The notes beneath the pieces were generated by a model. That model made no database searches. It was given only the letters and a program-made list of their open reading frames with translations, and had not been told where the DNA came from. From the IMG/VR virus record IMGVR_UViG_3300020213_000236, positions 1 through 36,867 of that record: a stretch of 36,867 nt of DNA; one strand, written 5' to 3'. The DNA comes from a virus. The position numbers and the translations under genes were made by a program. Each line of letters begins with the position of its first letter. The first letter of the stretch is position 1. This document shows positions 1-36,867 of the stretch, piece by piece.

Positions 1-366
1 TTCTTGAATCTGGAGACGCCTAGAAAAGCATTCTACAAGGCGAGCTAGCTTCGAAAGTCCAACGACCCTTCGATCTGGAATGTAGGCGATATGAGCCTTG
101 CCGAAGAATGGAAGCATGTGATGCTCGCAAGTCGAGAACAGCTCTATGTCTTTGCAGATAACCATTTGTTGATAGCCTTCTGGAGCGAATGTCGTAGAAA
201 GAACTGAGGCAGGATCCATCTTGTAGCCGCCGAAGATTTGGTTCCAGGATTTGACGACTCTCTTCGGAGTATCAAGCAATCCTTCTCGACTAGCATCCTC
301 TCCGATCTCAGTAAGTACCGAGCGAATAAGGTCAGTGCTTTTCGCGCATGTTAATTCTTCTGGCAA
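1..366 (-). CDS. folE: GTP cyclohydrolase I, partial (cut by left edge)
   Basis: GTP cyclohydrolase I converts GTP to dihydroneopterin triphosphate, the first step toward preQ0 and also toward folate. The visible 122 residues carry the family's zinc-site motif [16 protein letters not shown] (Cys80, His82, His83), then [14 protein letters not shown] and a conserved Cys113. The family is usually about 180-220 residues, so the C-terminal third lies off the left edge. I chose a TTG start at 364-366 because a GAGGGG Shine-Dalgarno sits about 8 nt upstream and no in-frame ATG or GTG exists before the conserved core. The gene follows queE by 32 nt on the same strand. With queD and queE beside it, a role in 7-deazaguanine synthesis is more likely than folate synthesis. 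Identity is near certain; the start is less so. Confidence 0.95.
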
Positions 367-398
367 AGTCAGCTTCCCCTCGAACGAATGATTTCTAT

Positions 399-998
399 TT
401 ACGGAACGCCGATCCATTTGTGCGTCTGTAGAGATAACTTCCATAGTGGTCTTTCTATCATGTAGTTTATGATTTTCTCAATGGAGCCCTTCATGTCTCC
501 GAACTCAGGCGAAAGATAATATAATCTGCCATCGTTAAGATCATGCCGATCTAGTATCGAAAAATCGAAAGCCGCATCGACCACGTATTTGAATTCAGAA
601 GCTTTCTTGAAAGCATCCTCATGAACGAAATAGGGGATCTCTTGAAATGATTTAGGACTGACCGTAAGCCAGTCGATTCTTTCGTAAGGCGAATAAGTTC
701 CATTCGACTCGCAAGCAACTTCAAAGCCTTCGTCCTTCAGAAGATTCACAATCTCCGGGAGCTGCTTATTCTTAGTCGGCTCGCCTCCGGTCACGACACA
801 AAGCCTTGAACTTTCCTGTCGAGTGAATTTTAAGAAATCTTCTAGAGCATATTCTTTGAAAGTATTGAATGACGTATCACACCAAGGGCATTGCAAATTG
901 CAGAACGGGAGCCGGAGAAACAGAGATCTCCGGCCCGCATTCCTGCCTTCGCCTTGGATGGTCCAAAATAAATCGTTAATTTTTAGAGACTGAAGCAT
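399..998 (-). CDS. queE: 7-carboxy-7-deazaguanine synthase (radical SAM)
   Basis: QueE is a radical-SAM enzyme that rearranges 6-carboxy-tetrahydropterin to 7-carboxy-7-deazaguanine. The protein has 199 residues. It starts with the family signature [20 protein letters not shown], followed by the iron-sulfur motif CNLQCPWC (Cys33, Cys37, Cys40) and a SAM-binding GGEPT at 71-75. Length and motif order fit the short QueE class. Its start overlaps the end of queD by 23 nt, so the two are probably translated together, and folE follows 32 nt later. QueC, which would turn the product into preQ0, is not in this window and may lie off the left edge. Function is inferred from motifs and neighbours. Confidence 0.95.
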
Positions 999-1404
999 AG
1001 CAATTTTCTGTCTCCCAAAGGATTACCTTGATCACTTCGACGCCCGTTCCTCTCAGAACGTCCGGGCATACTTCTCTCAGAAGATAATCAGCCATATTCT
1101 CGGCGGTAGGATTCGATGAAAGAATGAAGATTGGTTTATTCGAATCAACGGACTTGCAGGCTTTTATAGCGTCTGCGTCCTTATCGAAAAGAATCATCGT
1201 ATGATCCCAATACTCGTCAATCCATCCTCCGATTTTCTCCTTCAAAACTGAGAAATCTATCACCCGCCCTAGAGCATCTAAGCTCGGAGCATGGGCCTCA
1301 AAGAAGGCAACATAATTGTGCCCGTGGAGCGTTCTGCATTTCGACTCGTGATTATGAACCCGATGGCCTGAGCAGAATTGAATTCTCCGGGTAGCTGTCT
1401 GCAT
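976..1404 (-). CDS. queD: 6-carboxy-5,6,7,8-tetrahydropterin synthase
   Basis: QueD converts dihydroneopterin triphosphate to 6-carboxy-tetrahydropterin, the second step of the preQ0 pathway. The 142-residue protein has the expected zinc ligands His14, His27 and His29 (the last two in LHGHNY), the catalytic Cys23 and a C-terminal [10 protein letters not shown] block typical of the 6-pyruvoyl-tetrahydropterin synthase fold. It is the first gene of the minus-strand queD-queE-folE group and diverges from the plus-strand genes starting at 1649. The ATG at 1404 has no recognisable Shine-Dalgarno and no alternative in-frame start is visible upstream, which is unusual in this window. Identity is firm; how its translation starts is unclear. 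Confidence 0.94.
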   Translation of the reverse strand: MQTATRRIQFCSGHRVHNHESKCRTLHGHNYVAFFEAHAPSLDALGRVIDFSVLKEKIGGWIDEYWDHTMILFDKDADAIKACKSVDSNKPIFILSSNPTAENMADYLLREVCPDVLRGTGVEVIKVILWETENCYASVSKN

Positions 1405-1536
1405 GGGTTGAATATTGAATATTGCGTGGGGGAAAGCAATGAAAAATATGAATGCGAAACCTAATAATGATCTTTACTTATGGCAACAGTTAAGATTTTA
1501 GCTGTGTTTTCAAGTCACGATAACTCAACGAAATAA

Positions 1537-1550
1537 CACGACTTTTCGTG
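1537..1550. promoter_or_regulatory. candidate operator: CACGA-CTTT-TCGTG inverted repeat
   Basis: Perfect 5-bp arms are separated by 4 bases. A further CACGA on the plus strand lies at 1516-1520, so the half-site occurs three times within about 35 bases. It lies about 72 bp upstream of the TATAAT box at 1622, so it could be a regulator site or simply a small hairpin. Confidence 0.35.
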
Positions 1551-1598
1551 ATCCACTTAAAAGCTATCTAAATGCCTGTTTCCCGCTGTTTAAAAGTG

Positions 1599-1627
1599 GT
1601 TTAAATAAATATGAAAAGGCCTATAAT
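1599..1627 (+). promoter_or_regulatory. promoter P1 for the 1649-2729 gene group
   Basis: A perfect TATAAT lies at 1622-1627, with a GTTTAA -35-like box at 1599-1604 and a 17-nt spacer. GTTT repeats at 1578, 1588 and 1599 are spaced 10 and 11 nt, about one helical turn. TATGGAGA begins exactly 11 nt after the start of the -10 box, and the same arrangement occurs at the second promoter at 2863. Transcription would begin near 1634, giving a leader of about 15 nt before the ATG at 1649. Confidence 0.7.
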
Positions 1628-1648
1628 AATTATATGGAGAATAGCAAT

Positions 1649-1864
1649 ATGAAAATCAATCTTCCGACAAAAGCTGGTAAAGCAAAAATCTTCAAAAATG
1701 CTGAAGGCGAGACGATAACGGTTCGAAAATTAGGCTCTGAATATATCGCAATATGGTCGCACGATAAACTCGCATCGGACGAATTTCACGGTTTTGATTA
1801 TACGGCCTCAGAAGAAGAGATTTTAGAAATCGCATCACAAGAAAAATGGGTGGAGAAAATATGA
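1649..1864 (+). CDS. small hypothetical protein, first gene after promoter P1
   Basis: This is a 71-residue protein of unknown function. I chose the ATG at 1649 over the in-frame ATG at 1634 because the upstream ATG lies at the predicted transcription start and its TATGGAGA bases form the Shine-Dalgarno for 1649. The sequence begins with a lysine-rich stretch (MKINLPTKAGKAKIFKN) and ends acidic (ASEEEILEIASQEKWVEKI), with no membrane segment or cysteine motif. Its stop overlaps the ATG of the next gene (ATGA at 1861), so the two are probably translationally coupled. Being first behind a strong promoter suggests early expression. I do not recognise the family. Confidence 0.7.
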   Translation: MKINLPTKAGKAKIFKNAEGETITVRKLGSEYIAIWSHDKLASDEFHGFDYTASEEEILEIASQEKWVEKI

Positions 1865-2052
1865 CGAAACTAGATCTAATCAAAGATATGGAACGAGAGA
1901 TTGAGAAAGCTTCGAACTCTCTGAGGATCCTCAGCTCGCAAGCTGTTAGCGAAACTTTTAGAGAAACCCATGCCGGCTGTATCAAAGAAGCTGAAGGCGA
2001 TCTTTCTTTGCTCCAAGGCGAACTTAAGAGACTTAAAAACTCAAAATTTTAA
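1861..2052 (+). CDS. small hypothetical coiled-coil protein
   Basis: This 63-residue protein is almost entirely charged and helix-forming (MTKLDLIKDMEREIEKASNS near the start, then QGELKRLKN near the end), which fits a short coiled coil. The ATG at 1861 overlaps the previous stop (ATGA) and has GGTGGAG about 8 nt upstream, so it is preferred over the in-frame ATG at 1846 that lies inside the previous gene. It has no membrane segment. The function is unknown; small helical phage proteins of this kind are often inhibitors or adaptors, but nothing here shows that. Confidence 0.65.
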   Translation: MTKLDLIKDMEREIEKASNSLRILSSQAVSETFRETHAGCIKEAEGDLSLLQGELKRLKNSKF

Positions 2053-2061
2053 GGAGGCCAT

Positions 2062-2256
2062 ATGAATAACGCCCAACGATTCGAAGAAAATTATGAAGAA
2101 GGCCAAGAACTGGTTTTCAAAGCAACAGGATTGCAAAGAGAAGTTCGATTCGTTCGCTATGAGCCGACTCCGGGAGGCCGACTCGCGGTAATCGAATTTC
2201 AGGGGCAGCAGAAAGCTGTCAGCCCGATTCTATTAAATTTAAAAAAGAACCCTTAA
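2062..2256 (+). CDS. small hypothetical protein
   Basis: This is a 64-residue soluble protein with a strong AAGGAGG ribosome site 6 nt before its ATG. The middle (FKATGLQREVRFVRYEPTP, then GGRLAVIEFQGQQKAVSP) looks like a run of beta strands, as in a small SH3-like barrel, but this is only a reading of the pattern. It lies 9 nt after the previous gene and 23 nt before the next, in the group driven by P1. I do not recognise the family. Confidence 0.65.
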   Translation: MNNAQRFEENYEEGQELVFKATGLQREVRFVRYEPTPGGRLAVIEFQGQQKAVSPILLNLKKNP

Positions 2257-2279
2257 ATAACCCAACACAAAGGAAACAT

Positions 2280-2729
2280 ATGAAAAATAATAAACCCAAA
2301 ATGACCTTCAAAATCGAAATGCTCGGAGTCAAAAATGTAGAAGAACTTTCGAAAGCTCAGAAAGCTTCCGCTATCCGAGAATTTATCAAGAAAAAGGGGG
2401 CTACTTTAAGAAAAGCAGTGCGATTGGGCGCCGCTGACAGAGCGAATTGGTACGCGTATATGTCCCGTCGAGACAAGAATGGTGGCAAGCCACTAACCGT
2501 TATAAATGGAGGCAAAGGAAAATCAATGATTCATATCTCCGGATGGAGCGCAAGGATTGACGAACATGGAGCAATGATTTTTACACGCGGCAACGAAACC
2601 CTATACGGTTTGCATCCTGATGAATATCAAACTCTTACGAAGCTTACGACCGTAGTCGATAACACAAAAAAGAAGCTCGTGAAGGAACGAAAGAAATTCA
2701 ACGCAGCTCAGAAAACAGCTTCTAAATAA
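2280..2729 (+). CDS. basic hypothetical protein, last gene of the P1 group
   Basis: This is a 149-residue, strongly basic protein with an AAAGGAAA site before the ATG. The N-terminal half is lysine/arginine-rich and helical (residues about 1-55), the middle has a glycine/lysine-rich turn (INGGKGKS near 75) followed by beta-like sequence, and the end is a lysine-rich helix (TTVVDNTKKKLVKERKKF). Such a charge pattern is compatible with nucleic-acid binding, but no known DNA-binding motif is visible. It is followed by two hairpins at 2745-2794 that may end transcription. The function is unknown. Confidence 0.7.
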   Translation: MKNNKPKMTFKIEMLGVKNVEELSKAQKASAIREFIKKKGATLRKAVRLGAADRANWYAYMSRRDKNGGKPLTVINGGKGKSMIHISGWSARIDEHGAMIFTRGNETLYGLHPDEYQTLTKLTTVVDNTKKKLVKERKKFNAAQKTASK

Positions 2730-2744
2730 GCATCTTTTCGAAGA

Positions 2745-2773
2745 TCCGGCCGGAGAATAAAGCTCCGGTCGGA
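2745..2773 (+). terminator. candidate terminator hairpin after the P1 gene group
   Basis: An 11-bp stem TCCGGCCGGAG / CTCCGGTCGGA with one G-U pair encloses the 7-nt loop AATAAAG. It starts 16 nt after the stop at 2729. No clean U-tract follows, so it may need Rho or a second element. A smaller GGGC...GCCC hairpin at 2779-2794 follows directly. Confidence 0.5.
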
Positions 2774-2778
2774 AGTTC

Positions 2779-2794
2779 GGGCCTAAATGAGCCC
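2779..2794 (+). repeat. second small hairpin (GGGC / GCCC)
   Basis: A 4-bp stem with an 8-nt loop lies 5 nt after the larger hairpin. Alone it would be weak; its interest is its position between a terminator-like hairpin and the next promoter. Confidence 0.3.
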
Positions 2795-2803
2795 ATGTTA
2801 AAA

Positions 2804-2844
2804 GCTGTGTATAGGCTGTATACGCCGTGTATATAGGTGTTTAT
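2804..2844 (+). repeat. four phased imperfect direct repeats upstream of promoter P2
   Basis: Successive units GCTGTGTATAG, GCTGTATAC, GCCGTGTATATA and GGTGTTTAT run head to tail. The GT-TA cores start at 2807, 2818, 2827 and 2837, spaced 9-11 nt, which places them on about the same face of the helix. A matching but looser series (GTTT at 1578, 1588, 1599) precedes the other promoter. This looks like a multi-site binding region for a phage regulator. Confidence 0.55.
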
Positions 2845-2868
2845 CTTTCTATTGAATAACCCTATAAT
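2839..2868 (+). promoter_or_regulatory. promoter P2 for the lipoprotein gene
   Basis: A perfect TATAAT lies at 2863-2868, with GTTTAT at 2839-2844 and an 18-nt spacer. TATGGAGA starts 11 nt after the first base of TATAAT, the same distance as at P1. The predicted start near 2875 gives a 48-nt leader before the chosen ATG at 2923. Confidence 0.65.
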
Positions 2869-2922
2869 TAAAGTATGGAGATATTCAATACAAAGTTAAA
2901 TATACGGGTGAGGGAGAAGAAT

Positions 2923-4395
2923 ATGAGACGAATTATCGTAGTAGGAATTTTAGGCTTATCAGGATGCGGTGGAGCAGGATCTTCTTTAGATAGCGGAGCC
3001 GGCAACGTAGGCTCTTCGAATCAACCTTCTCGAAATATGGTCGCCACGATAAGCAATGCGAATGCGCTAATGATCGGTAACGGACTAGGCGATTCCGATG
3101 CGAATCTAAGCATCCACAGCTCTAGCTTTACAGCTCTTCTCTCTGCGGCTTCTGAAAAGAAGCTCTATCAAGTTAAAGAAGATAAATCGGTCGAAAAGGT
3201 TGAATTCAAGAATAAAGAGACTGACGAAGAAATAGATATTCAAGTAAGCAAAAATCGACGCGCCGGAAAAGAATGGGTCGTTGTCGAAGCTACTGAAGAA
3301 AATGAAGATAAGACTCTTCTCGTCAATACGACTGACGGAACCGTTGTCGATGTTTCAAGCTTCGATGCTGATTATGCTCAGGTCAAAAATGACACTGCCT
3401 ATATGTACGAAAAAGGCGATGCAGAAATCGTCTATGCAATCGATTTAGCCGCTGAGACAAAAGAAAATGGCGATCTCGCTGATAGCGCAGTAGTTGCGGT
3501 GAATACGCGAGCGAATCCTATCTCTCAGGGTGATACGGTTTCAGCCGCTCATGCAAATGATCATGGAGTGAGTAACGGCCAAGCTTTTGCAATCGATGAA
3601 AATGCGAATGTGATTGTCCCGGTCGGAACTGATGGAGATTTAGAAGTTTTTAAACCTTTAGTTACTACTCCAATCGATCTCAATGATTCTGCTTTCGCTG
3701 TAAATTGCGGAATGAATTGCAATCGCCACACGTTCTATAGCAAGACCGGCGTCCTTCACGTTCTAGAAGTTTCGCATGATAACTCTCCTGATCACCATAT
3801 CACTGCCGTTCTTTCTCAAGTGAAAATGGATGGCAACGCTATCGTAAAAACTGAGCTTGATAATCAAACTGAGCATTTCGATAACGCTACGAACGTCTCT
3901 CCGATGTGTGTGAAAGTTCAATACAGCATCAACGATAGCCGCCGCCATATTCTTTTCGATCCAGGATTTTTCGAAACATCAGAAGATAACTCCGGAACTG
4001 TTAGCCTCAATTGGACTACTCGCTCTTGGGCTGACTTCGCTGACTTCATCACTTATGACAATGCGATTGGATATTTCTTCAATCCTATCTGTGAAGAAGG
4101 CGCGATGGCTGTGATCTCCGGAGAATATGTTTACTGGAGAACTTTTAACATTCTCGGTTCTGCGCCTTGGTATGAAGCAACTTCTAAAATCGTTCGATTG
4201 AAATTTGATGCGATTAGTGAGCCTGAAGTTATGGTCGAAGATAATTCTCTTGCGAGCTTTCAAGTCGCTGGCGAAACCGTAGTCTTCAAAACCGATGCAG
4301 GATCTTTCGCGCAATCTGAATTAGATGGAACAGCCCAATTAGCTGACGCTGATATTCAACCCGAACAGGTCGTTGAAATCGCTGAGGCTGAATAA
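2923..4395 (+). CDS. large acidic lipoprotein, possible accessory (moron) gene
   Basis: This is a 490-residue protein with a bacterial lipoprotein signal: MRRIIVVGILGLSGC, with the lipobox cysteine at residue 15, then a flexible Gly/Ser stretch. I chose the ATG at 2923 because it has a GAGGGAG Shine-Dalgarno and starts directly with the signal peptide; the in-frame ATG at 2875 would add 16 residues and lies at the predicted transcription start. The mature part is acidic and rich in beta-like sequence, with several cysteines (an NCGMNC pair, and later MCV and PICEEG), which could fit a beta-propeller-like exported protein. It is not a virion assembly gene by position. It has its own promoter and upstream terminator-like hairpins, as accessory genes often do. 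Superinfection exclusion or cell-surface change are possible roles; neither is shown. Confidence 0.8.
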   Translation: MRRIIVVGILGLSGCGGAGSSLDSGAGNVGSSNQPSRNMVATISNANALMIGNGLGDSDANLSIHSSSFTALLSAASEKKLYQVKEDKSVEKVEFKNKETDEEIDIQVSKNRRAGKEWVVVEATEENEDKTLLVNTTDGTVVDVSSFDADYAQVKNDTAYMYEKGDAEIVYAIDLAAETKENGDLADSAVVAVNTRANPISQGDTVSAAHANDHGVSNGQAFAIDENANVIVPVGTDGDLEVFKPLVTTPIDLNDSAFAVNCGMNCNRHTFYSKTGVLHVLEVSHDNSPDHHITAVLSQVKMDGNAIVKTELDNQTEHFDNATNVSPMCVKVQYSINDSRRHILFDPGFFETSEDNSGTVSLNWTTRSWADFADFITYDNAIGYFFNPICEEGAMAVISGEYVYWRTFNILGSAPWYEATSKIVRLKFDAISEPEVMVEDNSLASFQVAGETVVFKTDAGSFAQSELDGTAQLADADIQPEQVVEIAEAE

Positions 4396-4397
4396 GA

Positions 4398-4616
4398 GTG
4401 AGAGGCTTTGTGAGACTAATGAAGAACGTATGCCATGAATGCAGATGCGAATGGGCGGCCGATATGCTGCAAGAGCCAGAGATAAACTGCCTCTCGTATC
4501 TGAATGAAGATACGGGACCGTTCTGCCCAGATTGCGGGCATGAGGATTTAGAGAGATCGGATGAATGCACAACTTGTATTGAGGAGAATATTTCAAATGA
4601 AAAATTATCTATTTGA
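4398..4616 (+). CDS. small zinc-ribbon-like protein
   Basis: This 72-residue protein has two cysteine pairs, CHEC near residue 11 and CPDC near 44, with a third pair CTTC near 58, as in small zinc ribbons. It begins with GTG 2 nt after the lipoprotein stop; an ATG at 4419 (MKNVCHEC) is an alternative and would keep all cysteines. The protein is acidic between the pairs. It is the first of a series of small CxxC proteins between 4398 and 5708. Zinc binding is inferred from the pattern and the function is unknown. Confidence 0.6.
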   Translation: MRGFVRLMKNVCHECRCEWAADMLQEPEINCLSYLNEDTGPFCPDCGHEDLERSDECTTCIEENISNEKLSI

Positions 4617-4746
4617 TTCAGATAAAGAAGATACAGAGGACGAAGCCTCTTTGAGAAATCGTCTCGAAAGAATGGGGCCAAACCCATCTTCTTATACGAC
4701 TCATTTAATTTGCTCTAAATGCCGATGCTCAAGGTCGGCCATATGA
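4597..4746 (+). CDS. very small CxxC protein
   Basis: This 49-residue protein has a GAGGAGA ribosome site 8 nt before the ATG at 4597, which is why I prefer it to the in-frame ATG at 4561 inside the previous gene. The body is acidic (DSDKEDTEDEASL) and the C-terminus has a single cysteine cluster, CSKCRC. It overlaps the previous gene by 20 nt and its stop overlaps the next start (ATGA at 4743). With half a zinc site it may work as a dimer, but this is only a guess. Confidence 0.5.
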   Translation: MKNYLFDSDKEDTEDEASLRNRLERMGPNPSSYTTHLICSKCRCSRSAI

Positions 4747-4988
4747 GCAAGGTATCAATCGAAAATGATGAATTTAGAAAGAGCTTGGATCCTTCAAAAG
4801 GAGTTGTTTTCCTGACGAAGAGAGTATCTCTTCTACCGCCTCAGGATAGGTCGAAGCTTCTTAAGCTAGTGCAGGAATTCGAATCATTCAAAGTCGAGAA
4901 TGATCCATACGGCGAGCATGACTTTGGGAAAGTAACTATGGGCTCAGAAAATTTCTTCTGGAAGAGAAAAATTGAGAAGTGGAGTTAA
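4743..4988 (+). CDS. DUF3768 family protein (short form)
   Basis: This 81-residue protein matches the DUF3768 pattern from memory: a VVFLTKRVSLLPPQDRSKLL segment followed by VQEFESFKVENDPYGEHDFG and a final F-W-K block. The NDPYGEHDFG core is the family hallmark. Members are common in phages and mobile elements of proteobacteria and have no assigned function. Usual members continue past the F-W-K block with a further segment of some tens of residues, while this one stops about 6 residues later, so it is a short form. The ATG at 4743 overlaps the previous stop; an earlier ATG at 4719 is possible. It is coupled to the surrounding small genes. Confidence 0.75.
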   Translation: MSKVSIENDEFRKSLDPSKGVVFLTKRVSLLPPQDRSKLLKLVQEFESFKVENDPYGEHDFGKVTMGSENFFWKRKIEKWS

Positions 4989-4991
4989 GGA

Positions 4992-5351
4992 ATGAATTCG
5001 AAATGTGAGATCTGTTTGGCTGAGAAAGAGACGCCAGGATTTTTTAAATGGCCCGACTGCGGCCCAGGAGGAACAGATATGGATGGATTTTGTTGTATCG
5101 AATGCGCCGAATTGAAACCGGCTGACCAGATAGAGGTTTATACCAGCACTAGAATCGCGATGCAGAGACTTCGAGACGATGCGCTAAGAGCTTTCATAAA
5201 AATAAACTTTAACGCCTACCCTTCTGACTGCGTAAGTCACCTGACATCAAAGCTTATTCAAAGCAGATTCACCGAAGCAACGCCGTGTGATGAAGTCGCG
5301 GGATTTTTGAAAGAGGAGCTATCTAAATTTTATGAATGGAGGAACTTATGA
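4992..5351 (+). CDS. small cysteine-rich (zinc-finger-like) protein
   Basis: The protein has 119 residues. The N-terminal part carries CEIC at 5-8, a Cys near residue 23 and FCCIEC at 33-38, a spacing that fits a small treble-clef or ribbon-type zinc site. The C-terminal 70 residues are helical with no recognisable motif. It starts 3 nt after the previous stop with TTAAGGA just upstream. Its stop overlaps the next start (ATGA at 5348). Zinc binding is likely; function is not known. Confidence 0.6.
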   Translation: MNSKCEICLAEKETPGFFKWPDCGPGGTDMDGFCCIECAELKPADQIEVYTSTRIAMQRLRDDALRAFIKINFNAYPSDCVSHLTSKLIQSRFTEATPCDEVAGFLKEELSKFYEWRNL

Positions 5352-5530
5352 TCTTCACTTTCGACCAGGGAAAGATCCTCTCGCCAGACGAGACTAGAAT
5401 CTTTGCCGATGCTTTAAAAAATAAATGCCTGAAGTTTTCGACAATCACGCCGGAGAGGGTGCGGGTCAAGATCTTCAATGCAGAGGATGAGGAGGAGGGT
5501 CCCAATGAAAAAGTCGGCAAAAAAAACTAA
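5348..5530 (+). CDS. small hypothetical protein
   Basis: This 60-residue protein begins at the ATG of an ATGA overlap and has GGAGG 6 nt upstream, better than the in-frame ATG at 5336. It starts MIFTFDQGKILSPDETRIFA, has a short beta-like segment (RVRVKIFNAED), and ends in a charged, probably flexible tail. It overlaps the next gene by 26 nt. No cysteine pairs or membrane segment are present. I do not recognise it. Confidence 0.55.
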   Translation: MIFTFDQGKILSPDETRIFADALKNKCLKFSTITPERVRVKIFNAEDEEEGPNEKVGKKN

Positions 5531-5708
5531 ATCAAATAAGTGTGTGGTCTGCAAAAAGAACCCGGCTCTTCCTAAAGCTCTGAGGGATATGAGGATCCAA
5601 GATATTGTGGACGGGGAAGATATAGAAATCCCGGATCAAATCTGTGATGAATGCCTTGAAGTGATCGGCGATGAAGTCGATAAGTATGAGTCCGGGGAGT
5701 ATGACTAA
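5505..5708 (+). CDS. small CxxC/CxxC protein (zinc-binding)
   Basis: This 67-residue protein has a very basic N-terminus (MKKSAKKTKSNK), then CVVC at 14-17 and CDEC at 48-51, a spacing typical of a small zinc-binding fold, and an acidic C-terminus. I chose the ATG at 5505 because GGAGGAGGG lies just upstream; an in-frame ATG at 5478 has no such site. The stop TAA overlaps the next ATG (TAATG at 5706-5710). The basic tail and zinc site would suit nucleic-acid contact, but this is inference. Confidence 0.6.
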   Translation: MKKSAKKTKSNKCVVCKKNPALPKALRDMRIQDIVDGEDIEIPDQICDECLEVIGDEVDKYESGEYD

Positions 5709-5923
5709 TGAGGCGCCCAGCTAGAAATACTTACTTATCTCTCAAATTCAAAAGGTTCGAATGGCAAGCCCTGATGGACTACCTATTATCCGCAGAGGAG
5801 ACTTACCCGGACGAGAAAGACTTGATTCGAAAGTTCCTGAAAGAGATCCAAGGAAATGGAATTCAAACTCGGTATGAAGATCAAGTCGACTATGAGGATG
5901 AAAGATGGAGAAGCAATCGTTGA
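5708..5923 (+). CDS. small hypothetical protein
   Basis: This is a 71-residue, charged, mostly helical protein (FEWQALMDYLLSAEETYPDE in the middle). It is coupled to the gene before it by a TAATG overlap, and its last codons overlap the start of the next gene at 5905. It has no cysteine pair, signal or membrane segment. The function is unknown. It is kept as a real gene because the coupling pattern and spacing match its neighbours. Confidence 0.55.
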   Translation: MRRPARNTYLSLKFKRFEWQALMDYLLSAEETYPDEKDLIRKFLKEIQGNGIQTRYEDQVDYEDERWRSNR

Positions 5924-6129
5924 GAGATGACATAATCAAAAGGCTCGCCGATCTTTCGATCTCTAGAATCATGGACCAGATTCGATGGAATGAGGAAAAA
6001 ATAGCAAAGTCTCAAGATGATAAAGATCTCTGCAAAGAATATGCAGGCTTTATTGAAGAGTATGAGGCTGAAATCAAGAGGCGTGAAATCAAGAGGCGTG
6101 AAAAGGCGCATAAGAAGAAAACAGAATGA
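5905..6129 (+). CDS. small charged helical protein with a tandem repeat
   Basis: This 74-residue protein is predicted to be helical throughout, probably a coiled coil. It ends in a strongly basic stretch. A perfect 15-bp tandem duplication at 6070-6099 gives EIKRR twice in a row in the C-terminal helix, which looks like a recent slippage event that keeps the frame. A GAGGATGAAAG sequence precedes the ATG, which lies inside the previous gene's end. The function is unknown. Confidence 0.5.
   Translation: MEKQSLRDDIIKRLADLSISRIMDQIRWNEEKIAKSQDDKDLCKEYAGFIEEYEAEIKRREIKRREKAHKKKTE
6070..6099 (+). repeat. perfect 15-bp tandem duplication inside a small gene
   Basis: GAAATCAAGAGGCGT occurs twice without a mismatch. 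It adds five residues (EIKRR) in frame. The identity suggests a recent event. Confidence 0.9.
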
Positions 6130-6197
6130 TGGATTTTCTACGCGCCGAAGTTCCTTTTTGGCTCGCCCTAACTCTGGTCGGCTTACAGGAATGCTGA
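6126..6197 (+). CDS. possible 23-residue hydrophobic peptide
   Basis: A tiny reading frame starts at an ATG overlapping the previous stop (ATGA). It encodes a peptide whose second half is hydrophobic (FWLALTLVGLQEC). It is followed at 6191 by another tiny coupled frame. It is short enough to arise by chance; the stop/start overlaps, which match the style of this region, are the only support. It could be a small membrane peptide. Confidence 0.25.
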   Translation: MMDFLRAEVPFWLALTLVGLQEC

Positions 6198-6277
6198 AAG
6201 ATTACTTACAGAAAGAGAAAGATGAGGAGCTTCGAAGGCTTCTCGCTAAAGATGAATTCGAAAGAACTTCAGGATAA
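6191..6277 (+). CDS. possible 28-residue charged peptide
   Basis: This tiny frame starts at an ATG 7 nt before the end of the previous tiny frame (ATGCTGA overlap) with ACAGGA just upstream. It encodes a charged helix with the core LQKEKDEELRRLLAKDEF, whose composition looks like real protein. The same frame is open back to 6017, so a longer version overlapping the gene at 5905 is the alternative. Confidence is low. Confidence 0.3.
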   Translation: MLKDYLQKEKDEELRRLLAKDEFERTSG

Positions 6278-6307
6278 AAGCTGAATAGGGGATGGCGGGA
6301 TCGACTA

Positions 6308-6550
6308 ATGACTGATATTATTAAAAAAAGCATGACACAAAAGCATAGAAAAGGTAGTCCTGAACGCATGGAAAATGCACTCGCTGAATACATACCGGAT
6401 AAGAGTGAGACGATTCTCGTTCAAGCTCATGTCTCAAGAGATGTTGCAGAGGCGATTAGGGCTCGCATCCGTGAAAAGAAGCTGTCATGGCAGGAGTTCA
6501 TGGAAGGCTTGTTTCGCTTCTATCTGGATCAAGAAAACCAAGGGAAGTAA
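6308..6550 (+). CDS. ribbon-helix-helix-like DNA-binding protein
   Basis: The protein has 80 residues. Residues about 35-76 read as a short strand (ILVQAHVS), a helix (RDVAEAIRARIREKK), a turn (LSW) and a second helix (QEFMEGLFRFYLDQ), the layout of ribbon-helix-helix (CopG/Arc-like) domains. The first 30 residues are basic and probably disordered. It lies directly upstream of the terminase genes, where a small transcriptional regulator of late genes or a packaging helper would fit. The match is by pattern, without a specific subfamily, so DNA binding is likely but the target is unknown. Confidence 0.55.
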   Translation: MTDIIKKSMTQKHRKGSPERMENALAEYIPDKSETILVQAHVSRDVAEAIRARIREKKLSWQEFMEGLFRFYLDQENQGK

Positions 6551-6557
6551 TTTCTAA

Positions 6558-6953
6558 ATGGCGAAGAGGGGTCAGCCGTCGAAGTATAAACCTGAGTACT
6601 GCGAAATGCTTTTAAAGCATATGGGGCAGGGACTCAGCTATCAGTCGTTCGCGGCTATAGTCGATGTTGACGCCGACACGCTCTACAATTGGGAAAAACT
6701 TCACCCAGAATTTTCCGATACCAAAAAAAGGGCTTTCTCGAAATGCCTCCTCAGATGGGAGCAAATCGGGCTTACAGGCACCTTAGGAATCAACACGAAA
6801 GATAATAAGCTCGGAGCTTTTAACTCGACGGCATGGATCTTCAATATGAAGAATCGATTTAACTGGAGAGATAAGCACGAGCACGTTGGCCGGGACGGAG
6901 AACAGCTTTCAGTAACGGCTCTTTTTGCTATTGAGTCGGATAATGAAGAATGA
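6558..6953 (+). CDS. terminase small subunit (DNA-binding)
   Basis: The protein has 131 residues. The N-terminal half holds a helix-turn-helix-like segment around residues 25-50 (SYQSFAAIVDVDADTLYNWE), the typical DNA-recognition part of phage terminase small subunits. The C-terminal half (AWIFNMKNRFNWRDKHEHV) is a motif often seen in these proteins. It recognises the packaging site and loads the large subunit. It overlaps the start of the large subunit gene by 11 nt. The start ATG has AAGGGAAG about 11 nt upstream. The assignment rests on motif and position together. Confidence 0.85.
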   Translation: MAKRGQPSKYKPEYCEMLLKHMGQGLSYQSFAAIVDVDADTLYNWEKLHPEFSDTKKRAFSKCLLRWEQIGLTGTLGINTKDNKLGAFNSTAWIFNMKNRFNWRDKHEHVGRDGEQLSVTALFAIESDNEE

Positions 6954-8469
6954 CGACATCCTCCGCATCAAGTTAAAGAAGCCTCTCTTTCATATCGAAA
7001 CAGCTCAGGCGGCCACGCTAGAGCCACATCAAAGGAAAATTGTTAGAGCGATAGATAAGTACGATCGAGTGGTCGTTACTGCCTGCCACGATTTAGGCAA
7101 AACCTTCACGATGGCTAGAATCGTCCTTTGGTTCACTTCGGTGTTCAAAGGCGCGAAAGTCGTCACTACAGCCCCCACATTTCGCCAGGTAAGGCTTTTA
7201 CTCTGGTCAGAGATCCGGAATGGATTTCACAATTCTAAGATCAAGCTTGGCGGCGATATGCTCACGACTGAATGGAAGATCTCGGATGACTGGTTTGCTA
7301 TCGGTGTCGCATCTAGGCATGAGGCTGGCGCAGACACCCATGGTTCAGGCTTTCAGGGCGTCCATGCTCCACACATCCTCATCGTATTTGACGAAGCTCA
7401 GGGGATCCCTCAAGACATCTGGAGGCAGTCGGAAGGTATGATGACATCCGCGAACGTGAAGATGGTAGCGATTGGGAATCCTCTCTCGAAGGGTTCGGCC
7501 TTCTACCAGGCTACGAAAGATCCTTTTTGGCATCATATAAAGCTGACCTGTTTCGATTCTCAGAACCTCCCGGCAAATGGATTCACTTCGAAAGATAGCC
7601 TGAGGGAAGAGCTTTCAAGGCTCCAGGCTCTAGGTGAGGATGAAAGAAACTCACAGATTGAAGATTACAAAATCGTGAAGCCTCACTTGCTCACTGCTCA
7701 GTGGGTAATTCGAATGGCTTTGAAGATGGGACTAGATCACCCGCTCGTCCAATCGAAGGCTTTAGGGGACTTCCCGGACTCTGACGAGAATGTATTGATA
7801 CCGCTAGAGCTGGTCGAGATGTCTCAGTCGAGAGAGATAGATCCAGGCATAGGATCTCATTTCGGAGTGGACGTTGCTCGGCTCGGCTCAGATAAGACCG
7901 TGATCACAGAAGTTCGGGGCGACGTATCACTTCCCCCAGTAAAATTGATCAAAAAAACTAACACTGAGGTCGCAGGCAAGGTCGTTGAACTGATTCGAAA
8001 CACGGAAACTCCTCTTTCGATCTCGATTGACGCGACCGGAGTAGGCTCAGGAGTTGTAGACATCTTAAGAGAAAATCTCTCACAGCAGGTCTTTGCATCG
8101 ACTATCAAAATCAATGAAGTGCATTTCGGTCAGTCGTGCGATGACGCGGAGGAAAAAAAGAAATTCTCCAATGTAAAAGCCAAGATGTTTTTCCAGCTAG
8201 CTGATGAAATGAAAAGAGGGCTCAGGATCAACGATGACTCGGCTTATCAAGAAGAGCTGCCAGATATTCGATACAACATAGACTCGAAGGGCCGCATCCA
8301 AATAGAATCAAAAGAGGATTATAAGGCGCGTACAGGAAAGCAAAGTCCAGATAGCTCCGACTCTCTAGCTCTGGCTGTTTATGGAAAACTTCAATACAAC
8401 AAGAGGGTTGATGTGAGTTATGATTTCAGTGGAATCAACCTCACTAAGACGAGTACTTGGAGGAGATAA
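6943..8469 (+). CDS. terminase large subunit (ATPase-nuclease)
   Basis: The packaging motor cuts the DNA and drives it into the head. The 508-residue protein has an N-terminal ATPase with a Walker A-like ACHDLGKT (residues 47-54) and Walker B IVFDEAQG (147-154, catalytic Glu151). It has a C-terminal RuvC-like nuclease with acidic residues at Asp310 (FGVDVA), in SIDATGVGSG, and Asp473 (SPDSSDSLALA). Length is normal. The Walker A is unusual in having CHDLGKT rather than the common GxGKT or RGxGKT. I chose the ATG at 6943; a TTG at 6925 is the alternative. The portal gene follows at once. Confidence 0.93.
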   Translation: MKNDDILRIKLKKPLFHIETAQAATLEPHQRKIVRAIDKYDRVVVTACHDLGKTFTMARIVLWFTSVFKGAKVVTTAPTFRQVRLLLWSEIRNGFHNSKIKLGGDMLTTEWKISDDWFAIGVASRHEAGADTHGSGFQGVHAPHILIVFDEAQGIPQDIWRQSEGMMTSANVKMVAIGNPLSKGSAFYQATKDPFWHHIKLTCFDSQNLPANGFTSKDSLREELSRLQALGEDERNSQIEDYKIVKPHLLTAQWVIRMALKMGLDHPLVQSKALGDFPDSDENVLIPLELVEMSQSREIDPGIGSHFGVDVARLGSDKTVITEVRGDVSLPPVKLIKKTNTEVAGKVVELIRNTETPLSISIDATGVGSGVVDILRENLSQQVFASTIKINEVHFGQSCDDAEEKKKFSNVKAKMFFQLADEMKRGLRINDDSAYQEELPDIRYNIDSKGRIQIESKEDYKARTGKQSPDSSDSLALAVYGKLQYNKRVDVSYDFSGINLTKTSTWRR

Positions 8470-9924
8470 GTGGGCGACATCAAGAAAATTAAGAAAGAAG
8501 AACCTGAGTTCATGGAGCTTGGATTATCTGGCCTCAATCGTCAGTCGGGATATGTCTTCGAAGAGTTCTTAAAAGAGCTTCACGGATCTAAGGGCGTACA
8601 GATTTTCAAAGAGATGCGAGATAACGACTCCACTGTAGGAGCGGTACTGTTCGCAATCGAAATGCTTATTCGTCAGGTCGACTGGAGAATTGAAGCCGCC
8701 TCCGATTCAGCCGCAGATGAGGGCGCCGAAGAATTTTTAAATCAATGCCTCTTTGAGGATATGGATTGCGCATGGGATGAAACTCTTTCCGAGATTCTTT
8801 CGATGCTCCCATTCGGTTGGGCTTATCATGAGATCGTCTACAAGAGACGACAAGGCCCAGGCGGTGACAGTCCTTCTAAGTTCAATGATGGTCGAGTTGG
8901 ATGGAAAAAACTTCCACTTAGAGCGCAGGAAACTTTATTCAACTGGGAATTCAATGACGATGGATCTCTGAAAGCAATGGTTCAACAGGCTCCTCCTGAC
9001 TACAGGATGCGAACTATTCCTGTTGAGAAGTCTTTGCTCTTTAGGCCTAAGAGTCATAAGAATAATCCAGAGGGTCGATCTGTTCTTCGAAATGCCTACA
9101 GGGATTGGTATTTCAAAAAGCATATAGAAAATGTTGAGGGGATTGGGATCGAGAGGGATTTGGCGGGTTTGCCTTGCGCATTCGTTCCTCCTGAGATCCT
9201 TAAGTGCAATGCGAACACCGATGCCAAGAACACTCTAGCTTCAATCGAGACGATGATAAAAAATATCCGTCGAGACGAGCAAGAGGGTCTTATCTTCCCG
9301 ATGGCCTATGACGACAAAGGAAACAAATTATTTGATATCCAACTCCTCAGTACCGGAGGATCTAGACAATTCGACATTGATAAAGTTATTAACAGAAAAG
9401 ACCGCGCAATCGCTGGCACCGTACTCGCCGATTTTATCCTTTTGGGTCATGAGAAAGTTGGAAGCAAGGCTCTTAGCTCTGACAAAACAGAACTCTTCTC
9501 TGTCGCAATTGGAACCTGGCTGAAATCTATTTGCGAAGTATTTAATAATGTCGCGATTCCGAAACTCTTTTCAGTAAATACTTTCGCTATCAAAGAATAT
9601 CCAAAACTTTGTCACGGCGATATTGAGACGATGGATCTTAAAGAGGTTGGAGAATTTATTAACCGCATGACTGCATCGGGAGCGCAATTATTCCCTGATG
9701 TAGAACTTGAGAACTTCCTTCGTAAGCAAGCCTCTCTTCCTGAAGTGGATGAGGACGCTAGAGCTGAAACTATGGCCGCCTCTATCACACAGCAAAGAGG
9801 AATGGTTGATCAGATTGCTCAGGCCGCCGCTGAAGGAAAGATCGATAGAGAAGTAGCAAAAGAAATTTTATCTAAAGCTTTGCGTATCGATATATCGAAG
9901 GCAGATAAATTGTTAAAGAGGTAG
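8470..9924 (+). CDS. portal protein
   Basis: This is a 484-residue portal (connector) protein that forms the ring at the unique capsid vertex. The N-terminal part has the typical pattern MRDNDSTVGAVLFAIEMLI followed by VDWRIEAAS, also found in Mu gp29/DUF935-type and related portals, and later RSVLRNAYRDWYFKKHIENV. The C-terminal 60 residues are helical, as expected for the crown. It starts with GTG directly after the terminase stop, with AGGAG in the terminase end. It is followed by the minor head gene after one base. The exact portal family is uncertain; the role is not. Confidence 0.88.
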   Translation: MGDIKKIKKEEPEFMELGLSGLNRQSGYVFEEFLKELHGSKGVQIFKEMRDNDSTVGAVLFAIEMLIRQVDWRIEAASDSAADEGAEEFLNQCLFEDMDCAWDETLSEILSMLPFGWAYHEIVYKRRQGPGGDSPSKFNDGRVGWKKLPLRAQETLFNWEFNDDGSLKAMVQQAPPDYRMRTIPVEKSLLFRPKSHKNNPEGRSVLRNAYRDWYFKKHIENVEGIGIERDLAGLPCAFVPPEILKCNANTDAKNTLASIETMIKNIRRDEQEGLIFPMAYDDKGNKLFDIQLLSTGGSRQFDIDKVINRKDRAIAGTVLADFILLGHEKVGSKALSSDKTELFSVAIGTWLKSICEVFNNVAIPKLFSVNTFAIKEYPKLCHGDIETMDLKEVGEFINRMTASGAQLFPDVELENFLRKQASLPEVDEDARAETMAASITQQRGMVDQIAQAAAEGKIDREVAKEILSKALRIDISKADKLLKR

Positions 9925-9925
9925 G

Positions 9926-10987
9926 ATGCTGGCGCATCTCGAAAAAGCTCCACAGATCCCAAGCTGGAAAGTTCTGAATGGTCTTGTCGATAAGATCGTC
10001 CCGAAGCTTGCCCGCGCACTTCAAAGAGCTATCAATGATTGGAAAGAAACTCTCAGCCTAGAGGAACTCGAAACTCAAGTACGAGAAAGACGATTCAATG
10101 AGATTCGAAATATCGTTCCTCTTGAGGATCTCGACAGGGAAAAGCTTGAGGCTATCTATGAAGAGATCATTGCTCAGTCTATCGATGCAGTGAACCCTTT
10201 GAAGGGAAGGCTTAAGAAGGCCGATCCAGTTATCCCTACAGTGGCAGCGAATGCCTTTTCTTTCACGACGAAGAATCCAACCGTACAGAGATATTTATTA
10301 AATCAGACCGCGACTCTAGTTACTGGCATCTCGGCAGAATCCCAAGTTGTGATTCAGGAGGCTTTGAATGATGCGATACGGATGGGTCTTAGTCCGGCTC
10401 AGACTGCACTAAGAATCAAAGCAAGCATTGGGCTCGCTCCGAATCAGGTCGATGCGCTCATGAACTTTCAAATGAAGTTACAGTCGGGTCAATTATCAGC
10501 ACTGACGGATGTACAGAGATCCTCGATTGCTTCAAACCTAGGACGCAGGAGCTTCAATATCGAATCAGTTAGAAATTTAGAACAGCCTCAGATCGATAGA
10601 CTCGTCACTGGATATGCAGAGCAACAGCTTGCGACTCGTTCGAAGACGATTGCACTCAATGAAATGCAGGGTGCCGTGAATTTCGGGCAGAGAGCGCTAT
10701 GGAATGCTGCCGCTGACGAAGGCGTCATAGATGGCACCACTTCAATGAAGGAATGGATTGTAGTCGATGACGATAAGCTCTGCAAAATATGCGCCCCACT
10801 AGCAGGAGCGAGAGTTTTGTTAGAGGAAACTTTTGAAATTGCAGGACTCGGTTCTGTTGAAGGACCTCCCGCTCATGTAAACTGTCGTTGTTCGTCTGGT
10901 CTTATTTTTGAAGAACAGTTGGACGGACGTCGCAGGGGCGGTTTGAATCTAGAAGGCCCGCTCGGTGGGCTGAGGAGGGGTCGATAA
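9926..10987 (+). CDS. minor head protein, Mu F / SPP1 gp7-like
   Basis: The 353-residue protein contains the Phage_Mu_F type domain in its C-terminal half: RSKTIALNEMQGAVNFGQ, then a cysteine/histidine region DDDKLCKIC and PPAHVNCRCS, which ends such proteins and probably binds zinc. Proteins of this family sit at the portal vertex and act in capsid assembly or DNA entry. The N-terminal half is helical. It lies between portal and protease genes, the normal place. The last 25 residues are Gly/Arg-rich (GRRRGGLNLEGPLGGLRRG) and look like a low-complexity tail. Confidence 0.87.
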   Translation: MLAHLEKAPQIPSWKVLNGLVDKIVPKLARALQRAINDWKETLSLEELETQVRERRFNEIRNIVPLEDLDREKLEAIYEEIIAQSIDAVNPLKGRLKKADPVIPTVAANAFSFTTKNPTVQRYLLNQTATLVTGISAESQVVIQEALNDAIRMGLSPAQTALRIKASIGLAPNQVDALMNFQMKLQSGQLSALTDVQRSSIASNLGRRSFNIESVRNLEQPQIDRLVTGYAEQQLATRSKTIALNEMQGAVNFGQRALWNAAADEGVIDGTTSMKEWIVVDDDKLCKICAPLAGARVLLEETFEIAGLGSVEGPPAHVNCRCSSGLIFEEQLDGRRRGGLNLEGPLGGLRRGR

Positions 10988-10988
10988 A

Positions 10989-12371
10989 ATGTCAGCAGTC
11001 TTAAAAAGTGCAGTCGCGCAAGAACTGTACTTCCCTAAAATTAAATTCAGCCGCCAAGCCGCCAAGCAATGGGCGAAGGATAAAGGCTATACCGTCTCGA
11101 CTGTCATCGATGATGGAGATCAATGGAAGATTGTTATCGATGAGCCCGCGAATTACTCGCGATTATTCTCAAGAGATCTCGGCTCAGTTCTGGCTACAGT
11201 TGGCTTTAAAAAGGGTTACGGCTTCTCAGAGCCTAGATTCGCTAGTTCTTATTTAGAAGAATCTGACCTGGAAGAGGTCGATGCTTGGGCCGCGAATCGT
11301 ATTCCGATTGCTTGCTTTGCAGTACCTCCAGGCCAAAGAGCTTTTCTTTCTAAGATGGGATCCGATTGCTACCTAGACATCATGAAGGGCCCCGGAATGA
11401 AGATCGAAGATCCTGACATGATCAAATCTTGCGATAGCGTAATGAAAGATTTCGTTCTCGATGGCTTCTATGATGGCAAAGTCTTCAAAGCTATCGATTG
11501 CATTTACATGGGTGAAGATATTTGGGCTCTTCCCTACATCGAAAGAAAACAGGCGATGGATATGAACATCTGGGGAACAGAGGGCTCATGTTTGCTCGTC
11601 GTACCCTGCAGGTTCGCTCTGTCTGCAAGTGAGTTTAAATCGGTACTTAAGGCTGTTTCCTCAAACACCGCCCAGTACATTATGTGCAAAGGTGCGTGGG
11701 GTCCGTACTCAGAAGAGGACGCAGATTCCTACCTCATTTCGAAAGCTGTCGGTATCGATGCGATGGTCGTGATGGGCGATATGGCTTCTGGATATACGCT
11801 CGGATGCAAAACTGAAAATGGAATTCATGAACTTGGATTAGCGCAAAGTGATAAACAATTATCGCAAGGCCAAGTAGTTAGGGTATCCGCGTCAGGCTAT
11901 GATGCTGTGTACTCTGAGTTCAGCGGATTGAAGATTCTAGGCAGCGGTCAAAGTTGCATGACTCTCCAAGACGTGAAAGTGAAATCAGCCTCTCTCGTTC
12001 TTGCTAAGTCGATTGGAATTTTGAAAGCTGATCTAGAGAAGCAAATCGTCTACGGAGTGGTACTCGAACCTGATTCAGTTGATCTCCAAGGTGATGTGAT
12101 TTCAGCGGAAGAAATTGAAAAGACTGCTCACAAATTTATGAGAGAGTCGCGTGTGATTGGGTTTGGACATAAGAGTCGAGAGGATGGCGCAACACCGGTT
12201 GAAAGCTGGGTAGCCATAAAAGACTTCACGCTCGGAGACAGCACTGTTAAGAAGGGTAGCTGGTGTATGGGCGTATACGTTCCGAGTCCTGACACATGGC
12301 AGGGGATCAAGAACGGCGAGATCAACTCCTTCTCAATCGGAGGATTCGGATTGCGTGAAACCCTTGAGTAA
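10989..12371 (+). CDS. XkdF-like putative prohead protease
   Basis: The 460-residue protein has a C-terminal XkdF-like putative serine protease domain: QIVYGVVLEPDSVDLQGDVI, then FGHKSR with His394, and NSFSIGG with Ser447/Ser449 near the end. In related phages this enzyme processes the scaffold and head proteins. The N-terminal 300 residues hold an additional region starting FPKIKFSRQAAKQWAKDKGY, also seen in XkdF-type proteins, and a long middle section (about 90-340) that I do not recognise. The EVSLVPKGANNKKF linker usually fused after this domain is found at the start of the next gene instead. The catalytic assignment is tentative. Confidence 0.78.
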   Translation: MSAVLKSAVAQELYFPKIKFSRQAAKQWAKDKGYTVSTVIDDGDQWKIVIDEPANYSRLFSRDLGSVLATVGFKKGYGFSEPRFASSYLEESDLEEVDAWAANRIPIACFAVPPGQRAFLSKMGSDCYLDIMKGPGMKIEDPDMIKSCDSVMKDFVLDGFYDGKVFKAIDCIYMGEDIWALPYIERKQAMDMNIWGTEGSCLLVVPCRFALSASEFKSVLKAVSSNTAQYIMCKGAWGPYSEEDADSYLISKAVGIDAMVVMGDMASGYTLGCKTENGIHELGLAQSDKQLSQGQVVRVSASGYDAVYSEFSGLKILGSGQSCMTLQDVKVKSASLVLAKSIGILKADLEKQIVYGVVLEPDSVDLQGDVISAEEIEKTAHKFMRESRVIGFGHKSREDGATPVESWVAIKDFTLGDSTVKKGSWCMGVYVPSPDTWQGIKNGEINSFSIGGFGLRETLE

Positions 12372-12388
12372 TGAAAGAATAGCGAATA

Positions 12389-13285
12389 ATGGCTACAAAG
12401 TTTAAACTTTCAGACATCGAAACTGTAGAAGTAAGTCTGGTCCCAAAGGGAGCCAATAACAAAAAATTTTTTCTCATGAAGACTGCCGATGGAGACAAAG
12501 TAATTTCTGCAGAGGAATTTCTTTCAAAAGCAATGCTATGTGAGGATCATGAGTTCAATAAAATTTGCGACGGTCTTTCTCCTGATTTAAAAGATCAAGT
12601 AAAAGCCATCTCGAAATTTATTGAAGTCCTTCGGGATAAGTTGCCCGATGAATCCGTAAACCAAATTCTCCAGTTAACTCTGGGGAGCCACAATGGGGAG
12701 AACAAAATGGCTGATAAAGAAACAAATACTCCCGATAACAAGGAAGAGTTAGCGAAAGCCGCGGCTGCCGAAGCTCTCTCCAAGGAACATCGGGAAACAA
12801 AAGAGAAACTTGAGAAGGCTGAAAAAGAAAGCACTGAACTCAAGAAGGCTCTTGAAGATACAACCAAGAGAACTGAAGCTTTAGAAAAATCTCTTAAAGA
12901 AAAAGAAGAGATCGCTCTGACCAAGGAATACATCGGCATCGCTGGTGAGTTTAAGAACCTTGGAATCAACTCGGCTGAATTCGGCCCAGTGTTGAAGACT
13001 TTCGCCCAAGCCTCTAAAGAAGGTTTCGATAAGTTAATGGCTGTCTTGAAAGCTGCCGACGCCACTTGCGCCGCCGCCTTCGATAGCAAAGGCTCGGATG
13101 CCAAGGGTACAACCTTGACCGCTGACGCTGCTTACGAAAAATTAGAAGGTCTTGCAAAAGCCCACTCTGAATCTAAGAAGGTGAGCATTGAAAAGGCGCG
13201 TCTAGATATTTTAGAAACTAAAGAAGGCAGTGAAGCATACGCTCAGTATGATGCTGCTCTTAAGAACACGAAGGGAGCTGCATAA
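12389..13285 (+). CDS. head scaffold protein (long form)
   Basis: The protein has 298 residues. The first 30 residues contain EVSLVPKGANNKKFFLMK, a linker that in many phages follows the prohead protease domain and precedes scaffold. The middle (about 110-180) is a lysine/glutamate-rich coiled coil (KEHRETKEKLEKAEKESTEL), as in capsid scaffolds, and the end is alanine-rich and helical. An in-frame ATG at codon 107 with a strong ribosome site probably yields a second, shorter product. It lies between protease and decoration/capsid genes. Scaffold function is inferred from composition and position. Confidence 0.75.
   Translation: MATKFKLSDIETVEVSLVPKGANNKKFFLMKTADGDKVISAEEFLSKAMLCEDHEFNKICDGLSPDLKDQVKAISKFIEVLRDKLPDESVNQILQLTLGSHNGENKMADKETNTPDNKEELAKAAAAEALSKEHRETKEKLEKAEKESTELKKALEDTTKRTEALEKSLKEKEEIALTKEYIGIAGEFKNLGINSAEFGPVLKTFAQASKEGFDKLMAVLKAADATCAAAFDSKGSDAKGTTLTADAAYEKLEGLAKAHSESKKVSIEKARLDILETKEGSEAYAQYDAALKNTKGAA
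12693..12706 (+). promoter_or_regulatory. internal ribosome binding site in the scaffold gene
   Basis: GGGGAG at 12695-12700 lies 6-7 nt before the in-frame ATG at 12707. Strong sites of this kind inside a reading frame at good spacing are uncommon by chance. Confidence 0.5.
12707..13285 (+). CDS. probable internal-start scaffold (short form, nested in frame)
   Basis: An in-frame ATG at 12707 (MADKETNTPDNKEELAKA) is preceded by ATGGGGAGAACAAA, giving a GGGGAG Shine-Dalgarno 7 nt away, better than that of many annotated starts here. It would make a 192-residue protein consisting of just the coiled-coil and C-terminal part. In lambda the scaffold Nu3 is made in the same way, from an internal start within the protease gene C. 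Here the upstream part is the linker rather than the whole protease. Expression is not shown by sequence. Confidence 0.5.
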   Translation: MADKETNTPDNKEELAKAAAAEALSKEHRETKEKLEKAEKESTELKKALEDTTKRTEALEKSLKEKEEIALTKEYIGIAGEFKNLGINSAEFGPVLKTFAQASKEGFDKLMAVLKAADATCAAAFDSKGSDAKGTTLTADAAYEKLEGLAKAHSESKKVSIEKARLDILETKEGSEAYAQYDAALKNTKGAA

Positions 13286-13287
13286 TC

Positions 13288-13665
13288 ATGGCATACGAAG
13301 GCGGAATGGAAAGTATTGTAGGCTTAAAAGCTGCGGCCGATCTCGGTACGCAACAATTTAAAGCTGTTAAAATGAGCGGAGACTTTGCGGTCGATGTTTG
13401 CTCTGTAGCGGGAGAGCGCGCTATTGGTATCCTCCAAGACAATCCTGCATTGGGACATGGAGCAATGGTTTGCAAAGGTGGAGTGTGTAAAGCACTTCTC
13501 GGCGCAACTGTTTCTGCTTCTGGGTTACCATTGCAAGTGGATGTTGCTGGAAAATTGATTCCTGCAGTCTCTGGAAAGAACGTAGTGGCTTTGTCCCTAC
13601 ATGCTGGCGCGGCAAATGATATTGCCTCCGTGTTAGTACAACCTGGCAATGAAGTTTTAGCATAA
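13288..13665 (+). CDS. capsid decoration (cement) protein, DUF2190-like
   Basis: The 125-residue protein lies just before the major capsid gene, where head-stabilising decoration proteins are found. The sequence is small, glycine/alanine/valine-rich and reads as a beta structure (QQFKAVKMSGDFAVDVCSVA, then AIGILQDNPALGHGAMVCKG), which resembles the DUF2190 capsid cement family. It has no signal or membrane segment. The start ATG is 3 nt after the scaffold stop, with GGGAG in the scaffold's last codons. The family call is moderate; the positional call is stronger. Confidence 0.65.
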   Translation: MAYEGGMESIVGLKAAADLGTQQFKAVKMSGDFAVDVCSVAGERAIGILQDNPALGHGAMVCKGGVCKALLGATVSASGLPLQVDVAGKLIPAVSGKNVVALSLHAGAANDIASVLVQPGNEVLA

Positions 13666-13682
13666 TTAAGGGGGAATGATTC

Positions 13683-14654
13683 ATGCCACAACCAACAGTT
13701 AGAAATGTTCATGTAAACCGCCCGCTAACAAACATCTCCATCGCATTCATGAATGCTCGCGAAGATTATATCGCGGACAAAGTGTTTCCGATGGTGCCTG
13801 TTTCGAAGCAAGGCGATCTCTATTATAAATACGATAAAGACGCGTGGTTCAGAACGGACGCTAAAGAACGCGCTCCTGGAACTGAATCCGCTGGTACGGG
13901 CCACGGGATTTCAACAGATAGCTACTACTCAAAGATCTATGCACTTCACAAAGATGTGTCGGATCCTGAGCGAGCTAACACGGACGATCCTTTGAATGCC
14001 GACCGCGATGCGACTAATCTCGTTACCGAGCAACTCTTGCTCCTCCGAGAAAAATTATTCGTATCGAAATTCTTTGGAACTTCACTTTGGACTGGTTCAG
14101 TCTCTGGTTCGGACATTACCCCTGGTACTCTTTGGAGTGCTTCTGGTTCTGATCCTATCAAAGACGTTCGAACTCAATCGCGAGCCATGAAAAAGAAAAC
14201 CGGACGCAAGGCTAACACCTTGGTAGTTTCCGGAGAAGTTCATGACGCCCTTGTGGATAACGCCGCAATCCTCAGCCGTATCAACGGTGGAGCTTTGCCA
14301 AGCCAACCCGCAATGGTTACTCGTCAGTTGCTTGCCCAAGCATTCGAAGTAGACAACTACCTCGTTGCCGAAGCTGTTGAGAACACCGCTAAAGAAGGCC
14401 AAGCTTTCTCTGGCGCTCACATCTATGGCAAACATGCTTTGCTTTGCTACTCTGAGCCGAATCCTGGTTTGATGAAACCCTCGGCTGGTTACATTTTCGG
14501 ATGGACCGGACTTATCGGCGGCGCGTATGCGGTCGAAATGTCTAAATTCCGAATGGATCAACTTAAGAGTGATCGTATCGAAGGCGAATTAGCTTTCGAC
14601 ATGAAACAAATTTCCGCTGATCTCGGCGTGTTTTTTGCTTCAGTGATCGCCTAA
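13683..14654 (+). CDS. major capsid protein (HK97-fold, Mu/E-type)
   Basis: This 323-residue shell protein follows decoration and scaffold genes. Its N-terminus (ISIAFMNAREDYIADKVFPM) and following VSKQGDLYYKYDKDAWFR block are typical of major capsid proteins of phages with Mu-like head modules, as is the VSGEVHDALVDNAAILSRI segment in the middle. Length is normal for an HK97-fold protein without a long N-terminal delta domain. An excellent AAGGGGGA ribosome site suggests strong translation, as expected for the main virion protein. The fold is inferred from family resemblance, not a computed structure. Confidence 0.9.
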   Translation: MPQPTVRNVHVNRPLTNISIAFMNAREDYIADKVFPMVPVSKQGDLYYKYDKDAWFRTDAKERAPGTESAGTGHGISTDSYYSKIYALHKDVSDPERANTDDPLNADRDATNLVTEQLLLLREKLFVSKFFGTSLWTGSVSGSDITPGTLWSASGSDPIKDVRTQSRAMKKKTGRKANTLVVSGEVHDALVDNAAILSRINGGALPSQPAMVTRQLLAQAFEVDNYLVAEAVENTAKEGQAFSGAHIYGKHALLCYSEPNPGLMKPSAGYIFGWTGLIGGAYAVEMSKFRMDQLKSDRIEGELAFDMKQISADLGVFFASVIA

Positions 14655-14665
14655 GGAGTAATTGA

Positions 14666-14905
14666 ATGTACGTCGCCGTGAGAACTCTCAAGGTAATGTC
14701 GGGGAATCAGGTTGTAGAAGTACTGCCTGGTTCTCCGGTAGACGTCTCCACTTGGAGTGACTTCGTTGTTCGCGCTCACATCAAACAAGGTTTGATTGAA
14801 CGAGCGGGATCTGTCGATGTCACCACCACAGTGAAGAAGTCTCCAACGACATCCACACCGACACCTCAACCAAAGAAGACTGGTGCCAAGGCAGCGTCTC
14901 TTTAA
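14666..14905 (+). CDS. small head-associated hypothetical protein
   Basis: This 79-residue protein sits between the capsid gene and the head-tail connector. The first 50 residues are beta-like (MYVAVRTLKVMSGNQVVEVL) and the last 30 are a Thr/Pro/Lys-rich, probably unstructured tail (TTTVKKSPTTSTPTPQPK). Genes in this spot are often small head or connector accessory proteins. TAAGGAG lies 8 nt before the ATG. I do not recognise the family. Confidence 0.6.
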   Translation: MYVAVRTLKVMSGNQVVEVLPGSPVDVSTWSDFVVRAHIKQGLIERAGSVDVTTTVKKSPTTSTPTPQPKKTGAKAASL

Positions 14906-14917
14906 TTAGGAGCACTG

Positions 14918-15349
14918 GTGACTTGGACCTACACTTCTGATCCGGTTAATAATCAGGTCGATTCTATCCGACTCCTATTAGGAGATACGGATGAGTGTGA
15001 CGCATTATTATCTGACGAAGAGATCCAATTTTATTTGAACCAGTGGTGTGATGTTAATATCGCAGCTACCCAAGCTGCTCTTGCAATCGCTGCTAAATTT
15101 TCTCGTCGTGTTGACGAGTCAGTCGGACAGGTGAGCGTCAGTTACTCACAGTCTGCAAAGCAGTATTTCGCTCTTGCCGAACAACTGAAGACGAGAACGT
15201 CGATCCTGGCGGGCCCTGTTATTTGCGGTGGTATATCGCGAGCTGACAAGTCCAAGTTAGAATCAGATGGTAATCGTGTGCAGCCAGCCTTTACGAAGGG
15301 GCTTCATAGTAATCCAAGGCAGGACGAGAGCAATGAAGACGACCTCTAA
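14918..15349 (+). CDS. head-tail connector (adaptor) protein
   Basis: The 143-residue protein fits the helical adaptor that docks under the portal (HK97 gp6 / SPP1 gp15 type). Supporting features are VDSIRLLLGDTDECDALLSD followed by EIQFYLNQW, a pattern common in this family, then an alanine-rich helix (ATQAALAIAAKFSRRVDE) and a flexible tail. It starts with GTG, with TTAGGAG 7 nt upstream. Its last 17 bases overlap the start of the next gene. Confidence 0.8.
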   Translation: MTWTYTSDPVNNQVDSIRLLLGDTDECDALLSDEEIQFYLNQWCDVNIAATQAALAIAAKFSRRVDESVGQVSVSYSQSAKQYFALAEQLKTRTSILAGPVICGGISRADKSKLESDGNRVQPAFTKGLHSNPRQDESNEDDL

Positions 15350-15839
15350 AATTATCAAAGACAATCGTCGTGAATACGACAAACTCATCAAGTCTTTAAA
15401 AGTTCTAAAATCTGGTCATGTGAATATTGGCGTCCTCGAAAAGGATGGCACTAAAGAGCATAAGAGTCCTATGGGTGGAGGAGACGCCACGATCGCAGAG
15501 ATTGCGACCTGGAATGAATTCGGGACTAAGAAGATACCAGAGAGACCATTTATGAGGGGGGCCGCGGATGAAAATAAAGAAGCCATTGGGAAAATCAAAG
15601 AGAACCTTTACGCAGAAGTTAAGTCAGGCTCCAAGACTAGCAAGCAGGCACTTCAAAGTTTGGGATTCAAGTTTAAAGAAATGGTTCGAAGCCGAATCAT
15701 GCGAAGTATGTCGTGGGCAACCCCATCTGCTGATTCTACCGTTGCGGGGAAGGCCTCGCGTGGAAACCCATCTCCGAACCGCCCGTTAATAGATACCGGG
15801 CTCCTTTTAAGATCTATCGACTATGAGGTGAAGGGGTGA
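15333..15839 (+). CDS. neck / virion morphogenesis protein, HK97 gp10-like
   Basis: The 168-residue protein contains TIAEIATWNEFGTKKIPERP, the hallmark segment of HK97 gp10-like and related virion morphogenesis proteins, with FMR directly after it and a C-terminal PLIDTGLLLRSIDYEV block also typical of this group. These proteins act at the head-tail joint or tail completion. I chose the ATG at 15333; an in-frame upstream start at 15267 lies inside the previous gene. The stop overlaps the next GTG (GTGA). Confidence 0.85.
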   Translation: MKTTSKIIKDNRREYDKLIKSLKVLKSGHVNIGVLEKDGTKEHKSPMGGGDATIAEIATWNEFGTKKIPERPFMRGAADENKEAIGKIKENLYAEVKSGSKTSKQALQSLGFKFKEMVRSRIMRSMSWATPSADSTVAGKASRGNPSPNRPLIDTGLLLRSIDYEVKG

Positions 15840-16189
15840 GTATTCAAAAGAAACTCATTCCACGAATCGGCCTCATGCAAATGGGAGAGACTCTCTCCAT
15901 CACTCGCTACACCAAATGGGAATACGTTAAGGGTAGACCGCAAGCTGAAAAGGCTGACGGGATTATCGTTAAGGGATCTGTCCAGCCTCTGACTGGATCG
16001 GAAATTCTCAAGCTAGAAGAGGGAGAACGCACTCGTGAGCACTACTGGTGCTGGACGAAGGGCGACATAAAGAAAAAAGATTTAGTGACCTTCAATAGTA
16101 ATTGCTTTGAAGTTCAGGTGGTCGAAGATTGGTTGAATCACAAAAAGGCGAGGATGGTAAAGATAGATGTCGATATCCCCGCTCAGTGA
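15836..16189 (+). CDS. head-tail joining (stopper-like) protein
   Basis: This is a 117-residue, beta-rich protein. It begins MSIQKKLIPRIGLMQMGETL and contains GIIVKGSVQPLTGSEILKLE followed by EGERTREHYWCWT, a pattern often found in small phage neck proteins that close the portal channel or join head to tail. It begins with GTG overlapping the previous stop (GTGA) and its end overlaps the next gene by 23 nt. Assignment rests on order and general sequence type; specific family uncertain. Confidence 0.65.
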   Translation: MSIQKKLIPRIGLMQMGETLSITRYTKWEYVKGRPQAEKADGIIVKGSVQPLTGSEILKLEEGERTREHYWCWTKGDIKKKDLVTFNSNCFEVQVVEDWLNHKKARMVKIDVDIPAQ

Positions 16190-16742
16190 TCATAGAGATC
16201 TAGAAGACGCTCTTTGGGATTGGTGTTCAAAGAACGTCCCCAATGAAGTCGAAGTGATATGGGCAAAGCCCAATGCTCCGCGTCCATGCGAGCCTTATGT
16301 CACATTAAATATTTTTGTAGTTTCCCGAAAGTCCGGACAGGATTCTTGGGAGTTAGTGGATGACGACCCCGGTGTGCAGACTTTCAATATTGGAGGTCAG
16401 CGTTATCTCAGTCTCAGTGTCATTGCGTATGGGCCGTCACAGCCCCAACAGAATCAGGGCGGTCCTTCTGCTCAGAAGCTCATTGAAGATTTACGCGACT
16501 CACTAGAAAACCCATACGTCATTGGGAGTCTGAGAAGCAAAGGCATCGCGGTGCATAACGAACCTACTGTCAATGACATTTCAACAATGTTGGAGACAGG
16601 GTTTCAGGACAGAAGTAACATGGACGTAGTTTTTGGCTACGTTCAAAACCGCAAGGTTACGGTCGATACGATCACGAGCGTGGAAACAGAAGGAACGCTT
16701 GAAGGATCGCAGACTCAAGATGTAACCTTGGTAATTGAATAA
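16167..16742 (+). CDS. tail terminator / neck protein (gp12-like, LIC_12616-type)
   Basis: This 191-residue protein lies directly before the sheath gene, where tail-terminator proteins sit. Sequence features such as LEDALWDWCSKN near the start, PRPCEPYVTLNIF and later SVIAYGP fit the neck-terminator gp12-like domain family. The end (GYVQNRKVTVDTITSVE) is beta-rich. The protein would cap the sheath/tube and contact the head. The first 23 bases lie in the end of the previous gene. Confidence 0.7.
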   Translation: MSISPLSDHRDLEDALWDWCSKNVPNEVEVIWAKPNAPRPCEPYVTLNIFVVSRKSGQDSWELVDDDPGVQTFNIGGQRYLSLSVIAYGPSQPQQNQGGPSAQKLIEDLRDSLENPYVIGSLRSKGIAVHNEPTVNDISTMLETGFQDRSNMDVVFGYVQNRKVTVDTITSVETEGTLEGSQTQDVTLVIE

Positions 16743-16754
16743 AGGGGGGACTCA

Positions 16755-17795
16755 ATGAGCCTTGATACTATTATTGAAGTACAAATCGACAGACAGACTA
16801 CCGTGCCTTCACGAGCAGGTTTCGGGATTCCGCTGTTCATGGGACAGGCGCACAAATTAGCTGGCTTAGTCCAATCTTTCAGCTCTATGGAAGATGTGGA
16901 TGCAGTCTTCGATCCGACAGATGAAGAATATAAAGCAGCACTCAAACTTTTCGGACAAACATTCAAACCACCTACGATCAAAATCGGTGAGTGGGCAGCT
17001 CTAGACGCTGCGGATGTTGCTCTTGGAAAGATTCTTGTAGCTGACAGCGATTGGTATGGACTCTGTATGAGTTCTGCCGTCAAAGCAGACATCGAGTTAG
17101 TTGCTCCTCTTATCGAAGCACAAAGAAAAATTTTCATTGCGCGTTCAACCGACGACGCCATCTTCACTAGCGGCACAACAGATGTCGCATACGTGTTGAA
17201 GGCTGCAGGTTATGACCGCACAGCTCTTATCTGCAAAAAAGATGCAGTCACCGATTACCCGGATGCAGCTTGGCTTGGAGAAATGCTCCCACAAGATCCC
17301 GGATCGGCTACCTGGAAATTCAAAACCCTTAAAGGCGTAACGGTTGATAATATCACCGAAGCCGAAAAGGCTTTCGCGATTCGTAACGAAGCTGGCACCG
17401 GTAAGAATGCAAATACTTACTCGTCTGTCGGTGGAGTTGGAATCACTGAAGAGGGCTCTATGGCTTCTGGCGAATTCATCGATGTCATTCAAGGCGTCGA
17501 CTACATCACCGCTAGAATCAAAGAGCGAGTTTACTTCCGCATGGTCAATCTTCCGAAGATTCCTTACACCAACGCTGGTGTTGCAATCATCATAGCTGAG
17601 GTCAACGCGGTTCTTCAAAATGCAATCGCTATTGGGATTCTCCGCGACGATCCGGCTCCCATTATCTCGGCGCCTGACGTTCAGGACGTTGATCCTATTG
17701 ATCGTGGTAATCGATACCTGCCCGACGTGAAGTTCGAAGCTCAGTTGGCTGGCGCGATTCATAAAACCAAGATTCAAGGAACCGTAACGGTTTAA
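16755..17795 (+). CDS. contractile tail sheath protein (DUF3383-like)
   Basis: The 346-residue protein resembles the DUF3383 family, sheath proteins of contractile tails. Visible features are the N-terminal VPSRAGFGIPLFMG, the middle ALDAADVALGKILVAD, ERVYFRMVNLPKIPYTNAGV and a C-terminal GNRYLPDVKFEAQLAGAIHK segment, the interlocking end of sheath subunits. It is short compared with many sheaths, so it probably lacks an extra outer domain. AAAGGGGGGA lies before the ATG, a strong site fitting a high-copy protein. The tube gene follows. This gene and the tube indicate a myovirus-type tail. Confidence 0.87.
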   Translation: MSLDTIIEVQIDRQTTVPSRAGFGIPLFMGQAHKLAGLVQSFSSMEDVDAVFDPTDEEYKAALKLFGQTFKPPTIKIGEWAALDAADVALGKILVADSDWYGLCMSSAVKADIELVAPLIEAQRKIFIARSTDDAIFTSGTTDVAYVLKAAGYDRTALICKKDAVTDYPDAAWLGEMLPQDPGSATWKFKTLKGVTVDNITEAEKAFAIRNEAGTGKNANTYSSVGGVGITEEGSMASGEFIDVIQGVDYITARIKERVYFRMVNLPKIPYTNAGVAIIIAEVNAVLQNAIAIGILRDDPAPIISAPDVQDVDPIDRGNRYLPDVKFEAQLAGAIHKTKIQGTVTV

Positions 17796-17810
17796 TAGGA
17801 GGAGACGAAG

Positions 17811-18248
17811 ATGTTAAGAGAATACAACCCTAAAGAAGTTTCCATGATTGTCGCTGGTAATATTGTTACTGGTTACGCTGATGGAACATACCTAAGTGTC
17901 GAACGCAATAACCCTTCATTCAACCTTCAAATTGGTTCGGATGGAGAAGCTGTTCGCGCTAAATCCAATGACAAGAGCGGTCGAATCACGATCACTCTTC
18001 AATCTGGATCACCTATGAATGACATTCTGTCCGGACTCTGGAAAGCAGACGAACTAAACAGTGGCGGCGTATTCACTGTTTTAGTTAAGGACAATAACGG
18101 CGCATCGTTGCATTCGGCTGAAACAGCTTGGATCGTCCAAGTTGCGAACGCAGAGTACACACGAGAAGCAAGTAGCCGTGAATGGATCATTGAAACCGAC
18201 AATCTCGAATCGTTGGTTGGTGGGAATTTCGCAGCTTCGGCAGGATAA
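17811..18248 (+). CDS. tail tube protein (DUF3277-like)
   Basis: This 145-residue protein lies immediately after the sheath and resembles the DUF3277 phage structural family, which forms the inner tail tube. Features are VSMIVAGNIVTGYADGTYLS, then a beta-rich middle (GRITITLQSGSPMNDILSGL) and a C-terminal WIIETDNLESLVGGN. It is the normal size for a tube subunit. A GGAGGAGA ribosome site is present. Function follows from position and family. Confidence 0.85.
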   Translation: MLREYNPKEVSMIVAGNIVTGYADGTYLSVERNNPSFNLQIGSDGEAVRAKSNDKSGRITITLQSGSPMNDILSGLWKADELNSGGVFTVLVKDNNGASLHSAETAWIVQVANAEYTREASSREWIIETDNLESLVGGNFAASAG

Positions 18249-18255
18249 AAATTAA

Positions 18256-18720
18256 ATGAAGAATTTCGTTACGAAGACGGTCGACGGTGAGACGTACCAG
18301 ATCGAGCAATTCGCAACGACCAAGGCACTGAACGTCTTATCCGACTTGGTTAAGATTGTTGGCGAGCCTTTGGCTCTGGCGGTTAGCGGATCTACACTCT
18401 CAAGTGAAGAACAGTCTCGAATTCTGGGCATGGCGGTTTCAGCTATGGCTCAGCGCATGGATAAAAATACAGTCGTAGCACTGGTAAAAACTTTGATCGA
18501 AAGTTGTCTGAAGGGTGAGGGAGCGAAGATAAACTTCGAACTCGAATTCCAAGGCAAGCTCGGCCATCTGTTCAAACTTGTCTATGCGGTACTAGAGGTG
18601 CAATACGGCAGTTTTTTAGGAGAACTGCTCGGTCGCGCAGGCGAGCTAGCCAAGACCAAAGGCGTGAATCTGAGCAAGCAGTCGACTGGAGAATCTGGCG
18701 AATTATCTTCGGTCGCGTAG
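18256..18720 (+). CDS. tail assembly chaperone, short form (zero-frame product)
   Basis: This 154-residue helical protein is encoded between tube and tape measure, the standard place of tail assembly chaperones, which coat the tape-measure protein during tail assembly. The sequence (ATTKALNVLSDLVKIVGEPL, and a later hydrophobic helix LFKLVYAVLEVQYGSFLGEL) is typical of the first chaperone part. A T TTT TTA heptamer at 18612-18618 lies in the correct frame for a -1 shift. The ordinary product runs to the TAG at 18720; a fraction of ribosomes should make the longer fusion. Confidence 0.85.
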   Translation: MKNFVTKTVDGETYQIEQFATTKALNVLSDLVKIVGEPLALAVSGSTLSSEEQSRILGMAVSAMAQRMDKNTVVALVKTLIESCLKGEGAKINFELEFQGKLGHLFKLVYAVLEVQYGSFLGELLGRAGELAKTKGVNLSKQSTGESGELSSVA

Positions 18721-18842
18721 CAACGCTGCAGGAGATTGAGACACACTGGTCACTTGACGATCTCCTCGACGCTCATGAAGCCCTGGATGCGCGGGAGAAG
18801 GCGCAAGAAGAGGCTACTAAGAAGGCGAGGATGAAAAAGTGA
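18256..18842 (+). CDS. tail assembly chaperone, -1 frameshift fusion (long form)
   Basis: Reading 18256-18618 and then, after a -1 slip, 18618-18842 gives a 195-residue fusion. The -1 frame is open from just after a TGA near 18517 to the TGA at 18840-18842 and contains no ATG, GTG or TTG before the terminal ATG-AAA-AAG, so it cannot be expressed without a frameshift. Its C-terminal half (IIFGRVATLQEIETHWSLDD, LLDAHEALDAREKAQEEA) is typical of the second chaperone part in other phages. The stretch right after the slip is Arg-rich, so a different slip point nearby is possible. The stop overlaps the GTG of the tape measure gene. Confidence 0.75.
18612..18618 (+). promoter_or_regulatory. slippery heptamer T TTT TTA for -1 frameshifting
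   Basis: The zero-frame codons are AGT TTT TTA, so the heptamer has the exact X XXY YYZ phase. A candidate 5-bp hairpin (GCTCG 18627-18631, CGAGC 18642-18646) begins 8 nt downstream, a normal spacer for a stimulatory structure. Confidence 0.7.
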
Positions 18843-21682
18843 TAATCCGGGAACTGATAACTAAACTTGGGTTCGAAGTAGACGACTCCGGTCTGAATAA
18901 GGCTAATGTTGGTCTAGAAAATCTCAAGAAAAAACTTATTGGATTCTCGGTCGCTGTCGGCGGCATCACAGTCCTTGGAAAGATGGCGGCTGAGGCAGCG
19001 AAGCTTGAACAGGCTTTAGCCTCACTCGCTGAAGTATTCGAAGGCACCGACGCTAAGTTCAAAGAAGTCTCTGACGGCCTAAGAGCTAGAGCCGAGCAGA
19101 TGTCGACTTCGATGAATGTTTCATCCGAAGAGATTGCTAAAAATTTCGTTAATGTCATCGATGCAGGCGGTGCTTTAGGCACTAAGGCTTTCGATGAACT
19201 TTCTAATGCTAGTTTAAAGCTCGCCAAGGTCATGAGGATCGACACGGCGCAGTCGGTGGAGATTCTTGCCAACATCACCGAACAGCTCACGGGAAACCTT
19301 GAGAATGCGACTTATGTCTCTGACGGACTCGTTAGGGCGGGTCAGCTCGGAAGAACCTCTGCGACTCAAGTCGCGGCAGCTCTTTCAGTCGTTGGAGATA
19401 CGGCCCAATCGGCCAAGATTCCTTTTGAAGATCTCACAGCAGTCGTAGCCAAGCTCCAATCGACAGGTTTGACAGGTGCTAAGGCGGGTATGAAACTTCG
19501 CGGAGTACTACTCAATCTTTACGACTCCGCAGGGCCTGCTGCAAAAGCACTCGGAAACCTTGGCGTGAACGTATTCGATCAATCAGGAGAGGCTCGTCCA
19601 TTCCTTCAAGTCATTGAAGAGATTCAAGCCGCCCTAAGAACTCTAGGAACTCAAGAGAGAATCGATATCGAGAAAATGATCGGCGGCCCTGGTGGTGCTG
19701 ACACTCTCGCTAAATTATTCAGAGGCGGCACAAAAGGAATAAAAGACTGGTCGAAAGAGATCAAGAACTCTTCCGGAACTTTAGATAAGTCCTACGAAAG
19801 ATCGATGGCCACAGCCATTGAACAAGTCGGACGAATGACTAAAGGTCTAGGGAATCTCGTTAGTGCTATGGGGGAGCCTTTTCTAGCTCCCATCGCAAAA
19901 GCTGCGAGATATATGGCCGACCTCATAGAAAAGCTTCAGAAGTTTATCGAAGAAAATAAGGGAATCATCTCTCCCATTATGAGATTCGTTGGAGCGTTGC
20001 TCATTGTTGGAGCTGCTGTAACGGGATTTCAAATCGTCCTCGCACTTCTAAGAACAAATTTAATTAGATACATCGCCACGACTCTCATAGCTCAGGCAGT
20101 GACTCTCCTTTGGGTAGCCGCTGCAATACTCGCGATAGCTATCGTCATGGATTTAGTCGCCGCAATCGGAGGGTATCCTTCCGTAACTGGCGATGCTGTC
20201 GATGCTTTAGATAAATGGGTTCAGAAGCTCTATCAATCGAACTCCGCGATGGCCCCTTGGATCGCCGGGATCAAGGTTGGCTTAGAAGTGTTCGTCACTC
20301 TTAGCAGGCTCATTCTTGATGGCGTTAAGTATATGTCGATCTTTGCCGCGACTCTCGCGTCGATGGACTTCAAAGGATTCTTTGACGACATATTTAGTTT
20401 CAATTTCAAATCTGCGGCCGACAAGATCTCGAAGCCTTTTGAACTAGCAGGTAAGCAAATTGCAGACATCATGAAGGATAAGACTTCTGGCTATGCGAGC
20501 TACCAGAGGCTCCTATCAGGAAAGTCAGCCATCAATCCTGAAGGTGAAGAGGCTCGTGCTAAAAAAGACGAGGAAGAATTTCAAAAGAATCTTAGAAAGA
20601 TAAATGAAAGAGCGCAAAAAGATAGAATCGTCAGGACCACTTTCGAAGGCGAGCTGAGAGGAAAGAATCTCACAGACGATCAGAGTAAGAAATCGATGAG
20701 GCTTTTAGAAACTGGAGGCATGAAGTCTACAGACGGAATGGATTCTAAGAAGTTCAAAAAAGAATTCGGGTTAAGCCGGACTGAACTGCGAGAAGTATTT
20801 CAATCGGCCACTGACAAGTCTCTGAAACAGATCTCTGTGATGGAATCTTCTATGAAGCCTGGCGCAGAGCCTGATAAAATTGCTCTTCCAGAGAGAGCTG
20901 TAAATGCTGCAAAGGAAAAGACAGAGAAGCCTTCGCCTCAAGGAAGTCTTTCATTTAAAAAGCAAGACGCCACGGTCGATATAAACAGGGGAAACATATT
21001 CAACGACTTCCAAAAACTCCTAGGAGCTAGAGAGCAAAAGAATTCTGAAAAGATTCCTCAAGATATTCCGGAGATGATTAGGGCTCCAGAGGCTACTCGT
21101 ACGATTGAGAATTATACGACTAAGGTAACGTCTCTGGTTGATCAAGATCCTAGAAAGTTCTTAGCTCCTCAGCCATCTCCGATTGCTCCTAAAGAAAATT
21201 CACCGGCTCCACTAAAGAGCCCAATGCTTTTCAAAGAAACTTATCCACCTCCAACTAACGAGAAGCATTCAATGCTTGCTCCTGAGATTACTCAGACCTC
21301 AGAACAGCCTCGTAAGTTCGATAGCGGAAAAAATTACAGCATAGATCCTGAACAAGAGTCTGGAGTTCTATCCCGTCTGAAAAAATATTCAGACTTTGGA
21401 TCTCAACTGAAAGATACTCCGGCTGTCGATGAGTACAGCTCTGGCCTGAAAAGCTTCCAAGAAAAGACCACGCCGATGGATAGACCTGCGGCATCGACTA
21501 CAAATAATAATTATCGAACCTCGAACGTGAATCAACAGAACCAAATTCAAGTCAGCGTGAATATTCCTCCTGGAACTTCCCAAGCTGATGGGGCTGAAAT
21601 GGTTCAAAAAGGAATTCAAGAGGCTATGGAATCAGAAAGGAGACGGGCGTACTTAGATTTCGAGCCCGTGTTTGCACAATAA
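18839..21682 (+). CDS. tail tape measure protein
   Basis: This 947-residue protein is the longest of the tail-body genes. The N-terminal third matches the TP901-type tape measure pattern (KLEQALASLAEVFEGTD, MNVSSEEIAKNFVN, SAASLS-like helices). Hydrophobic segments at about 381-443 (ALLIVGAAVTGFQIVLALL and ILAIAIVMDLVAAIGG) may help DNA cross the inner membrane. The last 300 residues are polar and Pro/Ser/Lys-rich. Tape length sets tail length: at about 0.15 nm per residue this predicts a tail of about 140 nm. It starts with GTG in a GTGA overlap with the frameshift stop at 18842, which supports translation of that frame. Confidence 0.9.
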   Translation: MIIRELITKLGFEVDDSGLNKANVGLENLKKKLIGFSVAVGGITVLGKMAAEAAKLEQALASLAEVFEGTDAKFKEVSDGLRARAEQMSTSMNVSSEEIAKNFVNVIDAGGALGTKAFDELSNASLKLAKVMRIDTAQSVEILANITEQLTGNLENATYVSDGLVRAGQLGRTSATQVAAALSVVGDTAQSAKIPFEDLTAVVAKLQSTGLTGAKAGMKLRGVLLNLYDSAGPAAKALGNLGVNVFDQSGEARPFLQVIEEIQAALRTLGTQERIDIEKMIGGPGGADTLAKLFRGGTKGIKDWSKEIKNSSGTLDKSYERSMATAIEQVGRMTKGLGNLVSAMGEPFLAPIAKAARYMADLIEKLQKFIEENKGIISPIMRFVGALLIVGAAVTGFQIVLALLRTNLIRYIATTLIAQAVTLLWVAAAILAIAIVMDLVAAIGGYPSVTGDAVDALDKWVQKLYQSNSAMAPWIAGIKVGLEVFVTLSRLILDGVKYMSIFAATLASMDFKGFFDDIFSFNFKSAADKISKPFELAGKQIADIMKDKTSGYASYQRLLSGKSAINPEGEEARAKKDEEEFQKNLRKINERAQKDRIVRTTFEGELRGKNLTDDQSKKSMRLLETGGMKSTDGMDSKKFKKEFGLSRTELREVFQSATDKSLKQISVMESSMKPGAEPDKIALPERAVNAAKEKTEKPSPQGSLSFKKQDATVDINRGNIFNDFQKLLGAREQKNSEKIPQDIPEMIRAPEATRTIENYTTKVTSLVDQDPRKFLAPQPSPIAPKENSPAPLKSPMLFKETYPPPTNEKHSMLAPEITQTSEQPRKFDSGKNYSIDPEQESGVLSRLKKYSDFGSQLKDTPAVDEYSSGLKSFQEKTTPMDRPAASTTNNNYRTSNVNQQNQIQVSVNIPPGTSQADGAEMVQKGIQEAMESERRRAYLDFEPVFAQ

Positions 21683-22470
21683 TGCCTAGCATATTTGAAC
21701 TCATTCCAGGATCTGGACAGCAAAAGAAAAGGGTTAGATTTTCTATTCCCTACAGTTCCTTTGCGACTAATTCAAAGCCAAACTTCATTGCGCTCCTCGA
21801 TCTCGAAGCCACGATAAAAGAAACTCATACGATGACGACCGAGCTTACGGAGAATCCGATTGAAGACGGCGGATACGTAACTGATCACGCGAATATTAAA
21901 CCGCGTGAACTTCAGATTGAAGCCATCATCACGGATAACCCTATTTCATTTCAGGCCGCCATCATTGGGAATGCTGCAGGACTCGTAGGGGGAATCATAG
22001 GGCGAGCTGTAAAGAATAATTATGTGCAGGCGATTGCAACTGGAGCGTTGGCTTCGATCGTTACGAAGATTGCGAAACTTTCTAATCCAGGGTCTCGAAC
22101 TGGTGACGCTATGGATAAGCTCATTGGAGCTTGGGAAGGCGCGACTCCGATCTCAGTCACGGAATCTCTCCGTCAGTATCAGAACATGGTCATCACAAAT
22201 ATGGTTTTCAATAGGGATAAAGAGACTGCGAATACTCTGAAATTCACAGTCACCCTGAAAGAGATTCGCGTCGTAACTGGAAAGAAAATTCCAACCGTTA
22301 GAGATAAGCTCGCAGCGAATGTGAAGCATACAGCTCAGTCTGTTATCTCGAATGGGGCGCAACAGAAGGCAGTTCCTACGACCGAGCAGGGATCTAATTG
22401 GCTCACAAGAATAGCGAATAAAGAAAGCATCACGAGAGTCGGCGTCGATGTTTTAAGGAATGGATTTTAA
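21682..22470 (+). CDS. baseplate / tail protein with Dit-like N-terminal region
   Basis: The 262-residue protein directly follows the tape measure, where distal-tail or baseplate hub-associated genes are found. The segment TMTTELTENPIEDGGYVTDH followed by KPRELQIEAIITDNP is characteristic of the Dit-like phage tail protein N-terminal domain. The middle has a hydrophobic stretch (IIGNAAGLVGGIIGRAV), probably a buried helix. It starts with an ATG overlapping the TAA stop of the tape gene. The exact role in the baseplate is inferred. Confidence 0.75.
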   Translation: MPSIFELIPGSGQQKKRVRFSIPYSSFATNSKPNFIALLDLEATIKETHTMTTELTENPIEDGGYVTDHANIKPRELQIEAIITDNPISFQAAIIGNAAGLVGGIIGRAVKNNYVQAIATGALASIVTKIAKLSNPGSRTGDAMDKLIGAWEGATPISVTESLRQYQNMVITNMVFNRDKETANTLKFTVTLKEIRVVTGKKIPTVRDKLAANVKHTAQSVISNGAQQKAVPTTEQGSNWLTRIANKESITRVGVDVLRNGF

Positions 22471-22471
22471 T

Positions 22472-22798
22472 ATGGCAGTTTGGATTATCCCAACACCCGC
22501 TAATCAACTCGCCTTCTCTCAGGATATTGATCTAGATGGGCGAATTTTCCATTTAGAGTTTATGTTCAACGTGAGAGCGAACAGGTGGATGGTCGATACC
22601 TCTACTTCTGATGGGGTTGAACTTCTTAACGGACGAGTTCTGAATCATGGACTCGATCTCTATAATCGGTTCGTCAATGGCGAGCTTCCGATTGGATTCG
22701 CGGCTATCTTGGATAGTTCAGGCGAGGATAAAGATCCTGACTTAGAGAATTTTGGCAAAGATTGTGTCCTCTATTTCGATGACGAGCTGGAGGCATAA
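22472..22798 (+). CDS. baseplate plug protein
   Basis: The 108-residue, beta-rich protein resembles the small baseplate plug family seen next to hub genes of simple contractile tails (Pam3-type baseplates). Features are VWIIPTPANQLAFSQDIDLD, FHLEFMFNVRANRWMVD and a C-terminal LYFDDELEA. The plug is thought to fill the hub centre above the spike. I preferred the ATG at 22472 because the ATG at 22460 has its AAGGA directly adjacent with no spacer. The next gene starts immediately with TTG. Confidence 0.72.
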   Translation: MAVWIIPTPANQLAFSQDIDLDGRIFHLEFMFNVRANRWMVDTSTSDGVELLNGRVLNHGLDLYNRFVNGELPIGFAAILDSSGEDKDPDLENFGKDCVLYFDDELEA

Positions 22799-23755
22799 TT
22801 GAGTAAGCTCTTCGGAAGATCATGCAGCGTCCTTTTCACAGCCACTTCTAGGGCTGGAACTGAAGAGAGATTCTTTGACGGAACGACTGCCGCTGCACTT
22901 TCTCAAGAGCCCACTCGTGGGAATCTTCGCGAGACTTTCAGAATTGCTTTCAATGTGGAACTAACGAGCGAGAAGAATGCTAACGCCTGCTCAGTTTCGA
23001 TCTACAATTTGAATAGATCTTCGAGATCATTCTTAGAGCTTGAGAGGCGACCTAGATTATCGACTAACAAGACCATAAGACCTCTTACTTTGACTTTAAA
23101 GGCCGGCCTCGGACCTAATCCAGAGATTCTGTTTCAGGGTCAGATTGATGGAGAGAAAACCCGTACTGAAAAAAGTGGGCCTGATGTCATCACGACGGTC
23201 GAATGCGGCGATGGAAGGTTTGCTCTTAGGAACACGGTTATAAACAAAACCTTCGCCCCTGGAGTCAGTCTAGAGCAGGCCATAGAGCACATTCGAGATC
23301 AGCTAGGAGTTGGAAAGTCAGGGAATGGGAATAATTGGCTAGGGATTACGAAGGAAACCTTCTCGCAAGGGCTTACGATGTCCGGCTCGGCGCCTGAAAT
23401 TTTAGATCAGCTCGCTACGAAGCAGGATCTCGACTGGTCGATTCAAGACAATAAGCTTCAAATCAAGCCGAAGGGTCAGCCTATAAAGCTACCCACGTTG
23501 ATCATATCGCCCGACACTGGGCTTTTATCGATCCCCAAGAGGACAAACTATGGAGTCGAATTTTCGATCCTCCTAGACCCCGCTATTCGTCCGGGGAGGC
23601 CTGTTGAGGTTCAGTCGATGTATTTGAATCAAGACCGTGGTTCGAACTATTTCATCGTCAAAAGGGTGCAGACTCAGGGTGATAATTTCACCGGCGCCTG
23701 GGCTTCGACCGTTCAAGCCTCAAATCCAAATACAAATATTAAGGTGTTCAAGTGA
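22799..23755 (+). CDS. baseplate hub protein
   Basis: The 318-residue protein fits the hub fold family of simple contractile tails: an N-terminal beta domain (FRIAFNVELTSEKNANACSV, then SIYNLNRSSRSFLE), a middle EILFQGQIDGEKT strand typical of hub proteins, and a C-terminal domain containing TGLLSIPKRTNYGVEFSILL and RPGRPVEVQS. The start is TTG right after the previous TAA, with GGAGG upstream in the previous gene. Its stop overlaps the next GTG. It probably forms the trimeric hub to which the spike binds. Confidence 0.82.
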   Translation: MSKLFGRSCSVLFTATSRAGTEERFFDGTTAAALSQEPTRGNLRETFRIAFNVELTSEKNANACSVSIYNLNRSSRSFLELERRPRLSTNKTIRPLTLTLKAGLGPNPEILFQGQIDGEKTRTEKSGPDVITTVECGDGRFALRNTVINKTFAPGVSLEQAIEHIRDQLGVGKSGNGNNWLGITKETFSQGLTMSGSAPEILDQLATKQDLDWSIQDNKLQIKPKGQPIKLPTLIISPDTGLLSIPKRTNYGVEFSILLDPAIRPGRPVEVQSMYLNQDRGSNYFIVKRVQTQGDNFTGAWASTVQASNPNTNIKVFK

Positions 23756-24399
23756 ATCAAGAAGGCGAAACACCGACACTTCAGGCAGTTATTCAGGTCG
23801 CTCTTGAGAGATACTCTCATAATCTGCATACCTGTATGCCTGCCTCGATTGTCAAATACGACCGGACGAAGCAAATCGCTACCGTCCAGCCGCTCCTTCA
23901 AAGAAAGACTAGGGATGGAGTCGTCCTGACCTATCAGGTGATTCAAAATGTCCCGTGTATCTTTCCTCGAACAGCGACCTTCGGAATGACATACGAACTG
24001 AAGCCAAAAGATACTGGCCTCCTCGTCTTCTCAGAGAGATCCCTTGATAAGTGGTTAGCCTCAAAAGGCGAGGTCATGGATCCAAAAGATCCTCGGAAGT
24101 TCGATATCTCTGACGCCATTTTCATTCCTGGGCTCTTTCCTAACTCGAAGCCGGCCTATACCGAGAAAGACATCACGATTCTTAAGAATGCGCAGACTAG
24201 ATTCCGAATGTATGAGACTGGGAAGATGGCTTTTACGAACCTAGCCTCCGGCGAGGAGCTTATTAAAATCATTCACGACCTTTTGATCGTGCTAGAAAAT
24301 GCGCTCATTCGTACGGCGATTGGGCCTCAACCATTTGTTCCGAATACGATTCAGGAACTAACATCAATCCAAACTAGATTGGATACCCTTTTGGAGTAA
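23752..24399 (+). CDS. baseplate spike protein, Gp138 N-terminal type
   Basis: The 215-residue protein has an N-terminal OB-fold-like region of the Gp138 type: LHTCMPASIVKYDRTKQIAT followed by VQPLLQ, and later MTYELKPKDTGLLVFSERSL. Such proteins form the membrane-piercing spike under the hub. The C-terminal part (IKIIHDLLIVLENALIRTAI) is helical and may hold the trimer. It starts with GTG in a GTGA overlap. The spike tip is short; no metal-binding HxH tip motif is seen. Confidence 0.82.
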   Translation: MNQEGETPTLQAVIQVALERYSHNLHTCMPASIVKYDRTKQIATVQPLLQRKTRDGVVLTYQVIQNVPCIFPRTATFGMTYELKPKDTGLLVFSERSLDKWLASKGEVMDPKDPRKFDISDAIFIPGLFPNSKPAYTEKDITILKNAQTRFRMYETGKMAFTNLASGEELIKIIHDLLIVLENALIRTAIGPQPFVPNTIQELTSIQTRLDTLLE

Positions 24400-24402
24400 T
24401 TT

Positions 24403-24636
24403 ATGGCATTTGATTCAACTCAAGACATCGCAGAACACATTATCCTGGCTTACGAAGCTGCGAATCCTCACGCGTATAACGCAGGCGAAAGAGCTATAAA
24501 CAAACAATACCTAGTTCTTCTTTTGACCGAGATCTTCGACGTTCAACTGAAACAGAAGGCTCAGGTCAATCCAGGGACATTTAAAGATACAGATAACAAT
24601 TCATCCGTTGTTGGACTTGGAGGGCCACTTCTATGA
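24403..24636 (+). CDS. small baseplate-region hypothetical protein
   Basis: This 77-residue protein lies between spike and gp25-like genes. It is helical at first (DIAEHIILAYEAANPHAYNA, then YLVLLLTEIFDVQLK), with a glycine-rich end (SSVVGLGGPLL). TTGGAG lies before the ATG. It is coupled to the next gene by an ATGA overlap at 24633. Its position suggests a structural or assembly role in the baseplate. I do not recognise the family. Confidence 0.6.
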   Translation: MAFDSTQDIAEHIILAYEAANPHAYNAGERAINKQYLVLLLTEIFDVQLKQKAQVNPGTFKDTDNNSSVVGLGGPLL

Positions 24637-24998
24637 GTGACATCAAAGTTCATCGCGATAACCTTGATCTAGTCCTTGAAAATGGAGATCTCGCGATTGT
24701 TAAGAAAGCTGACGCCATCGCGCAGCATATAAAGCAAAGGCTTCGAACGTTCCTTGGAGAGTGGTTCCTAGATACTGGCGCAGGAGTTCCTTACTACGAG
24801 CATGTTAATGTTAAGAATCCTAGTCCTCTGATTCTAGATACGATCTTCAAATCTATGATCCTCAGCACTCCTGGAGTAGAAGAATTGTTGGAATTTGATA
24901 TCCAACTCGACAACGCGACTCGCATAATGACTCTAGTGTTTAAGGTGCGTACGATAGACGAGGAAATTAACTTTATAGAAGTCTTGGGAGGCGCGTAA
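24633..24998 (+). CDS. baseplate wedge protein, gp25-like
   Basis: The 121-residue protein has the typical gp25/W-type layout: a beta hairpin (LDLVLENGDLAIVKKADAIA), then the signature IKQRLRTFLGEWFLDTGAGV followed by PYYEHV, ending with a strand-rich region. Proteins of this family link the inner baseplate to the first sheath ring. Starts at an ATGA overlap with GGAGGG upstream. Next gene, a J-like wedge protein, follows in TAATG overlap, which is the usual order. Confidence 0.9.
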   Translation: MSDIKVHRDNLDLVLENGDLAIVKKADAIAQHIKQRLRTFLGEWFLDTGAGVPYYEHVNVKNPSPLILDTIFKSMILSTPGVEELLEFDIQLDNATRIMTLVFKVRTIDEEINFIEVLGGA

Positions 24999-26506
24999 TG
25001 GCTTTTGGCTTATCTTCGCAGGGTTTTAAACTCAAGAGACTTGATACAGTAAAAACTGAGATCGAAGACAAGCTACGCTCATTGCTCGGCCCTGGAATCA
25101 ATCTAGAGCCTGAAAGTGTTTTCGGCCAACTCGTAGGGGTTTTTGCAGATAGAGAGGCACTCCTTTGGGAGCAACTTCAAGCCCTTTACAACGCCCAATA
25201 TCCAGACACAGCCGAGGGGGTTCAACTCGATCTCGCGGCCTCACTCGTAGGCGTTACTCGTAGAGCGGCAACTAGATCTCAACAGATCGGCCAACTTTTC
25301 TTCGGAGATGTTGGAACTGTTATTCCAATTGGAACTCAGATTGCTGTCAGCGGGAACCCTCTCGCTATTTTTCAAACCCTATCCCAAGTGACTCTAGTCG
25401 CCGGGACGGATGCTCAGAATGAGATCAATTTCTCTGCGGTTCCTGATGCTGGTCAATTCACTCTCCTCTATCAAGGTGAAGAAACAGATTTTATAACTTT
25501 TGCGGATAATGCGACCGATGTTCAGGCAGCACTAGAAGCTCTTCCAAATATTCCAACGGGATCGGTAGCCGTCAGCGGAACTTTCTCTAGCGGCTTCACA
25601 GTGGATTACCTAAATGAATTAGCACAGCAAGAAGTCAGCGCATTCACGGTTGGAAGCAATTCTCTAACAGCCTCTGCAATCGCCGTGACGATTAGTTTCA
25701 TCCAGACGATTGTCGGAGTTGAACAAGGCTCTAGCGATTTAGACGCGGTGAATACCGGGGTCGTAGTAGCAAATAAATTTTCTTTAACTGAAATTGTGAC
25801 TCCAATTTTCGGACTTGATTCAACGATCAACCCGACTGATGCTTCTGTCGGAAGAGAATTAGAGAATGATGCCCAATACCGAGCGAGACGAGAGCTAGAA
25901 ATTCAAATCGCAGGAGCCTCCACGACTGGAGCTATATTAGCGGCCGTTGCGGGAGTGACTGGAGTCGAAGCTGTCTTCGTATTTGAGAATGATAGTCCTC
26001 TCGTTGACGGAGATGGGCGTCCTCCTCATAGCATAGAATGCGTCGTTCAAGGCGGGACAGATCTCGCTGTGGCTCAGAAGATCTTTGAGGCTAAGGCTGC
26101 CGGGATTGGAACTCATGGGACCATCACTCAAGGGATAACGGATAGTCAGGGATTCTCACAGAGCGTGAAATTCTCGCGACCTCAAGAAGTTCCTCTTCTA
26201 TTAGAAATGGATCTTATGGTCGATTTAGTTGCGTTCCCTGTCGATGGAATCAATCTCGTTAAAGCCAACTTCAAATTATTCATTGATCAATACACGATTG
26301 GCCAAGACGTTATCGTCGTTCCAGATCTCTATGCTGCTCTTACTGGGGTCGATGAACTTGAGATTGATAAGGTTCCTGGAATTTCTAGAGCTGATATTCG
26401 AATTTCAAAGAGCCCAACTCCTCCTGTTGGAGATTCAAATATCGTTATCGATAAGGATGAACTTGCCACGATCGATATATCCGACATCACGGTGAACTTA
26501 ATATGA
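24998..26506 (+). CDS. baseplate wedge protein, J-like
   Basis: The 502-residue protein matches the baseplate J family: VFGQLVGVFADREALLWEQL and then YPDTAEGVQLDLAASLVGVT near the start, and AQYRARRELEIQIAGASTTG followed by AILAAVAGVTGVEAV in the middle. J proteins form the wedges that trigger sheath contraction. Unlike the shortest family members it has an inserted beta domain at about residues 154-222 (FADNATDVQAALEALPNIP, then GSVAVSG), a repeat type found in many phage and surface proteins. The C-terminus is normal. ATGA overlap with the next gene. Confidence 0.9.
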   Translation: MAFGLSSQGFKLKRLDTVKTEIEDKLRSLLGPGINLEPESVFGQLVGVFADREALLWEQLQALYNAQYPDTAEGVQLDLAASLVGVTRRAATRSQQIGQLFFGDVGTVIPIGTQIAVSGNPLAIFQTLSQVTLVAGTDAQNEINFSAVPDAGQFTLLYQGEETDFITFADNATDVQAALEALPNIPTGSVAVSGTFSSGFTVDYLNELAQQEVSAFTVGSNSLTASAIAVTISFIQTIVGVEQGSSDLDAVNTGVVVANKFSLTEIVTPIFGLDSTINPTDASVGRELENDAQYRARRELEIQIAGASTTGAILAAVAGVTGVEAVFVFENDSPLVDGDGRPPHSIECVVQGGTDLAVAQKIFEAKAAGIGTHGTITQGITDSQGFSQSVKFSRPQEVPLLLEMDLMVDLVAFPVDGINLVKANFKLFIDQYTIGQDVIVVPDLYAALTGVDELEIDKVPGISRADIRISKSPTPPVGDSNIVIDKDELATIDISDITVNLI

Positions 26507-27189
26507 TTGTAAGGATTGAGGATCATGTTCAGCAGGCTCTAGATCGACTGATAGAGCAATACAAGGAGAAGGAAAATCTAGCCTCTCTCGTGACTGCGTT
26601 CACAGAACAAGTCCAGATCCTTGAGGATGACAGCTACGAATTTAAAGACCGGCTTAACGTAAATGCGATCTCAGGAAAGCTCCTCGATAAATTCGGGGTG
26701 ATTGTTCTCCAGAAGAGATTCGGCCTAGAGGATCCTCTTTATAGGCTTATCCTATTAGCAAAGATCGGTATCAATATTTCGAACGGGGAGCCGGAGAGAG
26801 TGATCTCAACTTTTAAGATCATTACTCAGGCAGATTTCGTTCATTACATGAACCATAGTTACGGGGAGATTTCTCTAGCAACGGATGGTTCCTTTGATGA
26901 GGAATTTACAAACTTCGTCTTTGACGCAATGGAAAAAACACTGGCATCAGGAGTTCGCATAGCTGAGTTTGTCTTCCATGAAGACAGCGGCATATTCGGA
27001 TTCACAGGGCCTACAGGCGGGCAGGTTATCGAAGGCTTCGGAACTGTTGCAGATCTCTCCTTAGGGGGGACTTTTGCATGGTTAAGACGCTTCACACCGA
27101 CGTTCGCGTTCGAGGGGGAGGACTCCTCGACGTCCGGCTTCGGTTCGTTGGAAGATCCGATAGTCGGAGGAGGCTTTGCAAGCTTATGA
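26503..27189 (+). CDS. baseplate / tail protein (DUF2612 or tail-protein-I-like)
   Basis: The 228-residue protein follows gp J, the place of tail protein I or DUF2612 proteins, which link wedges to fibres. The N-terminal half (ALDRLIEQYKEKENLASLVT, ISGKLLDKFGVIVLQKRFGL, LYRLILLAKIGINISNGEPE) resembles this group. The C-terminal 60 residues are Gly/Phe-rich with two related stretches (FGFTGPTGGQVIEGFGTVAD and FAFEGEDSSTSGFGSL), perhaps a fibre docking platform. Starts at an ATGA overlap. Confidence 0.75.
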   Translation: MIVRIEDHVQQALDRLIEQYKEKENLASLVTAFTEQVQILEDDSYEFKDRLNVNAISGKLLDKFGVIVLQKRFGLEDPLYRLILLAKIGINISNGEPERVISTFKIITQADFVHYMNHSYGEISLATDGSFDEEFTNFVFDAMEKTLASGVRIAEFVFHEDSGIFGFTGPTGGQVIEGFGTVADLSLGGTFAWLRRFTPTFAFEGEDSSTSGFGSLEDPIVGGGFASL

Positions 27190-27207
27190 TTATGAGGAGA
27201 GAGGCAA

Positions 27208-28143
27208 ATGGCTAAACCAAGTTCACATCTAGAATGGACAGTCGGAAACCCAGATTTTGCGACTGTTACCCAGGAACCTACTGGGCCTAAAAAACAAACT
27301 GGCTGGCTTCCCTCTGAGAAGCCTCCGCGAGAATTCATGAACTGGCTGTTCTGGAGGCAGGATGAATGGAATAAATATTTTGAATTTGCGACAGACGTTC
27401 TAGGTTTGGCGGGGGATTTATTCGTAGGCTCTGGGACTGGCCAATACGCCACACTTCAGCTCGCGCATAACGCTGCCGTTCCAGGAACTAGGATCATAGT
27501 CTGCGAAAATGCCACGATCAATTCAACGATCACTCTCTCTACAGGTCAGTTGGAAGTTATTTTTAAACCAGGGGTAGTCTATACAGCGGGCTCTGCTGTT
27601 TCGGCTGTAGATATTTCTGGAAGTGAAATCACGGTTAGAAATGGAAGATGGTCAGGATTCACAAGCAGAACTTTCAGCGTTATTTCTGGAGCAGCGAATA
27701 CCAAATTACGGGACATCGTCTTCACAAACCCATCAACATTCCTTCTCGACGCAGGTACAAATACCACCGTTGAAGGCTGTGTGGTTGATGGCGTCAATGA
27801 GACAACTATCCGAAGAGTCGACATTTTAAACTCGCAAGCTTCTCCTGTGAACGTAACAGGGCTTGTGTTTGATAAGTTGAAGGTACGCGCAGCTCAGTAT
27901 TTCTATGAGATACTCCAGAGTACGGCGAGCGCAAATCTTCAAGAAATTGGTTCATTTTTTGTGAAGTACAACTCCGCGTCAGATACGTGGTCAGTTCACA
28001 CTAACCAACAGGGGGATAGTTCTGGAATCGAATTCAGCATCTCTTCGTCAGGTCAGGTGCAATATACATCAGGGACGCTCGCAGGAAGTGGATACGCAGG
28101 CGAAGCAACATTTCAACTCGTATCTATGATGCACAAAGCTTAG
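27208..28143 (+). CDS. tail fibre / spike-like protein with beta-helix-type middle
   Basis: The protein has 311 residues. The N-terminal 60 residues (PPREFMNWLFWRQDEWNKYF) form the attachment part common in phage fibres that follow baseplate genes. The middle (about 70-205) contains repeated short strands (TINSTITLSTGQLEVIFKP, ITVRNGRWSGF) as in right-handed beta-helix proteins. The C-terminal 104 residues (208-311) are related to residues 78-181 of the gene at 36226. It likely binds or degrades a host surface sugar, but no catalytic residues can be named. A GAGGAGAGAG stretch precedes the ATG. Confidence 0.75.
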   Translation: MAKPSSHLEWTVGNPDFATVTQEPTGPKKQTGWLPSEKPPREFMNWLFWRQDEWNKYFEFATDVLGLAGDLFVGSGTGQYATLQLAHNAAVPGTRIIVCENATINSTITLSTGQLEVIFKPGVVYTAGSAVSAVDISGSEITVRNGRWSGFTSRTFSVISGAANTKLRDIVFTNPSTFLLDAGTNTTVEGCVVDGVNETTIRRVDILNSQASPVNVTGLVFDKLKVRAAQYFYEILQSTASANLQEIGSFFVKYNSASDTWSVHTNQQGDSSGIEFSISSSGQVQYTSGTLAGSGYAGEATFQLVSMMHKA

Positions 28144-28149
28144 GAGATT

Positions 28150-31100
28150 ATGATGAAAAAACTACTCTCAACAATTTCTATAATCGGACTGGTTACTACG
28201 GGCGTTCTTTTAGCCGCTGGCAGCTCCGACAATGATTACAAGATAGGGACGGCAAGTTCCTCGGCAAACAAGACAGTCACTTTTGATACAGGGGATACGA
28301 GTAATAATCCGAACATCATGGTGAATGATGGGCGGGATATTAGTTTCATCAACAACCAAAGCACTAAATTTAAAATAGGGAATGGTGGGGACTTAACTCT
28401 TGGTGGAACAACGGACACATCAAATACCCATACGATGTACGGACGAAAGTTTAATTTCGTCTGGAACTCTGCCTCTGGCGGAGAAGAGGTGTCGTTCGTC
28501 AACTCAAACACTGGTGGCAACGCTACTGCGAGAATAATTCTTCAAACTAGTAACTCTGCAACGGCTGCGTCTGATCCATTCATCACATTTATTACAAATG
28601 GTAGTTCAAATGGGTTCTTCGCAATGGGGATTGATAACGATGATTCCGATAATTTCAAGATCAATTATGGAACGACTTCTATCTCTGGAAATACTCAAAT
28701 AGCTCTAGGAATAAGCCCATCGACTGGAAGTGTTTCTCTTCCGCTCCCACTCACTGTTGGTGGAACAGGATCAACTCCATTTTTTCAAAGTGCTGCCGCT
28801 ATTAGGCTCTATGACAACCAGACTTTGACTGGGGCTGCTCAGTACGGATTGCTTAACACCGCAACATTCACGACCGCAGCGACTACGTCGATGATAGGCG
28901 TCTATTCGCAAGTCCAGTCTTCCGCTGGTTCCTACACGACCCCGATAAATGCAAACTTCTATGCCTGGGCAATGGCCAAAGGGGCTTCTCACGTAATGAC
29001 GAGATCCATCAATTACATGGGGGACAATCAAACAGTTGCAACTAACAACTGTTTCATGTGTGACGGAACTGCATTTTCTGGGGACTGGGGAATCAACCTA
29101 CAAACTTCGCGGGCAAATTATCTAGGCGGAAGTCTTACGGTTGGTGGAGCGATTGTCGCTGGATCTTTTAGTTTCGGAGGTAACGATTTCAAAGTTAACG
29201 CGGGAGCTACTGCCGCTCAGAACGGAAGCTTTGCCCAAGGTGCGAATACCGGATCTGTCACCTTCTCAGGAGGCACAGGAGTCGACTCAGCTAGAAATAT
29301 TCAAGCCTATGGTGGATCTCATGCTACGAAGGCGATGTACTTAGAGTTCAAAAGAAACTCTACAATCGATGGTCAGGTAGATGGATCTGGAGCTTGGCAG
29401 ATTGGTTCTTCAGGAAGCGGCTCTACACAAACAATTCACGGTGCCCTTTCTGTAAACCCAGCCGGAAACATCGCACTTCTTCACACGATTAAAGGCCGAT
29501 TCCTAACTTTGGATTACGATGCAGGCGGAGCAAACTCAAGCGGCCTCATTCTTAACAATGACGATGCATCTTCTGCTGCTACTAGCTTTGCACAGATTAT
29601 TTCTAATGGTGGCGATGCAGGTGTTCACGTTAACGACGACGCTGGCGCTGGTACTGGATTCGTATTCGGAAAAGATTCTACATCTAATAATTTAGTTATA
29701 GGCCCAGGCACTTTCCCTATCGGATCTTCAAATACGATAACTATGGGGACTGGTGGACAGCTTACGATGGGATCAAACCAGGCGTTCGTCATTGAAACAT
29801 CACCTGGACCATCATCAGGATTCGCCTATATCCGAAGTAACAACGGCGGGCTAAACAGGTTTCTCATTGAGAACTCCAGTAACACGGCTTCGTCTGACGC
29901 GAATATAATTATAAATTCAGGCGGATCCTCTGCGGGCGATCCATATCTTACTTTCCAAGTCATAGGTGCGCAGCAGTTTGCGATAGGAATTGATAATTCT
30001 GATTCCGATAAATTTAAAATATCACAGAGTAGCGTTCTTGGAACTAGCGACGCGCTAGCAATAGGCTCCGGTGGGGAGTTCACTATAGGTAGTCCGACTT
30101 TCGCGAATCAACCCAACGTCATCAAAGGCCCTAACGCGAACGTCACTTCTACTGGCCTATCTCTTGATTGTGGTAGCGCTGCTTGTGCGACCGCTATTCA
30201 TGGGGCGAGAAACGACGGGGTTATGTATATCGGGGCGAACGCCGGAGTAAGCAGCGGCCCCTTGTTAACCCTATACGGGTCCACTAATGCTAGTTTGCCT
30301 AATGTAGCTAAGCTGTCTTCTGGAGGGGCTAACGTCAGCTCTATCATTATGTTCACGAGTGCGGCAGGCGCAAACATCGCTCTAGGTGGAGGCGTTGAGC
30401 TTACCGATACAAGGGTACATGCTTACGGCGACAACACTGGAAATACGAACGCCGCCCAAAAGATATTCAGAGTTTACGGGAATGGTTGGGGTACGTCTTC
30501 TGCTACGTCAGCCCTGACTATGCTATATATTGATGGCTCAACCAACAGCGCCCCCACATTTACAACGGCTTATTATTCCGGAATCACGCTTAAAGCTCTG
30601 ACCAAGGGAACTAACCACACAATCACGGACTTGGTGGGACTCGCGGTTGAAGACCAGACTGAAACCGTAACACGCTTTAAAGCAAACTTTTCAATCGGTA
30701 ATAACGGCTCAAGCCCTGGATCGCCCGGAGCTGCTGAGTCAGGTCCGTATAACATTTACGTCCAGCCTAATAAGCCAAGCTTCTTTAATGGAAGTCTGCG
30801 CGTAGGCCCGACCTCAACTGGAGCGGGCTCTACCTATCCGAACTCTTTCATCCGCAACAGCGCGACCGAAGGGGCTTTGTATGTGGGTCAGGATAACACT
30901 GGAGCTTCCAGTCAGTCACTTGTGGTGGTTACCGCCGCTACGACCGGATCAGGGAACGCTTTTTCTGTTTTCAATAATAACGGTGGATCTAACGCTGACA
31001 GAATTCTTTATGTTGCGAACGACGCTACGATCTTTCTTGGGAAGACTAATGCTACGGCTCACGTTCTTACTTATGGAACGCATACGGCTAGCGGAAACTT

Positions 31101-32199
31101 CTATGCAGGAACTGTAGCGACATCATCTGCCAACGCTATTTTTAGAGGCGGTGATACGGCCGTAACATCTGGTGGATCTCAATTCGGATTCGTCGACACG
31201 CATGTATTCTCAAGCTCTGCGACAACTAGCATCTATGGATACGCTGCTATTTTCGCAACTCAAAATGCGGCCTTCACGACACCAGTTGTTTACGACTTCT
31301 TTGCGGAAACTCCTACCAAGGGGGCTTCGCATACTGTGACGAGATTTGCGAATTACGGCGGTACGGTCAGCTCCACTGGCGTCAACAATGCTTTTTTGAC
31401 AGACAACGCTTCGTATAGTTCGGACTGGATGATAAATTTTACATCGAACAGGCCGTCACTTTTTTCGGGTGACCTCACTCTCGCTGCTAGAAACTTCAAC
31501 CATCAAAAGAGCGATTCAGGAAACCTGGTTTACCATAGCGTAGCCAACCTCAGTAACACGGCAAGCTCTGGAGCCATGATCTTAGTCGGAACTGCGGGTT
31601 CGTCTGCAGGAAGCCCAGTGGTTCGTTACGAAATATCTGGCGTTCAAAACTGGGTCCAAGGCGTTGATAATGCAGATTCCGATAAATATAAAATCGTCGA
31701 AGGCACAGACATAGCAGTTGGGGCGAATACTAAGATTCAATGTACGACTGGTGGAGCTGGTCATTGCGAATCTAAGGGATCTGCTGGAACAACCGATGCT
31801 ACCGCAGGCTATTTAGGCGAAGCTGCTCGCTCTGCTGTTACGACACTTACGAACTTCACAGGAACAGCCACGTGGAAAGATTGTACAAGCATTTCTCTTG
31901 CGGCTGGTGACTGGGATGTAAATGGTGTTGGCCAGTTTGCTCTTAGTGGCGCAACTGCTTCTGGAACTTACCAAGCTGCTGTATCTGTGAACTCAGGGAC
32001 AACGACTACAGATCATGTGGATGGCGACAACGTGAATAGCGGAACTCGACCTACAGCAACCGAAAGAGCCACTCAGGTTATTCCTGGATACAGAATTAAA
32101 GTATCCTCAACGACCACTGTTTATATGAAAGTTTTTGCTACCTATTCTGCTGGAACTCCGCAGTACGTCTGCAGAATTAGCGCACGAAGGGTTCGGTAG
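28150..32199 (+). CDS. giant fibre-like protein with apparent signal peptide and internal repeats
   Basis: This is the largest gene of the window, 1349 residues. It is composed of Gly/Ser/Thr/Asn-rich beta repeats as in long tail fibres. Three copies of GIDN-type blocks (residues about 160, 613 and 1171, each ending DSDNFKI, DSDKFKI or DSDKYKI) and three related longer blocks containing KGASH or KGTNH followed by TR (about 216-330, 790-890 and 994-1105) show internal duplication. The C-terminal 120 residues (CTSISLAAGDWDVNGVGQFA) resemble fibre tip domains. Oddly it starts MMKKLLSTISIIGLVTTGVL, with a basic end and hydrophobic core like a Sec signal peptide. TAGGAG lies 6 nt before the ATG. 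Confidence 0.75.
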   Translation: MMKKLLSTISIIGLVTTGVLLAAGSSDNDYKIGTASSSANKTVTFDTGDTSNNPNIMVNDGRDISFINNQSTKFKIGNGGDLTLGGTTDTSNTHTMYGRKFNFVWNSASGGEEVSFVNSNTGGNATARIILQTSNSATAASDPFITFITNGSSNGFFAMGIDNDDSDNFKINYGTTSISGNTQIALGISPSTGSVSLPLPLTVGGTGSTPFFQSAAAIRLYDNQTLTGAAQYGLLNTATFTTAATTSMIGVYSQVQSSAGSYTTPINANFYAWAMAKGASHVMTRSINYMGDNQTVATNNCFMCDGTAFSGDWGINLQTSRANYLGGSLTVGGAIVAGSFSFGGNDFKVNAGATAAQNGSFAQGANTGSVTFSGGTGVDSARNIQAYGGSHATKAMYLEFKRNSTIDGQVDGSGAWQIGSSGSGSTQTIHGALSVNPAGNIALLHTIKGRFLTLDYDAGGANSSGLILNNDDASSAATSFAQIISNGGDAGVHVNDDAGAGTGFVFGKDSTSNNLVIGPGTFPIGSSNTITMGTGGQLTMGSNQAFVIETSPGPSSGFAYIRSNNGGLNRFLIENSSNTASSDANIIINSGGSSAGDPYLTFQVIGAQQFAIGIDNSDSDKFKISQSSVLGTSDALAIGSGGEFTIGSPTFANQPNVIKGPNANVTSTGLSLDCGSAACATAIHGARNDGVMYIGANAGVSSGPLLTLYGSTNASLPNVAKLSSGGANVSSIIMFTSAAGANIALGGGVELTDTRVHAYGDNTGNTNAAQKIFRVYGNGWGTSSATSALTMLYIDGSTNSAPTFTTAYYSGITLKALTKGTNHTITDLVGLAVEDQTETVTRFKANFSIGNNGSSPGSPGAAESGPYNIYVQPNKPSFFNGSLRVGPTSTGAGSTYPNSFIRNSATEGALYVGQDNTGASSQSLVVVTAATTGSGNAFSVFNNNGGSNADRILYVANDATIFLGKTNATAHVLTYGTHTASGNFYAGTVATSSANAIFRGGDTAVTSGGSQFGFVDTHVFSSSATTSIYGYAAIFATQNAAFTTPVVYDFFAETPTKGASHTVTRFANYGGTVSSTGVNNAFLTDNASYSSDWMINFTSNRPSLFSGDLTLAARNFNHQKSDSGNLVYHSVANLSNTASSGAMILVGTAGSSAGSPVVRYEISGVQNWVQGVDNADSDKYKIVEGTDIAVGANTKIQCTTGGAGHCESKGSAGTTDATAGYLGEAARSAVTTLTNFTGTATWKDCTSISLAAGDWDVNGVGQFALSGATASGTYQAAVSVNSGTTTTDHVDGDNVNSGTRPTATERATQVIPGYRIKVSSTTTVYMKVFATYSAGTPQYVCRISARRVR

Positions 32200-32559
32200 T
32201 TGAATTTTCTACAGATTATAGTCGGCTTCGGCTTTTCAGTCTTAGCCGCCTTGATCGGATGGTTGATAAATATTGTTTACTCACTTCGTAAGGAAGTTGG
32301 GGAGATGGGAGTAACGGTAGTTGAAAAGCTGGAGCATCATTCAAGTCTGGTTAAGGGACTTGTTGAAAAAGAAGCCCTTGAAAGCAAGCTCGCCTCCAGA
32401 CGACTCGATATACTTGATCGGGTTGGATCATCTATTACCGATGACGAGTTCTCCTCCAAGCTGGTGGCCGAGGGGGACAGCGCGATCCCTGCCACGAGAA
32501 CAATACGAAATGTGGTTGAGAGAGAAAGAGTTAGATCAAGTGGGATCAAAGAACAGTAA
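32200..32559 (+). CDS. small membrane-anchored protein with coiled coil
   Basis: The 119-residue protein has one N-terminal membrane helix (IIVGFGFSVLAALIGWLINI) and a charged helical body (EKLEHHSSLVKGLVEKEALE). It starts with TTG right after the stop of the fibre gene, with GAAGGG upstream. It precedes holin- and endolysin-like genes, so an inner spanin-like or other lysis-accessory role is possible. The basic residues after the helix (LRKE) favour a cytoplasmic body instead. Its C-terminal region overlaps a more protein-like reading in the +1 frame (see findings), so the true C-terminus may differ. Confidence 0.6.
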   Translation: MNFLQIIVGFGFSVLAALIGWLINIVYSLRKEVGEMGVTVVEKLEHHSSLVKGLVEKEALESKLASRRLDILDRVGSSITDDEFSSKLVAEGDSAIPATRTIRNVVERERVRSSGIKEQ

Positions 32560-32635
32560 TCCGTATGCAGATCCGTATACAGATTATTTGAACAAGATAG
32601 GGGGGAATCGAAAATGTCCGAAGAACAACCAGTAG
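32510..32635 (+). CDS. possible alternative-frame continuation or embedded small gene
   Basis: In the +1 frame relative to the gene at 32200, residues MWLREKELDQVGSKNSNPYA then DPYTDYLNKIGG look like real coding sequence, and they continue 76 nt past the stop of the zero-frame gene, overlapping the holin-like start by 22 nt. An ATG at 32510 could begin a 41-residue protein, but no good ribosome site is seen. The alternative is a frameshift, for example at the G run near 32471-32475, joining the two frames. Confidence 0.3.
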   Translation: MWLREKELDQVGSKNSNPYADPYTDYLNKIGGNRKCPKNNQ

Positions 32636-32841
32636 CTATGCCTACTGTCATTCAAGCAAACAAACCTGGGTATAAAAGTTCTGAGTTTTGGCTCACCGCC
32701 GCTGCAAATATTTTCGGCATGGTGATGGCTTCCGGAGCTTTCCCTGATGAATCTGGTTACGCAAAAGTTGGGGGCATGATCGTCGTGCTTCTATCAAACA
32801 TGGGTTACGTCTACGGACGAAGCCTAGTGAAGAAAGGATAA
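32614..32841 (+). CDS. holin-like small membrane protein
   Basis: The 75-residue protein has two membrane segments (FWLTAAANIFGMVMASGAF and VGGMIVVLLSNMGYVYG) joined by a short loop, an N-terminal YKSSEFWLT typical of small phage holins, and a basic C-terminus (GRSLVKKG). AGGGGGG lies before the ATG. Holins make the inner membrane permeable to the lysis enzyme or its activation. Placement before an SLT-type enzyme supports a lysis role, though some proteins of this type are not holins. Confidence 0.68.
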   Translation: MSEEQPVAMPTVIQANKPGYKSSEFWLTAAANIFGMVMASGAFPDESGYAKVGGMIVVLLSNMGYVYGRSLVKKG

Positions 32842-32845
32842 TCAC

Positions 32846-33157
32846 ATGGCACTACAACTTTCACATAGCAATGGATCTACCTCAGGCAACTACTGGAAAA
32901 TCGCCAGAGTCGATTCTGACCACCTCCTAAATAAAGTTTATGTTCGTCTCGAACTCTATGAGGATTCAGCCGCAAGAATTGCAGGCGCTGCGCCTCTATG
33001 CTCGGAGCAGATTGAATATTCTGGAAGTGATTTCTCGGATATCTCGACTGGTTCAGTTGATGCACGAGCCGCTGCTTACGTTAAGGTGAAAACTTTTTCT
33101 AGGACCGACAGCATCGGTAATGTGAATTTAGATTTCACTGGGGCAACAGACGTCTAA
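32846..33157 (+). CDS. hypothetical protein, possibly structural
   Basis: The 103-residue protein is beta-rich (NYWKIARVDSDHLLNKVYVR, AAAYVKVKTFSRTD) without a signal peptide, membrane segment or cysteine motif. Similar small proteins in phages are often called virion or fibre-associated, judging from sequence type only. AAGGATAATCAC precedes the ATG. The stop overlaps the next ATG (TAATG). Confidence 0.6.
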   Translation: MALQLSHSNGSTSGNYWKIARVDSDHLLNKVYVRLELYEDSAARIAGAAPLCSEQIEYSGSDFSDISTGSVDARAAAYVKVKTFSRTDSIGNVNLDFTGATDV

Positions 33158-33735
33158 TGAAATTCTTGCCGATCATGCTTCTAGCACTGGTCGGCTGTAA
33201 AGAGATACCGGATGCGTTAGACCTATCTCTATCAGCCGAAGAAGGAAAAGATGCGACAGCTATCTTTGAAGGCTGTGGAGTAAAAACTGACGGCTACCTT
33301 TTTTGCAGGGTATGGGAAGAATCTAGCACCGATAGAGAAATCAAAATCCATCTTCCGAAGGTCGAATGCGATAGAGATAACTGCGTAGAAATTCAGATTA
33401 TAAATCTCGATGGATCTCCAGGAATGGGCGTCGGCGTTCCTAAAGGATCGACAGAAGCTTCATTCAAACTTTCGCAAATGCTCAATTCCGATGAAGTCGA
33501 TAGAAGTCATGATGGAGAATACCGCGTCCTAGCTCGCACCTATTTCAAGGGGCCGGATGGCATTCAAAGGCAGTCTAGATTTTCTGGAGCATTCAGGCTT
33601 TGGGTTCTTAAAAAGAATTATCAGAGAGTCGTATGTAACGATCCAGAGCGCGGATGGACGAAAGATCTAAATAAGAATTGCACTGCCGAATATACCACAT
33701 CGATGAGGGCCGCTCTTTGTGGTGAGTGCAAATGA
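33157..33735 (+). CDS. lipoprotein in the lysis region
   Basis: The 192-residue protein begins MKFLPIMLLALVGC, a clear lipobox with Cys14. The mature part has several cysteines spread as CGVKTDGYLFCR, VECDRDNC and two near the C-terminus (CTAEYTTS and LCGEC), which suggests disulfides in the periplasm. It is too long for a usual outer-membrane spanin but lies directly before the transglycosylase gene and overlaps its start. Possible roles are outer membrane disruption or superinfection exclusion. The start is a TAATG overlap. The function is unproven. Confidence 0.72.
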   Translation: MKFLPIMLLALVGCKEIPDALDLSLSAEEGKDATAIFEGCGVKTDGYLFCRVWEESSTDREIKIHLPKVECDRDNCVEIQIINLDGSPGMGVGVPKGSTEASFKLSQMLNSDEVDRSHDGEYRVLARTYFKGPDGIQRQSRFSGAFRLWVLKKNYQRVVCNDPERGWTKDLNKNCTAEYTTSMRAALCGECK

Positions 33736-34469
33736 GTGGAATCTTCCTCACAAAAGAATTTTGGGTTGTGGTCGCCGGTCTCGTTACACTTCTTGGATCC
33801 GTATACGCCCACTTCCTATCCAAAAAAGCTAAGAAAGATCGGGATCAAAAAGCTGCGGATGAATCTGGCGCAAAAGGCGAAGAAGTCCAGCAAGTCGAAA
33901 CCGCTCCAGAAGTTAAAAAAATTAACGAGCAGATAAAGGTTCAAGCTATGGCAGAGGAAGTTTTTTTCAGAGATACGCCGCTAGATCCAGCTATCTGGTA
34001 TGAGTGCTGTGTCGCTGCTTATAATACGCAACTAGATCACTCTCTAGTTGCTGCCATCGTTCTCGCAGAATCGAATGGAAGTCCATTCGCGATGCGATTC
34101 GAACCTGAATGGAAGTACGGATTTAAACATGAAGAGTTTGCTAAGAAGCTAGGAAGTTCAGTCGCGACGGAGAAAATCACTCAAGCTACCTCATGGGGGC
34201 TTATGCAGGTGATGGGAACCGTGGCCCGAGAATATGGATTTATCGGGTGGTTGTCGGAACTCTGCGAAATAAAGCAGGGCCTCAAATACGGAACCATGCA
34301 CTTGAAGGCAAAGATTGCAAAGTACGGCCTTCCGGGTGGGATCTCTGCTTATAACGCAGGGTCTCCCGCAAAAACTGAGAAGGGGCTCTACGTGAATCAA
34401 GCCTACGTTGATAGAATCGTTGAGTACCAGAAGAGGTTTCTGGACGTAACAAAACCACCAATTGGATAA
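33732..34469 (+). CDS. membrane-anchored lytic transglycosylase (SLT type), probable lysis enzyme
   Basis: The enzyme cleaves peptidoglycan glycan strands. The 245-residue protein has an N-terminal membrane helix (FWVVVAGLVTLLGSVYAHFL), a Lys/Glu-rich linker (about 30-70) and an SLT domain with catalytic Glu113 in LAESNGSPFAMRFEPEW, the TSWGLMQVMGTVAREYGF block and GISAYNAGSP. The ATG at 33732 overlaps the previous stop (ATGA). The run of lysines right after the helix would favour the domain being on the cytoplasmic side, unlike classical signal-anchor-release endolysins, so its export route or a virion role is open. Confidence 0.85.
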   Translation: MSGIFLTKEFWVVVAGLVTLLGSVYAHFLSKKAKKDRDQKAADESGAKGEEVQQVETAPEVKKINEQIKVQAMAEEVFFRDTPLDPAIWYECCVAAYNTQLDHSLVAAIVLAESNGSPFAMRFEPEWKYGFKHEEFAKKLGSSVATEKITQATSWGLMQVMGTVAREYGFIGWLSELCEIKQGLKYGTMHLKAKIAKYGLPGGISAYNAGSPAKTEKGLYVNQAYVDRIVEYQKRFLDVTKPPIG

Positions 34470-34491
34470 ATGAACTAGGAGAGAAAAAACC

Positions 34492-36165
34492 ATGGCAACA
34501 GCTAGCTATAAACTACAGACGTTCGATACCACCAACAACAGACCGAAGTTGAAGGAATCGAATCTTCTGGAAATCATTCTTAAGGAAGTCGAAGTCTCTG
34601 ACATCGCCTCCCCAACAAACTATACGGCCGCAACAGACAAGATCAGCGCACACCTTGCAGGTATCGACGCCGCTCTTGCAACTGCTGGCGGCACGTCTTT
34701 TTCTGACTCCCTGTTCGCAGTCTATGATAACGGCGACGCGACAAAAATTGCGAGGCTAGAAGTTTCGGCGATAACAACCGGAACGACTCGTACCATCACC
34801 ATGCCTGATGCCAACGTGGATCTTGGAAAAGTTCTTTCCGCGATTCAAAAAGATGGATCGATAGCATACACAGCCAATCAGCCTATGGGCGGTTTCAAGC
34901 TCACTGGTCTTGCGGCTGGATCTGGCGCGGGTGACTCTGTTCGATACGAACAAGCCATTCTAGCGACTGGTGCCAACGCCTTCTCAGCGAATCAACCAAT
35001 GGGTGGATTCAAACTTACCGGCCTTGCCGCTGGTTCTGCGACTGGGGATTCGGTTCGTTATGAACAAGCTATCCTCATCACTGGCGTAAATGCTTTTACC
35101 GCTGACCAATCGATGGGCTCTAACAAGCTCACGAACTTAGCTAACGGTTCTGCCGCTGCCGATGCAGTGAATAAGGGTCAACTCGATCTTTATGTTCCTC
35201 TCACTCAAAAGGGTGCGAATAACGGCGTTGCAAGTTTGGACGGAGCTGGAAAAGTTCCTGTTTCCCAACTTCCTAACTCCATCATGGAATACCAAGGCAT
35301 GTGGAATGCCACGACGAACTCTCCTTCCTTAGCGGATGGAGCGGGTTCGGCTGGTGACGTGTATCGCGTATCGACCGCTGGTAGCCAAAACTTAGGTTCT
35401 GGATCCATCAGCTTCGATGTCAGTGACTATGTTATTTATAACGGCTCCACATGGGAAAAGGCCGACACGACCGATGCCGTTGCTTCTGTTAACGGACAAA
35501 CTGGAATTGTCGTTCTTAATACCTCGCATATCTCTGAATCTGGAAGTTTATATTTCACAGACGAACGAGCACAAGATGCGGTTGGCGGCGCCCTTCTAGA
35601 TACCGCAACGATCGATCTCAGCTACAACGATGGTTCAAACCAGATCAGTGCTGATGTTATTGCAAATAGCATTTCTGAAGTTCACCTGACCACCTCCGTC
35701 GCTGGAGCTGGACTTGCTGGCGGTAACGGAACGGCTCTTTCTGTTGGAGTTGATGGCGTCTCGACTGAAATTACTTCAGATCAAGTCGTCGTTAAATTCA
35801 CAGAATCTCTTACGAATGCTGATGGTAGCACCGCTGCGATTCGCGATTTCGTCTATCTTTCCTCAGCGGGAAATGTGATGAGAGCGCAAGCCAACGGAAG
35901 CTTCAATCTTGGAACCAAGTTCGCAGTAGCTTCGGCCGCTGTTCTAACTACGGCTTCTGGATTGTTCTACGTCAGACCTGGAGCATTGATACCTGGATTT
36001 TCTGGCCTCACGGTTGGATCACCCATGTTTATCAGTCGTTCAGCGGCGGGCGGGTTCACACAATCTCTTAGTGGTTTCGTGGCTGGCGAGCACATTGTAC
36101 AAATTGGCATAGCAAAGAGCGCAACTGTTATGGAATTTGCACCTGCGTACATCGCAGAATTCTAA
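34492..36165 (+). CDS. tail fibre protein with 38-residue repeats
   Basis: The 557-residue protein is a fibre by composition. Three tandem 38-codon repeats start at codons 127, 165 and 203, the first two with ANQPMGGFKLTGLAAGS then GDSVRYEQAIL, and the third diverged, as in many phage fibres (the L-x-N-L-A repeats). The middle (QLPNSIMEYQGMWNATTNSP) is a common fibre segment, and the C-terminus (HIVQIGIAKSATVMEF) resembles fibre ends. A GGAGAG ribosome site precedes the ATG. A candidate terminator follows at 36177. It probably forms a trimeric receptor-binding fibre. Confidence 0.85.
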   Translation: MATASYKLQTFDTTNNRPKLKESNLLEIILKEVEVSDIASPTNYTAATDKISAHLAGIDAALATAGGTSFSDSLFAVYDNGDATKIARLEVSAITTGTTRTITMPDANVDLGKVLSAIQKDGSIAYTANQPMGGFKLTGLAAGSGAGDSVRYEQAILATGANAFSANQPMGGFKLTGLAAGSATGDSVRYEQAILITGVNAFTADQSMGSNKLTNLANGSAAADAVNKGQLDLYVPLTQKGANNGVASLDGAGKVPVSQLPNSIMEYQGMWNATTNSPSLADGAGSAGDVYRVSTAGSQNLGSGSISFDVSDYVIYNGSTWEKADTTDAVASVNGQTGIVVLNTSHISESGSLYFTDERAQDAVGGALLDTATIDLSYNDGSNQISADVIANSISEVHLTTSVAGAGLAGGNGTALSVGVDGVSTEITSDQVVVKFTESLTNADGSTAAIRDFVYLSSAGNVMRAQANGSFNLGTKFAVASAAVLTTASGLFYVRPGALIPGFSGLTVGSPMFISRSAAGGFTQSLSGFVAGEHIVQIGIAKSATVMEFAPAYIAEF

Positions 36166-36176
36166 AACTTACAGTG

Positions 36177-36205
36177 GGGAAAGGGCTCGTCTTGGGCTCT
36201 TTCCC
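36177..36205 (+). terminator. candidate terminator hairpin after the fibre gene
   Basis: GGGAAAGGGC and GCTCTTTCCC form a 10-bp stem with one G-U pair and a 9-nt loop, starting 12 nt after the stop at 36165. The following bases (TGCGTTATCTT) are only weakly T-rich. It may reduce rather than stop transcription into the next gene. Confidence 0.5.
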
Positions 36206-36225
36206 TGCGTTATCTTAGGAACAAG

Positions 36226-36771
36226 ATGCGACTTAAGGCGTTCAAATCATCGACACAGCCAGAGACTAAAAGGACATCCTTTGACGTCTTCAATGGCACG
36301 GGTAGCCCTGAGGGGGTAGTTACCGGGAGCATCGGGGATTATTATCTCAAGCAAGACGCTCCTGGTGGGATATACGTCAAGCAAACTGGATCAGCTACGA
36401 ACACGGGATGGGTCACTTACGATTCTGTTCAGGCTCAATTATCTTTGACGATTGCGAACGGCCAAGCTTCGGCACTTTCTTTGTCAGGATTGCTTTACGA
36501 TTTCAATACTTACGTTGGCGTTATCATCGCCTTCAGGCTTAGAAGAAAAACAGACTCGAATACTCTTCTGGATGTTGGAGAGTTATTCCTCGCGTATAAC
36601 GACGTTGCGGCAAACTGGCGAATTCGTCAGTTCAATTCAATGGATTCAACAGGGGTCGAGTTCTCAATAACATCAGGCGGCCAAGTGCAGTATGTTTCCG
36701 ACACACTTGCGGGAACAAACTACAATGGGCAACTGAAGACGAAAGTCATTCGGTATATCGACGCTGGATAG
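36226..36771 (+). CDS. small fibre-tip-like protein sharing a module with the gene at 27208
   Basis: The 181-residue protein starts with a short fibre-type N-terminus (TGSIGDYYLKQDAPGGIYVK), a pattern found in phage fibre and collagen-like proteins. Residues 78-181 correspond in length (104) and pattern to the C-terminus of the protein at 27208: both have N-x-QAS, then a GL-x-[FY]D, an EIG- or DVG-type block and end with SGGQVQY or SSGQVQY and TLAG. It is probably a receptor-binding or trimerising tip. TTAGGA lies before the ATG. Confidence 0.7.
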   Translation: MRLKAFKSSTQPETKRTSFDVFNGTGSPEGVVTGSIGDYYLKQDAPGGIYVKQTGSATNTGWVTYDSVQAQLSLTIANGQASALSLSGLLYDFNTYVGVIIAFRLRRKTDSNTLLDVGELFLAYNDVAANWRIRQFNSMDSTGVEFSITSGGQVQYVSDTLAGTNYNGQLKTKVIRYIDAG

Positions 36772-36794
36772 TTTTCAAAAGGAGACGACATTAA

Positions 36795-36867
36795 ATGACT
36801 AAAGAAGAATTAGAAGGGATGAGCCAAACCGAGTTGGAAGCATTTTGCTATCGAGTCGGCAGAAACT
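36795..36867 (+). CDS. start of a further gene, cut by right edge
   Basis: A strong AAGGAGA ribosome site at 36779-36785 precedes an ATG at 36795. The visible 24 residues begin MTKEELEGMSQTELEAFCYR and read as a helix. It is too short to identify. Confidence 0.65.
   Translation, partial: MTKEELEGMSQTELEAFCYRVGRN

Follow-up and report, generated by a model that had tools for sequence, protein, structure and literature searches.

The window analysed here, the full 36,867 bases of record IMGVR_UViG_3300020213_000236, comes from an uncultivated virus whose genes are ordered as in contractile-tailed phages. Sequence comparison makes it almost certain that programmed -1 ribosomal frameshifting supplies this virus with a tail assembly chaperone of the G/GT type. 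As shown in Table 1, the chaperone comprises a short form, G, and a C-terminal part, T, that is read in the -1 frame. T lies in the -1 frame relative to G in all 102 distinct related loci (102/102), and both the position and the nucleotides of the slippery heptamer are conserved, which makes the frameshift reading very strong; the same comparison shows the -1 frame to encode a real protein. The window is a further case of the known G/GT frameshift chaperones, a mechanism already proposed for the related Vandenendeviridae.

The genes of the window run in the order neck/terminator, sheath, tube-like protein, tail assembly chaperone, tape measure and baseplate, with the chaperone gene between the tail tube/sheath and tape measure genes, the placement typical of G/GT. 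Two proteins further downstream in the tail region, of 1349 aa (28150-32199) and 215 aa (23752-24399), had no PHROG match at E 1e-3, and an Rfam search of 18400-19000 matched no family.

Table 1. Features of the tail chaperone region in window coordinates.
Feature	Position	Strand	Evidence
Tail sheath (contractile tail)	16755..17795	+	phrog_205 E 5.8e-96
Virion structural (tube-like) protein, just 5' of G	17811..18248	+	phrog_280 E 9.2e-38; PF11681 KPP10_Orf10
G, tail assembly chaperone, short form, 154 aa	18256..18720	+	PF21822, phrog_1613, AlphaFold model
SD-like GAGGTG, 11 nt 5' of heptamer; candidate 5' stimulator	18595..18600	+	anti-SD energy -7.1 kcal/mol
Slippery heptamer T TTT TTA, -1 phase	18612..18618	+	direct reading; homologous position conserved
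T, C-terminal part in -1 frame: Arg-rich linker and three-helix domain	18612..18842	+	phrog_4625, phrog_4364
Candidate stem-loop, 7 nt 3' of heptamer	~18626..18676	+	window z -1.05; family mean z about -1.07
Tape measure protein; GTG start overlaps -1 stop	18839..21682	+	PF10145 E 3.5e-27; phrog_28 E 3.8e-46

G matches the Phage_TAC_15 family over residues 10-126 with 69.6 bits against a curated cut-off of 22, and phrog_1613 with E 1.8e-23. Its AlphaFold model (pLDDT 88) matches viral tail chaperone models in BFVD, many at E < 1e-3. A profile search of solved structures gave weak matches only, and the top PDB match of the model, 5ir0, has a probability of 0.98 but a weak E of 0.13. This structure is the ORF19 protein of PLE1, a V. 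cholerae satellite, and a 2026 paper identifies it as the tail assembly chaperone of PLE1, similar to that of HK97 (PMC12987554). The weak match hints at a chaperone fold common to satellite and phage.

Relatives of the window were gathered from IMG/VR using the upstream structural protein, then alignments, and the -1 part, giving more than 120 loci, while searches of IMG/VR with G and the tape measure as single proteins found no relatives. The set was extended by seven GenBank phages and a single bacterial MAG locus, and removal of duplicates left the 102 distinct loci carrying both G and T; these are of common ancestry, so that counts among them are not counts of independent events. The members nevertheless show low identity to one another (20-52% to the window). 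The comparison with homologous phages that the initial annotation had called for revealed slippery sites at the same place and a conserved -1 frame.

Direct reading confirmed a -1 frame that stays open over 18519-18842. Its sole ATG, GTG or TTG is an ATG at 18831, among the last codons, and its TGA stop (18840-18842) overlaps the tape-measure GTG (18839-18841), in line with the initial annotation. The -1 part matches phrog_4625 (E 8e-5) and phrog_4364 (E 1.1e-4), which are small phage families of unassigned function; tblastn with T alone against GenBank phages gave no matches. Among the closest relatives T is as conserved as G, and substitutions in the T-only region of 29 pairs fall on the three codon positions as 417/285/782. 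By this measure T is under purifying selection and evolves as a real protein. A 26-member alignment of T begins with FF.R after the slip, continues through a variable Arg-rich linker and then reaches W..WR and a conserved domain. In the model of T, the first 25 residues have no regular structure and are followed by three helices (residues 26-75).

We considered whether T might instead be a separate small protein, as in the annotation of most public records, begun at a start of its own in the -1 frame or by re-initiation once G has ended. Two genes are indeed listed for most of the GenBank relatives examined, but this reading is very improbable given the lack of an early start in the window. 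A start codon for T was also looked for in the relatives, and none was found that explains its conserved beginning. Within the first 25 post-slip codons a start is present in the -1 frame of 6 of 76 loci, compared with 42 in the zero frame and 19 in the third, and where a -1 stop lies 30 nt or less before the slip (25 loci) the first start is mostly at or past the beginning of W..WR.

The frameshift reading places the slip at T TTT TTA, for which the initial annotation had claimed exact -1 phase; the zero-frame codons AGT TTT TTA bear this out, and 18256-18850 contains no other X XXY YYZ heptamer, whichever phase is read. Across the family, 91 of the 102 loci have an in-phase heptamer inside the G/T overlap, the other two phases giving 20 and 29, and shuffles of the zero-frame codons giving a mean of 27.8 and a maximum of 36 of 102 loci. 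The heptamer exceeds chance once relatives are included. At the homologous codon T TTT TTN occurs in 70 loci and C CCT TTN in 6 (76 of 102 together). The lambda heptamer, G GGA AAG, stands at the homologous place in L078, L087 and L098, A AAT TTT in L032, L105 and L131, and A AAT TTC in L025; some other loci have further heptamer types at this codon. The Pseudomonas phages of the set carry GTT TTT here, which allows only T_TTT re-pairing. Roughly a quarter of the loci have neither T TTT TTN nor C CCT TTN, and some have no X XXY YYZ at all.

Alignment of the 102 G proteins allowed codon use at the slip to be set against that elsewhere in the same genes. Asp is encoded by GAT in 52 cases and GAC in 1 (350:472 elsewhere), Asn by AAT in 20 and AAC in none (154:193), and Phe by TTT in 79 and TTC in 2 (332:388). 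On this evidence conservation of the slip codons extends to the nucleotides, beyond amino-acid needs. We observed separately that overlaps with no X XXY YYZ can carry T_TTT at the homologous codon (e.g. ACT TTT G, GAC GTT TTT T), as in L117:3427-3936, L127:3420-3920, L129:3431-3916, L043:2456-2947, L044:2606-3118 and L119:845-1345, and these are possible single-tRNA slip sites.

A frame change made in transcription, with RNA polymerase and not the ribosome slipping on the T-run, is as improbable as a separately begun T. Runs of seven to eight T, as found in L004, L048, L064 and L084, would suit it, but the window run has six T only and the homologous C CCT TTA, A AAT TTC and G GGA AAG contain no long homopolymer. 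Conservation in the ribosomal -1 phase and an SD-like element at ribosomal spacing also speak against it.

The initial annotation suggested that the Arg-rich stretch just after the slip left room for a different slip point. This did not hold up, since FF.R and the variable Arg-rich linker are kept in the 26-member alignment, making the stretch a family linker; FF.R.RR recurs across the family immediately behind the slip, and the overlaps of L030 and L004 are just 31 and 34 nt long and hold the homologous T-run. A real shift elsewhere in the 18519-18720 overlap, closer to the ordered T domain, is the least probable reading: it would accommodate some 20 variable, Arg-rich residues after the slip and a domain ordered from residue 26, but it is opposed by these traits, by the lack of a second heptamer and by the nucleotide-level conservation of the slip codons.

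To the elements of the initial annotation the present analysis adds the Shine-Dalgarno (SD)-like GAGGTG. Anti-Shine-Dalgarno pairing across the family peaks 10-13 nt 5' of the heptamer, where the family mean energy is -5.22 kcal/mol, versus -3.33 in synonymous shuffles, which permute codons among synonymous positions within the same gene (standard deviation of the shuffle means 0.23). At the SD-like site Glu is encoded by GAG in 32 cases and GAA in 2, compared with 322:284 elsewhere. Scored by the criterion of Sharma 2014 (PMC4066793), with the element 6-17 nt before the motif, an SD-like element is present in 44 of 71 non-redundant loci, versus 26.6 (maximum 34) in the shuffles; the window qualifies with GAGG and AGGTG. 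By this codon evidence the SD-like element is more strongly conserved than the encoded amino acids demand.

Downstream of the heptamer, the 5-bp hairpin GCTCG/CGAGC (18627-18631 / 18642-18646) described in the initial annotation is indeed present, 8 nt after the heptamer, but does not rise above chance. Folding the sequence after the heptamer gives as minimum-energy structure a different, longer hairpin (-20.8 kcal/mol), listed in Table 1 as the candidate stem-loop. In the window alone this hairpin is not significant, as 34 of 200 shuffles fold equally well. We therefore do not count the simple 5-bp hairpin as evidence by itself. Over the family the mean z is -1.07 at offset 7 and -1.04 at offset 12, and -0.26 to 0.01 at other offsets. 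Downstream structure is above shuffles on the family average, and is local to just after the heptamer.

These data allow us to propose how the two forms would be made. Most ribosomes would read G through to its stop at 18720, while a minority would pause at T TTT TTA, with TTT in the P site and TTA in the A site; both tRNAs would slip back by one base and pair anew with TTT TTT. Reading would then resume at AGG (18618) and end at 18842, so that the GT fusion would have about 195 aa. GAGGTG probably pairs with the 16S rRNA of the elongating ribosome, and this pairing and the downstream structure would raise slippage in the manner of dnaX and IS911. By analogy with lambda (PMC5009743), the tape measure protein would be coated by many copies of G and few of GT, with the T part recruiting tail tube subunits. 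We infer, as a matter of slippage efficiency, that GT is the minor product; likewise that the SD-like element and the downstream structure act as stimulators and, from the lambda analogy, that G binds the tape measure and T the tube protein. A point against the frameshift reading is that U_UUU_UUA shifts less readily than A_AAA_AAG in E. coli (PMC5009743).

We somewhat favour a wider reading, in which the address of the frameshift site is fixed and its heptamer changes, accompanied by an SD-like element 10-13 nt upstream that is under synonymous selection and serves as a dnaX-like stimulator. In this reading the heptamers at this address differ by lineage, being T TTT TTN, C CCT TTN, A AAT TTT, G GGA AAG or a lone T_TTT. 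If the wider reading is true, phage tail chaperones would have a conserved three-part signal. In dnaX and IS911 the signal likewise consists of an SD-like element, a heptamer and a stem-loop downstream (5-8 nt) (PMC4066793, PMC5009743). The layout in the window resembles this one, with a candidate stem-loop that is not significant by itself (z -1.05), but heptamer and gene differ, and the stimulators are candidates only.

Frameshifted lambda G/GT chaperones are described as classical and as conserved in dsDNA phages (Levin 1993; Xu, Hendrix and Duda 2004; PMC5009743). The window resembles lambda in the tube-to-tape-measure position, the -1 shift near the end of G, the start-less T frame and the fusion product. 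It differs from lambda in having T TTT TTA in place of G GGA AAG, which three relatives do carry, and in a G that belongs to Phage_TAC_15 with an SD-like element upstream. A 2025 paper on the Pakpunavirus Adele argued that Vandenendeviridae chaperones conserve a -1 frameshift with the motif GTTTTT, which it also reported from Andersonviridae (PMC12846349). These families share with the window a homologous G (same Pfam family), a -1 shift at the homologous codon and a T that is routinely mis-annotated as a separate gene, but their GTTTTT permits T_TTT re-pairing only, whereas the window has the full T TTT TTA. Vequintavirus and Seunavirus (rV5-like) phages likewise have a homologous G, with T TTT TTC at the same codon, but their T is unrecognised by the T profile built here and they are annotated with two genes.

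Otagovirus M5.1 (L009) is the only one of the GenBank relatives examined in which a joined gene is annotated. In six others (L006, L007, L008, L010, L011, L012) T has a gene entry of its own, labelled hypothetical, and two-gene records span Vequintavirus, Seunavirus, Nankokuvirus, Otagovirus and Pakpunavirus. What stands in this group as a second gene for a separate 'hypothetical protein' is very probably the C-terminal half of a fusion, and many phage records therefore need re-annotation. The set of about 100 loci also offers a natural series on how the slippery site and the 5' stimulator set the G:GT ratio, and on tail assembly. The G/T locus L134 (PMZX01000011.1), which has C CCT TTA, lies on a contig assigned to a Myxococcales MAG, and from it Myxococcales are a possible host lineage for part of the phage group.
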